Assembly (NCBI RefSeq): GCF_001424755.1 | Contig: NZ_LMRF01000005.1 | Location: forward strand, 1-64,000 | Direction: 5' to 3' | Length of the DNA stretch: 64,000 nucleotides | Origin: Marmoricola sp. Leaf446 | Lineage (GTDB): Bacteria; Actinomycetota; Actinomycetes; Propionibacteriales; Nocardioidaceae | In this document: piece by piece, positions 1 through 64,000 of the stretch | How the letters are laid out: every line of letters begins with the position of its first letter | Position numbering within the stretch: position 1 is the stretch's first letter | The notes under the pieces: generated by a model | Databases searched by the model: none | Told to the model about the DNA's origin: nothing | The model's input: only the letters and a program-made list of their open reading frames with translations | Made by a program: the position numbers and the translations under genes

Positions 1-60
1 CGCGACCTGCTCTTCCATACCTCCATCCAAGCACCGAGCACCGACAAGAACCGGCTCTGA
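1..60 (+). other. Possible C-terminal tail of a truncated CDS
   Basis: The first frame stays open from the window edge to a TGA at 58-60 and encodes about 19 residues ending in DKNRL. Nothing in so short a stretch identifies a family. It may be the end of an upstream gene or chance, and it is recorded only so the left edge is accounted for. The rest of 61-437 holds the repeats listed next and no convincing gene. Confidence 0.2.
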
Positions 61-142
61 CCTGGGGTTTCGTCCGGGATGCGGACGCCGTACGGAACTT
101 CTTCCCGGGCGCCGTCGACGGAGGGCTGGGGGGTCTCGAGAC

Positions 143-244
143 GGTCGCGGAGCGACCTCCTCGACCACCCGGACCGCGTCGCAGCGCGACCTCCTCGACC
201 ACCCGGACCTGCCTCGCGGAGCGACCTCCTCGACCACCCGGACC
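143..244. repeat. Three direct repeats with a short hairpin core
   Basis: The unit beginning GCGACCTCCTCGACCACCCG starts at 152, 186 and 221, so the period is 34-35 bp. Copy 1 is preceded by a perfect small hairpin, GGTCGC-GGA-GCGACC (143-157). Copy 2 has a similar one, GTCGC-AGC-GCGAC (178-190). The unit is not coding in any convincing frame. I recall similar hairpin repeats as common between genes in Nocardioides genomes, but this is memory and not tested here. Function is unknown; transcription termination or a REP-like element are options. Confidence 0.7.
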
Positions 245-302
245 GCCTCGCGGAACGACCACCTCGACACCCCCGTCGCGTCGACCCACCGAGCCCTGGC
301 CG

Positions 303-373
303 CGTCATACGAGACGGTCGCACCGACACCCACCCCGCATGACCGACCCCAGGACGTCATACGAGACGGCCGC
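303..373. repeat. Pair of 19-bp direct repeats
   Basis: The sequence CGTCATACGAGACGGTCGC at 303-321 recurs with one change at 355-373. The interval up to 437 contains no gene I can support. The GAGACGG core also occurs just before the first unit of the upstream repeat array, so both may belong to one repeat family. Confidence 0.55.
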
Positions 374-437
374 CCCCACGACCAGCACGTATGACGCTCC
401 GCCCGCCGACGCTCCGCCCCGGGTAGCGCCGCCCCAC

Positions 438-1964
438 CTACAGCGTCAGGTGGCCGTCGGTGACCAGCTCGCGCACGACCGGCAGGTACGCCGCCCGCAG
501 CTCCGACTCGTCCCGCTCGAGCAGCTGGGCGAGCGCGCCGAGGACCTGACCGACGGTGAGCTCGCCGTCGCAGGCCCCGACCAGGGCCGCCTCGACCGTG
601 TCGACCTGGCGGGCGCGGCGCAGCAGCCGCTGCTGACGCACCACGATCTCCTCCGGATCCTCGGCGCCGGGCGCGCCGTAGGTCTCCTGGCGGACGTCGA
701 CGCGGGTGACCGGACGCGCGGCCAGCAGGGCCGCGTCGTCCAGGGAGCGCAGTGCCGCGAGCCGGGCGAAGCGGTCGGTCACCTCGGGGCCGATGGGCTG
801 CTCGACGTCGTAGGGCCACTCCTCGAGGTGGTGCTCGCCGGCGCCGCCCGCGCGGAGGTTGATCCAGCCGAAGCCGACGCCCACCGCGCCCTGGTCGGCG
901 AACCACGACAGCCAGGTGTCGTAGCGCTCGGCGTACGACGCGGCGTCGATCCGTCCCGTCGAGGGGTGCAGGCCGGCGTCCTTGAGCCAGAGCTCGACGT
1001 ACGACGGCAGGTCGACCACCTCGCGCTGCAGCACCCAGGCGTCGCAGGCGTCGGCGCCGGTGCCGTCGGGCAGCCAGGAGGCGAGCCGCTCGTCCCACGA
1101 CCGGTCGCCGAGGATCATCCAGTTGGCCAGCACCTGGCCGGTGCCGCCCTCGGTCAGCAGACCGGGGAGCCCGCGCACGATGTGCTCGACGACCTGGTCC
1201 CCGGGCAGCCCGGAGTCGCGGTAGACCAGCCGCTCCCCCGTCGCCGGCGAGATCACGAACGGCGGGTTGGTCACCACGAGGTCGAAGCGCTCGCCGGCCA
1301 CCGGCTCGAAGAACGACCCCGAGCGGGTCTCGACGGAGCCGACCGCGTTGAGCTCGGCGTTGACCCGGGTCAGCCAGAGCGCGCGCTCGTTGACGTCGGT
1401 GGCCACGACGTGGGTGGCGTGCGGGGCGAGGTGGAGCGCCTGGACGCCGCACCCGGTGCCGAGGTCGAGCGCGCGGCCGACCGGCTCGCGCACGGTGAGC
1501 TGGGCCAGCGAGGTCGCGGCCGAGGAGATGCCGAGCACGTGGTCGCCGGACACGTGCGAGGGCCGGCCGTCGAGGCCGGGGGTGAGGTCGCTCGCGATCC
1601 ACAGGTCGAGGTCCTCGGTGGCGTAGGGACGCACGTCGACCCGCGCCCGCACCTCGGCCACGGACCGCTCGAGCAGCCCGGCCGCGCACAACGGGTCGAG
1701 CAGGTCGGGCAGCGCCGCCTCGACCTCGGCCACCGCGACGGGCGCCTGCAGCAGCCACAGCCGGGTCAGCGTCTCGACCGGGCTGCCGCCGCGGGTCGCC
1801 CGCAGGCCCGGCACCGTCTCGTTGCGCGACAGCGCGGCGTGGGCCACGGGCCCGAGGGCCTCGGCGACGCCGTCGTAGGTGAACCCCGCGGCCTGCAGCG
1901 CGGTGCGCAGCCGCCCGGTCCACGGCGTCGTCGTACGTCCTGACTGCCCCGCCGTGTCCGCCAC
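438..1964 (-). CDS. Class I SAM-dependent methyltransferase (DUF7059-type N-terminus)
   Basis: A 508-residue protein. A Rossmann-type SAM site DLGTGCG lies at about 167-173 and an NPPF motif at 233-236. NPPF is the signature of methyltransferases acting on a planar nitrogen or amide, such as PrmC and N6-adenine enzymes. An N-terminal region of about 120 residues resembles the DUF7059 segment found before this domain in actinobacteria, and a further C-terminal region of about 200 residues is unassigned. The substrate cannot be told; protein, rRNA and DNA are all possible. It lies downstream of the pyrophosphatase on the same strand, separated by about 80 bp. It is probably cytosolic. Confidence 0.85.
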   Translation of the reverse strand: MADTAGQSGRTTTPWTGRLRTALQAAGFTYDGVAEALGPVAHAALSRNETVPGLRATRGGSPVETLTRLWLLQAPVAVAEVEAALPDLLDPLCAAGLLERSVAEVRARVDVRPYATEDLDLWIASDLTPGLDGRPSHVSGDHVLGISSAATSLAQLTVREPVGRALDLGTGCGVQALHLAPHATHVVATDVNERALWLTRVNAELNAVGSVETRSGSFFEPVAGERFDLVVTNPPFVISPATGERLVYRDSGLPGDQVVEHIVRGLPGLLTEGGTGQVLANWMILGDRSWDERLASWLPDGTGADACDAWVLQREVVDLPSYVELWLKDAGLHPSTGRIDAASYAERYDTWLSWFADQGAVGVGFGWINLRAGGAGEHHLEEWPYDVEQPIGPEVTDRFARLAALRSLDDAALLAARPVTRVDVRQETYGAPGAEDPEEIVVRQQRLLRRARQVDTVEAALVGACDGELTVGQVLGALAQLLERDESELRAAYLPVVRELVTDGHLTL

Positions 1965-2044
1965 CCCCGCACGCTATCCGGCCCCGGACGCAGCCCGGCC
2001 GGTCGCCCACGGGGGACGACCGGCCGGACCGGTGGTGCGACGGC

Positions 2045-4345
<2,301 letters not shown>

Positions 4346-4400
4346 GTCGCTCCTCGGGGGATGGAAGAAGGTGTGACCGCGCCGGAGTCTACGTGTCACG

Positions 4401-4427
4401 GGTCACAGTGCTGTGACCTGCGACACA
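4401..4427 (-). promoter_or_regulatory. Palindrome with CRP-like half sites upstream of hppA
   Basis: GGTCACAG and CTGTGACC (4401-4408 and 4411-4418) form an inverted repeat with a two-base centre. The overlapping TGTGA-N6-ACACA (4412-4427) differs by one base from the CRP consensus TGTGA-N6-TCACA. It lies 56-82 bp upstream of the hppA start, a plausible place for a regulator to act. Which protein binds is an inference. Confidence 0.4.
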
Positions 4428-4456
4428 CGACCAGGTGTGTCGGCGTGGCGGACGCG

Positions 4457-4492
4457 CACCAGCCCCGGACCGCAGCGGGTCCGGGGCTGGTG
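4457..4492 (-). terminator. 15-bp stem hairpin after bldG
   Basis: Arms 4457-4471 and 4478-4492 pair perfectly over 15 bp around a 6-base loop. The hairpin lies 25 bases past the bldG stop codon on the minus strand. No U-tract follows, as is usual in high-GC actinobacteria. It suggests that bldG and hppA are separate transcription units. Confidence 0.75.
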
Positions 4493-4516
4493 AGGGGCGA
4501 CGCGGGAGCGGTCGGG

Positions 4517-4852
4517 TCAGGCGCTGAGCGCCTGCTCCTCGGAGTCGTGGATCGTGAAGACCTTGGCCAGGCCGGTGATCCGGAAGATCTTGAGCAGCCG
4601 GTCCTGGGAGCAGATCAGGGCCATCGAGCCGTCGTGGGCGCGGACCTTCTTCAGGCCGCCGACCAGGACGCCGAGGCCGGTGGAGTCGAGGAAGTCGACG
4701 CCCTCCATGTCGATCACCAGGTGGTGGTGGCCCTCGCCGACCAGCTCGGTGATCTTGTCCCGCAGCTTGGGGGCGGTGTAGACGTCGATCTCACCGCCGA
4801 CGGCGACGATGGTGCGGTCAGCCACCTCGCGTGTCTGCAGCGAAAGATCCAC
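4517..4852 (-). CDS. bldG: BldG-type anti-anti-sigma factor (STAS domain)
   Basis: A 111-residue single STAS domain. It closely follows the Streptomyces BldG sequence as I remember it: it starts [10 protein letters not shown], carries [12 protein letters not shown], and has Ser57 in [11 protein letters not shown], the residue phosphorylated in BldG. Unphosphorylated BldG sequesters anti-sigma kinases and so controls development, antibiotic production and stress sigma factors. The GTG at 4852 was chosen because GGAGG sits 8 bases before it. The neighbours, a divergent helicase and downstream hppA, match Streptomyces. However, the anti-sigma gene (orf3) that follows bldG there is absent here. 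Confidence 0.93.
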
Positions 4853-4973
4853 GAATCTCACCTCCGAACGAGTTCCTGGCGGTCCTCGCTCCTTGCGTAC
4901 CGGTCGACGGCAGTCATTGAACCACGCGGCGCGGTGCCGCCGCCGGGCAACTGTCCGAGCCCGCTGACAGACT

Positions 4974-7343
4974 GTGCGGGTGCAGGTCATGGACGTCGAA
5001 GCGCTCGTCGGACGCCTCAGCGGGGCGCCCGGACGCGAGGACGGCCTGACCCACCTCGAGGTCCTCGAGGCCCGCGAGGCGCGGCACGCGCCCTGGCCGG
5101 AGTGGCTGCACCCCGACGTCCGCGACGCGGTCCTCGCGCGGGGCGTCGCCCTCCCGTGGACCCACCAGCGCCGCGCCGCCGACCTGGCCCACGCCGGCAC
5201 CCACGTCGTGCTGTCCACCGGCACCGCGTCCGGCAAGTCGCTGGGCTACCTGCTCCCCGCGCTCCACGCCGTCGAGTCACGGCGCGGCCCCAAGGGCCAG
5301 CGCGGGGCGTCGGTGCTCTACCTCTCCCCGACCAAGGCGCTGGCCCAGGACCAGCTGGCCGCCGTACGCCGCCTCGGGCTGCCCGACCTGCGCGCCTCCA
5401 CCCACGACGGCGACTCCACCCCCGAGCTGCGCGAGTGGACCCGCGACCACGGGGAGTACGTCCTGACCAACCCCGACATGCTGCACCGCTCGATGCTCCC
5501 CGGCCACGAGCGGTGGTCGCGGTTCTGGGGCTCGCTGCGCTACGTCGTGGTCGACGAGTGCCACCACTACCGCGGCGTCTTCGGCGCCCACGTGGCGCAG
5601 GTCCTGCGGCGGCTGCGGCGGGTGGCCGCGCTCCACGGGGCCAGCCCCACCTTCGTGCTGGCCTCGGCGACCGTCGCCGAGCCCGAGGTCTCGGCCCGCC
5701 GGCTGACCGGGCTCGACGTCACGGCCGTCACCGACGACGGCTCGCCGCGGGGACGCACCGCGATCGCGCTGTGGGAGCCGCCGTTCGTCCCCGGCGTCGG
5801 CGAGAACGGCGCCCCCGTGCGGCGCTCGGCGGCCAGCGAGGTCGCCGACCTGCTCACCGACCTCGTGGTCGACCGGGTGCGCACCCTCGCCTTCGTCCGG
5901 TCGCGTCGCGGCGTCGAGACGGTGGCGCTCTCGGCCCGACGGCAGCTCGCCGAGGTCGACCCGTCGCTGGTCGACCAGGTCGCGGCCTACCGCGGCGGCT
6001 ACCTGCCCGAGGAGCGTCGGGCCCTCGAGGACGCCCTGCGCGACGGCCGGCTGACCGGGGTCGCCGCGACCAACGCCCTCGAGCTCGGCATCGACGTCAG
6101 CGGCCTCGACGCCGTCCTCCTCGCCGGCTTCCCCGGCACCCGCGCGGCGCTGTGGCAGCAGGTCGGCCGCGCCGGCCGGGCCGCCACCGACGCGCTCGGG
6201 GTGATGGTCGCCCGCGACGACCCGCTCGACACCTACCTCGTGCACCACCCCGAGGCGCTGCTGGGCGCCCCCGTCGAGGCCAACGTGTTCGACCCCGACA
6301 ACCCCTACGTCCTGGGCCCCCACCTGTGCGCCGCCGCGGCCGAGTCCCCGCTGCGCCACGAGGACCTGCCGCTGTTCGGACCCGGCGCCCGCACCGCCGT
6401 CGACGCGCTCACGGCGGGCGGGCTGCTGCGTCGCCGGCCGCACGGCTGGTTCTGGACCGACCGCAGCCGGGCCAGCGACCTCGCCGACATCCGCTCGACC
6501 GGCGGCCCGGCCGTGCGCCTCGTCGAGGACGTCACCGGCCGGGTGCTCGGCACCGTCGACCACGCGGCCTCCCACGGCACCGTCCACCCCGGCGCGGTCT
6601 ACCTCCACCAGGGCGAGACCTGGATGGTCTCCGAGCTCGACCTCGACGAGTCGGTCGCCGTGCTCCACCGCGACGACCCCGACCACTCCACCTCGGCCCG
6701 CGAGGTCGTCGACATCGAGGTGCTCGGCGAGCGCGAGTCGACCTCGTGGGGCCGCGCCCGGCTCACCCTCGGCGACGTCCGGGTCACCCACCAGGTGGTC
6801 TCGTTCCTCAAGCGGCGGGTGCCCTCGGGCGAGGTCATCGCCGAGGAGCCGCTCGACCTGCCCGAGCGCACCCTCCAGACCACCGCCGTCTGGTGGACCC
6901 TGCCCGCCGCCGTGCTGGCAGAGTGCGGGGTCGACGAGCGCGACCTGCCGGGCGCCGCCCACGCGGCCGAGCACGCCTCGATCGGCCTGCTCCCCCTGTT
7001 CGCGACCTGCGACCGCTGGGATATCGGCGGTGTCTCCACCGCGCTGCACCCCGACACGGGGATGCTCACCGTCTTCGTCCACGACGGCCACCCGGGCGGG
7101 GCGGGGTTCGCCGAGCGGGGGTACGCCGCCGCGGGTCGCTGGCTGCGCGCCACCCGGGAGGCCATCGCCTCCTGCGGCTGCGCCGAGGGCTGCCCCTCCT
7201 GCGTCCAGTCGCCCAAGTGCGGCAACCAGAACAACCCGCTCGACAAGGCGGGAGCCGTCGCCCTGCTCGACGTGCTGCTCGCCGGAGCCCCTGCCGAGCC
7301 GCCCCGGGTGCCGGAGCCCCGCGCGGCCGGTCTCGCGGGCTAG
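4974..7343 (+). CDS. DECH-box helicase of the helicase/secretion neighbourhood (MrfA/YprA-like)
   Basis: A protein of about 789 residues. Walker A is GTASGKS (about 84-90), Walker B is DECHHY (about 192), motif III is SAT and motif VI is GRAGR. The C-terminus carries a DUF1998-type cysteine cluster ([16 protein letters not shown], about 732-747), which binds zinc in MrfA-type DNA repair helicases. The family is known to sit next to actinobacterial tad genes, and it does so here. It is divergent from bldG. The start is uncertain: GTG at 4974 is used, ATG at 4989 is equally possible, and neither has a clear ribosome site. Likely a cytosolic DNA repair enzyme, though its link to pili is unexplained. 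Confidence 0.9.
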
Positions 7344-7708
7344 GGCAGCTGCCCCACGGGGCCGGCCCGGGCCCGGGCCCGCAGCTCGAGGGCCCCGCCC
7401 GGCAGCCGGCCGGTGCGCGCCGCGGTCTCGACCGAGACCACGAACCCCTCGACCCGGCAGCGCACCACCCGGGCGTGGTTGCGGCGCGCCACCTGACGAG
7501 CCGCACCGCACGCGTCGCGCCCGTCCTGCACCGCGGTGGCGCCGGCGAGCGAGGCCAGGTCGGCGGCCGCCTGCGCGGCACGGTGCCCCAGCACCACCGA
7601 GCCGACCCCGACGGCGGCCAGCGTGACGGTGACCAGGACGCCCAGCAGGGCGGTGGAGGCCACCACCGCGAGGCCGCGCTCGTCGCGGTGGCCGGCAGGT
7701 CGCCTCAC
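7340..7708 (-). CDS. TadE-like minor pilin, helicase/secretion neighbourhood type (Rv3654c-like)
   Basis: A 122-residue protein with an N-terminal charged DERGLAVV segment followed by one long hydrophobic helix (about 15-40), then a small globular part with two cysteines. This is the layout of TadE-like pseudopilins that reside in the membrane before assembly. The GTG start at 7708 overlaps the stop codon of the preceding gene by 4 bases (GTGA), so translation is probably coupled. The 3' end meets the helicase stop codon tail to tail, overlapping by 4 bp. Confidence 0.75.
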   Translation of the reverse strand: MRRPAGHRDERGLAVVASTALLGVLVTVTLAAVGVGSVVLGHRAAQAAADLASLAGATAVQDGRDACGAARQVARRNHARVVRCRVEGFVVSVETAARTGRLPGGALELRARARAGPVGQLP

Positions 7709-8106
7709 GACCGGGGCTCCGTCGCGGCGACCGCCTCGGCCTCCACCGTGTGGGCCCCCAGGGCGCCGAACAGGCCGCCCGGGCCCCGCACCGGGGCGGA
7801 GACCCGGGCCACGACGAGGTCGCCGCCGACGTCGACGCTGACCCGGCTGCCCGGCGGAGCCACCCGACGACCGAGCGCCGTGGCCGTGCCGGCGGAGTCG
7901 GACCGGGCGGCGGCGCGGGCGACCTCGCGAGCGGCGTCCAGAGCCCGGACCTGGGTCACGCCGAGCGAGACCAGCCAGGCCATGGCCAGGGTGAACAGCA
8001 CGAGGACCGGCAGCGCCATCGCGGCCTCGGCGGTGACGGCGCCCCGCTCGTCGGCCGCGCGCCGCTCGCGCCGGGGCGGGGCGACGTCGGGTCGGTGGTG
8101 GTGCAT
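7705..8106 (-). CDS. tadE: TadE family pilus assembly protein
   Basis: A 133-residue protein. The segment DERGAVTAEAAMALPVL resembles a type IVb prepilin site, with Gly before the cleavage point and Glu at +5, and is followed by one hydrophobic helix. The remaining residues form a beta-rich tail expected outside the membrane. TadE proteins act as minor pilins for Flp pilus assembly. GAGGAG precedes the ATG at 8106 by 7 bases. It is coupled to the next TadE-like gene by GTGA. Confidence 0.82.
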   Translation of the reverse strand: MHHHRPDVAPPRRERRAADERGAVTAEAAMALPVLVLFTLAMAWLVSLGVTQVRALDAAREVARAAARSDSAGTATALGRRVAPPGSRVSVDVGGDLVVARVSAPVRGPGGLFGALGAHTVEAEAVAATEPRS

Positions 8107-8190
8107 CGGGGTGCTCCTCTGCTCGGGCTGGGCGCTGGAGACCGGCGGGGTGGGCAGCCCGACCCACCCCGCCGGCCGTCTGGGTGCGAC

Positions 8191-8418
8191 CTAGAAGGGC
8201 AGCAGGGTGCTGATGCCGCGGAAGATGGCCTGCAGCAGCTCCTGGCCCGCGTCGCTGGTGAGGAACTTGAACAGCAGCGCGCCGAAGCCGACGCCGGCCC
8301 CGGTGACCGTGGCGTACTCGGCGGTGGTCGCGCCGTCCTCGCCGCGGAGCCGCACGGCCGCCACCGGGAGCTCGGAGGTGGTCTCGTCACCGACGGGGGC
8401 GAGGGATGCGTTCTTCAT
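8191..8418 (-). CDS. Flp/type IVb pilin-like protein (DUF4244)
   Basis: A 75-residue protein. A leader of about 28 residues ends at EDG, followed by ATTAEYA, which matches the prepilin peptidase site of Flp pilins (Gly then a hydrophobic stretch with Glu at +5 and a neighbouring Tyr). One hydrophobic helix follows. It is likely the major pilin subunit of the cluster. AAGGAG precedes the ATG at 8418. The gap of about 85 bases to tadE and 150 bases to tadC suggests it can be expressed at its own level, as major pilins often are. Confidence 0.85.
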   Translation of the reverse strand: MKNASLAPVGDETTSELPVAAVRLRGEDGATTAEYATVTGAGVGFGALLFKFLTSDAGQELLQAIFRGISTLLPF

Positions 8419-8568
8419 GGGTTTCTCCTTGGATCGGCCCGGGCCTTGGGACCCCGGGCTGCGTGGTTGGACACCGAGGAGGTTGCTCGGGTGGGAAGCG
8501 GTCGGCGAGGGGGTCGGCGCGATCGGTGGACAACCCGGCTGCCGCACCGCCCTGTGGGGGCGAGGTGG

Positions 8569-9324
8569 CTACCGGAAGACCGCCATCGAGGCGAACGCGC
8601 CGGCCACGAGGGGCACGATGCCGAGCAGCACGAAGGCCGGGAGCAGGCACAGGCCCAGGGGTGCGGCGGCCCGCACCTCGATGCTGCGGGCGCGCGTCTC
8701 GACCTCGGCCTCCGCCCGCTCCCGGAGCTCGATCGCCAGGCCGCGCACCGCCGTGGCGACGGACGCGCCGCTGTCGTGGGCCCGCGCGACGGTCCGGCCG
8801 AGCGGGCCCAGCTGGGGGTGCGAGGCGAGCTCGTGCCAGACCGCCGCGGGGTCGACGCCGAGCTCGAGGCGCGCGTGCACGGCCAGCAGCTCCTCCTCGA
8901 CCGGGCCGCCCAGCGCCCGACCCACCGTGACCAGCGCGGCCTCGGGCGCGGCGCCCGCGTCGAGGCAGGCGGCGAGCAGGTCGACGCCGGTGGGCAGCTC
9001 GTCGTCGAGCCGCTCGCGTCGCCGGGCCAGGGCCGGGTCCTCGGCCCGACCCAGCACGCGCCAGGCCAGCACGCCGGCCACCGGGCCCGCGGCCACGCCG
9101 AGCACCCCGCCCAGCAGCGCCCAGACGCCCAGCGCCACGAGGCCGGACAGCGGCGCTCGCAGCCGCACGAGCAGTGCGCGCTCCTCCCCCGGCCCAGCGC
9201 CGGCGGGTGGCCCGGTGGCGTCACCGTCGTCCGGGGAGCGCGGTGCCAGCGCCGGGGGCGGGGCCGCGAGCAGCACGCAGGCCCCCGACAGGAGGGCCAC
9301 CACGACAGCGGCGGCCGGCGTCAC
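8569..9324 (-). CDS. tadC: TadC-like pilus platform protein (type II secretion F domain)
   Basis: A 251-residue membrane protein with helices at about 3-20, 45-75 and a C-terminal pair (about 215-250). These flank the cytosolic GspF-like helical domain (ELPTGVDLLAACLDAG region). With TadB it forms the inner-membrane platform onto which TadA acts. The GTG start at 9324 overlaps the tadB stop by 4 bases, so the two proteins are probably made in equal amounts. The 151-base gap after the gene contains no ORF of note. Confidence 0.85.
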   Translation of the reverse strand: MTPAAAVVVALLSGACVLLAAPPPALAPRSPDDGDATGPPAGAGPGEERALLVRLRAPLSGLVALGVWALLGGVLGVAAGPVAGVLAWRVLGRAEDPALARRRERLDDELPTGVDLLAACLDAGAAPEAALVTVGRALGGPVEEELLAVHARLELGVDPAAVWHELASHPQLGPLGRTVARAHDSGASVATAVRGLAIELRERAEAEVETRARSIEVRAAAPLGLCLLPAFVLLGIVPLVAGAFASMAVFR

Positions 9325-10151
9325 CGCAGCACCCGGTCGCCGATGCGTTCCAGCCAGGACAGGCCGAGCCAGGTCAGTGCCAGCCCCGCGGACAGGCAGA
9401 CCAACCCGGGCGTGGTGCCGGTCAGGAACCCGATCGGGTCCGTCCCGATCCCGATCGCCATCAGGGCGACCAGGGCGGGCAGGGCCGCCAGGGTCCGCGC
9501 CGTGGCCCGGGCCCCGGCCAGCTCGGCGGCGACCAGGCGCGTCGTACGCCGCCGGGCCCGGGCCGCCGAGGCCGCCTGCGCGATGGCCGGCCCAAGTCCC
9601 GACCCCGTCTCGTGCGCCACCTGCCAGGCCGCCGCGACCCCGCGCAGCTCGCCTGCTCCCGGGAGGTGGCCGACCGCGCGGAGCGCGTCGGGCACGTCGG
9701 CGTCCACCCGGGCCGCCACGGCGACGGGCGCGAGGTCGGCCCACTCCTCCGCGGCCCGCTCCAGCGCCCGGACGGGAGGCTGGCCCGCCGCCAGGTCGGC
9801 GGCCATGGCCTCGCAGGCGTCGAGGACCTCCCCGCGGCGCCGGTCCGCGTCGGTCCGCTCGCGACCCCGCCGGAGCGACCGCACCACCGCTCCCGCCGCG
9901 GCCAGGCCGAGCCCGGCCAGCACCAGCTGCCGGAGGCCGAGCCAGCTCCAGGCGGCCGCCGCCAGCAGACCCACGGCCGGCACCACCAGACGGGCGGCCA
10001 CCGGACCGGCACCGGCCCTCGGCACGTCGACGACGGCGCGGGACCGGAAGGCCAGCGCAGCCGCGGCCGCGGCGAGACCCGCCGCGAGCAGGCCCCCCGG
10101 GCCGAGCGGGACCGACCAGGTCGCCGCGTCGGGGGTGGGCCAGCCGCTCAC
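9321..10151 (-). CDS. tadB: TadB-like pilus platform protein (type II secretion F domain)
   Basis: A 276-residue protein with two or three N-terminal hydrophobic segments (about 15-75), a cytosolic helical GspF domain (DACEAMAADLAAGQPPVRAL) and two C-terminal helices. It pairs with TadC in the platform complex. It starts at GTG 10151 and overlaps the tadA stop by 4 bases. Ala and Arg content is high even for this genome, which makes weak alignment likely, so the assignment rests on domain layout and on position between tadA and tadC. Confidence 0.84.
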   Translation of the reverse strand: MSGWPTPDAATWSVPLGPGGLLAAGLAAAAAALAFRSRAVVDVPRAGAGPVAARLVVPAVGLLAAAAWSWLGLRQLVLAGLGLAAAGAVVRSLRRGRERTDADRRRGEVLDACEAMAADLAAGQPPVRALERAAEEWADLAPVAVAARVDADVPDALRAVGHLPGAGELRGVAAAWQVAHETGSGLGPAIAQAASAARARRRTTRLVAAELAGARATARTLAALPALVALMAIGIGTDPIGFLTGTTPGLVCLSAGLALTWLGLSWLERIGDRVLR

Positions 10152-11353
10152 GGCTCGACCAGCGCGGTGAGGCGGTCCAGGCCCGGGCCGGGCACGAGCC
10201 GGCCGTCGTCGCCGAACCCCACCCCGACCTGCACCTCGACCCCACGGTCGCCCTCGCCGACGACGCCCAGCTCGCGGACCCGGCGACGGCGGTCCCGGCC
10301 GCGGCCGAGGTGGACGACCACGTCGACGGCCGAGCGCAGCTGGCTGTGGGTCGCCTCCCGGCTCAGCCCGGCGGCGAGCGCCAGCGCCTCGACCCGGCTC
10401 GGGACGTCGGCGGCGGAGTTGGCGTGCACGGTCGCGCACCCGCCCTCGTGGCCGGTGTTCATCGCCGCGAGCATGTCGACGACCTCGGCCCCCCGCACCT
10501 CGCCGACGACGAGCCGGTCGGGGCGCATCCGCAGCGCCTGTCGGACCAGGGTGCGCAGCGTGACCTCGCCGGCGCCCTCGATGTTGGCCGGGCGCGCCTC
10601 GAGGGCGACCACGTGGGCGTGCGCGGGTCGCAGCTCGGCGGCGTCCTCCACCAGGACGATCCGGTCGGTGGGGTCGACCACCGAGAGCAGGGCGTTGAGC
10701 AGGGTGGTCTTGCCCGATCCCGTGCCTCCGGAGACCAGGAACGCCAGCCGGCGCTCGACCACCTGGCGCAGCAGCGCGGCCCCCGCCTCGGGCACCGCCC
10801 CGGTCGCGACCAGCTCGTCCAGGGTGAAGACCGTCGAGCGCGGCACCCGCAGCGACAACGTGGTGCCGGGGCGGGCCAGCGGCGACAGCACCGCGTGAAA
10901 GCGGCTGCCGTCGGGCAGCCGGAGGTCCACGTGGGGCGAGGCGTCGTCGAGACGGCGCCCGGCCGTGGCGGCGAGGCGCTGCGCGAGGCGGCGTACGGCC
11001 TGGTCGTCGGGGAAGCGGACCCCGGTCAGCTCCAGGCCTCGGCCCCGGTCGACGTAGACCGCCCCCGGACCGTTGACCAGCACGTCGGTGACGCCCTCGA
11101 GCCGCAGCAGCGGCTCGAGGGGCCCGGCGCCGACGACGTCGCGCTGCAGGGCGTCGTGGACGGCCAGCACCGTGGCGTCGCCGACGGGGTGGCCCTGGTC
11201 GCGCAGCGCCCGGGCGACCAGCTGCGGCGACAGCGGCGCGGCGTCGCGTGCGAGCCGCTCGCGCACGCCGTCGAGCAGGTCGGCGGCGACCGGCGCCGCC
11301 GCGGGGGAGTACGACGGAGCAGGGTGCTCGTCCACCCGGGTCAGGTCGGCCAC
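10148..11353 (-). CDS. tadA: TadA/CpaF-type secretion ATPase
   Basis: A 401-residue cytosolic ATPase that powers Flp pilus assembly. Walker A is SGGTGSGKTTLLN (about 215-227). The Asp box VLVEDAAELRP and the secretion-ATPase Walker B region LRMRPDRLVVGEVRGAE follow, then the His box GCATVHANS. An N-terminal domain with TDVLVNGP is typical of CpaF. GTG at 11353 is the first in-frame start after the stop of the upstream gene, 7 bases away. From memory the family is the heli_sec_ATPase group of actinobacteria. Confidence 0.93.
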   Translation of the reverse strand: MADLTRVDEHPAPSYSPAAAPVAADLLDGVRERLARDAAPLSPQLVARALRDQGHPVGDATVLAVHDALQRDVVGAGPLEPLLRLEGVTDVLVNGPGAVYVDRGRGLELTGVRFPDDQAVRRLAQRLAATAGRRLDDASPHVDLRLPDGSRFHAVLSPLARPGTTLSLRVPRSTVFTLDELVATGAVPEAGAALLRQVVERRLAFLVSGGTGSGKTTLLNALLSVVDPTDRIVLVEDAAELRPAHAHVVALEARPANIEGAGEVTLRTLVRQALRMRPDRLVVGEVRGAEVVDMLAAMNTGHEGGCATVHANSAADVPSRVEALALAAGLSREATHSQLRSAVDVVVHLGRGRDRRRRVRELGVVGEGDRGVEVQVGVGFGDDGRLVPGPGLDRLTALVEP

Positions 11354-11360
11354 GGCGTGC

Positions 11361-12470
11361 TCACGCCACCGCGCCGGCGCCGCCGGCGGGGTCGGCCAGG
11401 GCACGCACCACCGACCGCGCCGTGCGCACCAGGACACCGCGCCCCGCCCGGCCGGGGCCGGCACCGAGATCGATGGACTCGTCGAGCCCGCGCTGGTCCG
11501 ACATGGCGGCCAGCAGCGGGAGCCGCAGCAGCCGGGCGGCCGCCTCCGGGGTCACGCCGCCCGCCCCTCCCCTGGTCACCAGGTGGCGTCGGGGCAGCGG
11601 CTCGGGCAACCGGGCGGCCACGCGCGACGCCGCGCTCACCGCCGGGACGGTCAGCCGGGAGACCACCACGACGTGGTCGCAGCGCACCGTGGCCTCCTCC
11701 GCGACCGGGTCGGGGTGCCGGGGCAGGTCGACCACGACCGTGTCGAAGCCGCGACGCCCGGCGCTGAGCACCTCGCGGACCGCGAACGCCTGCAGCCGCC
11801 CACCCCGGTCCGGGGGCCAGGTCAGCACCGACAGGTCGCCCGACCTCGGCAGCGCCTCGCGCAGCGACCGTGCGCTCAGCCGGCCGGTGGTGCGGTGCAG
11901 CGCGTCCCACCGGATGCCGTCGGCGCCGTCGAGCCCCAGCACCCGGTCGAGCCCGGCCCCCAGCGGGTCGGCGTCGACCAGCAGCGTCGGGCCGAGCTCG
12001 GCGGCCGCCCGCGCGACCGCGGCGGCCAGCACGGTCGCCCCAGCGCCACCGCTGCCCCCGACCACCCCCACCGTCACGCCGGGCACGCCGCCCCCGTCGC
12101 CGACGTCGGTGAGCATCTCCACCAGCCAGGTCTCCGAGGCCGGCAGCTCGCTCACCGTCTCGGCGCCGAGGGCGAGGGCGTGCCGGAAGTGTCCGTCGTC
12201 GACCGGAGCCCGGCCGAGCAGGTGCACCCGCGGTCGCCGCGGGGGCCGGCAGTCGGCCAGCCCGGCGGCGCAGTCGGCCCCGACCAGCACGACCGAGGCC
12301 GCGGTCCAGGCTCGCAGCGCCTGCACCGAGTCGTGCACGACCAGCGGCACGACACCCGCGGCGGCGGCCAGCCGCTGCACGTCGGAGACCAGCAGGGGGT
12401 CGGCGGAGAGCAGCAGCGGGGACGCGTCCGGCCCGGAGGTCAGGGGCGGGGTCGGGTCCGAGGTGTCCAT
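11361..12470 (-). CDS. CpaE/TadZ-like P-loop protein (Rv3660c-like)
   Basis: A 369-residue protein. It has a receiver-like N-terminal half (about 20-120) and a MinD/ParA-type domain beginning VGVVGGSGGAGATVL (about 132-146), with LLVDADPLGAGLDRVLG after it. TadZ/CpaE proteins place the pilus machinery in the cell. The deviant Walker A lacks both lysines of the KGGxGK motif, so ATP hydrolysis is doubtful; I recall the mycobacterial homologue as similarly altered. It is the first gene of the tad operon. It starts at ATG 12470 without a clear ribosome site. Confidence 0.82.
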   Translation of the reverse strand: MDTSDPTPPLTSGPDASPLLLSADPLLVSDVQRLAAAAGVVPLVVHDSVQALRAWTAASVVLVGADCAAGLADCRPPRRPRVHLLGRAPVDDGHFRHALALGAETVSELPASETWLVEMLTDVGDGGGVPGVTVGVVGGSGGAGATVLAAAVARAAAELGPTLLVDADPLGAGLDRVLGLDGADGIRWDALHRTTGRLSARSLREALPRSGDLSVLTWPPDRGGRLQAFAVREVLSAGRRGFDTVVVDLPRHPDPVAEEATVRCDHVVVVSRLTVPAVSAASRVAARLPEPLPRRHLVTRGGAGGVTPEAAARLLRLPLLAAMSDQRGLDESIDLGAGPGRAGRGVLVRTARSVVRALADPAGGAGAVA

Positions 12471-12598
12471 GGCGCCAGCGTCCGCGCCGGGCCCGGCCCC
12501 CCGGAGGCACGGCCCCCGGCCTGTGGACGGACCACGTCGTCGCCGGGGCTGTGGACGCCAACTGGCGCGAACGGACCGGGACGAAAGGGATGTCCACC

Positions 12599-12604
12599 TA
12601 GACT
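12599..12604 (+). promoter_or_regulatory. Minus-10 hexamer for a leaderless mRNA
   Basis: TAGACT ends 6 bases before the ATG at 12611. That spacing puts the transcription start at or next to the start codon, so the phosphatase mRNA is probably leaderless. No clear -35 element is visible. Confidence 0.5.
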
Positions 12605-12610
12605 CGGCCC

Positions 12611-13405
12611 ATGAGCCCGGGCCCGACGGCCGCCTTCTTCGACCTCGACAAGACGATCATCGCCAAGTCGAGCACGCTCGCCTTCAGCCGGGAGTTCCAG
12701 GCGGGCGGGCTGATCAGTCGCGGGGCGGTGCTGCGGTCGGCGTACGCCCAGTTCAGCTATCTCGTCCTGGGGGCCGACCACGACCAGATGGAGCGGCTGC
12801 GCCAGTTCATGAGCCGGCTGAGCACCGGGTGGGACGTGCAGACCGTGCAGGAGATCGTGGCCGACGCGCTGCACAACATCGTCGACCCCCTGGTGTACGC
12901 CGAGGCGGTGCGCCTGATCGCCGAGCACCACCAGGCCGGCCACGACGTCATCATCGTCTCGACCAGCGGGTCGGAGGTGGTCGAGCCGATCGGGGCGATG
13001 CTGGGGGCCGACCACGTCGTCGCGACCCGCATGGAGGTCGCCGACGGTCGCTACACCGGCGGCATCACCTTCTACGCCTACGGCGAGAACAAGGCGATCG
13101 CCGTCCGGCAGCTCGCCGAGGAGCGCGGCTACGACCTGCGGCGCTGCCACGCCTACAGCGACTCCATCACCGACGAGCCCATGCTCAGCGCCGTGGGTCA
13201 CCCCTTCGCCGTCAACCCCGACCGCGAGCTGCGCCGGCTGGCGCAGCGGCGCGGCTGGCCGGTGCTGGTCTTCGACAAGCCGGTCGCGCTGCGCAGCCGG
13301 GTGCGGTTCCCGCCGGTGCGCCGCACGGCCGCGGCCGTGGGGGTCGTGGCGGTGCTGTCCGTCGGGGTGGTCGCGTGGCTCGGCGTACGCCGCCGCGACG
13401 CCTGA
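12611..13405 (+). CDS. HAD-IB family phosphatase with C-terminal membrane anchor (Rv3661-like)
   Basis: A 264-residue protein. The nucleophile motif FDLDKT places the catalytic aspartates at 11 and 13, and SDSITDEPML near 180 supplies the Mg2+-binding acidic pair. The family resembles SerB and is often annotated as a phosphoserine phosphatase, but the true substrate of this subgroup is not established. A C-terminal hydrophobic helix (about 236-258) followed by RRRDA suggests anchoring with the enzyme in the cytosol. It is divergent from the tad operon, the same arrangement as Rv3660c/Rv3661. Confidence 0.88.
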   Translation: MSPGPTAAFFDLDKTIIAKSSTLAFSREFQAGGLISRGAVLRSAYAQFSYLVLGADHDQMERLRQFMSRLSTGWDVQTVQEIVADALHNIVDPLVYAEAVRLIAEHHQAGHDVIIVSTSGSEVVEPIGAMLGADHVVATRMEVADGRYTGGITFYAYGENKAIAVRQLAEERGYDLRRCHAYSDSITDEPMLSAVGHPFAVNPDRELRRLAQRRGWPVLVFDKPVALRSRVRFPPVRRTAAAVGVVAVLSVGVVAWLGVRRRDA

Positions 13406-13450
13406 TCCGCCGCTGACCTGCGAACTCCTCGCCCGCCGGGAAGTCAAGCC

Positions 13451-13479
13451 TTGTGGCGCACGTCACGTCGGCGTACAAA
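13451..13479 (+). promoter_or_regulatory. Candidate promoter of the structured intergenic RNA
   Basis: TTGTGG at 13451-13456 and TACAAA at 13474-13479 are separated by 17 bases, the ideal housekeeping-sigma spacing. They match the consensus hexamers at 3 and 4 of 6 positions. A transcript would begin near 13486. No open reading frame with sensible coding character follows on this strand. Confidence 0.45.
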
Positions 13480-13485
13480 GGAGGA

Positions 13486-13690
13486 ACAACTCCACAGGAC
13501 CACACACGGCGCCGGTACCCACGCGGCGATCCCCCTTCCTACAGGGCGCAGGTCCCCCGGGCACGCCCGGAGGCCGCAGTTAGAGAGTGCACGCCTGGTA
13601 GCCATGGCGACGTGTGTCGAGCGGCATCGAGAACGCGTAGGACACAGCTACGCACTCCCGGTGCCGCTCACCTGTGTGCCGGTGCTGCTA
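13486..13690 (+). ncRNA. Candidate Ms1/MTS2823-like small RNA
   Basis: A 282-bp gap separates the Rv3661-like and Rv3662c-like genes, which is exactly where mycobacteria encode the abundant Ms1/MTS2823 RNA that binds core RNA polymerase. Two nested perfect helices are present: 13619-13626 with 13662-13669, and 13635-13640 with 13648-13653. They are separated by 8-base single-stranded segments on both sides, an open-bubble layout like that of 6S RNA. C-rich runs occur at about 13532 and 13553. Sequence homology was not tested, and the boundaries are estimated from the promoter and the downstream gene. Confidence 0.5.
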
Positions 13691-14434
13691 CCCGCGCAGC
13701 GGGCTGCTCTCGGCGCCCCGGGCCTGCGCCTCCGCGGCGTACAGCAGCCAGGCGTGCAGGCCGGACCGGCCGCCGGTGGCGTAGCCGCGCAGGTTGGACT
13801 CGTACTCCGCCCGCAGCGCGAGGTGGCCGGCCTCGGGGACGACGAGCGAGGCGGGGTCGACGCCACGCGCCACCAGGACCAGCCGCTCGGCGGCGCGGGC
13901 GACCAGGCCGTTGTGGGCCGAGAAGGGCGCGGCGCTGACGACCTCGGCGTGCACGAGCGCGGCGAGCAGCAGCGCGGGCACGCGCGTGGCCAGCACGGTC
14001 CGGCCCAGCGAGCGGAGCCGCTCGGCCGCCTCGGGCGAGACCGGGCGGCCGGGGTCGGGGGCGCCGGTGAGGGCGTGGACCCGGGCCAGCGCCTGCAGCG
14101 GGGCCTGGCCCAGCACGGGGACGAGCGAGAGCAGCTCGGTGCTGACCCGGACCGCCGCGGCGGCGACGTCGTCGCCGGTGCCGTCGCGGACCTCCTCGAG
14201 GGTGGAGGTCGACCCCGCGAGCGCCGCGCTCGCGTGCGCCCCGCGCAGCAGCGACTCCGCGGTCTGCGCCGGGGTGCTGCGCCGCAGGCCGCGGTCGCGC
14301 AGGAGCGCGTCGATGCCGTCGCGGGTCGAGGCGAAGCCCGACGGCACGCCCTCGAGACCGGTCAGCCACTCCAGGGGGTCCGGCGAGCCGGTCGCGGTGC
14401 GGGACGAGGGGGGCTCGGGGGGGACGGGGGACAC
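13688..14434 (-). CDS. Degenerate Fic-fold protein (Rv3662c-like)
   Basis: A 248-residue protein without membrane segments. The stretch VHAEVVSAAPFSAHNGLVAR (161-180) lines up with the Fic active-site helix and loop HxFx(D/E)GNGRxxR. Phe171, Asn175, Gly176 and Arg180 are kept, but the catalytic His is Ala169, the acidic residue is Ala173 and the first Arg is Leu177. An STSTLEE segment at 75-81 sits where Fic inhibitory helices place (S/T)xxxE. It is therefore probably not an AMP-transferase. It is convergent with the RNA candidate and the HAD gene. The role is unknown. Confidence 0.7.
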   Translation of the reverse strand: MSPVPPEPPSSRTATGSPDPLEWLTGLEGVPSGFASTRDGIDALLRDRGLRRSTPAQTAESLLRGAHASAALAGSTSTLEEVRDGTGDDVAAAAVRVSTELLSLVPVLGQAPLQALARVHALTGAPDPGRPVSPEAAERLRSLGRTVLATRVPALLLAALVHAEVVSAAPFSAHNGLVARAAERLVLVARGVDPASLVVPEAGHLALRAEYESNLRGYATGGRSGLHAWLLYAAEAQARGAESSPLRG

Positions 14435-14445
14435 GGCGGTGAGGG

Positions 14446-14451
14446 TATCTT
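14446..14451 (+). promoter_or_regulatory. Minus-10 hexamer TATCTT upstream of a leaderless ORF
   Basis: TATCTT ends 9 bases before the ATG at 14461 and lies in the 26-bp gap between divergent genes. There is no ribosome binding site, so leaderless or near-leaderless expression is likely. Confidence 0.45.
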
Positions 14452-14460
14452 CGGCGCAGC

Positions 14461-15336
14461 ATGAGCGAGCCGACCCCCAGCCCCGCGACGTCGTTCGGCT
14501 CCGTGGCCGACGCCTACGACCGCGCCCGGCCGTCCTACCCCGACGACGCGGTCGCGTGGCTCACCGGCGGCGGTCGCGCCCACGTCGTCGAGCTCGGTGC
14601 CGGGACCGGCAAGCTGACCGAGGTGCTGCACCGCGGCGGCCACCACGTGCTGGCCACCGAGCCGCTGCTGCCGATGCTCGCGCGGCTGGGCCAGCGGGTG
14701 GCGGTGCCCCACGCCGCCGCGGCCGCCGAGGCGATCCCGGTCCGGTCGCGCTCGGTCGACGTCGTGGCGTGCGGCCAGTCCTTCCACTGGTTCGACGCCG
14801 AGCGGGCGCTGCCCGAGATCGCGCGCGTGCTGCGACCGGGCGGCGTGATCGGCCTGGTCTGGAACACCTACGACACCTCCATCCCCTGGGTACGCCGGCT
14901 GAAGCGACTGCTCAGCCCGGCCTCGGACCGCGACGGCGAGCTGCCCACCCCGGCCCTGCTCGAGAGCCCCTACTTCGGGTTCGTGGAGGAGAAGCGCTTC
15001 CGCTTCTGGCAGTCGCACACCGCCCGGTCGCTCGAGGAGCTCGCCCGCTCGGTCTCCCACGTCGCGACGATGTCCGCGAGCGCGCGGGAGCGCACGCTGG
15101 CCGAGGTGGCGAGCCTGTACGACGGCTACGGCCGGGGTCACGACGGCATGCAGCTGCCCTGGGTGACGAGGTGCTTCCGGGCCGTCGTACGCCACCAGGA
15201 CCTGCCGCCCGAGCCCAGCCACGCCCCCGTCGACCACGACGCCGCCCCGCCCGGCCTGGAGGACCAGGACGCCGCCCGGCCCGCCGACCGCCGCCCGCCG
15301 GAGGACCCCGGCATGCAGCTGATCGACTTCCGGTAG
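14461..15336 (+). CDS. Class I SAM-dependent methyltransferase (Methyltransf_11 type)
   Basis: A 291-residue protein with the SAM-binding motif VVELGAGTGKLTEVL (about 42-56), acidic residue TE at about 71, and the FHWF and LRPGGVIGLVWN motifs of small-molecule methyltransferases. The last 40 residues are charged and proline-rich, and look disordered. The substrate is not evident. The stop codon lies 6 bases before the sensor kinase gene, so it may be cotranscribed with the two-component system, but a functional link is not known. Confidence 0.82.
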   Translation: MSEPTPSPATSFGSVADAYDRARPSYPDDAVAWLTGGGRAHVVELGAGTGKLTEVLHRGGHHVLATEPLLPMLARLGQRVAVPHAAAAAEAIPVRSRSVDVVACGQSFHWFDAERALPEIARVLRPGGVIGLVWNTYDTSIPWVRRLKRLLSPASDRDGELPTPALLESPYFGFVEEKRFRFWQSHTARSLEELARSVSHVATMSASARERTLAEVASLYDGYGRGHDGMQLPWVTRCFRAVVRHQDLPPEPSHAPVDHDAAPPGLEDQDAARPADRRPPEDPGMQLIDFR

Positions 15337-15342
15337 GCCGCC

Positions 15343-16473
15343 GTGGTGCTCGACGGCCTCCGCAGCCGCTGGTGGCGCACCCGCCAGCTCGGCACCGACG
15401 CCGACCACGCCACCTTCCGCACCCTGCACACCGCCTCGCTCGCCTCCCCCGCCCTGCGGCGCGGGCTGACGGCCGAGACGGCCGACCGGGCGCTGCGCCA
15501 CCTGCGCGGGCTGCTCGGCACCGCGGCGGTGGCGCTCGCCGACACCGACACCCTCCTGGGGTACGACGGCCTCTCGACCCACCACACCGCGCAGGCGCGG
15601 GCGCTCGCCGCCCGGGCGGTCGCCGCGAGCGCGACCGTGGTGGCCGGTCGGGCCGAGCTGGCCTGCGACACCGAGGGCTGCCTGGTCGGGCACGCCATCG
15701 CGACGCCGCTGGTCATCGACGACCGGGTCGCGGGCGCGTTGGTCGCGCTGGCGGGGGCCCCGTCGGCCAGCCTGCTGCGGGCGACCGAGGAGGTGGCCAG
15801 CTGGGTGTCGGGGCAGCTGGAGCTGGCCGAGCTCGACGAGCAGCGGCACCGCCTGGCCCGCGCCGAGGTGCGGGCGCTGCGGGCCCAGATCAGCCCCCAC
15901 TTCATCTACAACTCCCTCGGCGCGATCGCGTCCTTCGTGCGCACCGACCCCGACCGGGCGCGCGAGCTGCTGCTGGAGTTCGCCGACTTCACCCGCTACT
16001 CCTTCCGCCAGCACGGCGAGTTCACGACGCTCACCGAGGAGCTGCGCTCGGTCGAGCGCTACCTGCTGCTCGAGCAGGCGCGCTTCGGGGAGCGACTCCG
16101 GGTGGTGCTGCAGGTGGCGCCAGAGGTGCTTGGCGTGACCATCCCCTTCCTGTGCCTACAGCCCCTGGTCGAGAACGCCGTGCAGCACGGCCTCGAGCGC
16201 GAGGGTGGCGGGGTCATCACCATCGTGGCCCGCGACGCCGACCGCGAGTGCCTGATCTCGATCGAGGACGACGGTGCCGGGCAGGACCCCGAGCGCATCC
16301 GCGCGGTGCTGGCGGGCGAGGCGGCGGGTGACTCCGTCGGACTCGCCAACGTCGACGAGAGACTGCGCACCACGTTCGGCGACGACTACGGTCTCGTCGT
16401 GGAGACCGCACCGGGAGCCGGCACGAGGGTGCTCGTCCGCGTGCCCAAGTTCGCCCCCGGCCTGACCCCGTGA
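15343..16473 (+). CDS. LytS-type sensor histidine kinase
   Basis: A 376-residue protein. A GAF-like N-terminal domain (about 40-170) with a Cys pair near DTEGCLVG precedes a coiled segment. The His_kinase domain follows, with RAQISPHFIYNSL and phosphoacceptor His186, then HATPase with N box LVENAVQHG (about 275) and glycine boxes DDGAG and GLANVDERL. No transmembrane helix is present, so it senses a cytosolic signal. It is coupled to the LytTR regulator (8-base gap). The operon runs on into a small membrane protein and an SSS symporter, suggesting control of carboxylate uptake. Confidence 0.92.
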   Translation: MVLDGLRSRWWRTRQLGTDADHATFRTLHTASLASPALRRGLTAETADRALRHLRGLLGTAAVALADTDTLLGYDGLSTHHTAQARALAARAVAASATVVAGRAELACDTEGCLVGHAIATPLVIDDRVAGALVALAGAPSASLLRATEEVASWVSGQLELAELDEQRHRLARAEVRALRAQISPHFIYNSLGAIASFVRTDPDRARELLLEFADFTRYSFRQHGEFTTLTEELRSVERYLLLEQARFGERLRVVLQVAPEVLGVTIPFLCLQPLVENAVQHGLEREGGGVITIVARDADRECLISIEDDGAGQDPERIRAVLAGEAAGDSVGLANVDERLRTTFGDDYGLVVETAPGAGTRVLVRVPKFAPGLTP

Positions 16474-16480
16474 GCCCGCC

Positions 16481-17278
16481 GTGACCACGCCCGCGGGCAC
16501 CCCGGGACCGCCCGCCGACGACCGGCCGCTGGCGGTGCTCGTCATCGACGACGAGCGCCCGGCCCTCGACGAGCTGACCTGGCTGCTGCGCCGCGACCCG
16601 CGCGTCGGCGAGGTCCACGCCACCGACTCCCCCACCGACGCGCTGCGGCTGCTGCGCCAGCTCGAGGTGGACGCGGTGTTCCTCGACGTGCAGATGCCCG
16701 GGCTGTCCGGCATCGACCTCGCCCAGGTGCTCGCGCAGTTCCGCTCCCCGCCCGCCACGGTGTTCGTCACCGCCCACGACGAGCACGCGGTCGAGGCCTT
16801 CGACCTCCACGCCGTCGACTACGTCCTGAAGCCGGTGCGCGAGCAGCGCCTCGCCGAGGCCGTGCGCCGCGTGGTCGCCGCCGTGCGCGCCGAGCCGGTC
16901 GCCGCCGATCCGGGCGAGGAGCAGGTGGCCGTCGAGCGCGGCGGCGTGACCCGCTTCGTGGCCGTCTCCCGGATCCGCCACGTGGAGGCCGAGGGCGACT
17001 ACGCCCGGCTGCACGTCGACGGCGAGAGCCACCTGGTCCGCACGCCGCTCTCCCAGCTCGAGCAGGACTGGTCGGCCGTCGGCTTCGTCCGGATCCACCG
17101 CTCACGGCTGGTCAACACGGCGTACGTCGAGGAGCTGCACGTCGACGCCGGCCGCTGCTGGGTCGTCGTGGACGGCGCCGACCTCCAGGTCAGCCGGCGC
17201 CACACCCGCGAGCTGCGCGACCTGCTCGTGCGGCGCGGCCGACCGCGCAGCAGCCCGACCCCCGGCGACCCGTCGTGA
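16481..17278 (+). CDS. LytTR-family response regulator
   Basis: A 265-residue protein. The receiver domain (about 16-130) has the acidic pair DD in VLVIDDE, phosphoacceptor Asp69 in VFLDVQMPG, Thr in VFVTAHD and Lys in VLKPV. A LytTR DNA-binding domain (about 150-245) contains EAEGDYARLH and the FVRIHRSRLVN block. It is the partner of the preceding LytS kinase. It starts at GTG 16481. The stop overlaps the next gene start as GTGA, so regulator and membrane protein are translationally coupled. Candidate targets are the downstream transporter genes. Confidence 0.93.
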   Translation: MTTPAGTPGPPADDRPLAVLVIDDERPALDELTWLLRRDPRVGEVHATDSPTDALRLLRQLEVDAVFLDVQMPGLSGIDLAQVLAQFRSPPATVFVTAHDEHAVEAFDLHAVDYVLKPVREQRLAEAVRRVVAAVRAEPVAADPGEEQVAVERGGVTRFVAVSRIRHVEAEGDYARLHVDGESHLVRTPLSQLEQDWSAVGFVRIHRSRLVNTAYVEELHVDAGRCWVVVDGADLQVSRRHTRELRDLLVRRGRPRSSPTPGDPS

Positions 17279-17685
17279 CCGAGCACCCCGACCGGACCGA
17301 GCAGACCGAGCGCGCCGAGCGCGCCGAGCGGGTCAGGGTGACCAGTCCCCGCACCGGTCGGTCCCGGCAGCGTCCCCGCCCGACGCCCGCCTCGGAGATG
17401 GAGGCGCAGAGCGAGCTGGGCGAGATCTACCTCCGCACCCTGCTCCGCGCCCAGCTCCGCCTCGGCCTGGGGGTGCTGCTGGCGCTCGGCCTGACCGTCG
17501 GAGCGCTCCCGCTGCTGTTCGTGCTGGTGCCGTGGCTGACCCGCGCCCAGCTGCTGGGGATGCCGGTCTCGTGGGGCCTGCTGGCCTTCGGCTGCTACCC
17601 CGTGCTGGTGCTGCTGGCCTGGCGCTACGTCCGGCTGGCCGAGCGCAACGAGCGCGCCTTCGCCCGCGTCGTCGAGCGGTCCTGA
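17275..17685 (+). CDS. Small two-helix membrane protein of the symporter operon
   Basis: A 136-residue protein. The first 45 residues are charged and low in complexity (repeats of TERAERAER), followed by EMEAQSELGEIYLRTLLRAQLRLG and two hydrophobic helices (about 62-84 and 97-117). The layout is like the DUF485/DUF4212 partners that accompany SSS symporters, but the sequence is too divergent for me to assign it firmly. It sits immediately before a symporter gene (3-base gap), which supports a role as an accessory subunit. Confidence 0.75.
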   Translation: MTEHPDRTEQTERAERAERVRVTSPRTGRSRQRPRPTPASEMEAQSELGEIYLRTLLRAQLRLGLGVLLALGLTVGALPLLFVLVPWLTRAQLLGMPVSWGLLAFGCYPVLVLLAWRYVRLAERNERAFARVVERS

Positions 17686-17688
17686 CCC

Positions 17689-19215
17689 GTGCTCGACGAC
17701 ACGGGCACCGTGCTGGGGCTGCTCTCGGTCCTGCTCGTCTCGGTCGCCACGCTCGCGATCGGCAGCTGGGGGCTCCGGCTGTCGCGCACGACCTCGGACT
17801 TCTTCGTCGCCTCACGGTCGGTGCGGCCCCGCCTCAACGGCTTCGCGATCAGCGGGGAGTACCTCTCCGGCGCGTCCTTTCTCGGCATCGCCGGGCTGGT
17901 GCTCAGCAACGGCGCCGAGATGCTGTGGTACCCCGTCGGCTGGACGGCCGGCTACCTCGTCCTGCTCTGCCTGGTCGCGGCCCCGCTGCGCCGCTCGGGC
18001 GCCTACACGCTGCCCGACTTCGCGGAGGCCAGGCTGCACTCGCGCGGCGTACGACGGGCCTCGGCGCTGCTCGTGGTGGTGATCGGCTTCCTCTACCTGA
18101 TGCCGCAGTTCCAGGGCGCCGGCGTCGCGCTGGAGACCACGACCGGGCTCCCCCCGTGGGCCGGCGGGCTGGCCGTGGCCGTCGTGGTGCTGCTCAACGT
18201 GCTGGCCGGCGGGATGCGCTCGGTCACCTTCGTGCAGGCCTTCCAGTACTGGCTCAAGCTCACCGCGCTGCTGCTCCCCCTGGTCTTCCTCGTGCTGGTG
18301 TGGCTCGGCGACGGCGGCCGATCGCCGGCCGACCCGGGCCTGGTCAGCGCCGGCGTCGACGGCCTGGCCTGGGCCGACCCGATCGACTTCGCGGGCGACC
18401 ACCCGCTCTACTCGACCTACTCCCTCATGGTCGCGACCTTCCTCGGCGTGATGGGCCTGCCCCACGTGGTGGTCCGCTACTACACCAACCCCGACGGCCG
18501 CGCCGCCCGGCAGACGACGCTGGCGGTGCTCGCGCTGCTCGGCGCGTTCTACGTGCTGCCGCCGGTCTACGGCGCGCTCGGCCGGCTCTACGCGCCCGGC
18601 CTCGCGGCGTCCGGCAGCGACTCGGTGGTGCTGGCCCTGCCCGGCGTCATGGTCGGCGGGCTCGGCGGCGACCTGCTGACCGCGCTGCTCACGGCCGGCG
18701 CGTTCGCGGCCTTCCTGGCCACCTCGTCGGGGCTGACGGTGGCCGTGGCCGGCGTCCTCACCCAGGACGTCACCTCGCGCCGGCTCGAGGGCGTGACCGG
18801 CTTCCGGGTCTCGGCCGTGGTGGCGGTCGTGGTGCCCTACCTGCTCTCGCTCGTGACCCGCGAGGTCGGCGTGGCCACGGTCGTCGGGCTGGCCTTCGCG
18901 ATGGCGGCGGCGACCTTCTGCCCGCTGCTGCTGCTCGGCATCTGGTGGCGCGGGCTGACCGCGCGGGGGGCGGTGGCCGGTCTCGTCGCCGGCGGCCTGC
19001 TGACCGGTGCCGCAGTGGTGGACAACCTGGTCGTCGACCGCACCGGGGGCTGGATCGCCTCGCTCGTCGGCCAGCCCGCGGCGTGGGCGGTGCCCCTGGC
19101 CTTCCTCACGATGGTCGTGGTCTCGCGGCTGACCCGGTCGCAGGTGCCCGCCCACACCTCGCGGTTCCTGGTCCGGCTGCACACCCCGGAGACCGTCCGG
19201 GTCGACCAGGGCTGA
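17689..19215 (+). CDS. SSS-family cation:solute symporter (ActP-like)
   Basis: A 508-residue membrane protein of the sodium:solute symporter family with about 13 predicted helices. The typical N-terminal run SRTTSDFFVASRSV then SGEYLSGASFLGIAGL marks the acetate/monocarboxylate branch. GLPHVVVRYYTNPDGRAAR in the middle is also characteristic of ActP. Acetate, pyruvate or a similar acid is the probable substrate. It is the last gene of the lytS-lytTR operon, followed by a perfect palindrome. A second paralogue starts at 19898, so the cell has two related uptake systems side by side. Confidence 0.88.
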   Translation: MLDDTGTVLGLLSVLLVSVATLAIGSWGLRLSRTTSDFFVASRSVRPRLNGFAISGEYLSGASFLGIAGLVLSNGAEMLWYPVGWTAGYLVLLCLVAAPLRRSGAYTLPDFAEARLHSRGVRRASALLVVVIGFLYLMPQFQGAGVALETTTGLPPWAGGLAVAVVVLLNVLAGGMRSVTFVQAFQYWLKLTALLLPLVFLVLVWLGDGGRSPADPGLVSAGVDGLAWADPIDFAGDHPLYSTYSLMVATFLGVMGLPHVVVRYYTNPDGRAARQTTLAVLALLGAFYVLPPVYGALGRLYAPGLAASGSDSVVLALPGVMVGGLGGDLLTALLTAGAFAAFLATSSGLTVAVAGVLTQDVTSRRLEGVTGFRVSAVVAVVVPYLLSLVTREVGVATVVGLAFAMAAATFCPLLLLGIWWRGLTARGAVAGLVAGGLLTGAAVVDNLVVDRTGGWIASLVGQPAAWAVPLAFLTMVVVSRLTRSQVPAHTSRFLVRLHTPETVRVDQG

Positions 19216-19236
19216 GCGGCCCTCGACGAACGCTCA

Positions 19237-19264
19237 GGAGACCGTGGCACGTGCCACGGTCTCC
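19237..19264 (+). terminator. 28-bp perfect palindrome after the first symporter gene
   Basis: GGAGACCGTGGCAC at 19237-19250 is followed directly by its exact reverse complement at 19251-19264. The hairpin begins 22 bases past the stop codon and is the probable end of the two-component/symporter transcript. No U-tract follows. Confidence 0.7.
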
Positions 19265-19395
19265 GGAGTCCCCGCACCTCTCGAGCCGCCCGACGGCCGA
19301 CCGTTCGTCGTACGACCCCGACCGTTCACCGACGCGCCCGCCCGTCTGCCGCACGCCCGGCCGGGAGGCTCGCCCGGTCCCCGCCCCCGTGCGAG

Positions 19396-19411
19396 CGTGA
19401 CGGCGATCACA
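19396..19411 (+). promoter_or_regulatory. CRP-type operator upstream of the DUF485-actP operon
   Basis: CGTGACGGCGATCACA carries the palindrome GTGA-N6-TCAC, the core recognised by Crp/GlxR proteins of actinobacteria (consensus TGTGA-N6-TCACA, as I know it). It lies 38-53 bp before the start codon. A Crp gene is encoded at 29752. The other 130 bases of this 233-bp gap show nothing else clear. Confidence 0.65.
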
Positions 19412-19448
19412 GCCCCGTCCCCACGCCTGCGCAGAAGGGTGCCCACCC

Positions 19449-19901
19449 ATGAGCCACACCGCGTCCCCACCCCCTGACGGGGGGACCGCCGCCACCGACG
19501 CCGCCAACGACGCCGACCGGGCCCGGACCGAGAGGGAGGCCTCCGACCAGGCCGCCAGGCACGACCCCGTCTACGACCGGCTGCACGACATGGCCGAGTT
19601 CACCGAGCTGCGCCGGCGCTACCGCGGGTTCGTCTTCCCCGCGACCGCGGCGTTCCTGGTCTGGTACCTGCTCTACGTCATCCTCAGCAACTGGGCGCCG
19701 GGCTTCATGGGCGCCAAGCTGTTCGGCAACATCAACGTGGCGCTGGTCTTCGGCCTACTGCAGTTCGTGACCACGTTCCTGCTCGCCTACGCCTACAGCT
19801 CGTTCTCCAACCGCAAGCTCGACCCGCTGGCCCGCCAGCTCAACGAGGAGTACGAGCGCGGCCGTCGCGGCGGCTCCGACGAGCGGGAGGCCCGCGCATG
19901 A
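19449..19901 (+). CDS. DUF485 membrane protein, symporter partner
   Basis: A 150-residue protein. A disordered, acidic N-terminus (1-40) precedes LRRRYRGFVFPATAAFLVWYLLY and a second helix with FGLLQFVTTFLLAYAY, the classic DUF485 (YjcH) pattern of two helices. In E. coli yjcH lies between acs and actP; here the same partners are present in a different order. The stop codon overlaps the ATG of the symporter gene by 4 bases (ATGA), giving tight coupling. Confidence 0.92.
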   Translation: MSHTASPPPDGGTAATDAANDADRARTEREASDQAARHDPVYDRLHDMAEFTELRRRYRGFVFPATAAFLVWYLLYVILSNWAPGFMGAKLFGNINVALVFGLLQFVTTFLLAYAYSSFSNRKLDPLARQLNEEYERGRRGGSDEREARA

Positions 19902-21526
19902 ACCACCAGGTCCTGACCACGACCCTGTTCCTCGCCGTCGTCGCGCTGACGATCGGCATCACCTTCTGGGCCAGCCGGCAGTCCTCCGGCGCGGCCGACT
20001 ACTACGCCGGCGGCCGCAACTTCTCCGGCTTCCAGAACGGCCTGGCCATCGGCGGCGACTACATGTCGGCCGCCTCGTTCCTCGGCATCTCCGGCGCCAT
20101 CGCGCTCTCGGGCTACGACGGCTTCCTCTACTCCATCGGCTTCCTGGTGGCGTGGCTCGTGGCCCTGCTGCTGGTCGCCGAGGTGCTGCGCAACTCCGGC
20201 CGCTACACCATGGCCGACCAGCTGGCCTACCGGATGAAGCAGCGCCCGGTGCGCACCGCCGCCGCGACCTCGACGGTCGTGGTGTCGATCTTCTACCTGC
20301 TCGCCCAGATGGTCGGCGCCGGCGCGCTCGTCTCGCTGCTGCTCGGCGTCGACGGCCAGTTCGCCACCAACGTCACCATCTTCGGCGTCGGCATCCTGAT
20401 GGTCTTCTACGTCACCGTGGGCGGCATGAAGGGCACCACCTGGGTCCAGATCGTCAAGGCCGTGCTGCTCATGGCCGGCTCGGCGCTGATCGTGGTCCTG
20501 GTGCTGGCGCAGTTCAGCTTCAACCTCTCCGACCTGCTCGGCACCGCCGCCAGCAACAGCGGCAAGGGCTCGGCGTTCCTGGAGCCGGGCCTGAAGTACG
20601 GCGTCTCCACCACCAGCAAGATCGACTTCCTCAGCCTGGGCCTGGCCCTCGTGCTGGGCACCGCCGGCCTGCCGCACATCCTGATCCGCTTCTACACCAC
20701 CCCGACCTCGCGGGACGCCCGCAAGTCGGTGCTGTGGGCGATCGGCCTGATCGGCGTGTTCTACCTGTTCACGCTGGTCCTGGGCTTCGGTGCCGCCGCC
20801 CTGCTGGGCGACTCCGACAAGGAGCGGGTCACCGCCTCGGGCGGCAACCTGGCCTCGCCGCTGCTCGCCGAGACCGTCGGTGGCGGCTCCGGCTCGACCG
20901 GAGGCGCGATCCTGCTCGCCGTCATCGCGGCCGTCGCCTTCGCCACGATCCTCGCGGTGGTCGCCGGCCTGACGCTCACCTCGAGCGTCAGCGTCGCCCA
21001 CGACCTCTACAACAGCGTGTGGCGCAAGGGGAAGGCCACCGAGAAGGAGGAGCTGAAGGTGGCCCGCATCGCGGCCGGCGTCATCGGCCTGGTGGCGATC
21101 ATCCTGGCCATCCCGGCGCAGAAGCTGAACATCGCGTTCCTGGTGGCGCTCGCCTTCGCGATCGCCGCCTCGGCCAACCTGCCGGCGATCGTCTACAACA
21201 TGTTCTGGCGCCGCTTCAACACCCGGGGCGCCGTGTGGAGCATCTACGGCGGCCTGATCAGCTCGGTGGGCCTGGTGATCTTCAGCCCGATCATGTCCGG
21301 CAAGACCGACGCCGCGACCGGGGCCAACCTCTCGCTGCTGCCGGCCTCGATCGACATCTCGTGGTTCCCCCTGGAGAACCCCGGCATCGTGTCGATCCCG
21401 CTGGGCTTCCTGCTGGGCTACCTCGGCTCGGTCACGAGCAAGGAGCCGGCCGCGGAGGACCGCTACACCGAGCTCGAGGTCCGCGCCCTCACCGGCGCCG
21501 GTGCCGAGGCCTCGGTCCAGCACTAG
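19898..21526 (+). CDS. actP: Cation:acetate symporter
   Basis: A 542-residue SSS-family permease with about 13 helices. It shows ASRQSSGAADYYAGGRNFSG then GGDYMSAASFLGISGAIAL, and GTAGLPHILIRFYTTPTSRDAR, all close to ActP. It is expected to bring in acetate with a cation at the plasma membrane. It is translationally coupled to DUF485, and acs follows in the same direction with its own regulatory region. Together with the upstream CRP-type site this forms an acetate scavenging unit. Confidence 0.93.
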   Translation: MNHQVLTTTLFLAVVALTIGITFWASRQSSGAADYYAGGRNFSGFQNGLAIGGDYMSAASFLGISGAIALSGYDGFLYSIGFLVAWLVALLLVAEVLRNSGRYTMADQLAYRMKQRPVRTAAATSTVVVSIFYLLAQMVGAGALVSLLLGVDGQFATNVTIFGVGILMVFYVTVGGMKGTTWVQIVKAVLLMAGSALIVVLVLAQFSFNLSDLLGTAASNSGKGSAFLEPGLKYGVSTTSKIDFLSLGLALVLGTAGLPHILIRFYTTPTSRDARKSVLWAIGLIGVFYLFTLVLGFGAAALLGDSDKERVTASGGNLASPLLAETVGGGSGSTGGAILLAVIAAVAFATILAVVAGLTLTSSVSVAHDLYNSVWRKGKATEKEELKVARIAAGVIGLVAIILAIPAQKLNIAFLVALAFAIAASANLPAIVYNMFWRRFNTRGAVWSIYGGLISSVGLVIFSPIMSGKTDAATGANLSLLPASIDISWFPLENPGIVSIPLGFLLGYLGSVTSKEPAAEDRYTELEVRALTGAGAEASVQH

Positions 21527-21540
21527 GCAGCACCCGCACC

Positions 21541-21579
21541 CCGACGCGGACGACCCGATCGGAGGGTCGTCCGCGTCGG
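21541..21579 (+). terminator. 16-bp stem hairpin after actP
   Basis: Arms 21541-21556 and 21564-21579 pair perfectly with a 7-base loop. It begins 14 bases after the actP stop and precedes the CRP-type site and acs, so acs is probably transcribed separately. Confidence 0.78.
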
Positions 21580-21604
21580 CGGTCGGGAGTAGGTTCGCGT
21601 CGTA

Positions 21605-21620
21605 CGTGAGGCGCGTCACG
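21605..21620 (+). promoter_or_regulatory. CRP-type operator upstream of acs
   Basis: CGTGAGGCGCGTCACG is a GTGA-N6-TCAC palindrome. It lies 29-44 bp before the acs ATG, between the actP terminator and the ribosome site AAGGAG. So close to the gene it could overlap the promoter. I infer Crp/GlxR control. Confidence 0.65.
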
Positions 21621-21648
21621 CAGTCGACGACAAGGAGAAGGCATCCCC

Positions 21649-23646
<1,998 letters not shown>

Positions 23647-23667
23647 CCCCACCCAGGTCGTGTCATG

Positions 23668-23695
23668 CGCCCCGGTCGCCCTGGCGACCGGGGCG
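23668..23695 (+). terminator. 13-bp stem hairpin after acs
   Basis: Arms 23668-23680 and 23683-23695 (CGCCCCGGTCGCC and its complement) pair perfectly over a very short loop, 22 bases beyond the acs stop. It is a likely terminator without a U-tract. Confidence 0.72.
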
Positions 23696-23766
23696 TACGA
23701 CGTCCGGGGGGGGCGTCGGGTGGGCGGCATACGTCGGCGGCGTACCTCGGTCCGGCGTACGTCGGT

Positions 23767-23858
23767 CCGGTTTCTCAGGTGATGAACCCGAACTGCCTCT
23801 CCACACACGTTGCACCGTGTGCGAGGAGGCGGTTTCCCTTCATCACCTGGGAAACCGG
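23767..23858. repeat. 92-bp near-perfect inverted repeat
   Basis: Arms 23767-23809 and 23816-23858 can pair along their whole length around a 6-base loop, with one 3-base bulge and two single mismatches. The outer 20 bases match at 19 positions (GGTTTCYCAGGTGATGAA core). It lies in the gap between convergent acs and FMN-reductase genes, after a separate terminator-like hairpin. Short GGCGTACGTCGGTCCGG-like repeats flank it at 23728-23770. Size and symmetry resemble a MITE- or REP-type element; no target duplication was identified. Confidence 0.75.
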
Positions 23859-23880
23859 CGACACACGGGCCCGGCACACC

Positions 23881-23944
23881 GACCCGGCACCCGACCCGGC
23901 CCGACCCGGACCCGACGGCGACCCGGCCCGACCCGACGCCGACC
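23881..23944. repeat. Low-complexity GACCCG-rich tract
   Basis: Roughly 64 bases are made of variations on GACCCG and GGCCCG, between the large hairpin and the 3' end of the FMN reductase gene. It looks like slipped-strand expansion, and no coding role is evident. Confidence 0.6.
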
Positions 23945-23956
23945 GACGTACGACGC

Positions 23957-24505
23957 TCAGGCGGCCTGGCGCTCCCGGCCGGCGGCGACGAGCCGACCGA
24001 CGAGCAGCCGCAGGGCCGCCTCGACGTCGGCGTCGGTGATCGCGCCGTCGACGACGGCCTCGTGCACCGTCGCGACCCCGAGGGCGTCCTCGAGCGGCTG
24101 GGCACCGGCGACGCGCAGCACCTTGACGAGGTCCTCGCGGGCCCACTGGGCGCCGCGGGGCGAGGGGCTGACGGACAGGACGGCGGCGGGCAGGCCGTCG
24201 ATGGGCGCCGCTCCGCGGGGGCGCGAGGCCCAGTCGATCGCGTTCTTGAGCACGCCGGGGATCGAGCCGTTGTACTCCGGGGTGGCCACGACCAGCGCGT
24301 CGGCGCTCCTCAGCGCCTCGCGGAAGGCGAGCACCGAGGCCGGAGCGGCGTCGCCGTCGAGGTCCTGGTCGTAGTGGGGCAGGTCGCCCAGCCCGTCGTA
24401 CGCCGTCGCCTCCACGCCCGCGGGCAGCAGCCCGGGCACGGTGTCGACCAGCTCGCGGGTCCAGGAGCCGGCGCGCAGGCTGCCGACGAGCATCAGGATC
24501 TTCAT
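23957..24505 (-). CDS. NADPH-dependent FMN reductase / quinone reductase family
   Basis: A 182-residue flavodoxin-fold protein. The N-terminal phosphate loop VGSLRAGSWTREL (about 7-19) and the central signature TPEYNGSIPGVLKNAIDW (about 93-110) are typical of NAD(P)H-dependent FMN or azo/quinone reductases of the ChrR/SsuE type. Expected cofactor FMN, cytosolic, probably a homodimer. It has its own start region with a perfect palindrome (24531-24542) just upstream, suggesting control by a local regulator. It is convergent with acs. It has no counterpart that I recall in the mycobacterial order, so it is probably a local insertion. Confidence 0.9.
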   Translation of the reverse strand: MKILMLVGSLRAGSWTRELVDTVPGLLPAGVEATAYDGLGDLPHYDQDLDGDAAPASVLAFREALRSADALVVATPEYNGSIPGVLKNAIDWASRPRGAAPIDGLPAAVLSVSPSPRGAQWAREDLVKVLRVAGAQPLEDALGVATVHEAVVDGAITDADVEAALRLLVGRLVAAGRERQAA

Positions 24506-24530
24506 GGGGATGGGCCTCTTCCGTTGACGT

Positions 24531-24542
24531 TTGAACGTTCAA
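24531..24542 (-). promoter_or_regulatory. 12-bp palindromic operator TTGAACGTTCAA
   Basis: A perfect palindrome that is AT-rich against the 73% GC background, 26-37 bases upstream of the FMN reductase start. Such sequences are typical of MarR-family or similar dimeric repressors controlling redox enzymes. No regulator gene is adjacent, so the binding protein is unknown. Confidence 0.5.
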
Positions 24543-24613
24543 CAGAACAGGTGCACCGACGTACTTGTTCCGTGAGCCGGGTCACCCCGGCCCCGAGGGG
24601 CCGGGGTGCAGCC

Positions 24614-25618
24614 TCAGAGGCTCTTGACGCCCGGCTTCTCGTCCTTGCCGGGCAGACCGGTCTTGGCGAGGCTCGCGACGGTGGTGATCACCAGCGTGCC
24701 GATGATGACGCCCAGCGAGACCAGGGTCGGGATGTCGGGGGCCCACTCGATGTGCTCGCCGCCGTTGATGAACGGCAGCTCGTTCTCGTGCATGGCGTGC
24801 AGGATCAGCTTGACGCCGATGAAGAACAGCAGGAAGGCCAGCCCGAAGGACAGGTAGACCAGGCGCTCGAGCAGCCCGCCGATGAGGAAGTAGAGCTGCC
24901 GCAGGCCCATCAGCGCGAAGATGTTGGCCGTCAGCACCAGGAAGGGCTCCTCGGTCAGGCCGTAGATCGCCGGGATCGAGTCGAGCGCGAAGAGCAGGTC
25001 GGTGGTGCCGAGCGCGATGATCACGATGAACATCGGCGTGATGACGCGCTTGCCGTTCTCGGTGGTGAAGATCTTCGAGCCGTGCCACTCGGCGGTAGCG
25101 GGGAAGCGCTTCTCGACGAACTTGATGAGGCGGTTCTCCTCGAACTCCTCCTCCTCGTCGCTGGCGCCCTCCTTGGCGAGCTTGGCCGCGGTCCAGATCA
25201 GGAAGACGCCGAAGATGTAGAAGACCCAGCTGAACTGCTCGATGGCCGCGGCGCCGACGAAGATGAAGATGCCGCGCATGATCAGGGCCAGCACGATGCC
25301 GACGAGGAGCGCGGACTGCTGCAGCTCCTTGGGCACGCCGAACTTGGCCATGATGATCAGGAAGATGAACAGGTTGTCGACCGAGAGGGAGTACTCGGTC
25401 AGCCAGCCGGCGAAGAACTCGGTGCCGTACTGGTGGCCGGCGAAGACCCACACGCCGATGCCGAAGGCGATGGCGAGCCCGATGTAGACCGCGAGCGCGA
25501 CGCTGACCTCGCGCTTGGAGGGCTCGTGCGGGCGACGGCCGATGATGAGGATGTCGAAGAGCAGCACCGCGACGGTGATGCCGATCGTGAGCCACCAGAC
25601 GAGGGGGGAGACGACCAC
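24614..25618 (-). CDS. TerC/Alx family integral membrane metal transporter
   Basis: A 334-residue protein with about 9 helices. The conserved acidic membrane motifs SVDNLFIF (about 81-88) and FALDSIPA (about 214-221) define the TerC family, members of which export Mn2+ (E. coli Alx, Bacillus MeeF/MeeY). A cytosolic charged loop with DEEEEFEENR lies between. The GTG at 25618 begins VVSPLVWWLTIG; upstream in-frame codons belong to the leader RNA. A yybP-ykoY-like leader precedes it, strongly supporting Mn2+ homeostasis rather than tellurite resistance. Confidence 0.9.
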   Translation of the reverse strand: MVVSPLVWWLTIGITVAVLLFDILIIGRRPHEPSKREVSVALAVYIGLAIAFGIGVWVFAGHQYGTEFFAGWLTEYSLSVDNLFIFLIIMAKFGVPKELQQSALLVGIVLALIMRGIFIFVGAAAIEQFSWVFYIFGVFLIWTAAKLAKEGASDEEEEFEENRLIKFVEKRFPATAEWHGSKIFTTENGKRVITPMFIVIIALGTTDLLFALDSIPAIYGLTEEPFLVLTANIFALMGLRQLYFLIGGLLERLVYLSFGLAFLLFFIGVKLILHAMHENELPFINGGEHIEWAPDIPTLVSLGVIIGTLVITTVASLAKTGLPGKDEKPGVKSL

Positions 25619-25664
25619 GAGAGAGACGACCTTAGGTGTTCTGGCTGCGCCGGGACGCAGACGT

Positions 25665-25790
25665 TGTCCGGAGGTCTCTTCCGCCACCGGCCGCCGTGTC
25701 GCGCCGCTGACCGACGCGTCCGGGTCAGGGTGCGTCCTGGCCGTGCTGACGAGCGCGTCGCGAGGGAATACTCCCCTCCCGGGCGACCAC
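25665..25790 (-). ncRNA. yybP-ykoY (Mn2+) riboswitch candidate
   Basis: Read on the minus strand, the leader of the TerC gene contains GGGGAGTA (complement of 25769-25776), then CGTCAGCACGG, and about 95 bases later AGAGACCTCC (around 25671-25680). These are the conserved loop elements of the yybP-ykoY aptamer in order. The last element is embedded in CCGG/CCGG pairing. The class senses Mn2+ and typically precedes TerC/Alx or P-type ATPase genes. The boundaries are approximate because the full four-way structure was not folded by program. Confidence 0.72.
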
Positions 25791-25892
25791 TCTCTCACTG
25801 CAGCGACCACGGGACCAACCGCGGCGGCGCGGCGGCGCCAGGACGGTAGGGTCACAGCGACCCCCGGCGTCCCCAACCGAAGGCAGCACCCC

Positions 25893-26294
25893 ATGGCACA
25901 CCGCGAGCCCGCAGTCACCGAGGAACCCACGATCGGCAAGCTGGTCGTCGACGCCAGCCGTGACGTCTCCGGACTGATCCAGAAGGAGATCGCGCTCGCC
26001 AAGTCCGAGCTCAAGGTCTCCGTCCGCGCCGGCGGCATCAGCATCGGCCTGTTCGCCGCGGCGGCGTTCCTCGCCCTGCTCGCGATCATCATGCTGTCGG
26101 TGGCGATCGCCCACTTCATCTCCTTCACCGGGCTCGACCTGGCCTGGGGATTCCTGATCGTGTTCTTCCTCTACCTGCTGATCGCTGGCGTCCTCGGCTT
26201 CGTGGGCGTCAAGAAGCTCAAGCAGGTCAAGGCCCCCGAGCGCGCCATCGGTCAGGCCAAGGAGTTCCCGAGCGCGCTCAAGGGCAAGCGCTGA
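25893..26294 (+). CDS. Phage-holin-like / Rv3669-type small membrane protein (PF07332-like)
   Basis: A 133-residue protein. The N-terminal part EPTIGKLVVDASRDVSGLIQKEIALAKSELK is amphipathic and is followed by two long hydrophobic helices (about 48-75 and 82-107) and a basic tail. This matches the actinobacterial family annotated as phage holin superfamily III, which is not phage-borne and whose function is unknown. Its position, after acs and divergent from the protease MarP further on, corresponds to Rv3669. The ATG at 25893 is taken because upstream codons overlap the TerC leader. Confidence 0.82.
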   Translation: MAHREPAVTEEPTIGKLVVDASRDVSGLIQKEIALAKSELKVSVRAGGISIGLFAAAAFLALLAIIMLSVAIAHFISFTGLDLAWGFLIVFFLYLLIAGVLGFVGVKKLKQVKAPERAIGQAKEFPSALKGKR

Positions 26295-26328
26295 GGGACT
26301 GCTGACTCCCCGGACGTCCGGCGGAGGC

Positions 26329-26358
26329 GCTGATCACCCGGACGTCCTGGTGATCAGC
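26329..26358. terminator. Bidirectional hairpin between convergent genes
   Basis: GCTGATCACC (26329-26338) pairs with GGTGATCAGC (26349-26358). A separate CCGGACGTCCGG palindrome is at 26310-26321. Located between the holin-like gene and marP, it can end both transcripts. Confidence 0.68.
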
Positions 26359-26389
26359 CACAGCCGCCCACCCGTCGTACGCCGACCCC

Positions 26390-27565
26390 TCAGGTGCAGT
26401 TGCCGCTGGACACCCGGGCGGTGGCGTCGATGCCGACCGCCGCGGCGCGCCCGACCTGGCGGGCGGTGAGGGCGTAGCCGGTGTCCGCGTCGCTGACCGA
26501 GGCGGCGAACACGACGCCGAGGACGCGGCCGTCGGTCGAGACGAAGGGGCCGCCGGAGTTGCCGGGGCGGACCAGCCCGCGCAGCGAGTAGACCTCGCGG
26601 ACCACCGTGCCGTTGCCGTAGATGTCGGGCGAGCGCAGGCGCTGGTCGGCGCGGATGCGGACGGCGCGGGCGTCGTACGGGCCGTCCTGGGGGTAGCCGA
26701 GGACGGCGCCCTGCTGCCGCTCGCTGCCCTCGAGGTCGAAGCGCAGGGTCGGGCCGTCGAGGCCGGGCACGGCGAGCACGGCGACGTCGATGTCGGGGTC
26801 GTAGTGCACGACCGTGGCGTCGAGGGTCTCGCCGCTGTCGGTGACGACCTGGGGCTCGGTGACGCCCGCCACGACGTGGGCGTTGGTCATCAGCCGCTCG
26901 GGGGCGTAGAGGAACGCCGAGCCCTCCACGCCGCTGCCGCAGCGGTTGTTGCTGCGCACCTTGTAGACGCTGCGCCCGGCCTCGCGGACGTCGGGGTCGC
27001 GCAGCACCCGCGGCCGGGCCGGCGCCACCTCGACGATCCGCTCGGGGGCGAACGGCTCGAGGTAGCGCGGGAAGAAGCTGTTGCCGACGACGGAGTCGAA
27101 GGACCGCAGCACCTGCTGGGCCTGCACCGGCATCGCGTCGTTGACGGTCACCAGGACCCTGCTCTCGCGGACCTGCGGACCGATGCCGGGGAGCCGGGAG
27201 CCGCTGATCGCGACGCCGAGCATCCAGGCCACGATCAGCACCGCCACCACGCTCAGCACCGAGCCGCCGAGGGCGTCCACGGCGCGCACCGGCTGCCAGG
27301 TGATCTTGTCGCGGATGCGGCTGCCGGCCCACTGGAAGAGCGCCTGCCCGATCGAGGCCAGCACCAGCACCACGAACAGCGCCCCGAGCGAGACCCACAG
27401 CGAGGGCGCGGCGTCCCCGAGCAGCTGGGGCGCCAGCAGGATGCCGGCGAAGCCGCCGAGCACGAGCCCGGCGGTGGCGAAGGCGCCGGTGACGAAGCCC
27501 TGCCAGTAGCCCGAGAGCGCGTAGGCGAGCACCAGCGCGACCAGGCACCAGTCGAGGAGGTTCAT
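26390..27565 (-). CDS. marP: MarP-type membrane serine protease (Rv3671c-like)
   Basis: A 391-residue protein. Four N-terminal helices form a CvpA-like membrane domain (1-125), followed by a chymotrypsin-fold protease outside the membrane. The triad is His230 (TNAHVV), Asp260 (DIDVAVL) and Ser337 (GNSGGP). Cys209 and Cys390 sit where MarP has the disulfide that stabilises its active site. In M. tuberculosis this protease is needed for survival in acid and processes a peptidoglycan hydrolase. It heads a minus-strand run continuing from nth, tlpA and nudix, with a 75-base gap from the latter. Confidence 0.93.
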   Translation of the reverse strand: MNLLDWCLVALVLAYALSGYWQGFVTGAFATAGLVLGGFAGILLAPQLLGDAAPSLWVSLGALFVVLVLASIGQALFQWAGSRIRDKITWQPVRAVDALGGSVLSVVAVLIVAWMLGVAISGSRLPGIGPQVRESRVLVTVNDAMPVQAQQVLRSFDSVVGNSFFPRYLEPFAPERIVEVAPARPRVLRDPDVREAGRSVYKVRSNNRCGSGVEGSAFLYAPERLMTNAHVVAGVTEPQVVTDSGETLDATVVHYDPDIDVAVLAVPGLDGPTLRFDLEGSERQQGAVLGYPQDGPYDARAVRIRADQRLRSPDIYGNGTVVREVYSLRGLVRPGNSGGPFVSTDGRVLGVVFAASVSDADTGYALTARQVGRAAAVGIDATARVSSGNCT

Positions 27566-27640
27566 GGCTGCGCTCTCGGGTCGGCGGGCGGAGGGGCGGG
27601 GCGGAGGTCGGGCGAAGGATCAGGGCGGAGGGTCAGGCGC

Positions 27641-28300
27641 TCAATCCTGGCCCAGGCCGAGCATGTAGTCCGGTAATGGGTGCTCGACGTGCGGGTCCCA
27701 CTCGCGGGTCAGCCCGACGTGGTCGAAGAGCTTGTTGACCAGCCCGGCGGTGAAGCCCCACAGCACGAGGTCGTGCTGCTCGCCGATGAGGAACCCCGGG
27801 CTGCGGTAGCCCATCGGGTGGGTGACGGTGACGCGGTGCTGCGGGTCGAGCAGCTCCTCGAGCGGCACCCGCAGCACGGCGTGCACCTCGTCGGCGTCGA
27901 CGACCCCGACCGGGACCGGGTCGCGCCACCACCCCAGCACCGGGGTGACGGCGAAGTTGCTGGGCGGCAGCCACAGCTCGGGGAGCGAGGCCAGCACGTC
28001 GACGCCGGCCGGGTCGAGGCCGGTCTCCTCCTCGGCCTCGCGCAGCGCGGCCGCGACGGGCGAGGCGTCGCTCGCGTCGATGGAGCCGCCGGGGAAGGAG
28101 ACCTGCCCCGGATGGGAGCGCATCGTGTGCGCCCGCTCGGTGAGCAGCAGGTCGGGACCCTGCTCCCCCTCGCCGAAGAGCATCAGCACGGCGCCCTTGC
28201 GGGTGCTGGCGCCCTCGGGCGGGACGAAGCGGCTGATGTCCTCGGCCGTGATGGTCGCCGCGCCGTCGCGGATGGGCTCCATCCAGTCGGGGAGGCTCAC
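27641..28300 (-). CDS. NUDIX coenzyme A pyrophosphatase
   Basis: A 219-residue protein with the UPF0035/CoA-pyrophosphatase signature SHPGQVSFPGGSIDASD directly before the NUDIX helix LREAEEETGLDP (about 103-114). These enzymes cleave CoA to 4'-phosphopantetheine and 3',5'-ADP. An Asp replaces the first Glu expected in the NUDIX box, as often occurs in this subfamily. The GTG start overlaps the tlpA stop by 4 bases. The order marP-nudix-tlpA-nth is that of Rv3671c-Rv3674c. Confidence 0.88.
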   Translation of the reverse strand: MSLPDWMEPIRDGAATITAEDISRFVPPEGASTRKGAVLMLFGEGEQGPDLLLTERAHTMRSHPGQVSFPGGSIDASDASPVAAALREAEEETGLDPAGVDVLASLPELWLPPSNFAVTPVLGWWRDPVPVGVVDADEVHAVLRVPLEELLDPQHRVTVTHPMGYRSPGFLIGEQHDLVLWGFTAGLVNKLFDHVGLTREWDPHVEHPLPDYMLGLGQD

Positions 28301-28845
28301 GCACGCACCCCCAGGTGCTCGGCGACGAGGTCCTCGAGCTGCTGGACCGACTCGATCTCGACGTACTGCTGGAACACGACCTCGCCCTGGGCGTCCACGA
28401 GCACGATCCGCGGCAGCGCCTGGGCCCGGGTGACCCCGTCGGGGTCGGAGTAGAGCGGGTAGGTCACGCCGGTCTCCTCGACCAGCGCGGCGGCCTTCTC
28501 GGTCTGGGTGTCCTGGAAGTCGATGCCGACCACGTCCACGCGACCGTCGTAGGCCTGCGAGAACGCCTGGTAGTAGGGCAGCTCCTCGCGGCAGGGGGCG
28601 CACCAGCTCGCCCAGAGGTTGAGCACCACGGGCCCCTTGATCGCACCCAGGTCGAGCGGCTCCCCCGACCCACCGAAGGCGTCGAGGCGTACGTCGGGCA
28701 GCGAGCCGCTCGTCTGACCCTCCAGCGACGGCTGGTCGCCGCCCGTGCTGCCCGTGCCGGCGGGGGCCGGCTCGGCGCCACCGGCGCACCCGGTCAGCAG
28801 CAGCGCCGACGCCGCCGCGAGGGCGAGCCGGCGCCTGCGCCTCAC
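28297..28845 (-). CDS. TlpA-like thioredoxin-fold lipoprotein (Rv3673c-like)
   Basis: A 182-residue protein. Basic RRRRR, a short hydrophobic helix and the lipobox LLTGC with Cys20 indicate a lipoprotein anchored outside the membrane. The thioredoxin fold carries the active site WCAPC (81-85) and a cis-Pro in QALPRIVLV. It probably reduces disulfides of exported or cytochrome-maturation proteins. The GTG start overlaps the nth stop by 4 bases. Confidence 0.92.
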
Positions 28846-29564
28846 GCCGGCCCCTGGGTCTTGACGAGCGCGGCCGCGGCCTCCGCCTCGGTCGGCCCCG
28901 CGCCGTACGACGGGCACCAGCGCGCCACCGTGCAGGCACCGCAGGCCGGCTTCTTGGCGTGGCAGACGCGGCGACCGTGCCAGATCAGGTGGTGGCTGAG
29001 CATCGTCCAGTCGCGCTTGGGGAACAGCGCCCCGATGGCGTGCTCGGCCTTGACCGGGTCGGTCTCCTCGGTCCAGCCGAGCCGTCGGACCAACCGCCCG
29101 AAGTGGGTGTCGACGGTGATGCCGGGGACGCCGAAGGCGTTGCCGAGCACCACGTTGGCGGTCTTGCGGCCGACGCCGGGGAGCTTGACCAGGTCGTCGA
29201 GCCGGGGCGGCACCTCGCCGCCGTGGTCCTGCACCAGCGCGGCCGAGAGCTTGAGCAGCGACTCGGTCTTGGCGCGGAAGAAGCCGAGCGGACCGACGAT
29301 GCGCTCGAGGTCCTCGCGCGGGGCGGCCGCCATCGCCCGCGCGTCGGGGTACGCCGCGAACAGCGTCGGCCGCACGGCGTTGACCCGCCGGTCGGTCGTC
29401 TGGGCGCTGAGCACCGTCACCACCAGGAGCTCGAACGGGCTGTCGAAGTCGAGCTCGCAACGGGCGTCGGGATAGGTCTCGCCCAGGACGCGGTCGACCT
29501 TGCGGGCGCGGCGCACGAGGGTGGTGGCGGGACCGCTCGAGGGGGTGACGGGGGTGGCGGGCAC
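28842..29564 (-). CDS. nth: Endonuclease III
   Basis: A 240-residue base-excision glycosylase/AP lyase. The helix-hairpin-helix motif [15 protein letters not shown] holds the catalytic Lys at about 134, and GITVDTHFG holds the catalytic Asp at about 152. The iron-sulfur loop C-x6-C-x2-C-x5-C is present at [18 protein letters not shown]. It removes oxidised pyrimidines. The GTG at 29564 was chosen because upstream residues are not family-like; a longer start is possible but unsupported. It is divergent from crp, as in mycobacteria. Confidence 0.96.
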
Positions 29565-29693
29565 GGCCCCAGGGTACGGGCGCGACCCGCCTGCCCCGGG
29601 TGCGAGGTCCGGGCGTCGGGACCACCTCGGCCCGCCCCCGCGCCCGGTCCCACGGTGTGGTCGCGTGGCGATCACGTGGCCGATGGGACAGAC

Positions 29694-29709
29694 TGTGACC
29701 CGCGGCACC
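29694..29709 (+). promoter_or_regulatory. Near-match CRP-type site upstream of crp
   Basis: TGTGACCCGCGGCACC fits GTGA-N6-TCAC with one change (G for T in the second half). It lies 43-58 bp before the crp start in the 187-bp region divergent from nth. Autoregulation is possible. The rest of this gap has GC-rich palindromic bits but no certain promoter. Confidence 0.35.
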
Positions 29710-29751
29710 CGCCCACGCCCGGGGTGCCCTCCGAGGAAGGGAAACCGACGC

Positions 29752-30429
29752 GTGACTAACGACGTACTCCGCCAGGCGCCGCTGTTCAGCGCGCTCGACG
29801 ACGAGGCGGCCTCCGCGCTGCGGTCCTCCATGGGCGAGAACCGCCTCCGCCGGGGCGAGGTGCTCTTCCACGAGGGCGACCCGGGCGACAAGCTCTACAT
29901 CGTCACCGACGGCAAGGTGAAGCTCGGCCGCACCTCCTCCGACGGCCGCGAGAACCTCCTGGCGATCCTCGGCCCCGGCCAGATGTTCGGCGAGCTGTCG
30001 CTCTTCGACCCCGGCCCGCGCTCGGCGACCGTCACGGCCGTCACCGAGACGACGTTCCTCTCGCTGTCCCACGACGACCTGCTGCGCTGGCTCGAGGGCC
30101 GACCGGGCGTCGCCCTCGGACTGCTCTCCCAGCTGGCCGGCCGGCTGCGCAAGACCAACGAGGTCGTGGCCGACCTGGTCTTCTCCGACGTGCCCGGTCG
30201 CGTCGCCAAGGCGCTGCTCGACCTCGCCGACCGCTTCGGGCGCACCGCCGACGACGGCGTGCACGTGCACCACGAGCTCACGCAGGAGGAGCTGGCCCAG
30301 CTGGTCGGCGCCTCGCGCGAGACCGTCAACAAGGCGCTGGCCGACTTCGCCTCGCGGGGCTGGCTGCGCCTGGAGCCGCGCTCGGTCGTGATCCACGACG
30401 TCGAGCGGATGCGCCGCCGGGCCCGCTGA
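29752..30429 (+). CDS. crp: Crp/GlxR-type cAMP-responsive transcription regulator
   Basis: A 225-residue protein, near the usual actinobacterial length (224 in M. tuberculosis). The N-terminal cyclic-nucleotide domain (about 10-120) has [15 protein letters not shown], where Glu, Arg and Ser contact cAMP. A dimer helix follows, and a C-terminal winged helix with [20 protein letters not shown] provides DNA contacts. It starts at GTG 29752 after GAGGAAGGG. It is expected to read GTGA-N6-TCAC sites, two of which lie upstream of actP and acs in this window. Confidence 0.96.
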
Positions 30430-30463
30430 CCCGCAGCTCGGACGCGCCGGCCGCGCCGGAGGC

Positions 30464-31279
30464 TCAGACCCGGCCCTGGCCGGCCAGGTGGGCGAGCTGT
30501 GCGCGCACCGAGAGCTCGGCCGCGCCCCACAGCACCGGGTCGACGTCGGCGTAGACGACCTCGACCACGCGGCGCGGCAGCGCGTCCTCGTCGAGCTGCT
30601 CGTCGCGCAGCGTCCCGAGGGCGGCCTCGACCTGGGCCAGCCGGTTGCGGCGGTGGGCGCGGTAGTGATCGAGCACCCCGAGGGCGTCGTCGAGGACCGG
30701 ACCGTGGCCGGGCAGCACCCGGGTCAAGCCCTGCTCCTGCGCGAGCGAGTGGAGCCGGTCCAGCGAGCCGAGGTAGGCACCGAGCTGGCCGTCGGGGTGG
30801 GCCACCACGGTGGTGCCGCGCCCCAGCACGGTGTCGCCGGTCAGCACGGCCGAGTCCGCGGGCAGCACGAACGACAGCGAGTCGGCGGTGTGACCCGGAG
30901 TCGCGACCACCCGGACCTCGAGACCGTCGACCTCGACCACGTCGCCCCCGGCGAGGCCCTCGGACCCCAGCCGCCACTCCGGGTCGAGCGCGCGTACGCC
31001 GCACCCCACCCGCTCGGCGAACTCGCGGGCCGCCTCGGAGTGGTCGAGGTGGTGGTGGGTGAGCAGCACGACCCCGACCTCCCCCGCGGCCTCGGCGACC
31101 GCGTCGAGGTGGCCGGCGTCCGGCGGCCCGGGGTCGATCACGACCGAGCGGCGGGCACCGGGCTCGCGCAGCACCCAGGTGTTGGTGCCGTCCAGGGTCA
31201 TCTCGTTGGCGTTGGGGGCGAGCAGGCAGCGGGCCCGCTCGCCGAAGACCCCGCCGGACCAGGCGGGGGCCCCGCTCAC
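30464..31279 (-). CDS. MBL-fold metallo-hydrolase (Rv3677c-like)
   Basis: A 271-residue protein. The zinc motif HHHLDH is at 75-80, with further ligands in ATPGHTADS, LTGDTVLG and LPGHGP. A C-terminal helical region DEDALPRRVVEVVYADV is like the LACTB2/glyoxalase-II group, so RNA or thioester hydrolysis are both possible. It is the last gene of a four-gene operon (DUF4177, RidA, NUDIX, MBL); its GTG start overlaps the NUDIX stop by 4 bases. It is convergent with crp. Confidence 0.9.
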   Translation of the reverse strand: MSGAPAWSGGVFGERARCLLAPNANEMTLDGTNTWVLREPGARRSVVIDPGPPDAGHLDAVAEAAGEVGVVLLTHHHLDHSEAAREFAERVGCGVRALDPEWRLGSEGLAGGDVVEVDGLEVRVVATPGHTADSLSFVLPADSAVLTGDTVLGRGTTVVAHPDGQLGAYLGSLDRLHSLAQEQGLTRVLPGHGPVLDDALGVLDHYRAHRRNRLAQVEAALGTLRDEQLDEDALPRRVVEVVYADVDPVLWGAAELSVRAQLAHLAGQGRV

Positions 31280-32142
31280 GGACGACCCTCGAGCAGCTCC
31301 TGCATCCAGGGAGGCGTGGTGAGCGTGGCGCCCTCGGGATCGTCGGGGTCCTCGACGAGCTCGGGCACGAACATCTCGACCGTGCGGTCGGAGCCTGCGG
31401 CCAGCACGTCGGCCGGGCCGGCGTGCTGGCCCACCTCGAGGCAGCTCATCCAGGTCGGCGGCAGCATCAGGATCTGCTCGGCGTCGACCTGCGCCACGGC
31501 GTCCAGCGCCGGGAGCCAGGCGACGGCGTCGGACTCCGTGGAGACGTCACGGGTGCGCTGCCCCTCGGGCAGGACCGCGGCGAAGAACCAGGTGCGGTAG
31601 CGCCGGGGCTCGAACTCCGGGGTCAGCCAGGCCCGGAAGGGCGCCAGCAGGTCGGTGCGCAGCACCAGCCCGCGCCGCTCGAGGAAGTCGGTGAACGCCA
31701 GCTCGCGACCCTCCAGGGCCGCCCGGTCGCGCTCCCAGTCCTCGCCGGTCACGTCGGCGACCACGGTCTCGGCCGACTCGCCGGCCAGCAGCACGCCGGA
31801 CTCCTCGAAGGTCTCGCGCACCGCGGCGCACACCAGGGCGCGGGCGGTGGCCTCGTCGGTGCCGAGCCGCCGGGCCCAGGTCGCGGCGTCGGGACCGGCC
31901 CACCGCACGCCGTGGTCGTCGAAGTCGCGCGGGTCGACGCCGCCACCGGGGAAGACGCACATGCCACCGGCGAAGGCCATCGAGGTCTGCCGCCGCAGCA
32001 GGTAGACCTCGGACCCACCGGCGCTCCCGGGACGCAGCAGCACCACGGTCGCCGCGTTGCGCGGCTCGACCGGCTGCTTCTCGCCGGTGGTGAAGGCACG
32101 GGCGCTCTCGACGAACGCCGCGGGCAGCTGCACCCGGGCCAC
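31276..32142 (-). CDS. NUDIX hydrolase (NUDT19-like)
   Basis: A 288-residue protein. The segment AFAGGMCVFPGGGVDPRD and the later helix AAVRETFEESGV form a NUDIX box split by an insertion of about 35 residues, the hallmark of the NUDT7/NUDT19 type CoA-ester or RNA-cap hydrolases. The substrate is not determined. It lies 2 bases after the RidA gene and overlaps the MBL gene. In M. tuberculosis I do not recall a NUDIX gene at this point, so this may be a gain in this lineage. Confidence 0.85.
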   Translation of the reverse strand: MARVQLPAAFVESARAFTTGEKQPVEPRNAATVVLLRPGSAGGSEVYLLRRQTSMAFAGGMCVFPGGGVDPRDFDDHGVRWAGPDAATWARRLGTDEATARALVCAAVRETFEESGVLLAGESAETVVADVTGEDWERDRAALEGRELAFTDFLERRGLVLRTDLLAPFRAWLTPEFEPRRYRTWFFAAVLPEGQRTRDVSTESDAVAWLPALDAVAQVDAEQILMLPPTWMSCLEVGQHAGPADVLAAGSDRTVEMFVPELVEDPDDPEGATLTTPPWMQELLEGRP

Positions 32143-32144
32143 GC

Positions 32145-32618
32145 TCAGACCTCCACGAGGAGCTCGACCTCGACCGGGGCGTCGAGCGGCAGCACGGACA
32201 CGCCGACCGCGGAGCGGGCGTGGCGGCCCTGCTCGCCGAACACCTCGCCGAGCAGCTCCGAGACGCCGTTGGCGACCTGCGGCTGGGCGGTGAAGTCGGG
32301 CGCGGAGGCGACGAAGACGACGACCTTGACCACGCGGCGCACGGCCGACAGCTCACCGACCTCGGCGCGCACCGCGGCCAGTGCGTTCAGCGCGCACTGG
32401 CGGGCGCAGTCGACCGCCTCCTCCTGGGAGACCTCGGCGCCGACCTTGCCGGTCAGCAGCAGCTGGCCGTCGCGCATCGGCAGCTGCCCGGAGGTGAAGA
32501 CGTGGGAGCCGCTGCGCACCGCCGGGACGTACGCCGCGACGGGCGCCGCCACCTGCGGCACGGCCAGGCCGAGCCGCTCCAGGCGCTCCTCGGGGGTGTC
32601 CGTGCCGCCGGCGGTCAC
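32145..32618 (-). CDS. RidA-family enamine/imine deaminase (Rv3678c-like)
   Basis: A 157-residue protein of the YjgF/YER057c/UK114 family. Family features include VFTSGQLPMRDGQLLLTGKVG, DCARQCALNALAAV and the C-terminal LDAPVEVELLVEV. Canonical RidA destroys reactive 2-aminoacrylate, using an Arg that precedes the final strand. Here the corresponding position is not the classical Arg, so this belongs to an Rid2/Rid-like subgroup and its substrate is uncertain. The GTG at 32618 overlaps the DUF4177 stop by 4 bases. Confidence 0.86.
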   Translation of the reverse strand: MTAGGTDTPEERLERLGLAVPQVAAPVAAYVPAVRSGSHVFTSGQLPMRDGQLLLTGKVGAEVSQEEAVDCARQCALNALAAVRAEVGELSAVRRVVKVVVFVASAPDFTAQPQVANGVSELLGEVFGEQGRHARSAVGVSVLPLDAPVEVELLVEV

Positions 32619-32770
32619 TGCTTGGGCCGCTTGAAGTAGGCGACGAGGTTCTCGGGGTTCATCCCCGGGACCATCTGCACCAGCTCCCAGCCGTCGGAGC
32701 CGAAGTTGTCGAGGATCGCCTTGGTCGAGTGGACCAGCACCGGCGCCGTCAGGTATTCCCACTGGGTCAT
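32615..32770 (-). CDS. DUF4177 small protein (Rv3678A-like)
   Basis: A 51-residue protein beginning MTQWEYLTAPVL and containing FGSDGWELVQM and ENLVAYFKRPK, the conserved pattern of DUF4177. It is easily missed because of its size. It heads the RidA-NUDIX-MBL operon, overlaps RidA by GTGA, and is preceded at 6 bases by a TAGGGT hexamer, so its mRNA is probably leaderless. Function unknown. Confidence 0.88.
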   Translation of the reverse strand: MTQWEYLTAPVLVHSTKAILDNFGSDGWELVQMVPGMNPENLVAYFKRPKQ

Positions 32771-32775
32771 GCCGC

Positions 32776-32797
32776 CACCCTAGGGTGCTCCTAGGGT
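32776..32797. promoter_or_regulatory. Divergent leaderless promoters built on CACCCTAGGGTG
   Basis: The perfect palindrome CACCCTAGGGTG (32776-32787) supplies a -10 TAGGGT facing left, 6 bases before the DUF4177 ATG. A second TAGGGT at 32792-32797 faces right, 7 bases before the hydrolase ATG at 32805. The whole divergent region is only 34 bp, so both genes appear leaderless and may share a regulator. Confidence 0.55.
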
Positions 32798-32804
32798 GGC
32801 CGCC

Positions 32805-33527
32805 ATGAGCGGTCCTCCCCCCGACGCCACCCTGCGCTGGGCCGAGCACGACGACGGCCTGCTCGACGTGCACCTGCCCGGGGGCCGGCTGCCGGCCCGC
32901 ACCGCCGGCGTGGTGTTCCTGGTGCACGGCGGGTTCTGGAGGGCGGCCCACGACCGGCGCCACACCCGTCCGCAGGCCCGCGCGCTCGCCGACCAGGGGT
33001 GGGTGGTGGCGACCCCGGAGTACCGCCGCGTCGGGGCGGGCGGCGGCTGGCCCACCACCGGGTCCGACGTACGCCGGGCGCTGGACGTGCTGCCCGAGCT
33101 GCTCGGCCGGATCGGGGTGCGGTCCGGGCCCACCTGGGCGATGGGCCACTCCGCCGGCGGCCACCTGGCGCTCTGGCTGGCCGCCACCGGCGCCCCGCTC
33201 GACGGCGTCGTGGCGTTGGCGCCGGTGGCCGACCTCGCCGAGGCGCACCGGCTCCACCTCGGCGACGGCGCCGCCGCGGCGCTGCTCGGCGACCACCCCA
33301 CCGACGAGGCCGACCCGGCGCTGCTGCTGGAGCGGCGGCCGCCGTACGACGTCCGCGTGGTGCACGGCTCGGCCGACGAGTCGGTGCCGCTGTCGCTGAG
33401 CCGCGGCCTCGTCGGACGGCACCCGTGGGTCGCGCTGACCGAGCTGACGTGCGACCACATGTCGCTGATCGACCCGGCCTCGGACGCCTGGCCGACGGTG
33501 CTGCGGCAGCTGCCACCCGCCCCGTGA
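32805..33527 (+). CDS. Alpha/beta hydrolase (esterase/lipase-like)
   Basis: A 240-residue protein. VFLVHGGFWRAAHD supplies the HGGF oxyanion hole of the hormone-sensitive lipase/BD-FAE group, and GHSAGG is the nucleophile elbow with Ser near 111. Asp in VVHGSADESV and His in TCDHMS complete the triad. The substrate is probably a small ester, peptide or kynurenine-like amide. No signal peptide is seen. ATG at 32805 is chosen for its fit to the -10 element; a GTG 9 bases earlier is possible. Confidence 0.88.
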   Translation: MSGPPPDATLRWAEHDDGLLDVHLPGGRLPARTAGVVFLVHGGFWRAAHDRRHTRPQARALADQGWVVATPEYRRVGAGGGWPTTGSDVRRALDVLPELLGRIGVRSGPTWAMGHSAGGHLALWLAATGAPLDGVVALAPVADLAEAHRLHLGDGAAAALLGDHPTDEADPALLLERRPPYDVRVVHGSADESVPLSLSRGLVGRHPWVALTELTCDHMSLIDPASDAWPTVLRQLPPAP

Positions 33528-33532
33528 CGGCA

Positions 33533-33571
33533 CGAGGCCCGGGACACGCGGTGAGCGCGTCCCGGGCCTCG
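33533..33571. terminator. Bidirectional hairpin between hydrolase and OYE genes
   Basis: Arms 33533-33545 and 33559-33571 pair perfectly (CGAGGCCCGGGAC), extended inward by CGCG pairs. It lies between convergent genes with 5 and 16 bases to the respective stops. Confidence 0.8.
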
Positions 33572-33587
33572 TCGGGCCGAGCCTGGG

Positions 33588-34676
33588 TCAGCTGGCCTGG
33601 TCGAGCGTGGGGTAGTCGGTGTAGCCCTCGGCGCCACCGCCGTAGAAGGTGTCGGCGTCCGGCTCGTTGAGCTCGGCACCCTCGGCCCAGCGCGTGGCCA
33701 GGTCGGGGTTGGCCAGGAACGGCCGACCGACGACGACCGCGTCGGCCAGCCCGGTCGCGAGCAGCTCCTCGACCGAGTCCAGGCTGGTGACGTCACCGAA
33801 GCCGCTGTTGAGCAGGACCGGACCGCCGAAGCGGGCCTTGAGGTCCTTGACCAGCGCCTCGAGCGGCTCCAGCGGGCTGGCGAGCAGCGAGAGGTAGGCC
33901 AGGCCGAGCGGGGCGATGCCGTCGACGACGGCGCGGTAGGTCGCCTCGAGGTCCTCGCCCTGCTCCTCGCCGATGCCGTTGAACTGGTGGCCCGGGGACA
34001 GGCGCACGCCCACCCGGTCGGCGCCGATGGCCGCGGCCACGGCCTGCACGACCTCGATGACGAAGCGGGCGCGGTTCTCCGGCGAGCCGCCGTGGTCGTC
34101 GTCGCGCAGGTTGATGGTCGGGTCGAGGAACTGGTGGAGCAGGTAGCCGTTGGCCGCGTGGACCTCGACCCCGTCCAGCCCGGCGTCGACCGCGTTGCGG
34201 GCGGCGGTGGCGTACTCCTCGACGACCGTGGCGAGCTCGTCGGTCGCGATCGCGCGCGGCTCGTCGTGGGGCTTGGGGCCCTCGGCGGTCACCATCTCGC
34301 CGGGAGCGCGCACGGCGCTGGCGGAGACGGTGTCGACGCCGTCCTTGTTGTCGGCGTGGGCGATGCGGCCCGCGTGCATCAGCTGCGCGACGACGGTGCC
34401 GCCCTTGCGGTGCACCTCGTCGGCGACCATGCGCCAGCCGGCGACCTGGTCCTTGGTGTAGAGGCCCGGCACGTTGAGGTAGCCCTGGCCGACGTGGCTG
34501 GGGGCGACGCCCTCGGTGATGATCAGACCGGCGCCCGCCCGCTGCCCGTAGTAGGTGGCGTTGAGCTCGGTGGGGGCGTTGCCCTCACCGGCACGGTTGC
34601 GCGTGAGCGGGGCCATCACGAAGGACTGCGGGAGCTCCCAGCGGCCGATTCGGACGGGGTCGAATGCACGGGTCAC
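33588..34676 (-). CDS. Old yellow enzyme family NADH:flavin oxidoreductase
   Basis: A 362-residue TIM-barrel FMN protein. It opens FDPVRIGRWELPQSFVMAPLTRNRAG and carries the FMN/substrate motifs QLMHAGRIAH and VHAANGYLLHQFLDP, plus SENRARFVIEV-like PENRARF. This matches the NemA/xenobiotic reductase subgroup that reduces electrophilic alkenes. A GTG start with GGAGG 8 bases upstream is clear. The upstream 34695-34713 segment has an AGTGG-N9-CCACT inverted repeat that may be an operator. It is not part of the mycobacterial gene order, so it is likely a local insertion. Confidence 0.93.
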   Translation of the reverse strand: MTRAFDPVRIGRWELPQSFVMAPLTRNRAGEGNAPTELNATYYGQRAGAGLIITEGVAPSHVGQGYLNVPGLYTKDQVAGWRMVADEVHRKGGTVVAQLMHAGRIAHADNKDGVDTVSASAVRAPGEMVTAEGPKPHDEPRAIATDELATVVEEYATAARNAVDAGLDGVEVHAANGYLLHQFLDPTINLRDDDHGGSPENRARFVIEVVQAVAAAIGADRVGVRLSPGHQFNGIGEEQGEDLEATYRAVVDGIAPLGLAYLSLLASPLEPLEALVKDLKARFGGPVLLNSGFGDVTSLDSVEELLATGLADAVVVGRPFLANPDLATRWAEGAELNEPDADTFYGGGAEGYTDYPTLDQAS

Positions 34677-34792
34677 GAGGTGGACCTCCGGAGTAGTGGA
34701 AAGTTTGACCACTCCAGAACGCCCCGGGTCGCCCAGACATTCCCGACATCCCCGTCGAGCCCCGCGAGCTCCTCCGATCCGGCGTACGCCGC

Positions 34793-35425
34793 CTAGTGGA
34801 CGTGGACCGTCGGCTCGGTCTTCTCGCGCACCTCGTCCTCGGTGACTCCGGGCGCCAGCTCGACCAGCTGCAGGCCCTCGGGGGTGACGTCGAGGACGCA
34901 CAGGTCGGTGATGATCCGCTGCACGACGCCGCGGCCGGTGTAGGGCAGCGAGCACTCCTCGACGATCTTGTAGGAGCCGTCCTTGGCGGTGTGCTCCATC
35001 AGCACGATGACCTTGCGCGCGCCGTGGACGAGGTCCATCGCGCCGCCCATGCCCTTGACCATCTTGCCGGGGATCATCCAGTTGGCGATGTCGCCGGCGG
35101 CCGAGACCTGCATCGCGCCCAGGATGGCGGCGTCGATCTTGCCGCCGCGGATCATCCCGAAGGACAGCGCGGAGTCGAAGATCGAGGCGCCGCGACGCAG
35201 CGTGACCGTCTCCTTGCCCGCGTTGATCAGGTCGGCGTCCTCGTCGCCCTCCAGCGGGTAGGCCCCCACGCCGAGGAGGCCGTTCTCGGACTGGAGCACC
35301 AGCTCGACGTCGTCGTCGACGTAGTTGGGCACCAGCGTGGGCAGCCCGATGCCGAGGTTGACGTAGGACCCGTCGGTCAGCTCCGAGGCCGCCCGGGCGG
35401 CCATCTCCTCGCGGCTCCAGCTCAT
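34793..35425 (-). CDS. scoB: 3-oxoacid CoA-transferase subunit B
   Basis: A 210-residue beta subunit with the catalytic Glu in [11 protein letters not shown] (about 50) and the family motifs [11 protein letters not shown] and [15 protein letters not shown]. Together with subunit A it moves CoA from succinyl-CoA to acetoacetate or another 3-oxoacid, feeding ketone bodies into central metabolism. The ATG at 35425 overlaps the subunit A stop by 4 bases (ATGA), ensuring 1:1 synthesis. Confidence 0.95.
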
Positions 35426-36192
35426 CGCGGGGTCACCGTCCTCTTCTCGATGCGCTTCTCGGCCGCCTGCTCGGGCGTCAGCTCCACCACGCGGTGGACG
35501 AAGACGCCCGGGGTGTGCACGTGGTTGGGGTCGAGGTCGCCGGGCTCGACGAGCTCCTCGACCTCGGCGATGGTGACCCGGCCGCACATGGCGGCGAGCG
35601 GGTTGAAGTTCTGCGCGGAGTCGCGGTAGACGAGGTTGCCGTGCCGGTCGCCCTTCCAGGCCCGGACCAGCCCAAAGTCGGCGACCAGCGCCTCCTCCAT
35701 CACGAACTCGCGGGGACCGTCGGGGGTCTCGAAGGTGCGCGTCTCCTTGGGCGGGGAGGCGACCACCACGTTGCCGGCGTCGTCGTAGCGCCAGGGCAGG
35801 CCGCCGTCGGCCACCTGGGTGCCGCCGCCGGTGGCGGTGAAGAAGGCAGGGATGCCGACGCCACCGGCGCGCATCCGCTCGGCCAACGTGCCCTGCGGGG
35901 TCAGCTCGACCTCGAGCTCGCCGGAGAGGTACTGCCGGGCGAACTCCTTGTTCTCCCCGACGTAGGAGGCCACCATCCGGCGGATCCGACCGGCACCGAG
36001 CAGCAGCCCGAGACCCCAGTCGTCGACGCCGGCGTTGTTCGAGAACGCCTCCAGGTCGGTCGTGCCCTGCTCCAGCAGCGCCTGGATCAGCACCGACGGG
36101 ATCCCGCACAGCCCGAACCCGCCCACCGACAGCGTCGCGCCGTCACCGATGTCGGACACGGCCTCGGCCGCGCTCGCACTCACCTTGTCCAT
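35422..36192 (-). CDS. scoA: 3-oxoacid CoA-transferase subunit A
   Basis: A 256-residue alpha subunit with the family signature [16 protein letters not shown] (about 24-39) near the N-terminus and [19 protein letters not shown] further on. GGAGGTGG precedes the ATG at 36192. The pair interrupts the order seen in M. tuberculosis, where Rv3678A is followed by Rv3679. Divergent from the ArsA-like pair with a 140-bp gap. Confidence 0.96.
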
Positions 36193-36320
36193 GGTCGTAG
36201 ACCACCTCCGCGGCCGATCCTGCCACGGGCATGGCGCAGGTCACATGGCGCCGCCGCACACCCTGCCCCGGACCGGTGTGGGTCGCCGCACACTCCGCCC
36301 GGTCGGGGGCGCCCGGCCTC

Positions 36321-36326
36321 TACGCT
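36321..36326 (+). promoter_or_regulatory. Minus-10 hexamer TACGCT for a leaderless ArsA-like gene
   Basis: TACGCT ends 6 bases before the GTG at 36333. With no ribosome site visible this gives a leaderless transcript. The remaining 130 bases of the divergent gap show no firm operator. Confidence 0.45.
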
Positions 36327-36332
36327 CGAGGC

Positions 36333-37349
36333 GTGCCCTCACCCTCGCGTCCCCCCGAGCTGTTCCCGGGGGTCCAGCTCCACGTCGTCTCCGGCAAGGG
36401 GGGCACCGGCAAGTCCACCGTCTCGGCCGCCCTGGCCCTCGCGCTGGCGTCCCGGGGCAAGACGGTGCTCCTGTGCGAGGTGGAGGGCCGGCAGGGCGTG
36501 GCCCAGCTCTTCGACGTCCCCCCGCTGCCCTACGAGGAGCGGCTGCTGGTGCGGCCCCAGGCCGGGTCGGGCGAGGTCTACGCGCTGGCCATCGACCCCG
36601 AGTCGGCGCTGCTGGAGTACCTCGACATGTACTACCGGCTCGGCCGGGCCGGCAAGGCCCTCGACCGGTTCGGCGTCATCGAGTTCGCCACCACCATCGC
36701 GCCGGGCGTGCGCGACGTGCTGCTGACCGGCAAGGTCTACGAGGCGGCCAACCGCAACAGCCGCAACAAGGGCGCGAGGACGTACGACGCGATCGTGCTC
36801 GACGCCCCGCCCACCGGTCGGATCGCGCAGTTCCTCAACGTCAACGACGAGCTGGCCGGACTGGCCAAGGTCGGACCGATCAAGTCGCAGGCCGACACCG
36901 TCACCACGCTGCTGCGCTCCGAGCGCACCGTGATCCACCTCGTCACCGTGCTGGAGGAGATGCCCGTGCAGGAGACCGCCGACGGGATCGAGGAGCTCCG
37001 CGGCACCGGCCTGCCGGTCGGGGCGGTGGTCGTCAACCAGGTCCGACCGCGGGACCTCGACCACGACGACCGCGCCGCGCTGCTCGCCGGGTCGGTCGAC
37101 CGCTCGCGGTTGGGGTCGGTCCTCACCGGGGCCGGCGTCGAGGTCACCGACGAGCTGCTCGCGGGCCTGCTCGACGAGGGCGTGCAGCACGCCGAGCGCC
37201 GCGACCTCGAGGACGGCCAGCGGGCGCTGGTCCGTGACCTGGGCGTGCCGGTGGTCGAGCTGACCCGGCTGGCCTCCGGTGTCGGCGGGCAGGACCTCGG
37301 CGGCCTCTACGAGCTGGCCGAGCAGCTGTGCACCCAGGGGCTGGCGTGA
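36333..37349 (+). CDS. ArsA/Get3-like anion-transporting ATPase homologue 1 (Rv3679-like)
   Basis: A 338-residue protein (340 in M. tuberculosis Rv3679, as I recall). The deviant P-loop SGKGGTGKST lies at 20-29, switch region DAPPTGR near 155, and the C-terminal part is helical. There is no arsenic-binding Cys triad. The homologue pair is thought to act as a heterodimeric Get3-like complex with unknown client. The stop overlaps the next start by 4 bases. Position beside whiB4 and ponA2 is highly conserved. Confidence 0.9.
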   Translation: MPSPSRPPELFPGVQLHVVSGKGGTGKSTVSAALALALASRGKTVLLCEVEGRQGVAQLFDVPPLPYEERLLVRPQAGSGEVYALAIDPESALLEYLDMYYRLGRAGKALDRFGVIEFATTIAPGVRDVLLTGKVYEAANRNSRNKGARTYDAIVLDAPPTGRIAQFLNVNDELAGLAKVGPIKSQADTVTTLLRSERTVIHLVTVLEEMPVQETADGIEELRGTGLPVGAVVVNQVRPRDLDHDDRAALLAGSVDRSRLGSVLTGAGVEVTDELLAGLLDEGVQHAERRDLEDGQRALVRDLGVPVVELTRLASGVGGQDLGGLYELAEQLCTQGLA

Positions 37350-38584
37350 GCGCCGCGCCCCGCGCCCGTCGCGCCCGCGCCCGCGTGGGCCCGCTCGTCG
37401 CCACCCACGACCCCGCCCGCGTGCTCGACGTCGACGCCCTGCTCGACGACCGCTCCCGCAGCATCATCGTGTGCTGCGGCTCCGGCGGCGTCGGCAAGAC
37501 CACGACGTCGGCGGCCCTGGCGCTGCGGGCCGCCGAGCGCGGCCGCAAGGTCGTCGTGCTGACGATCGACCCGGCGCGCCGGCTCGCGCAGTCGATGGGC
37601 ATCGAGGCCCTCGACAACACCCCCCGGCCGGTGCCCGACATCGACGCCACCGCAGGCGGCTCGCTCGACGCGATGATGCTCGACATGAAGCGCACCTTCG
37701 ACGAGGTGGTGCAGAGCCAGGCCAGCCCCGAGAAGGCGGCCCAGATCCTGGCCAACCCGTTCTACGTCGCGGTGTCGAGCTCGTTCGCCGGGACGCAGGA
37801 GTACATGGCGATGGAGAAGCTCGGGCAGCTCGACGCCGAGGCGCGGCGCACGGGCGCGCACGACCTGATCGTCGTCGACACCCCGCCCTCGCGCAGCGCG
37901 CTGGACTTCCTCGACGCCCCCGAGCGGCTCTCCAGCTTCCTCGACGGCAAGTTCATGCGGCTGCTCCTGGCGCCGGCCCGCGGCCCGGCCCGCCTGATGA
38001 CCGCCGGCTTCGGCATGGTCACCAACGCGGTCACCAAGATCATCGGCGCCCAGGTGCTGCAGGACATGAAGGCGTTCGTCGCCGCCTTCGACACCCTCTT
38101 CGGCGGGTTCCGGGCGCGGGCGCAGCGCACCTTCGAGCTGCTCCAGGACCGGCGTACGGCGTTCGTGGTGGTCGCCGCCCCGGAGCCGGACGCGCTGCGC
38201 GAGGCGGCGTACTTCGTCGAGCGGCTGCGGTCCGAGGACATGCCCCTGGCCGGCCTGGTCGTCAACCGGGCCAGCAGCGCGCCCGCGGACGGCCTCACCG
38301 CCCACGCGGCCCTGGCCGCGGTCGAGCGGCTGCGCCCGGCCGGGCGCGACGACAGCGAGGAGCACGACCTGGCCGCCGGGCTGCTGCGGCTGCACGCCGA
38401 CCGGCTGACGCTGGTCGAGCGGGAGCGGACGCTCACCGCCCGCTTCGCGACCTCGCACCCCGACGTGCCCACGGCGGTGCTGCCGGCGCTGTCGACCGAC
38501 GTGCACGACCTCGACGGCCTGCGCCGCATCGGCGACCTGCTGGGCGCCCAGCCCGCAGCCCGCCGTGACGCCCCGAGGGGCTGA
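37346..38584 (+). CDS. ArsA/Get3-like ATPase homologue 2 (Rv3680-like)
   Basis: A 412-residue protein with P-loop CGSGGVGKTT at 44-53, TIDPARRLAQ and VDTPPSRSALDFLDAP switch motifs. It is longer than its partner at both ends. GTG at 37346 (GTGA overlap) is preferred over an earlier in-frame start inside the partner gene. It is probably a subunit with the Rv3679-like protein, and in mycobacteria the pair has been tied to tolerance of nitric oxide and glycerol, from memory. Confidence 0.9.
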   Translation: MSAAPRARRARARVGPLVATHDPARVLDVDALLDDRSRSIIVCCGSGGVGKTTTSAALALRAAERGRKVVVLTIDPARRLAQSMGIEALDNTPRPVPDIDATAGGSLDAMMLDMKRTFDEVVQSQASPEKAAQILANPFYVAVSSSFAGTQEYMAMEKLGQLDAEARRTGAHDLIVVDTPPSRSALDFLDAPERLSSFLDGKFMRLLLAPARGPARLMTAGFGMVTNAVTKIIGAQVLQDMKAFVAAFDTLFGGFRARAQRTFELLQDRRTAFVVVAAPEPDALREAAYFVERLRSEDMPLAGLVVNRASSAPADGLTAHAALAAVERLRPAGRDDSEEHDLAAGLLRLHADRLTLVERERTLTARFATSHPDVPTAVLPALSTDVHDLDGLRRIGDLLGAQPAARRDAPRG

Positions 38585-38588
38585 TCAC

Positions 38589-38624
38589 GCCGCGGGTCGC
38601 GCCCTCCCCGACCCGACCCGCGGC
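38589..38624. terminator. Hairpin between ArsA-like operon and whiB4
   Basis: GCCGCGGGTC (38589-38598) pairs with GACCCGCGGC (38615-38624) over a 16-base loop. It lies between convergent genes and may serve both. Confidence 0.62.
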
Positions 38625-38637
38625 ACGAACCGGTCGC

Positions 38638-38943
38638 TCAGACCGCCTGCACCCCGCCACCCACGGTGGCCTCGTGCTCGGTCTTGGCCGTCTCGAGCAG
38701 CTGCCGCCACGAGGTGACGTTGGGCCGCTTGCGCAGCAACGCCCGACGCTCGCGCTCGGTCAGGCCGCCCCACACGCCCCACTCGATCTCGTTGTCGAGA
38801 GCCTCCGCGAGGCACTCGGCGCGCACGGGGCACGCCCCGCACACCACCTTGGCCTTGTGCTGCTCCGCGCCACGCACGAACAGCTCGTCAGGCTTCGACG
38901 TCTTGCACAGGGCCACGTTGGCCCACATCTCGTTCCAGGACAT
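38638..38943 (-). CDS. whiB4: WhiB4/WblA-type iron-sulfur regulator
   Basis: A 101-residue WhiB-like protein. The four [4Fe-4S] cysteines are Cys13, Cys35, Cys38 and Cys44, followed by the G(V/I)WGG turn GVWGG (56-60) and a basic C-terminal tail for DNA. In M. tuberculosis WhiB4 is a redox sensor that condenses DNA; the Streptomyces orthologue WblA controls development and antibiotic output. GGAGGG lies 4-5 bases before the ATG at 38943. It is divergent from ponA2, as in related genomes. Confidence 0.95.
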   Translation of the reverse strand: MSWNEMWANVALCKTSKPDELFVRGAEQHKAKVVCGACPVRAECLAEALDNEIEWGVWGGLTERERRALLRKRPNVTSWRQLLETAKTEHEATVGGGVQAV

Positions 38944-39125
38944 AGTTCCCTCCAGAGTCCAAGTCCCGGGCTTTTTAGCGGCTCGCCCCGATACGTCCGT
39001 TTTCCACCCAGGAATCAGACTAAAGAGACTGCGAGGATCGAAACAGGCACGGAGAGGGCAGATCTGCATAGTCCGTTCGGACTAGTCGGGCTGCGCCGCT
39101 CGGTCGGATCACCACCACGCTCCCG

Positions 39126-39131
39126 TATCCT
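39126..39131 (+). promoter_or_regulatory. Minus-10 hexamer TATCCT for ponA2
   Basis: TATCCT ends 6 bases before the ATG at 39138, again predicting a leaderless mRNA. The 194-bp divergent gap to whiB4 contains the long leader of whiB4 but no clear operator. Confidence 0.5.
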
Positions 39132-39137
39132 TGTGGT

Positions 39138-41396
39138 ATGTCGCGACGCCGTCCCCACGTCTCGTTCGGCACGGTCGTCTCCCACCTCGGAGTCATCGTG
39201 GTCGTCTCCGTCGTCCTCGGTGTGCTCACCGCCGGGCTCGCCGTCCCCCTGGTCGGTGCCCTCGGCGCCGGCGCCAAGGCGACCTCGGCCTCGATGCGCA
39301 ACCTGCCCGAGGAGCTCAAGGCCGAGCCGCTGGCCGAGCGCACCCGCGTGCTCGACGCCGACGGCGACCTCGTCGCGACGTTCTACGACGAGAACCGGGT
39401 CAACGTCCCGCTGAGCAAGATCTCCCCGGTGATGCGCAAGGCGATCGTCGCCATCGAGGACTACCGCTTCTTCCAGCACGGCGCGCTCGACCTCAAGGGC
39501 ACGATGCGCGCCTTCGTCAACAACCAGACGGCCAGCGGCAGCACCCAGGGCGGGTCCTCGATCACCCAGCAGATGGCCAAGATGACGCTCGTGACGCAGG
39601 CCGACACCGACGAGGAGCGCGCGGCGGCCACCGAGAACACCTACCAGCGCAAGGTGCAGGAGCTGCGGCACGCGATCGCCTTCGAGGAGAACTACTCCAA
39701 GAGCTGGATCCTCGAGCGCTACCTCAACCTCGCCTACTTCGGCGACGGCGCCTACGGCGTGCAGGCCGCCGCCCGCCACTACTTCTCCGTCCCCGCCTCG
39801 CAGCTCGACATCAAGCAGGCCGCCACGCTCGCCGGCCTGGTGAAGAACCCCGTCGGCTTCGACCCCACCCGCTTCCCCGACCGCGCCGAGGCCCGCCGCA
39901 ACGTCGTGCTGGCCCGGATGGCCGAGCTCGGCGTGATCCCCCAGGAGCGGGCCGACACCCTCAGCGACCGCAAGCTCGGGCTCAAGGTCTCCCGCACCCG
40001 CAACGGCTGCCTGGGCACCTCGGCGCCGTTCTTCTGCGACTACGTGCGCCGCTACCTCCTCGAGGACCCGGCCCTGGGTCGCACCGAGCAGGACCGCGCC
40101 CAGCTGCTGAACGCGGGCGGCCTGACCATCAAGACGACGCTCGACCTCGACTACCAGCGCTCCGCCGACGAGGCGACGAGCGAGGCCGTCGACCCCACCG
40201 ACACCGCGATCGGCGGCCTGGCGATGGTCCAGCCCGGCACCGGCGAGGTGCGGGCGGTCTCGCAGAGCCGGCCGATGGGACGCGAGAAGAGCAAGGGCCA
40301 GACCTACCTCAACTACGTCGTGGACTCCAAGTACGGCGACTCCAACGGCTTCCAGGCCGGGTCGACGTTCAAGGTGTTCGTGCTGGCGGCCGCCCTCGAG
40401 CAGGGCCTGCCCCTGTCGACCGGCTTCAACTCGCCGGAGAAGATCTCGATCCCGCAGAGCGACTTCACCTCCTGCGAGGGCGCCTACCCCGTCAGCACCC
40501 CGTGGGAGCCGGGCAACAGCACCACGAGCGGCTTCAAGGACATGACCACCGGCACCCGCGAGTCGGTCAACACCTTCTACGCCCAGCTCGAGCGCCGCAC
40601 CGGGCTCTGCGAGCCCTACGCCCTCGCCAAGGCGATGGGCGTCGACCTCTCCGACCCCGACCGCGAGCGGGTGCCGTCGTTCACGCTCGGCATCGCCGAC
40701 GTCAGCCCGCTCGAGATGGCCTCGGCGTACGCCACCTTCGGTGCTCGCGGCGTGCACTGCGACGCCCGGCCGGTGACGCAGATCCTCAACGCCGAGGGCA
40801 AGGTGTTCAAGAACTACCCGGCCCGCTGCGAGCGCGTGATGAAGGAGTCCACGGCCGACGCGGTCAACCAGATCCTCCGGGGGGTGCTGCAGCCCGGCGG
40901 CTTCGGCCAGGCGCTGGCCCTCTCGGTGCCCTCGGCGGGCAAGACCGGCACGATCAACAGCAACATGGCCGTGTGGTTCGCGGGCTACACCCCGACCATG
41001 GCGACCGCCGCGATGATCGCCGGCGCCGACCAGAACGGCAACTGGGTCAGCCTCAACGGCCAGGTCGTGGGTGGCAGCTACGTCTACTCCGCCGCCGGCT
41101 CGACGCTGGCCGGGCCGATGTGGGCCGATGCCATGCGCGGCATCTCCGACGGGCTCCCCTACGAGGACTTCACCTCACCGTCCTTCGGCGACGCGCCCGT
41201 GACCGTGCCGGTCGAGGACGTCGCAGGGATGCGCGCCAAGAGCGCGCTCCAGGCCCTGTCGGGCCAGGGCTTCCAGGTCACCCTGGGCGACGCCCGCAGC
41301 AGCGACGGTCGTCGGGGCACCATCGCCGCCACCGAGCCCGCGGCCGGCACCCAGCTCGAGCGCGGCACCACGGTCACGCTCTACCCGTCACGCTGA
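39138..41396 (+). CDS. ponA2: Bifunctional penicillin-binding protein with PASTA domain (PonA2-like)
   Basis: A 752-residue class A PBP. An N-terminal helix (about 12-40) anchors it. The GT51 glycosyltransferase starts at EDYRFFQHG (about 107), with GGSSITQQMAK. The transpeptidase motifs are STFK (Ser about 408), SVN (about 476) and KTGT (about 601). One C-terminal PASTA domain (about 688-752) is expected to bind muropeptide. It makes and cross-links peptidoglycan and in mycobacteria supports survival in acid and stress. The neighbours (whiB4, phosphoesterase) match the mycobacterial order. Confidence 0.95.
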   Translation: MSRRRPHVSFGTVVSHLGVIVVVSVVLGVLTAGLAVPLVGALGAGAKATSASMRNLPEELKAEPLAERTRVLDADGDLVATFYDENRVNVPLSKISPVMRKAIVAIEDYRFFQHGALDLKGTMRAFVNNQTASGSTQGGSSITQQMAKMTLVTQADTDEERAAATENTYQRKVQELRHAIAFEENYSKSWILERYLNLAYFGDGAYGVQAAARHYFSVPASQLDIKQAATLAGLVKNPVGFDPTRFPDRAEARRNVVLARMAELGVIPQERADTLSDRKLGLKVSRTRNGCLGTSAPFFCDYVRRYLLEDPALGRTEQDRAQLLNAGGLTIKTTLDLDYQRSADEATSEAVDPTDTAIGGLAMVQPGTGEVRAVSQSRPMGREKSKGQTYLNYVVDSKYGDSNGFQAGSTFKVFVLAAALEQGLPLSTGFNSPEKISIPQSDFTSCEGAYPVSTPWEPGNSTTSGFKDMTTGTRESVNTFYAQLERRTGLCEPYALAKAMGVDLSDPDRERVPSFTLGIADVSPLEMASAYATFGARGVHCDARPVTQILNAEGKVFKNYPARCERVMKESTADAVNQILRGVLQPGGFGQALALSVPSAGKTGTINSNMAVWFAGYTPTMATAAMIAGADQNGNWVSLNGQVVGGSYVYSAAGSTLAGPMWADAMRGISDGLPYEDFTSPSFGDAPVTVPVEDVAGMRAKSALQALSGQGFQVTLGDARSSDGRRGTIAATEPAAGTQLERGTTVTLYPSR

Positions 41397-41474
41397 CCCC
41401 CGACCCGGCCCGCCGCCACGGCAGGCCGGGCCAGGTCGGGCTGGTGGGGCAGGTCGAGCTGGTCGGGGCGCCGG

Positions 41475-41945
41475 TCAGCCGGCGGTCAGCTGGGCCTTGA
41501 CGACGGCTGCCACGGCCCCGCCGTCGGCGCGGCCCTTGGTGCGCGGCGTCAGCACGCCCATGACGCGACCGATGGCCCGCGGGCCGTCGGCGCGCACGCC
41601 GAGCTCGTCGATGGTCCGGGTCACCAGCGCCTCGATCTCGGCCTGGTCGAGCTGCTGGGGGAGGTACTCCGCGATCACGGCCGACTCCGCCCGCTCCTTG
41701 GCCGCCTGCTCCTCGCGGCCGGCGTCGCCGAACGCCTCGGCGGCCTCGCGCCGCTTCTTGCCCTCCCGGGTGAGCACCGTCAGCACGTCCTCGTCGGTCA
41801 GCTCGCGGTGCTCCTTGCCGGCGACCTCCTCGGTGGTGACGGCGGTGAGCACCATCCGCAGCGTCGAGGAACGGAGCTCGTCACGGGCCTTGATGGCGGT
41901 GGTGAGGTCGCTGCGCAGTCGCTCCTTGAGGGTCATGGAGACCAT
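41475..41945 (-). CDS. GatB/YqeY domain protein
   Basis: A 156-residue helical protein with TLKERLRSDLTTAIKARDELRSSTLRMVL at the start and AIGRVMGVLTPRTKGRADGGAV at the end, typical of YqeY. The domain is the tRNA-binding tail of GatB standing alone; its role in bacteria is unsettled. It starts at ATG 41945 (or ATG 41936). It lies between ponA2 and the phosphoesterase on the opposite strand, divergent from the latter by 17 bases. Confidence 0.9.
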   Translation of the reverse strand: MVSMTLKERLRSDLTTAIKARDELRSSTLRMVLTAVTTEEVAGKEHRELTDEDVLTVLTREGKKRREAAEAFGDAGREEQAAKERAESAVIAEYLPQQLDQAEIEALVTRTIDELGVRADGPRAIGRVMGVLTPRTKGRADGGAVAAVVKAQLTAG

Positions 41946-41962
41946 TGTGGCAGCCTGGCTCC

Positions 41963-42937
41963 ATGCAGCCGCACCGGATTTCCGGCCCCGTCCAGCCCGC
42001 GGCCGCAGCCCGGGCGCTGCGCCTGACCGGCGCCGTCGTCGGCGGCGGGGCGCTCCTCGGCGCCACCACCCTGGCGTACGCCGCCGGCATCGAGGTGCGC
42101 AGCTTCGTCGTACGCCGGGTCGAGGTGCCGCTGCTCCCGCCCGGCCACCGGCCGCTGAAGGTCCTGCACCTCAGCGACCTGCACCTCACGCCCTCGCAGG
42201 GCCGGAAGCGTCGCTGGCTGGCCTCGCTGGCCGACCTCGAGCCCGACCTCGTCGTCAACACCGGGGACAACCTGGCCCACCGCGACTCCGTCGGGCCGGT
42301 GCTGGAGGGACTGGGCCGGCTGCTCGACGTGCCCGGGGTGTTCGTCCCCGGCTCCAACGACTACTTCGCCCCCAAGCCGCGCAACCCGCTGTGGTACCTC
42401 CTGCCCGACGACGGCCGCCGCAACACCCGCACCCCGAGGCTCCCGTGGGGCGAGATGCGCGACGCGTTCACCGGCGCCGGCTGGCTGGACCTGACCAACA
42501 CCTCGGGCCGGCTGCGGGTCGACGACCTCGACCTGGCCTTCGTCGGCGTCGACGACCCGCACCTGGAGTACGACGACCTCACCGCCGTCTCCGGACCCGC
42601 CCCGCGGGACGCCGACGTGCGGGTGGCGGTCGCCCACGCGCCGTACCTCCGGGTGCTCGACCAGTACGCCCGCGACGGCTGGGACGTCACCATCGCCGGC
42701 CACACCCACGGAGGCCAGGTGTGCCTGCCGTTCAAGGGCGCCCTGGTCACCAACTGCGACCTCGAGCCCGCCCGGGCCAAGGGCCTGCACCGGCACCCCG
42801 CCGACTCCCGGCCCGGCCAGGTGGGCACCTCGTGGCTGCACGTCTCGGCGGGCGCGGGCACCTCGCCGTACGCCCCGGTGCGGCTGTGCTGCCGCCCCGA
42901 GGCGACGTTGATGACCTGGACGGCGCGGGACCACTGA
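41963..42937 (+). CDS. Calcineurin-like phosphoesterase (Rv3683-like)
   Basis: A 324-residue protein. An N-terminal hydrophobic segment (about 22-45) may anchor it or direct it outward. The metal motifs are LSDLHL, NTGDN, GSND (in place of GNHD/E) and AGHTHGGQ. The GSND variant is what I recall for this actinobacterial subgroup. Similar YkuE-type enzymes cleave UDP-linked lipids or other phosphodiesters at the membrane. ATG at 41963 is chosen over a TTG 18 bases earlier. Confidence 0.9.
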   Translation: MQPHRISGPVQPAAAARALRLTGAVVGGGALLGATTLAYAAGIEVRSFVVRRVEVPLLPPGHRPLKVLHLSDLHLTPSQGRKRRWLASLADLEPDLVVNTGDNLAHRDSVGPVLEGLGRLLDVPGVFVPGSNDYFAPKPRNPLWYLLPDDGRRNTRTPRLPWGEMRDAFTGAGWLDLTNTSGRLRVDDLDLAFVGVDDPHLEYDDLTAVSGPAPRDADVRVAVAHAPYLRVLDQYARDGWDVTIAGHTHGGQVCLPFKGALVTNCDLEPARAKGLHRHPADSRPGQVGTSWLHVSAGAGTSPYAPVRLCCRPEATLMTWTARDH

Positions 42938-43007
42938 GCCACCGCCCGCGACCTGCCGGACCCGGTTCGGCGGCACGGGCGGGCTCTGTATAGACTCGCC
43001 GGGCCTT

Positions 43008-43084
43008 CGGGGTGTGGCGCAGCTTGGTAGCGCGCGTCGTTCGGGACGACGAGGCCGCAGGTTCAAATCCTGTCACCCCGACCA
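43008..43084 (+). tRNA. tRNA-Pro(CGG)
   Basis: Acceptor strand CGGGGTG (43008-43014) pairs with CACCCCG (43074-43080). The anticodon stem CGTCG/CGACG holds the loop TTCGGGA, giving anticodon CGG. The T-arm contains GTTCAAATC. The 3' CCA (43082-43084) is encoded. TATAGA at about 42989 is a likely -10 element. Confidence 0.96.
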
Positions 43085-43097
43085 CCAGGTCCACCTG

Positions 43098-43130
43098 CGA
43101 GCTCCCGGCCACCGAGTGGCCGGGAGCTCG
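43098..43130 (+). terminator. 14-bp stem hairpin after tRNA-Pro
   Basis: CGAGCTCCCGGCCA (43098-43111) and its complement (43117-43130) form a perfect stem with loop CCGAG, 14 bases past the CCA end. TGGCTTTCCC follows. Confidence 0.85.
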
Positions 43131-43235
43131 TGGCTTTCCCGGGCCCGCGACGACCGGGTCCGGCCGGTCGAGCCGGCGGCGGGACGAAGCCGCGTAGCCG
43201 CCCCGTCCGACGGTGCGGCGTGGCACGATGCGCCC

Positions 43236-46679
<3,444 letters not shown>

Positions 46680-46748
46680 GGGAATCCCCTGGGCTCGGCT
46701 GCTGGGACGTCGGTCCGACAGGCGGACCGTCGTCGATTCTACGGCCGG

Positions 46749-47378
46749 TCAGGAGCGGGTCGTGCCGGCGTCCACGGCGTCGGCGGCCGGCGGCACGTCA
46801 CCGAGCTGCTCGGCCGCCTCGATCTGCTCCAGCTCGCCCTCGACGTCGCGGTCGAGCCGGTCGTGCGCCACCACGGAGTGCAGCGCGCTGAGCACGCCGC
46901 AGGCGCTGGTGCCCCAGGAGGCGAGGTAGGAGTACTGCCACCACCACAGCGCCTCGCGGGCGTCGCCGTGGCGGAAGTGCCGCAGCCCGTGGGCGACGTC
47001 GGTGGCGATGATGGTGAGGTCGTCGGAGAGCTGGCTGGGCAGCGTCGCCGGGTCGTAGGGCTCGAAGTTGTGGGCGTAGGTGTCGATGTCGCCCAGCACG
47101 TCGGCGAGCCGCAGCCGCATGGCGTCGAGGTCGGGGTCGGGCCCGACGTCGGGCTGGTAGCGGGTCGGGGTCTCGAAGTCGACCTGGGCGCCGAGCCGGG
47201 CGCCGGCGAGCAGCAGCTGGCTGACCTCGAGCAGCAGCAGGGGTACGGCGGCCCCGCCGGCCGCCTCGCCGCGCGAGATCGCCTGCAGGCCGAGCAGGTA
47301 GACCTCCACCGCGTCGGCCACCTGCTGGGCGAGCTCGTCGTGCTCCTGGACGGGCACCTCGGCCCCCGGGTCAGTCAC
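46749..47378 (-). CDS. DUF5063 family protein
   Basis: A 209-residue, mostly helical and acidic protein without membrane segments. It contains [22 protein letters not shown] and [27 protein letters not shown], features of DUF5063. The family lies beside recR in many actinobacteria and has no known activity. The GTG at 47378 is 5 bases inside the recR gene (8-base overlap), so translation is probably coupled. Confidence 0.83.
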
Positions 47379-47970
47379 CGGCGTTCCTCCTCCCCGCGAA
47401 AGCACGTCCGAGGGTGACCTCGTCGGCGTACTCGAGGTCCCCTCCCACCGGCAGTCCACTCGCCAGTCGCGTCACGCGCAAGTCGAGCGTCCGCAGGAAG
47501 CGGCTCAAGTAGGCCGCGGTCGCGTCGCCCTCGATGTTGGGGTCGGTCGCGAGGATCACCTCGACGACCGTCCCGTCGGCCAGCCGACCCATCAGCTCAC
47601 GGATCCGCAGCTGGTCGGGGCCGATGCCCTCCAGCGGCGAGATCGCGCCGCCCAGCACGTGGTAGCGCCCCCGGAACTCCCGGGTGCGCTCGATCGCGAC
47701 GACGTCCTTGGGCTCCTCGACGACACAGATCAGCGTCGGGTCGCGGCGGGGGTCGGCGCAGATCCGGCACTGCTCGGACTGGGAGACGTTGCCGCAGGTG
47801 GAGCAGAACGTCGCCTTGGCCTTCATCTCGAGCATGGTCTCGGCCAGGCGGCGCACGTCGGTCGGCTCGGCCGCCAGCAGGTGGAAGGCGATCCGCTGCG
47901 CGCCCTTGGGCCCGACGCCGGGGAGCCGGGCGAGCTCGTCGATGAGGTCCTGCAGGACGCCTTCGTACAC
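47371..47970 (-). CDS. recR: Recombination mediator RecR
   Basis: A 199-residue protein of normal length. The HhH region [20 protein letters not shown], Cys4 zinc motif [16 protein letters not shown] (about 56-71) and Toprim domain beginning ICVVEEPKD are all present. It works with RecO/RecF to load RecA at gaps. It is adjacent to ybaB (the stop of one touches the start of the other), forming the standard dnaX-ybaB-recR order. Confidence 0.98.
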
Positions 47971-48381
47971 CTAGAAGCCCCCGGGGCGACGCGGCTCCTG
48001 CGGGTCGGCACCGGGGCCGCCCAGGGAGCCTCCGAGGGCGCCGCCGAGGTCCCCGCCGAGGTCCAGGCCGCCGCCGGCGAGCGGGCCGAGGGCGTCGGCG
48101 GCGAGCTCGTCGACGCGGCTCTTGGCGTCGCGGTAGGCCGCGACCACCAGGTCACCCAGGTCGGTGAGGGACTCGGCGTCGGTGCCGGCCACGGCCTCGG
48201 GCGAGACGGTGACGCCGGTCAGGTCGCCGGTGCCGCTGAGGGTGACGACCACGCCGCCGACGGAGCCCTCGACGGTGCGTTCGGCGAGCTCGGCCTGCGC
48301 CTGCATCAGCTGGGCCTGCATCTGCTGGGCCTGCTCGAGCATGGAGCTGAGGTCGAGGCTGCCGAAGGGGTTGTCGGTCAT
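47971..48381 (-). CDS. YbaB/EbfC nucleoid-associated protein
   Basis: A 136-residue protein with the YbaB core MLEQAQQMQAQLMQAQAELAE through VVVTLSGTGDLTGVTVSPEAV. It adds a glycine-rich C-terminal tail with GGDLGGALGGSLGG repeats that is longer than the E. coli protein. YbaB dimers bind DNA and shape the nucleoid. It lies between dnaX (110-base gap with G-rich sequence at 48382-48490) and recR. Confidence 0.95.
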   Translation of the reverse strand: MTDNPFGSLDLSSMLEQAQQMQAQLMQAQAELAERTVEGSVGGVVVTLSGTGDLTGVTVSPEAVAGTDAESLTDLGDLVVAAYRDAKSRVDELAADALGPLAGGGLDLGGDLGGALGGSLGGPGADPQEPRRPGGF

Positions 48382-48490
48382 GTCGTGGCTCCAGGTGGGT
48401 GACGAGGTGGGGTGACGGGGTGGGTCGGTGGTGGGGTGGTGCCGGGAACGGTTGGTGCGGGGTCGTGCGGAGGTGGTGCGGCTCGGAGGC

Positions 48491-50581
48491 TCAGCTGTGC
48501 GGGATGTCCTCGATGACCGTGGCACCCAGCTCGCGGGCGAGCAGCTCGGTGGTGTCGATGCCGTTGTCGGCCGCCGACGGGTCGTCGCGGTGGGCGTCGG
48601 CGTCGGGGTCCTCGCGGGGCCCCTGCTCCCCCTCGGGGGTGCCGGGGCCTCGGGTGGCCGCGATCCGGGCGCGGGCGGCCTCGCTCGCGCCGGCACGGGG
48701 CGCCGCGGGCGGGGCCGTTGCCGCGGGTCCGGGGTCGGGCGGCTCCGGGCCGGAGGGGGGCTCGGGGGCGTCGGGCACGGCCGGCCGGGTGACCCGCATC
48801 GCGGTCTGCGCACCCGGGTCGGTCGCGGAGTCGACGACCGTCTCGATCTTCCAGTCGGCGCCGACCATGTCGATGGCGGCCTGGCGCAGGATCTCCTCGC
48901 TGCCGCCGCCGAGGAAGGAGTCGCGGGCGCCGGCGGTCTTGAAGCCGACCGTGAGGCTGCGCTGGTCGACCCCGATGACCTGGGCGTTCTGGCTGAGCAG
49001 GATCCAGGTGAAGCGCCGCATCCGCTTGACCTGCTCGAGCAGGTCGGGCCAGAGCCGACGGACGTCGGCCAGCGAGAGCTGCCCAGGGGCGGCCTCCTCG
49101 GCGACCGCGGCGGGGTCGGAGGCCGGCGCGGGGACCGGCTCGGTGGCCGGCTGGGCGGCGGGCTGGGGCGCGGGCTGGGGCGCGGGCTGGTCGGGGCCGG
49201 CCCCGCGCGAGGGGCGCTGCGCGACCTCCTCCGGCATCCGGGGGCCGGCGGGCGCGGCGGGGGCGGCCTGCTCCGCGCGGCGGGAGTCGGGCGCGGGCGG
49301 CTCGGACCGGGGGCCCTCGGGCGCAGGGGGCTGGGTCCGGGGTGCGGCCGGCGCGGGCGGCTCGGCCCGGGCGGCCGGGCGGGCGGCGGGCAGGTCGAGG
49401 GGGCCGGAGCCGGCGACGTCGAGGCGGCGCTCGAGGCGGTCCATCCGGGCGAGGACGCCGAGCTCGGCGTGGTCGGCGCCGGGCAGCAGCACCTTGGCGC
49501 ACAGCAGCTCGAGCAGCAGCCGGGGCGTGGTGGCGCCGCGCATCTCGGTCAGCCCCGCCGCGACGAGGTCGGCGGCGCGGACGAGGTCGGCGCGGCCGAA
49601 CCGCGCGGCCTGGGCGACGAGCCGCTCGGCCTGGTCCTCGGGGGCGTCGAGGAGGCCCGAGGCGTGGGCCTCGGGGACGGCGGCGACGATGACGAGGTCG
49701 CGCAGCCGGCGCAGCAGGTCCTCGGTGAAGCGGCGGGGGTCCTGGCCGGTCTCGATCACCTTGTCGACCACCCCGAAGACCCCGGCGCCGTCCTGGGCCG
49801 CGAAGGCGTCGACGACCTCGTCGAGCAGGTTGTCGGGGGTGTAGCCGAGCAGCCCGGTGGCGACCTCGTAGGTCACTCCGTCGGGACCGGCGCCGCCGAG
49901 CAGCTGGTCGAGCACCGAGAGCGAGTCGCGCGCGGACCCGGCACCCGCCCGCACCACCAGCGGCAGCGCGGCGGCGTCGATGCGCACGCCCTCCTTGGTG
50001 CACAGCTCGGCGAGGTAGTCCGAGAGCACCCGCGGCGGGATCAGCCGGAAGGGGTAGTGGTGGGTCCGCGAGCGGATCGTCGCGATGACCTTCTCGGGCT
50101 CGGTGGTGGCGAAGATGAACTTGAGGTGCTCCGGCGGCTCCTCGACCAGCTTGAGCAGGGCGTTGAAGCCCTGCGAGGAGACCATGTGGGCCTCGTCGAT
50201 GATGTAGACCTTGTAGCGGCTGCTGACCGGCGCGAAGAAGGCCCGCTCGCGCAGGTCGCGGGCGTCGTCGACGCCACCGTGGCTGGCCGCGTCGATCTCG
50301 ATGACGTCCACCGATCCGGGGCCGCCGCGGGCCAGGTCGACGCACGACCGGCACTCGCCGCACGGGTCGGAGATCGGCGCGCGCTCGCAGTTGAGCGCCC
50401 GGGCCAGGATGCGGGCGCTCGTGGTCTTGCCGCAGCCACGCGGGCCCGAGAACAGGTAGGCGTGGTTGACCCGGTTGTGGGCCAGAGCCGCACGGAGCGG
50501 CTCGGTGACGTGGTCCTGCCCGATGACCTCGGCGAACGTCTCCGGCCGGTAGCGGCGGTAGAGGGCGAGCGAGGACTGCAC
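48491..50581 (-). CDS. dnaX: DNA polymerase III subunits gamma and tau
   Basis: A 696-residue clamp-loader ATPase. Walker A SGPRGCGKTT is at about 45-54, then zinc site CGECRSC, DEAHM and sensor ATTEPEK. The middle part (about 375-500) is Pro/Ala-rich and disordered, and a C-terminal tau-like domain (MRRFTWILLSQNAQVIGV) would contact the polymerase. No obvious A-rich slippery site for gamma production was seen. It starts at GTG 50581, just downstream of the SRP RNA on the same strand. Confidence 0.95.
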   Translation of the reverse strand: MQSSLALYRRYRPETFAEVIGQDHVTEPLRAALAHNRVNHAYLFSGPRGCGKTTSARILARALNCERAPISDPCGECRSCVDLARGGPGSVDVIEIDAASHGGVDDARDLRERAFFAPVSSRYKVYIIDEAHMVSSQGFNALLKLVEEPPEHLKFIFATTEPEKVIATIRSRTHHYPFRLIPPRVLSDYLAELCTKEGVRIDAAALPLVVRAGAGSARDSLSVLDQLLGGAGPDGVTYEVATGLLGYTPDNLLDEVVDAFAAQDGAGVFGVVDKVIETGQDPRRFTEDLLRRLRDLVIVAAVPEAHASGLLDAPEDQAERLVAQAARFGRADLVRAADLVAAGLTEMRGATTPRLLLELLCAKVLLPGADHAELGVLARMDRLERRLDVAGSGPLDLPAARPAARAEPPAPAAPRTQPPAPEGPRSEPPAPDSRRAEQAAPAAPAGPRMPEEVAQRPSRGAGPDQPAPQPAPQPAAQPATEPVPAPASDPAAVAEEAAPGQLSLADVRRLWPDLLEQVKRMRRFTWILLSQNAQVIGVDQRSLTVGFKTAGARDSFLGGGSEEILRQAAIDMVGADWKIETVVDSATDPGAQTAMRVTRPAVPDAPEPPSGPEPPDPGPAATAPPAAPRAGASEAARARIAATRGPGTPEGEQGPREDPDADAHRDDPSAADNGIDTTELLARELGATVIEDIPHS

Positions 50582-50649
50582 CCGGTCACCCTAACGACCG
50601 GCGCCGACAGGCGTACGACGGCCGCGTCGAGGCGCTCCGGGGAGCGAAA

Positions 50650-50738
50650 GGCCCCCCGTGCACCCGGCAGAGCCCACCTGCCCTTGCTGCCTTCCGGCCC
50701 TGGGGGAGTTCAGTGAGGTACCGCCGCACGGGGGGTTG
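50650..50738 (-). ncRNA. ffs: Signal recognition particle RNA (4.5S-like)
   Basis: Read on the minus strand, the hallmark CCGGAAGGCAGCAAGGGCAG of the SRP RNA domain IV is present. The ends close by pairing of CCCCCCGTGC with GCACGGGGGG (50726-50735 and 50652-50661). It lies directly upstream of dnaX, the usual actinobacterial place. The core is about 84-90 bases and the ends are approximate. Confidence 0.93.
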
Positions 50739-50821
50739 TCCCGGAGTCTAGGCGAGGGGTCGACCGCTCGCCCAACCGGGCGATTTCCCGCGCGCGAACC
50801 GGGGGCGGTAGCCTCTCCGGC

Positions 50822-50906
50822 GGAGGATTCGCCTAGTGGCCTATGGCGCTCGCTTGGAAAGCGGGTTGGGTTAACGCCCTCAGGGGTTCGAATCCCCTAT
50901 CCTCCG
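50822..50906 (+). tRNA. tRNA-Ser(GGA)
   Basis: Acceptor GGAGGAT (50822-50828) pairs with ATCCTCC (50899-50905), with discriminator G. The anticodon loop TTGGAAA gives GGA. A long variable arm (TTGGGTTAACGCCCTCA region) and GTTCGAATC in the T-arm confirm a class II serine tRNA. No CCA is encoded. Confidence 0.96.
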
Positions 50907-51067
50907 CCGCTCGTGGGCCCGGGGGTCCGGCTCCGGCCGGGCCGCCGGGCCCACGTCTGCACCCGGGGTGCGAGCGGTCCGGCCCGCAACGGGTACAGCG
51001 TCCGGGTCGTGCGCCCACCGATCGACCGCCGACGCCCGCCTGACACCGGACCGCCGAGGAGCACGTC

Positions 51068-52237
51068 GTGACCGCGCTGGAGCACAAGACCCCCAACCAG
51101 GTCCAGCACCTGACCGATGCCGACGTCGAGCGGCTCGGCGAGGAGCTGGACGCCATCCGCCGCGAGGTGCTGGCCTCGCGCGGCGCCGCCGACGCGGCGT
51201 ACATCCGGCGGGTGATCCTGGTGCAGCGCCTGCTCGAGCTCGGCGGCCGGGCCGCGCTGCTCGGCAGCCGCCGCCGGCCGGTGTGGCTGCTCGGCACCGC
51301 CGCGCTGAGCCTGTCCAAGATCCTGGAGAACATGGAGATCGGGCACAACGTGCTGCACGGTCAGTGGGACTGGATGCGCGACCCCAAGATCCACTCCACG
51401 ACCTGGGAGTGGGACCACGCCACCCCGGCGGCGGAGTGGAAGCGCTCGCACAACGGCTCGCACCACGTGAACACCAACATCCTCGGCATGGACGACGACC
51501 TGGGCTACGGGATCATGCGCGTCGACGAGGAGCAGCCGTGGAAGCCGCGCTACCTCGCCCAGCCGGTGTGGAACGCGCTCAACGCGTGCTTCTTCGAGTA
51601 CGGCATCGCGGCGTACGACCTGCAGCTCGGCGAGAGCTTCCGCTCCGGGTCGGGGCTCACCGACGACCAGCGGGTCCGGCTGCGCGCCACCCTGCGCAAG
51701 GTCGGCCGCAACGCCGCCAAGGACTACCTGCTGATGCCGCTGCTCTCGGGCCGCTCGTGGCGCCACACGATGGCCGCCAACGCCACGGCCAACCTGACCC
51801 GCAACGTCTGGAGCCACTCGATCATCATGTGCGGCCACTTCCCCGAGGGCGTCGAGACCTTCGCGCAGGAGGCGATCGACCCCGACGAGACGCGCGGACG
51901 GTGGTACCTCCGCCAGATGCTCGGCTCGGCCAACATCTCCGGCAGCCCGCTGCTCCACCTGCTCAGCGGCAACCTCTCGCACCAGATCGAGCACCACCTG
52001 TTCCCCGACCTGCCGAGCAACCGCTACGCCCGGATCGCGCCGCGGGTGCGTGGGGTCTTCGAGCGGCACGGGCTGCGCTACCACTCGGGCTCCTTCCCCA
52101 CCCAGCTCGCCTCGGCCTGGCACAAGGTGGCGCGGCTCTCCCTGCCCGACGGCTGGGTGGAGCGCCGGCGGCGCGGCCTGCGCGACGCCCTCCGCTCGTC
52201 CGTCTCCGCTCCCGCCCTGCGCGGGGTGGCCGCGTGA
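51068..52237 (+). CDS. Membrane fatty acid desaturase (DesA/acyl-CoA type)
   Basis: A 389-residue di-iron enzyme. The His boxes are H93-x3-H97 (HNVLHG), H128-x3-HH132-133 (HNGSHH) and H305-x3-HH309-310 (HQIEHH), as in delta-6/front-end-like or omega desaturases. Hydrophobic segments around 75-95 and 240-265 anchor it. It makes a double bond in membrane acyl chains using O2 and reduced ferredoxin. The GTG follows GAGGAG. It is coupled (GTGA) to an SDR, suggesting joint lipid or carotenoid work. Confidence 0.92.
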   Translation: MTALEHKTPNQVQHLTDADVERLGEELDAIRREVLASRGAADAAYIRRVILVQRLLELGGRAALLGSRRRPVWLLGTAALSLSKILENMEIGHNVLHGQWDWMRDPKIHSTTWEWDHATPAAEWKRSHNGSHHVNTNILGMDDDLGYGIMRVDEEQPWKPRYLAQPVWNALNACFFEYGIAAYDLQLGESFRSGSGLTDDQRVRLRATLRKVGRNAAKDYLLMPLLSGRSWRHTMAANATANLTRNVWSHSIIMCGHFPEGVETFAQEAIDPDETRGRWYLRQMLGSANISGSPLLHLLSGNLSHQIEHHLFPDLPSNRYARIAPRVRGVFERHGLRYHSGSFPTQLASAWHKVARLSLPDGWVERRRRGLRDALRSSVSAPALRGVAA

Positions 52238-53187
52238 GGGTCCTCGTCACCGGCGCCACCGGCTACGTCGGGTCGCGCCTGGTCCCCCGCCTGCTCGAGC
52301 GCGGCCACGACGTCCACGCGGCCGTGCGCCGCGAGGGCTCGGCCGACCACTACCCCTGGGTCGACGACGTCGAGCTGACGCGCTTCGACATCACCGACCC
52401 CGACCTCGTCCGCGAGGCCGTGCAGGGCATGGACGCCGTGGTCTACCTGATCCACTCGCTGGACTCCGAGGACTTCCTGACCAAGGACCGCGAGGCCGCC
52501 GAGCTGGTCGCGGGCGCCTGCGAGCAGGCCGGCGTCGGCCGTGTCGTCTACCTCTCCGGGCTGGTGCCCGACGGCGAGCTGTCGGAGCACCTGCGCTCGC
52601 GGCTCCAGGTCGAGGAGGTCTTCCTCGGCTCCTCGGTGCCCGCCACCGTGCTGCGCGCGGCGATGGTCATCGGCGCCGGGTCGACCTCGTTCGAGATCCT
52701 GCGCCGCCTCACCACCCGGGTCCCCGTGGCGCCGATCCCGACGTGGATGCGCTCGCGGCTCCAGCCGGTGACGATCGAGGAGGTCACCCTCGCGGTGGCC
52801 GGCGCGCTCGACGGCGAGCCCCGCGACCGGCACTACGACGTGGGTGGCGACGACGTGGTCAGCTATCCCGAGCTGCTGCGCGTGATGGCCGACGTGCTCG
52901 GCGTACGCCGCCCGCAGGCGACCGTCCCGCTCGTGCCCAAGGGCCTGGCCGGGCGCATCGTCGCCGCGGTCACCCGGATGGACCGCCCCACGGTGGTCTC
53001 GTTGGTCGACAGCCTCTCGCACGACCTGGTGTGCGGCGAGGACGACGCCAAGCGCGAGCTGCTGCCCGACGACTACCGCTCGGTGCCGCTGCGCGAGGCG
53101 CTGCGTCGCTCCCTCGACGACGACGGCGCGGAGGGCACCTCGACGACCGGCGACAGCCTGTCGGGCGCGGGCACCGACCCGGCCTGA
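52234..53187 (+). CDS. NAD(P)H-binding atypical SDR (NmrA/UbiG-like epimerase family)
   Basis: A 317-residue protein with the N-terminal nucleotide-binding motif VTGATGYVGSRLVPRL (5-20) and VVYLIHSL then VVYLSGLVP. The active-site Tyr-x3-Lys is not evident, placing it in the atypical SDR/NmrA-like group whose members include oxidoreductases and regulators. The 25-residue C-terminal tail is acidic and low complexity. It is translationally coupled to the desaturase. The substrate is unknown. Confidence 0.85.
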   Translation: MRVLVTGATGYVGSRLVPRLLERGHDVHAAVRREGSADHYPWVDDVELTRFDITDPDLVREAVQGMDAVVYLIHSLDSEDFLTKDREAAELVAGACEQAGVGRVVYLSGLVPDGELSEHLRSRLQVEEVFLGSSVPATVLRAAMVIGAGSTSFEILRRLTTRVPVAPIPTWMRSRLQPVTIEEVTLAVAGALDGEPRDRHYDVGGDDVVSYPELLRVMADVLGVRRPQATVPLVPKGLAGRIVAAVTRMDRPTVVSLVDSLSHDLVCGEDDAKRELLPDDYRSVPLREALRRSLDDDGAEGTSTTGDSLSGAGTDPA

Positions 53188-53217
53188 GCCCCCGCGTCCG
53201 GGGCCCGCCGTCGTCGG

Positions 53218-53263
53218 GTCGTGAGGCCGGAGGGGCGCCAGGGCGCCCCGTGGGACTCACGAC
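53218..53263. terminator. Compound hairpin between convergent genes
   Basis: GTCGTGAG (53218-53225) pairs with CTCACGAC (53256-53263). Inside it GGGGCGCC (53232-53239) pairs with GGCGCCCC (53242-53249). It is probably a bidirectional terminator between the SDR and TspO genes. Confidence 0.7.
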
Positions 53264-53281
53264 TCCACCTGGTGCGGTCGC

Positions 53282-53788
53282 TCAGCGGTTGCGGCGGGCG
53301 ATCGAGCCGTTGAGCGCGGTCGCGAAGGTGCACCAGGCGGGGTACGGCGCGAGCGCGGCGCCCAACGCGGGGTCGGCCGAGGCCACCCGGCGGACCAGCA
53401 CCCCGGAGTGAGCGGCCAGGGCGGCGCACCACACGGTCGACAGGACGGGCCGGCGGGACCGCCAGAACAGCACGCTCCAGCCGGTGTTGAGGACGAGGTT
53501 GACCGCCAGCGTGCGGCGCAGCATCGCGGCGTCCTCGGTGCGGCCCTGCTCCTCGAGCTCGACGAGGGCGGCGGCGCCGGTGACCGCGATGTCGGCGTAG
53601 AGCGGCGTCCAGACCAGCGGGAACGCGATCGGCGGCGGGTCCCACGGGGGCTTGGCCAGGGCGCGGTACCACGGGTCGTCGGGCGTGGTGGCGGCCGCGC
53701 CGAGCGCGGCGCTGGTCGCGGCGGCGGCGCCGGTGGCGGCCAGCGTGCGCAGCCCGCGCCGGGTGGCCACCCTGCTCCAGGCGCTCAT
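53282..53788 (-). CDS. TspO/MBR family membrane protein
   Basis: A 168-residue protein with five hydrophobic helices. WYRALAKPPWDPPPIAFPLVWTPLY (quoted in part) is the TspO signature region, and NTGWSVLFW is a second conserved block. TspO proteins bind porphyrins or sterol-like ligands and affect stress and photosynthetic control. The ATG overlaps the stop of the upstream DUF2236 gene by 4 bases. Here the protein has a 30-residue Ala-rich N-terminus. Confidence 0.92.
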   Translation of the reverse strand: MSAWSRVATRRGLRTLAATGAAAATSAALGAAATTPDDPWYRALAKPPWDPPPIAFPLVWTPLYADIAVTGAAALVELEEQGRTEDAAMLRRTLAVNLVLNTGWSVLFWRSRRPVLSTVWCAALAAHSGVLVRRVASADPALGAALAPYPAWCTFATALNGSIARRNR

Positions 53789-54708
53789 GCGGACTCCTCC
53801 TCGTCGTCGCGGTCGAGGGGGCCGGCCCCCGGGGCGCGATCGGCGAGACCGGCCATCCCCCACCGCACCAGGGCGGTCGACAGGCTGCCCGCACCGGCCG
53901 CCACGGTGACCCCGGGACCGAAGACGGGCAGCGCCAGCTGCAGCCGGGCCCAGCGCGGCAGCAGCGCCACGCCCCCGGCCGCGATGAGCGCGTAGCCCGG
54001 ACGGGCCAGCACCGGCACCGGCGGGTTGAGCAGCATGAAGCGGGTCGCCTCGCGGGCCGCCGCGGTGATGCGCAGCTCGGGACGGAAGGCCTCGAGCACC
54101 TCGTCGAGCTCGGCCACCGACTCCGGCAGGTCGCGCGCGCCCAGGCGGGAGGCCGCGACGTTGGTCTGCCGGACGTAGAGGTCGGCCTCGGCGTCGGTCA
54201 GCGGCTGCGCGGCGTAGGTCTGGTAGGCCCGCAGGAACGACCACACCTCGGCGACGTGGACCCAGCGCAGCAGGTGGGGGTCGTCGGCGGCGTAGGGCAC
54301 GCCCTCGTGCTCGCCGCGCACCCGCCGGTGGACCGCACGGACCACGGCGATCGACTGCTCGGCGTCGGCGACGGTGCCGAAGGTCGTCACGGCGAGGTAG
54401 TGGCTGGTGCGCTGCAACCGGCCCCACGGGTCGCCCTTGTAGCCGCTGTGGCCGGCGACCCCGGCCATCGCCAGCGGGTGCAGCGACTGCAGCAGCAGCG
54501 CGGCGATGCCACCGGGGAACATCGCGGCGTCGGCGTTGACGCGCCACACCGGGTCCTCGGGGGTGAACCATCGCTCGCCCTCGGCGCCCCAGATCCGGGC
54601 GGCACGCTCCGGGGCGTCGTCGCCGGCGACCCGGGACCGCAGTGCGAGGCCGAGCCGTCGCTGGGCGGCGCGCGACGCGGCGCGCGGGAGGTCGAGGGGT
54701 GAGGTCAC
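53785..54708 (-). CDS. MpaB-like oxygenase (DUF2236)
   Basis: A 307-residue helical protein with WGAEGERWFTPEDPVWRVNADA, LLLQSLHPLAMAGVAGHSGYKGDPWGRL and HLLRWVHVAEVWSF. DUF2236 members such as latex-clearing protein Lcp and MpaB carry a b-type haem held by conserved His residues, which matches HP and VHVAE here. The substrate is unknown. The start at GTG 54708 is chosen since TACGTT lies 6 bases ahead, predicting a leaderless mRNA. It is coupled to TspO, another porphyrin-linked protein. Confidence 0.87.
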   Translation of the reverse strand: MTSPLDLPRAASRAAQRRLGLALRSRVAGDDAPERAARIWGAEGERWFTPEDPVWRVNADAAMFPGGIAALLLQSLHPLAMAGVAGHSGYKGDPWGRLQRTSHYLAVTTFGTVADAEQSIAVVRAVHRRVRGEHEGVPYAADDPHLLRWVHVAEVWSFLRAYQTYAAQPLTDAEADLYVRQTNVAASRLGARDLPESVAELDEVLEAFRPELRITAAAREATRFMLLNPPVPVLARPGYALIAAGGVALLPRWARLQLALPVFGPGVTVAAGAGSLSTALVRWGMAGLADRAPGAGPLDRDDEEESA

Positions 54709-54756
54709 CTCACGAACGTACCCAGCACCGCCAGGCGGCACCGGGGTCCCGACGGG

Positions 54757-56373
54757 CTACCGGCGGCCCGTGCGGAACATCCCGCGCACGATCTCGCGGG
54801 CGGCGGTGCGCACCACCTGCTTGAACGCGGTCGAGCCCATCACCTGCTCGGCCATCGACTTCTCCTGGCGGCGGGCGCGGGGACGCGAGCCCGAGCGGGG
54901 CCGGGTGGCGCGCTCGCCCTCGCGGCGCAGCCGGTCCTCGGGGGTGTCGGCACGCTCCTGGCCGGCCTGCGCCGCCTCCTGCTCGGCCCGGGCCTTCGCG
55001 GCGCCGGCCTCGAGCTTGCCGGCGAGGATCTCGCGGGCCGACTCGCGGTCGACGGCCTCGGCGTACTTGGCGTGCAGGCTCGAGCCGGTCACCGCCGCCT
55101 CCATCGCCGCGGGGTCGGCCGGGCCCATCAGCGACTGCGGGGCGCGCAGGCGGGTCCAGGCGACCGGGGTGGGGGCGCCGCGCTCGTTCATCACGGTGAC
55201 GATCGCCTCGCCGATGCCGAGCGAGAGGATCACCTGGCCCAGGTCGTCGTAGGCGGAGTGGGGGTAGGTCGCGACGGTCTGCTTGAGCGCCTTGGCGTCG
55301 TTGGGCGTGGCCGCGCGCAGCTGGTGCTGCACCCGGGACCCGAGCTGGGCCAGCACCGCGTCGGGCACGTCGGTGGGCGACTGGGTCACGAAGAAGACGC
55401 CGACGCCCTTGGAGCGGATCAGCCGGACGGTCTGCGCGATGGAGTCGAGGAACGCCTTGGAAGCGTCGTTGAAGAGCAGGTGCGCCTCGTCGAAGAAGAA
55501 GACCAGCTTGGGCTGGTCCACGTCGCCGACCTCGGGCAGGTCGTGGAACAGGTCGGCCAGCAGCCACATCAAGAAGGTGGAGAAGATCGCGGGCCGGTCC
55601 TGCAGCCGCGGCAGCTCGACGAGCGAGATCAGGCCCCGGCCGTCGGCGGTGGTGCGGAGCAGGTCGGCGGACTCGAACTCCGGCTCGCCGAAGAAGGCGT
55701 CGGCGCCCTGGTCGGAGAAGGCGATCAGCTCGCGCAGGATCACGCCCGCGGTCGCCGCGGACAGCCCGCCGAGGTCCTTGAGGTCGGCCTTGCCCTCGTC
55801 GCTGGTGAGGTGCTTGACCACCTCGCGGAGGTCGGCGAGGTCGAGCAGCGGCAGCCCCGCCTCGTCGGCGTAGTGGAAGACGAGCCCGAGGGAGGACTCC
55901 TGGGTGTCGTTGAGGCCGAGCACCTTGGACAGCAGCGTCGGGCCGAAGGCCGTCATGGACACGCGCAGCGGGATGCCGGTGCCCTCGCCGCCCAGCGCGT
56001 AGAACTCGACGGGGTGGCCGGTCGCCTGCCACTCCTGGCCCACCGACGCGGCCCGCTCGACCACCTTGGGGTTCTCGGCGCCCGGGGCCAAGAGCCCGGA
56101 GAGGTCGCCCTTGATGTCGGCCGCGAAGACCGGCACGCCCTGGGCCGAGAGCTGCTCGGCGAGCAGCTGGAGGGTCTTGGTCTTGCCGGTGCCGGTGGCC
56201 CCGGCGACGAGACCGTGGCGGTTGAGCATGGCGAGCGGGATGCGGACGCGGACGTCGGTCAGGGTGCTCGGGTCGGTCATCAGGCCGCCCAGCTCGAGGG
56301 CGGCGCCCTCGAAGGAGTAACCCGCCGCGACGGTGCTGCTGATCGTGTCCGCTGGTCCGGGCGCCTGGCTCAT
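54757..56373 (-). CDS. HerA-like ATPase (DUF853 family)
   Basis: A 538-residue protein. Walker A GATGTGKTKTLQ (about 58-69), Walker B LVFFFDEAHLLF (about 290-301) and the arginine-finger region are those of the HerA/FtsK-like hexameric ATPases in the DUF853 group. The C-terminus (about 455-538) has coiled-coil charge and a basic patch RPRSGSRPRARRQEK. A role in DNA end processing or translocation is possible; the cellular role in bacteria is not established. No NurA partner is nearby. Confidence 0.9.
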   Translation of the reverse strand: MSQAPGPADTISSTVAAGYSFEGAALELGGLMTDPSTLTDVRVRIPLAMLNRHGLVAGATGTGKTKTLQLLAEQLSAQGVPVFAADIKGDLSGLLAPGAENPKVVERAASVGQEWQATGHPVEFYALGGEGTGIPLRVSMTAFGPTLLSKVLGLNDTQESSLGLVFHYADEAGLPLLDLADLREVVKHLTSDEGKADLKDLGGLSAATAGVILRELIAFSDQGADAFFGEPEFESADLLRTTADGRGLISLVELPRLQDRPAIFSTFLMWLLADLFHDLPEVGDVDQPKLVFFFDEAHLLFNDASKAFLDSIAQTVRLIRSKGVGVFFVTQSPTDVPDAVLAQLGSRVQHQLRAATPNDAKALKQTVATYPHSAYDDLGQVILSLGIGEAIVTVMNERGAPTPVAWTRLRAPQSLMGPADPAAMEAAVTGSSLHAKYAEAVDRESAREILAGKLEAGAAKARAEQEAAQAGQERADTPEDRLRREGERATRPRSGSRPRARRQEKSMAEQVMGSTAFKQVVRTAAREIVRGMFRTGRR

Positions 56374-56411
56374 GCGGGCCAGAGTAGACCGGGCCGGGGC
56401 CGGCCCGTCCC

Positions 56412-56417
56412 TATGAT
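56412..56417 (+). promoter_or_regulatory. Minus-10 hexamer TATGAT
   Basis: TATGAT ends 6 bases before the GTG at 56424, fitting a leaderless start. This decides the start of the next gene in favour of 56424 over the GTG at 56418. Confidence 0.55.
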
Positions 56418-56423
56418 GTGGCG

Positions 56424-56726
56424 GTGATCTTCAAGCGCGTGGGCGAGGGACGGCCCTACCCCGACCACGAGCTGGCCGCCCGCGACTGGGCCGCGCTGCC
56501 GCCGCGTCCGGTGCGCCTCGACGAGCTGGTCACCACCAAGGACACGCTGCAGCTGGCCGCCCTGCTGGACGAGGACTCAACCTTCTTCGGCGACCTGTTC
56601 GCCCACGTCGTGGAGTGGCGCGACGACCTCTACCTGGAGGACGGCCTGCACCGTGCGCTGCGCGCGGCGCTGCACCAGCGGCACGTGCTGCATGCGAGGG
56701 TCCACGTCATCGACGACCTCTCCTGA
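56424..56726 (+). CDS. Conserved actinobacterial small protein (sometimes labelled VapB-like)
   Basis: A 100-residue protein that begins MIFKRVGEGRPYPDHE and ends near ALHQRHVLHARVHVID. Central motifs DLFAHVVEW and LYLEDGLHRALRAAL are strongly conserved as I remember them in Streptomyces. Databases sometimes label this group as a type II antitoxin, but no toxin gene is adjacent, and the gene is followed by a LytR_C protein, as in other actinobacteria. Function is therefore unknown. Confidence 0.8.
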   Translation: MIFKRVGEGRPYPDHELAARDWAALPPRPVRLDELVTTKDTLQLAALLDEDSTFFGDLFAHVVEWRDDLYLEDGLHRALRAALHQRHVLHARVHVIDDLS

Positions 56727-56751
56727 CCGACGCCGACCTGGGGGACCCACC

Positions 56752-57267
56752 GTGGACCGACGCCACATCACGACCGCCGCCACCCTCGTGGTGCTGCTGC
56801 TCGTGCTCGCCGGGATGGCGGTGTTCGGGGTGCGCGCGCTGACGGCCCCCCTGCCCGACCGCAGCGCCGGCGGGCCCGCGTGCAGCTCGGCCGAGCGGCA
56901 GGTGCAGGAGTTCGTCACCCGCCGCGACGTGCAGGTCAGCGTCTACAACGCAGGATCCATCTCCGGACGCGCCGGCACCGTGCTCGAGACGCTGGAGGAG
57001 GCCGGCTTCCGCGGCGGCAACGCCGGCAACGCCCCGGCCGACGTCCGGGTCCAGCGCGCGGTCGTGTGGACGACCGAGGCCGACGACAGCGCCGCCGAGC
57101 TGGTGGCTGCGTCGCTCGGGCCGCGCACGCGGGTGGAGGTGGTGCCCGAGGACCTCGGCCCCGGCGTCGACGTGCTGGTCGGCGACCGGCAGATCTCGGT
57201 CTCGCCCGACGCGCCGCGACGGGTCAGGCTCCCGCAGCCCGTCGAGAAGTGCATCGACGTCAGCTGA
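56752..57267 (+). CDS. LytR C-terminal domain membrane protein
   Basis: A 171-residue protein. One N-terminal helix (about 8-30) is followed by an external LytR_C domain (about 48-150), with VQVSVYNAGSISGRAGTVLETLEEAGF and VDVLVGDRQ. There is no LCP catalytic domain. A Cys pair (about 42 and 168) may form a disulfide. Roles in cell-wall glycopolymer attachment are suggested for LytR_C proteins. It lies 25 bases downstream of the small conserved protein and is probably cotranscribed. Confidence 0.88.
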   Translation: MDRRHITTAATLVVLLLVLAGMAVFGVRALTAPLPDRSAGGPACSSAERQVQEFVTRRDVQVSVYNAGSISGRAGTVLETLEEAGFRGGNAGNAPADVRVQRAVVWTTEADDSAAELVAASLGPRTRVEVVPEDLGPGVDVLVGDRQISVSPDAPRRVRLPQPVEKCIDVS

Positions 57268-57298
57268 GCACCCCCCTCGCCCCGCCACCCACCGGGGC

Positions 57299-58807
57299 TC
57301 ATGCCGGCGGGCGGGTGCCCAGCCACTGCGCGAGCCGGCCCCCGACCGAGACCGCCCGCAGCCGCTTCTCCGTCGCCTCGCGCAGCGCCCGGGGGGTGAC
57401 GACGAGGACGTCGTCACCGTGCCGCAGCACGGTGCGGCGCTCGGGCACGATGGTGTGGCCGTCGCGCACCACCAGGGCCACCGAGGAGCCCGGCGGCAGC
57501 CGCAGCTCGCCCACCTCGACGCCGTGCATCAACGAGCGCGGCGAGATGGTGATCTGGAGCAGGTCGGCCGCGATCCGCTCCAGCGGGGCCGCCTCGACCT
57601 CGAGGTCTCGCGGCTCGCTGCGCCGGGCCAGCCGCAGCGCCCGGGCCACCCACGGCAGCGTCGGACCGGTCACCAGGGTGTCGAGCAGCACCACCACGAA
57701 GACGATGTCGAACAGCTGGGTCGAGCCGTCGACGGCGTCGGCGAGCGGGATGGTCGTGAGCACGATCGGGACCGCCCCGCGCAGCCCCGCCCACGACAGG
57801 AACGCCCCCTCGCGCAGCCCCACCGGCTGCACCAGGGAGGCCACCCCGACCGAGAGCGGCCGGGCGACCAGGGTCAGGGCCAGCAGCGCCAGCACCGCGA
57901 TCACCACCGTCTCCAGGGTGATCCGCCCCGGCGCCGCGAGCAGGCCGAGCATCACGAACAACCCGATCTGGGCCAGCCACGCCACGCCCTCGGAGAACGA
58001 CCGCGTCGCCGCCCGGTGGGGCAGCTCGGCGTTGCCGAGGACGAGCGCCGCGACGTAGACCGCGGCGAAGCCGGAGCCGTGCAGGGTCGCCGTCCCGGCG
58101 TACGCCAGGACCGTGAAGGACAGCACCGCGAGCGGGTAGAGGCCCGAGGCGGGGAGCGCCGAGCGGCGCAGCAGCCAGGCCCCGCCGAACCCGACCAGCG
58201 CACCGCCGAGGACACCGAGGCCGAGCTCGTAGACGATCTCGAGCGTGAAGCCGAGGACGCCGTGGCCGCCGCCCGCGCTGCCGGCGCTGACCAGGGTGAC
58301 CAGCACGACCGTCGGGGCGTCGTTGAGGCCCGACTCGGCCTCGAGCGCGCCGGTGAGCCGGCGTGGCAGCGGCAACCGTCGCAGCACCGAGAACACCGCC
58401 GCGGCGTCGGTGGGCGCGGTCACCGCCCCCAGCAGCACAGCGAGCTCCCAGGTCAGCCCCAGCAGGAAGTGGCCGACGAGCGCCATCGTGAGCACGCTCA
58501 CCGCCACCCCGACGGTGGCGAGCGAGACCCCCAGCCGCATCACCGGCCGGATCTCCGGCCAGGGGGTGGTGAGACCACCCTCGGCCAGGATCAGCACCAG
58601 CGCGGCGAAGCCCAGCGCGTGCGCGACCTCGGCGTCGTCGAAGCGGATGCCGAGGCCGGACTCGCCCATCACCACGCCCATGGCGAGGTAGACCAGCAGG
58701 CTCGGCAGCCCGGCCCGCACGCTCAGCCGCACGGCCAGGATCGCCAGCAGCAGCACGCCCGCCCCGACCAGCAGCAGGCGGTCGAGCTCGTGGACGTCGA
58801 GTGTCAC
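57299..58807 (-). CDS. CPA1-family potassium/proton antiporter with RCK_C domain
   Basis: A 502-residue protein. About 12 helices (5-390) carry the antiporter motif ESGLNDAPTVVLVTL (about 157), with the acidic pair needed for ion exchange, and LSWAGLRGAVPIVL. A TrkA_C/RCK_C domain (about 420-485) with SPRSLMHGVEVGELRLPPGS follows, as in CvrA/NhaP2. It is expected to expel K+ or Na+ for H+ at the membrane and may be gated by a nucleotide. Convergent with the LytR_C gene and divergent from the kinase gene. Confidence 0.92.
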   Translation of the reverse strand: MTLDVHELDRLLLVGAGVLLLAILAVRLSVRAGLPSLLVYLAMGVVMGESGLGIRFDDAEVAHALGFAALVLILAEGGLTTPWPEIRPVMRLGVSLATVGVAVSVLTMALVGHFLLGLTWELAVLLGAVTAPTDAAAVFSVLRRLPLPRRLTGALEAESGLNDAPTVVLVTLVSAGSAGGGHGVLGFTLEIVYELGLGVLGGALVGFGGAWLLRRSALPASGLYPLAVLSFTVLAYAGTATLHGSGFAAVYVAALVLGNAELPHRAATRSFSEGVAWLAQIGLFVMLGLLAAPGRITLETVVIAVLALLALTLVARPLSVGVASLVQPVGLREGAFLSWAGLRGAVPIVLTTIPLADAVDGSTQLFDIVFVVVLLDTLVTGPTLPWVARALRLARRSEPRDLEVEAAPLERIAADLLQITISPRSLMHGVEVGELRLPPGSSVALVVRDGHTIVPERRTVLRHGDDVLVVTPRALREATEKRLRAVSVGGRLAQWLGTRPPA

Positions 58808-58916
58808 GGGGGCACCTCGGCGGTCGTGGGGGCGGAGGCCCAGTCTAGTGCCGCGGGCGCCCCACCCACCGGACACGGCCCTTGGCGTCGGGGCCCGGCA
58901 CTGCCACGATCCCGCT

Positions 58917-59678
58917 GTGCCGCAGCCGCTGATGTGGGAGCCCGACGACGGGCCCGCCGCGCGCGCCCTGCGGCGGGCGCTGACGCGCGGCGTCGGTCTG
59001 CTGTACGCCGGTGGCACCGTGCTCGCCCTGGTGGGGGCCCGGGTCGCCACGGGCGACGCACGGCTGCTGTACGCCGGGGCCGGGCTGGTCAGCCTGGTGC
59101 TGACCGGGCGCTGCGCCCGCGGCCGGCTCGTGCTGCCCGACCTGCTGCTGCTCCTGGCGCCGGTGGTGATGGTCAACGCCGTGCCCGACGTGCTCCCCAT
59201 CGGGGCGGGCCTGCTGGGCGGGCTGTTCTCCTCGTTCTTCCTGGTCGGCTCGCTCACCGTGCTCACCCGCGCCTGGGGCCTCGCCCTGCTGGGGGTGTGC
59301 ACGGTGGCGTGGCTGCTGGCCAGCCTGACCGGGCTGTCGGGGCAGGCGGTGGCGGACGCCCTCGACGTCGCCGCCCTCAACACCGGGATGTGCGTGGCCG
59401 AGGTGGTGTTCCTGCGCAGCCTGGTCGGCAACGCCCGCGTCCAGGACCGGCTGGCCGCCGAGCAGGAGCGGCTGGAGACCGAGACCAGCCTGCGCGACCT
59501 CGAGCACGCCTCGACCGCGGTCGTGCAGCGGGTGCTGCACGACGACGTGCTCAGCGCCCTGCGCGCCGTCGCGGACTCCCCCGCCGGGGTGACGCGCGAC
59601 CCCGGCCAGGAGGAGGACGTGCGTCGTGCCTGTCGCGACGCGGCCGCCGCCGTACGGCTCCGGACGGGCGCCCCGTGA
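58917..59678 (+). CDS. Membrane sensor with DHp-like region, lacking ATPase domain
   Basis: A 253-residue protein. Five or six hydrophobic helices (about 25-150) are followed by a coiled segment (AEQERLETETSLRDLEHA) and VVQRVLHDDVLSALRAV with His208, which resembles the phosphoacceptor helix of HisKA_3 kinases. The gene ends within the expected DHp-to-ATPase linker, and the ATPase domain lies at the start of the next gene. The two overlap by 4 bases (GTGA), in different frames. GTG at 58917 follows CACGAT by 6 bases. Confidence 0.78.
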   Translation: MPQPLMWEPDDGPAARALRRALTRGVGLLYAGGTVLALVGARVATGDARLLYAGAGLVSLVLTGRCARGRLVLPDLLLLLAPVVMVNAVPDVLPIGAGLLGGLFSSFFLVGSLTVLTRAWGLALLGVCTVAWLLASLTGLSGQAVADALDVAALNTGMCVAEVVFLRSLVGNARVQDRLAAEQERLETETSLRDLEHASTAVVQRVLHDDVLSALRAVADSPAGVTRDPGQEEDVRRACRDAAAAVRLRTGAP

Positions 59679-61162
59679 GCCCCGTGGGGCCCGTGACCCC
59701 GGCGAGCGCGGCCGCCGGCTTCGCCCGCGCGGCCACCGAGGGGCTCGGGCTGCGCGTGACGGTCGACGTCGTCGATCGCGCCTGGGAGGTGCCGGACGCC
59801 GTGGTGGCCGCCATGACCGGCGCGGTCCGCGAGGCGCTGCGCAACGTCGGTCGCCACGCCGGCACCGACGAGGCGACGGTCACCGTCGTCGCGACGGCCC
59901 GGGGCCTCGAGGTCGAGGTGGTCGACCGGGGACGCGGCCTGGGCCCGGACGCGGCCGAGGGGTTCGGGCTGCGCCGCTCGGTGCGCGAGCCCCTCGAGGC
60001 CGTCGGCGGCGGAGCCGAGGTGGCCCCGCGCTCGCCGGGTCCCGGCACGACGGTCCGGCTGTGGTGGCACGCACCGCCCCGGGACGGTGACGCCCGGCTG
60101 GCGCAGGCCTACGCCACCACGATGCGCTCCTCGGGCGGCTCGGGGATCGCCCGGACGGTGGCGATCCCGCTGCTGCTCGCCAACGCCGCCGTGGGCCTGC
60201 ACGCGGCCGGGCAGGCGCGCTTCCCGGTCGCCACGGTCCTCGTCGTCGTGGCGCTCGCCCTCGCGACGCTCGTCGCGCTGCGCGACGTCGAGCGCGGCGC
60301 CCCCACCGCCCGTCGGCTGTGGGCCTGGGGCACGTGGGTGGCGGCCGCCGGCGGGGCGGGGCTGCTGCTGGCGGGGCCGGGGGCGCTCGCCGGCTTCGAC
60401 TCCTTCTCCGTCGGGTTCGCCGCGCTGCCCCTGGTGCTGCTGGCGTACGTCGTGCCCGCCCGCGACCTGCCGGTGCTGGTCGTGCCGCCGCTGGCCACCG
60501 TGGTCGTGGCTCTGGCGCTCGACCCGGGCGTCGACCTCGTCGGCGGGTTCGGGGCGCTGAACGCGACCGTCACCCCGACCGCGGTCGCCTGCGCGATCGG
60601 CACGGCGCTGCGTCGCTCCGTGGCCGACCTCGACCAGCAGCGGCACCGCGTCGTGCGCGCCCGCGCCGACGCCAGCCGCGCCGACTTCCTCGCCCGGGCC
60701 GGCCAGCGCCACCTCGACCACACCCGGCGCCGGATCCTGCCGTGGCTGCACCGGGTCGCCTCCGGGGAGCTCGACCTCGACGACCCGGCCGTCCGCACCC
60801 GGGCGGCGCTGCTGGCCGCGGAGGCGCGCGACGACCTCTACGTGCCCGAGTTCTTCGACGACGACCTGCGGGAGCTGGTGACCGACTTCCGCCGCGGGGG
60901 CGGCACCGTCGTGGTCCGGCCCGGCGCCGACCCGGGGGTCGGTGAGCGCGACGCCGGCCGGGTGCTGCGCTCGCTGCTGACCGGCCTGCCGCCCGGGAGC
61001 CGGGTCACCTTCCACCAGCAGCCCGACGGTCGGCGGGTGCGGCTGGCGGTCGTGCCGCCGGCGGCCCCGGACCTGCTCGCCACGCTGCGGGTCCGCCACC
61101 CGGGCGTCACCGCCCGGTCCGACGCGTTCGCCACGACGCTGCACCTGGACGACCTCCCCTGA
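59675..61162 (+). CDS. HATPase domain fused to a second membrane and kinase-like module
   Basis: A 495-residue protein. It begins with an HATPase_c domain: N box REALRNVGRHAG (about 50-61), DRGRGLG, and GFGLRRSV. After about 135 residues come five or six hydrophobic helices (about 155-300), then a coiled region QQRHRVVRARADASRADFLARAGQRHLDHTRRR and a C-terminal part that looks like a degenerate DHp/ATPase without an N box. It completes the kinase split from the preceding gene and adds a pseudo-kinase half. A LuxR regulator follows 38 bases later. Confidence 0.75.
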   Translation: MSPVGPVTPASAAAGFARAATEGLGLRVTVDVVDRAWEVPDAVVAAMTGAVREALRNVGRHAGTDEATVTVVATARGLEVEVVDRGRGLGPDAAEGFGLRRSVREPLEAVGGGAEVAPRSPGPGTTVRLWWHAPPRDGDARLAQAYATTMRSSGGSGIARTVAIPLLLANAAVGLHAAGQARFPVATVLVVVALALATLVALRDVERGAPTARRLWAWGTWVAAAGGAGLLLAGPGALAGFDSFSVGFAALPLVLLAYVVPARDLPVLVVPPLATVVVALALDPGVDLVGGFGALNATVTPTAVACAIGTALRRSVADLDQQRHRVVRARADASRADFLARAGQRHLDHTRRRILPWLHRVASGELDLDDPAVRTRAALLAAEARDDLYVPEFFDDDLRELVTDFRRGGGTVVVRPGADPGVGERDAGRVLRSLLTGLPPGSRVTFHQQPDGRRVRLAVVPPAAPDLLATLRVRHPGVTARSDAFATTLHLDDLP

Positions 61163-61200
61163 ACCGGGGATGGCGAGCCGGTGCGGGAGGGGCGTACGAC

Positions 61201-61863
61201 GTGCACATGCCGGTCCCCGCCACCCCGCCGCGCCCGCTCGAGGTCGTCGTCGTGGAGAACCACGAGAGCACGCTGGCCGGCATCGCCGAGCTGTGCGCCG
61301 CGCACCCCGAGGAGCTGCGGCTCGCCGGCGGACACACCTCGCTCGACGCCCTCGACCTCGACGGTCCGGCCCCCGACGTGGTCGTCCTCGACCTGCTCCT
61401 CGGCCGCGACGACGTGCTCTCCACCCCGGCCATCCCGCGGCTGCGCGACTGGCCGGCCAAGGTGCTGGTGCACACCTCGGAGGAGAAGCCGGTCGTGCTC
61501 CGCGCCGCCGTGCTGGCGGGGGCCAACGGCGTCGCGCTCAAGAACGACGGGCTCGGCGCCCTCCTCGGGGCGCTGCGCGACCTGCGCGAGGGCACCCACA
61601 CGGTCTCCAGCGCCCTCGCCCTGGCGCTGCTCGAGGACGCCTCCCTGGCGGCGGCGCTCACCGCCCGCGAGGTCGAGGTGCTGCAGGGGGTCGACGACGG
61701 CCTGAGCCACAAGCAGATCGCCGCCCGGCTCGGCATCGCCCAGCACACCGTGAAGAGCCACGTCGACAACGCGTGCGCGAAGTACCGCCGCATCGGCCGC
61801 CCGGTGACCAACACCGTCTCGGTCGTGCGCCAGGCCCGCTCGGACGGCTGGCTGGACGGCTAG
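61201..61863 (+). CDS. LuxR/NarL-family response regulator with altered acidic pocket
   Basis: A 220-residue protein. The receiver (about 13-135) has VVVENHES where Asp-Asp is normal, phosphoacceptor Asp in VVVLDLLLG (about 63), Thr/Ser in VHTSEE and Lys in LKND. The C-terminal HTH (about 155-215) reads LTAREVEVLQGVDDGLSHKQIAARL. One acidic residue of the Mg2+ site is Glu-Asn, so phosphorylation may be weakened. GGAGG lies 10 bases before the GTG at 61201; an ATG 6 bases later is possible. Probable partner of the split kinase. Confidence 0.87.
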   Translation: MHMPVPATPPRPLEVVVVENHESTLAGIAELCAAHPEELRLAGGHTSLDALDLDGPAPDVVVLDLLLGRDDVLSTPAIPRLRDWPAKVLVHTSEEKPVVLRAAVLAGANGVALKNDGLGALLGALRDLREGTHTVSSALALALLEDASLAAALTAREVEVLQGVDDGLSHKQIAARLGIAQHTVKSHVDNACAKYRRIGRPVTNTVSVVRQARSDGWLDG

Positions 61864-61933
61864 GCCCGTCGGCCCGTCGTGCGCCCACCGAACCCGGTTG
61901 GCCGCCCCCGGGGGCGTCCGCTGTGATGGACCC

Positions 61934-63256
61934 ATGAGCCCCGAGCCGACGACCTCCGACGCGCCGCCGCCCGTCGTGCCGCCCGTCCTGCCGCCCGTCC
62001 TGCCGCCCGCCCCGCACCTGGCCGAGCCGTCGCTGGAGCAGGTCACCCCCGCGACGTTCGTCGACTGGACCAAGGCGTTCGCGCGCGGGTTCCACGAGGA
62101 GCACCACCCGGAGACCGAGGACCTCGACCGCGAGGTGTTCGAGGACGACCGCTCCTTCGGCTTCCGGGTCGGCGACCGCTGGGTCGCCACGTGCGGGGCG
62201 CTGACCCGCGAGCTCACCGTGCCGGGCGGCGCGTCGGTGCCGACGGCCGCGGTGACGGTGGTGACCGTGCACCCGCCGTACCGGCGACGGGGCCTGCTGA
62301 GCGCGATGATGCGCCACCAGCTCGACGACGTCGCCCGGCGCGGCGAGCCGCTGGCGGCGCTGTGGGCCTCGGAGTCGCTGATCTACGGCCGCTTCGGCTA
62401 CGGCCCGGCGGTGTCACGGCTGCGGCTGCACGGGCGCACCCGGTCGCTCGACTTCCTCCCGGGCGTGGCGACCGGCGGCTCGGTCGACGAGGTCACCCGC
62501 GAGCAGTTCGAGGCGGTGGTCCGGCCGCTGCACGAGCGGCTGCGGCGGACGCGCCCCGGCACGATGGCGCGCCCCGCCGACCACTCCTGGGAGATGGCGC
62601 TCCTCGACCGGCCGTTCGTCCGCGACGGTGCCACCGAGCTGCGCCACGTCGTGCACTGGAGCCGGGCGGGCGAGGTCGACGGGTTCGCGACGTACCGCTT
62701 CAAGGAGGGCGGCACCGCCACCGAGCCCGACAGCGAGGTGCGGGTGCAGGAGCTGTGGGCCGAGGACCCCGTCGCGCACGCGACGCTGTGGCGCTACCTG
62801 CTCGACCTCGACCTCGCGCGTCGTTTCCTCGCCCGCAACGCGGCCTCCGACGAGCCGCTGCGGCTGCTGGTGCGCGACGCCCGTGCCGTGGGCACGGAGG
62901 TCCTCGACGCGCTCTACGTGCGCCTGGTCGACGTGCCCGCCGCGCTCCGCGCCCGGTCGTACGCCGCCCCGGTCGACGTCGTGCTCGAGGTCACCGACGA
63001 GCTGCTCCCCGCCAACGCCGGCCGCTGGCGGCTGCGCACCGACGGCCCGGCGGCGAGCACCACCGTCGAGCGCACCTCGGACCCGGCCGACGTCTCGCTG
63101 GGGGTGCTGGAGCTGGGCACGGCCTACCTCGGCGGCGTACGGCTGACCGACCTGCACCGCGTCGACCGCGTCACCGAGCACACGAGCGGGGCGGTCGCGG
63201 CGGCCGGCACCGCGCTGTCGTGGCACCGCGACCCCTGGTGCCCCGACTTCTTCTAG
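61934..63256 (+). CDS. Eis-like GNAT N-acetyltransferase
   Basis: A 440-residue protein. A proline-rich N-terminus (1-28) precedes the first GNAT domain with AVTVVTVHPPYRRRGLLSAMM (acetyl-CoA loop, quoted in part). A second GNAT-like and an SCP2-like C-terminal domain follow, giving the three-part Eis layout. The chain ends CPDFF, and the free C-terminal carboxylate acts as the base in Eis. Eis enzymes acetylate amines including aminoglycosides in mycobacteria; here the natural substrate is unknown. TGTGAT lies 6 bases before the ATG. Confidence 0.9.
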   Translation: MSPEPTTSDAPPPVVPPVLPPVLPPAPHLAEPSLEQVTPATFVDWTKAFARGFHEEHHPETEDLDREVFEDDRSFGFRVGDRWVATCGALTRELTVPGGASVPTAAVTVVTVHPPYRRRGLLSAMMRHQLDDVARRGEPLAALWASESLIYGRFGYGPAVSRLRLHGRTRSLDFLPGVATGGSVDEVTREQFEAVVRPLHERLRRTRPGTMARPADHSWEMALLDRPFVRDGATELRHVVHWSRAGEVDGFATYRFKEGGTATEPDSEVRVQELWAEDPVAHATLWRYLLDLDLARRFLARNAASDEPLRLLVRDARAVGTEVLDALYVRLVDVPAALRARSYAAPVDVVLEVTDELLPANAGRWRLRTDGPAASTTVERTSDPADVSLGVLELGTAYLGGVRLTDLHRVDRVTEHTSGAVAAAGTALSWHRDPWCPDFF

Positions 63257-63286
63257 CCGGCGGAGGGCGGTCCCGGCGCGCCCGCG

Positions 63287-64000
63287 TCAGGTGCCCGTAC
63301 GCCGGGCCGGCCGGCCGAGCCGCTCCTCGAGCACCTTGACGACGGCGACCGAGTCCTCGGCGCCGTGGCCCGCCTCGACCGCCTGCTCGTGCAGCGCCAG
63401 GGCGGCGGCACCGACCGGCAGCTCGACGCCGAGCGAGGCGGCGAGCCCGACAGCGAGCGCGTTGTCCTTGCGCACCAGGTCGAGCGCGAAGATCGGGTCG
63501 AAGTCGCCGGCCACGGCCCGGGGCGCGATCGAGCGGAACAGGCCGCTCACGCTGGCGGCGCCCGAGTCGACGACGGTGTCGACGAAGACACCGGGGTCGA
63601 GCCCGGCGGCGGTCGCGAGCACCAGCGCCTCGGCGGTGACGGCGTTGATGACGCTGAACATCAGGTTGTTGGCGACCTTGAGCGTCGCCCCCGCCCCCAC
63701 GTCGCCGACGTGGACCACCCGGGCCGCCACCGGCGCGAGCACCCGGGCGACCTCGGGCTGCGCGGCGGCCGGGCCGCCCATCGGCACCGTCCAGCGGCCG
63801 ACCATCTCGGGGCGGCCGAGCACCGGGGTGTCGAGGTAGGTCGCCCCGGCGGCGCGTGCCGTGGCGGCGATGCTCCGGGAGTCCTCGGGCCCGATCGTGC
63901 TGGTGTCGAGCAGCAGCAGCTCCGGGCCCGCACCGGCCACCTCCGCCACCTGGGCCACCACCTCCGACACCACCTGGGCCACCACCTGGGCCACCACCGC
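63287..64000 (-). CDS. 6PGDH/3-hydroxyisobutyrate dehydrogenase family protein (N-terminus cut off)
   Basis: About 238 residues of the C-terminal part lie inside the window; the Rossmann nucleotide-binding start is beyond 64000. LLLLDTSTIGPEDSRSIA (family DxST signature), LDTPVLG, VGAGATLKVANNLM with the catalytic Lys, and LVRKDNALAVGLAASLGVELP identify the family. It oxidises or reduces small 2- or 3-hydroxyacids or imines with NAD(P). Near the cut edge the coding sequence is a tandem GTGGTGGCCCAG repeat encoding VVAQ units. Confidence 0.85.
   Translation of the reverse strand, partial: AVVAQVVAQVVSEVVAQVAEVAGAGPELLLLDTSTIGPEDSRSIAATARAAGATYLDTPVLGRPEMVGRWTVPMGGPAAAQPEVARVLAPVAARVVHVGDVGAGATLKVANNLMFSVINAVTAEALVLATAAGLDPGVFVDTVVDSGAASVSGLFRSIAPRAVAGDFDPIFALDLVRKDNALAVGLAASLGVELPVGAAALALHEQAVEAGHGAEDSVAVVKVLEERLGRPARRTGT

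Follow-up and report, generated by a model that had tools for sequence, protein, structure and literature searches.

Results

A Non-Coding Gap between Convergent Genes

In a 64,000-nucleotide stretch of DNA from Marmoricola sp. Leaf446 (hereafter, the window), an HAD-IB hydrolase gene and a weakly Fic-like gene on the opposite strand converge on a short gap (Table 1). The upstream gene scores 196.7 bits against TIGR01490 (cut-off 98.3), and the convergent gene has no domain match at E ≤ 0.001. A preliminary description of this DNA had placed the gap between Rv3661-like and Rv3662c-like genes and equated it with the position of the Ms1 RNA; the TIGR01490 assignment upstream bears this out and, judged from the sequence, the gap is the Ms1 locus, with the HAD-IB gene adjoining the predicted RNA (gene end at 13405) as is characteristic of Ms1. 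The gap was also described as free of coding sequence. Each of the six frames is open in just 9–18 of 50 homologues, and the lengths of these homologues (n = 50) spread evenly over all three classes modulo 3, which together indicate that the region is not coding.

Two observations concern other RNAs. In the interval from ssd to the HAD gene (window positions 12400–12700), a search for 6C RNA (RF01066) found nothing at E ≤ 1; that model exceeds its cut-off at 7/7 mycobacterial-family loci tested and at 4/10 other loci. Elsewhere the window carries an ordinary small SRP RNA (50647–50737) and two tRNA genes (43008–43081 and 50822–50906).

Table 1. Genes, promoter elements and predicted RNA segments at the locus (window coordinates).
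Feature	Position	Strand	Remarks
HAD-IB hydrolase (Rv3661 / SCO3558 position)	12611–13405	+	TIGR01490; conserved upstream neighbour of Ms1
AAGTCAAG upstream element beside the −35	13441–13448	+	TCAA conserved at fixed offset
Predicted Ms1 promoter: TTGTGG (13451–13456), 17 bp, TACAAA (13474–13479)	13451–13479	+	Strict pattern conserved in relatives
Predicted Ms1 RNA, ~190 nt	13486–13679	+	Start deduced from the −10; end set by model R2 (13674) plus 2–6 nt
Short 5′ leader ahead of P1, without 5′ hairpin	13486–13501	+	28 nt from 13486 to core GG at 13514
Helix P1, 5′ strand, pairs with 13609–13617	13502–13510	+	Both partners changed in 8/9 pairs; pairing in 92.4% of cells
Core motif GGTACCCACGCGGCGA, 5′ strand of core helix P2	13514–13529	+	Near invariant in Nocardioidaceae; 13514–13528 pairs with 13588–13603
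Small apical hairpin CCCT..AGGG	13533–13546	+	94% of cells paired; double change in 1/4 pairs
Apical arm, two short helices	13548–13577	+	Both partners changed in 8/9 pairs; pairing in 83% and 89% of cells
Core helix P2, 3′ strand TGCACGCCTGGTAGCC	13588–13603	+	Near invariant
Helix P1, 3′ strand	13609–13617	+	Covariation in alignment A2
3′ hairpin, with both helices of the preliminary description	13618–13672	+	12/15 pairs changed on both sides; 14/15 outside the family
Convergent gene (Rv3662c position), weakly Fic-like	13688–14434	−	PF02661 E 0.024, 15.9 bits, below cut-off of 24

Comparative Sets and Models

The comparison started from 150 oriented loci, of which 94 carry the core motif (≤2 mismatches) and enough sequence; 88 of these are distinct, and 62, one of them from Kribbella (L122), were kept at under 80% identity. 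One locus from a MAG labelled Spirochaetaceae (L124) was left out of the 62; its HAD gene is of the actinobacterial type, an Ms1-like core (2 mismatches) comes after that gene, and the MAG is probably mislabelled or mis-binned. Alignment A2 comprises 50 of the 62, after 12 divergent loci (L016, L021, L047, L057, L061, L062, L063, L066, L068, L069, L071, and L072) were dropped by hand, and was made by ordinary MAFFT. Two covariance models were used: R1, from the 62 loci in a poorer alignment with 15 pairs, and R2, with 49 pairs, built from Nocardioidaceae with one Kribbella included. Alignment A3 holds 49 sequences from outside the family, namely 40 of the 53 outside loci searched with R2 and 9 further loci from the R1 search.

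A Conserved Promoter Pattern Upstream of the Predicted RNA

Strict sigma-70 and terminator consensus scans of 13300–13800 detected nothing, so conservation had to decide. A promoter candidate with a 17-bp spacer had been proposed here, and both hexamers and their spacing were located exactly as described. The pattern TTG-N3-16/18-TA[CGT][AG][AC][ACT] occurs upstream of the RNA in 46 of the 62 non-redundant loci, compared to 0.3 in mononucleotide shuffles, with a spacer of 17 bp in 44 of the 46; it is absent from the other 16 relatives. The hexamer TA[CG]A[AC][AC] alone is found in 56/62 loci versus 6.1 in shuffles, and a −10 of the TACAAA/TAGAAA type also precedes the Streptomyces and mycobacterial-family loci. 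This conserved pattern predicts that the RNA has a sigma-A-like promoter of its own, a further feature by which Ms1 is recognized. Beside the −35, TCAA lies at exactly −7 in 24 of the 47 loci with a called promoter and in 0–3 at every other offset tested. In five promoters, TCAA of the AAAGTCAA box (13441–13448 in the window, and relatives) is at −16 to −18, roughly one more helical turn upstream; an activator or polymerase touching the DNA from one face would be compatible with this spacing.

A CRP-like dyad, TGTGA-N6-TCACA (≥8/10 letters), was also noted upstream of the Ms1 start, in the −35/−10 region in the cases where both were visible. The window copy (13452–13467) scores 8/10. The dyad is present in 16 of 23 mycobacterial-family loci (among L157–L185; shuffles expect 0.51), six of them perfect, in 7/62 Nocardioidaceae including the window (0.73 expected), and in 0/16 Streptomycetaceae. 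It may tie Ms1 to cAMP; the available portion of PMC4117774 reports CRP at ncRv13660c, which lies nearby, with no mention of Rv3661 or Rv3662.

A Covariation-Supported Fold with a Near-Invariant Core

Folding of 13486–13674 gave −90.4 kcal/mol (z −4.14), with none of 200 shuffles as good, and with these homology-derived ends the minimum free energy structure holds 34 of the 44 consensus pairs possible in the window sequence. A longer fold, 13486–13687, gave z −3.03 with 1/200 shuffles as good; its guessed 3′ end was rejected, as the ends paired differently from the homology-derived ones. We placed the 3′ end at 13679, which is the R2 end (13674) plus the usual 5 nt (2–6 across 15 genomes) by which RF02566, the Rfam model of Ms1, runs past R2.

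Across A2, the 49-pair structure is paired in 92% of cells, shows double changes at 30 of 49 pairs, and has a covariation score of 0.306, whereas the same structure slid along the alignment scores 0.069–0.081, about a quarter of that value. The preliminary description had proposed comparative folding in relatives and held that absent covariation would count against the RNA; compensatory changes support the helices, those of the 3′ hairpin included, and 0/500 shuffles reach the paired fraction, the double changes or the score. A structure-free test (average-product-corrected G statistic) over 12,090 column pairs of the same MAFFT alignment, made without structure and uncorrected for a tree, placed structure pairs at ranks 1–6, at 8 of the top 10, and at 13 of the top 30. 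The 3′ hairpin holds the most strongly covarying pairs. In contrast, the core helix (GGTACCCACGCGGCG/TGCACGCCTGGTAGCC) rests on conservation rather than covariation because its strands are almost invariant and few of its pairs show more than slight variation. In A3, drawn from outside the family, the 49-pair structure scores 0.252 versus 0.039–0.058 when slid, and is reached by 0/500 shuffles; as A3 was fitted to R2 and picked for good R2 matches, its pair counts lean towards the structure.

The conserved body, 13498–13620, lies upstream of the two helices named in the preliminary description; it is the more important part, and was missed there. Those helices (13619–13626/13662–13669 and 13635–13640/13648–13653) are both perfect and real, but they make up just the 3′ hairpin and not the most conserved part of the RNA. 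The symmetric 8-base internal loops reported with them did not hold up: 5 of the 8 positions are paired, so that the whole is one long, slightly interrupted hairpin. It is probably the terminator, without a U tract here. P1 has one mismatch in the window sequence, at 13509/13610. The motif GG[TCA]ACCCACGCG is also present in Streptomyces, Rhodococcus, and Kribbella loci, and an ACGC-UGGU core recurs at the place of the P2 3′ strand in R2 matches outside the Nocardioidaceae.

A Predicted Single-Copy Transcription Unit That Can Move

Both R1 and R2 find one match in the window's genome, indicating a single copy. Within the family, R1 matches 142 of 149 genomes (125/128 of those with ≥90% completeness and ≤5% contamination) and misses 7, giving one match per genome except in G047, a bin with 3% contamination and two HAD genes, which has two. 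Both sampled genomes of genus g12 (G012 and G034) carry the HAD gene and lack an R1 match, a possible loss of Ms1. The great majority of the 143 family matches (122) share the strand of the HAD gene and lie 0–600 nt downstream of it, 15 sit 0.6–10 kb downstream, 4 are inverted, and 2 lie on another contig.

When 14 displaced, distant or inverted loci were searched with R2, 13 gave a match spanning the full 164 positions (6 of these are inverted, 5 are displaced by >0.6 kb, and 2 by ~0.55 kb) and one (L106) gave no match. The strict promoter is kept in 12 of these 13; that promoter scan covered 19 loci, 5 of them without a core motif within the stretch scanned. Because copies that are displaced or inverted still match the model in full and in most cases retain the promoter, the RNA behaves as a self-contained transcription unit that can move and not as an appendage of the HAD mRNA. 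In the four loci where the whole unit is inverted relative to the HAD gene (L022, L029, L067, and L102; 4/143), the promoter region travels along; the strict promoter pattern fails in L067.

Homology to Ms1 beyond the Family

Rfam searches of the window region, at gathering threshold and at E ≤ 10, gave nothing relevant; RF02566 was not among the matches at E ≤ 10 for window positions 13000–14200, the window RNA does not reach the curated score of that model (≥162 bits), and 0/149 family genomes are matched. Among 296 genomes of the class, RF02566 matches 30 (27 in family f5, two in f18, and one in f41) and passes its cut-off in 19, all f5, with no match in its 14 control genomes. We take f5 to be the mycobacterial family, as the same places recur in two of the searches made, and f18, as a guess, to be Streptomyces.

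Model R2 reaches well outside the family. At E ≤ 1e-4 it matches 23 of 29 mycobacterial-family loci (the best-scoring HAD matches, an HAD match being present in 55/61 genomes) and 16 of 24 other outside loci, with best E values of 2.4e-11 in the mycobacterial family (L161), 1e-10 in Streptomyces (L150), and 2e-13 in a Sporichthyaceae MAG (L128). Rhodococcus L137, of the same mycobacterial family, scores poorly (E 0.041 with R1 and 0.31 with R2). Searches of the 296 whole genomes gave R2 matches in 136 (109/269 outside the family) and R1 matches in 122 (95/269 outside), with a second, weak R2 match in 2/296 (G384 and G430). For 60 of the 95 outside R1 matches the place of the HAD gene was listed, and at least 37 lie directly downstream of it, at least 19 within 15 kb, and at least 4 elsewhere. 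Across 179 genomes from the phylum's other classes, R2 gave one weak 56-nt match (E 0.0036), about the chance level.

The two models converge on the same sites. Three of seven mycobacterial-family loci tested pass the RF02566 cut-off, and R2 and RF02566 cover the same place in all three; across genomes matched by both, they overlap in 15 of 15 (tables compared by eye), including two f18 genomes (G376 and G480) that RF02566 reaches just at E 3e-5. One R1 match, at 948490 in G278, lies off the Ms1 place and was regarded as false; in that genome, R2 and RF02566 agree on a different place. In covariance-model searches, the check advocated in the preliminary description, RF02566 has no match in the window and the Nocardioidaceae model finds the RF02566 places. 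These coincidences, together with the compensatory changes in the helices, uphold the claim made there of a structured RNA of the Ms1 type and support, at the level of sequence comparison, homology of the window RNA to Ms1 by sequence and structure and beyond position. The link is indirect, running through RF02566 and mycobacterial-family loci. A 17-base piece of an S. coelicolor primer is found in 0/215 loci, indicating that S. coelicolor itself is not in the locus set.

Two large genomes of family f16 (G226 and G258) have R2 matches at E 7.6e-14 and 8.4e-13 and no HAD match at 1e-50; these may represent Ms1 where the usual HAD neighbour has gone or diverged.

A Reduced Form of the RNA

Counting from 12 nt after the first −10 base to the R2 end yields lengths of 229 nt in Streptomyces L139 and 302 nt in mycobacterial-family L158, and the interval 13486–13674 (~190 nt) here. 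S. coelicolor Ms1 is reported as 228 nt by RACE (positions 3,934,693–3,934,920; PMC9130861), and the terminator of M. smegmatis Ms1 as lying 304 nt downstream of the start (PMC4191392). A transcript of about 200–300 nt had been anticipated, and our predicted length is at or below the low end of that range. The leader from start to core measures 28 nt here. At 34 of 37 loci outside the family it is 71–84 nt long and predicted to fold; the three exceptions are L128 (49 nt) and L150 and L151, whose −10 was mis-called. The core span is 123 nt here versus ~199 in L158, or ~75 nt less. Taken together, these values indicate that, in Nocardioidaceae, both the 5′ end and the apical part of the RNA are reduced. 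Kribbella and family f19 have a small leader stem, read from the sequence as GGACC-UUCG-GGUCC and GGACC-GCAA-GGUCC or similar.

Discussion

Proposed Function and Alternatives

We hold with high confidence that 13486 to ~13679 is a single-copy gene for an Ms1-type small RNA in a reduced form, which, we infer, would be transcribed and bind core RNA polymerase. The housekeeping holoenzyme would transcribe it from ~13486 at its own promoter, the transcript would end at the 3′ hairpin and accumulate as growth slows, and the RNA would bind core polymerase that is free of the primary sigma factor. It would use the core helix with its bubble for this and would thereby influence the amount of polymerase retained by the cell, an effect reported for Ms1 of M. 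smegmatis. For the polymerase contact, the natural candidate is the near-invariant core helix. In M. smegmatis, removal of the bubble reduced core binding (PMC4191392), and binding of Ms1 to RNA polymerase has been shown by immunoprecipitation in S. coelicolor and M. tuberculosis (PMC9130861, PMC11077062), with a minor part of S. coelicolor Ms1 also found with HrdB in stationary phase (PMC11077062). Our literature search found no transcript or protein-binding data for a member of the Nocardioidaceae.

A hairpin between convergent genes that also holds the strongest covarying pairs could suggest that the conserved part is no RNA gene at all and just serves the HAD and Fic-like genes as a (bidirectional) terminator or 3′ UTR. 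We regard this as highly unlikely, given that the hairpin is preceded by a conserved body with a predicted promoter of its own, that 15/143 family units lie 0.6–10 kb from the HAD gene and 4 are inverted, and that 13/14 relocated loci match all 164 R2 positions, 12/13 with the strict promoter. It is likewise very improbable that the RNA is a 6S RNA, which would bind the sigma-A holoenzyme and act as template for a product RNA: RF00013 finds nothing at E ≤ 1 in the window's genome and does match in 6/14 control genomes, even though ~190 nt is a typical 6S size and it was the search for 6S homologues that first turned up Ms1 (PMC4191392).

The RNA could also be an Ms1 homologue by descent that lost polymerase binding along with the 5′ hairpin and part of the apical arm, as the 28-nt leader and the 123-nt core span, set against the longer outside forms, might imply. 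Its core columns, however, are the most conserved of the alignment, and the near-invariant core is probably the counterpart of the conserved bubble that M. smegmatis Ms1 needs for full core binding (PMC4191392); we consider the loss of binding unlikely. Returning to a polymerase-binding Ms1, we give an even chance to the broader proposal that the Nocardioidaceae RNA is a natural minimal form. One homologous class would then run from Mycobacterium to Streptomyces; ~120 nt (P1 plus the invariant GGUACCCACGCG/GCACGCYUGGUAGCC helix) would be enough for sequence-specific core-polymerase binding; and the 5′ hairpin would be an accessory domain, lost here and represented by a small stem in Kribbella and one large-genome family.

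Relation to Earlier Predictions

A combination of annotation synteny and BLAST has predicted Ms1 in 824 species from 146 genera (PMC9130861), and Table 4 of that paper already lists Nocardioides and Marmoricola; the window's genome shares genus label g1 with Marmoricola endophyticus and N. pocheonensis. Hence, the expectation that a homologue here would extend the class is right as to the homologue and largely pre-empted as to the extension. The same paper, in the portion available, found no similarity of S. coelicolor Ms1 to M. smegmatis Ms1 by its cross-species BLAST and describes a homology search for Ms1 in Actinobacteria as unsuccessful, homologues being called by gene neighbourhood and BLAST between near relatives. 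It is the one paper our search found joining Ms1, small RNA and Nocardioides; a search for core-motif words gave nothing related among the matches listed. What we add is a covariation-supported structure for the Nocardioidaceae, a model linking groups that BLAST left unconnected, and the reduced form, which is short and still conserved enough for a model reaching both mycobacterial and Streptomyces loci. An argument from synteny becomes one from sequence and structure homology, copies moved off the HAD gene become findable, and the small invariant helix, a likely polymerase contact, is open to mutation.

Comparison with Known RNAs

The window RNA shares with Ms1 of M. smegmatis/MTS2823 (RF02566) the HAD-IB neighbour upstream, a sigma-A-like promoter, an A at the start (here predicted; start and promoter of M. 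smegmatis Ms1 from PMC4191392), a closing helix, the GG.ACCCACGCG and ACGC.UGGU core, and a 3′ hairpin. It differs in being ~190 rather than ~300 nt long, in lacking the 5′ hairpin and ~75 nt of core span, and in escaping detection by RF02566. Published descriptions give Ms1 as a long hairpin interrupted by an internal bubble, with conservation highest in the bubble and on either side of it (PMC4191392, PMC9130861); P1 and the near-invariant core helix with its mismatches would be the counterpart here. Two short hairpins near the ends are described for mycobacterial homologues, as a feature and not as a requirement (PMC4191392, PMC9130861); here the 3′ one is present and the 5′ one absent. Of the other polymerase-binding RNAs, 6S RNA (RF00013) is alike in size and in that property, and unlike in giving no RF00013 match. 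CoRP RNA of Corynebacterium is also an abundant polymerase-bound actinobacterial RNA (PMC11077062), set apart by description, not by sequence comparison, as ~500 nt long and lying beside tRNA genes.

With scr3559/Str13 of S. coelicolor the window RNA has the same neighbour and core in common, R2 matching Streptomyces loci to E 1e-10. The S. coelicolor RNA is 228 nt long (PMC9130861) with a longer leader, and the Streptomyces −35 region and upstream element differ. The −10 region of Streptomyces loci reads TACAAAGGA, which is also found in an S. coelicolor nested primer (PMC8539372), S. coelicolor itself being outside the locus set. The 6S-like RNA of PMC8539372 is on the strand opposite to Ms1; our Streptomyces loci agree with the strand given in PMC9130861.
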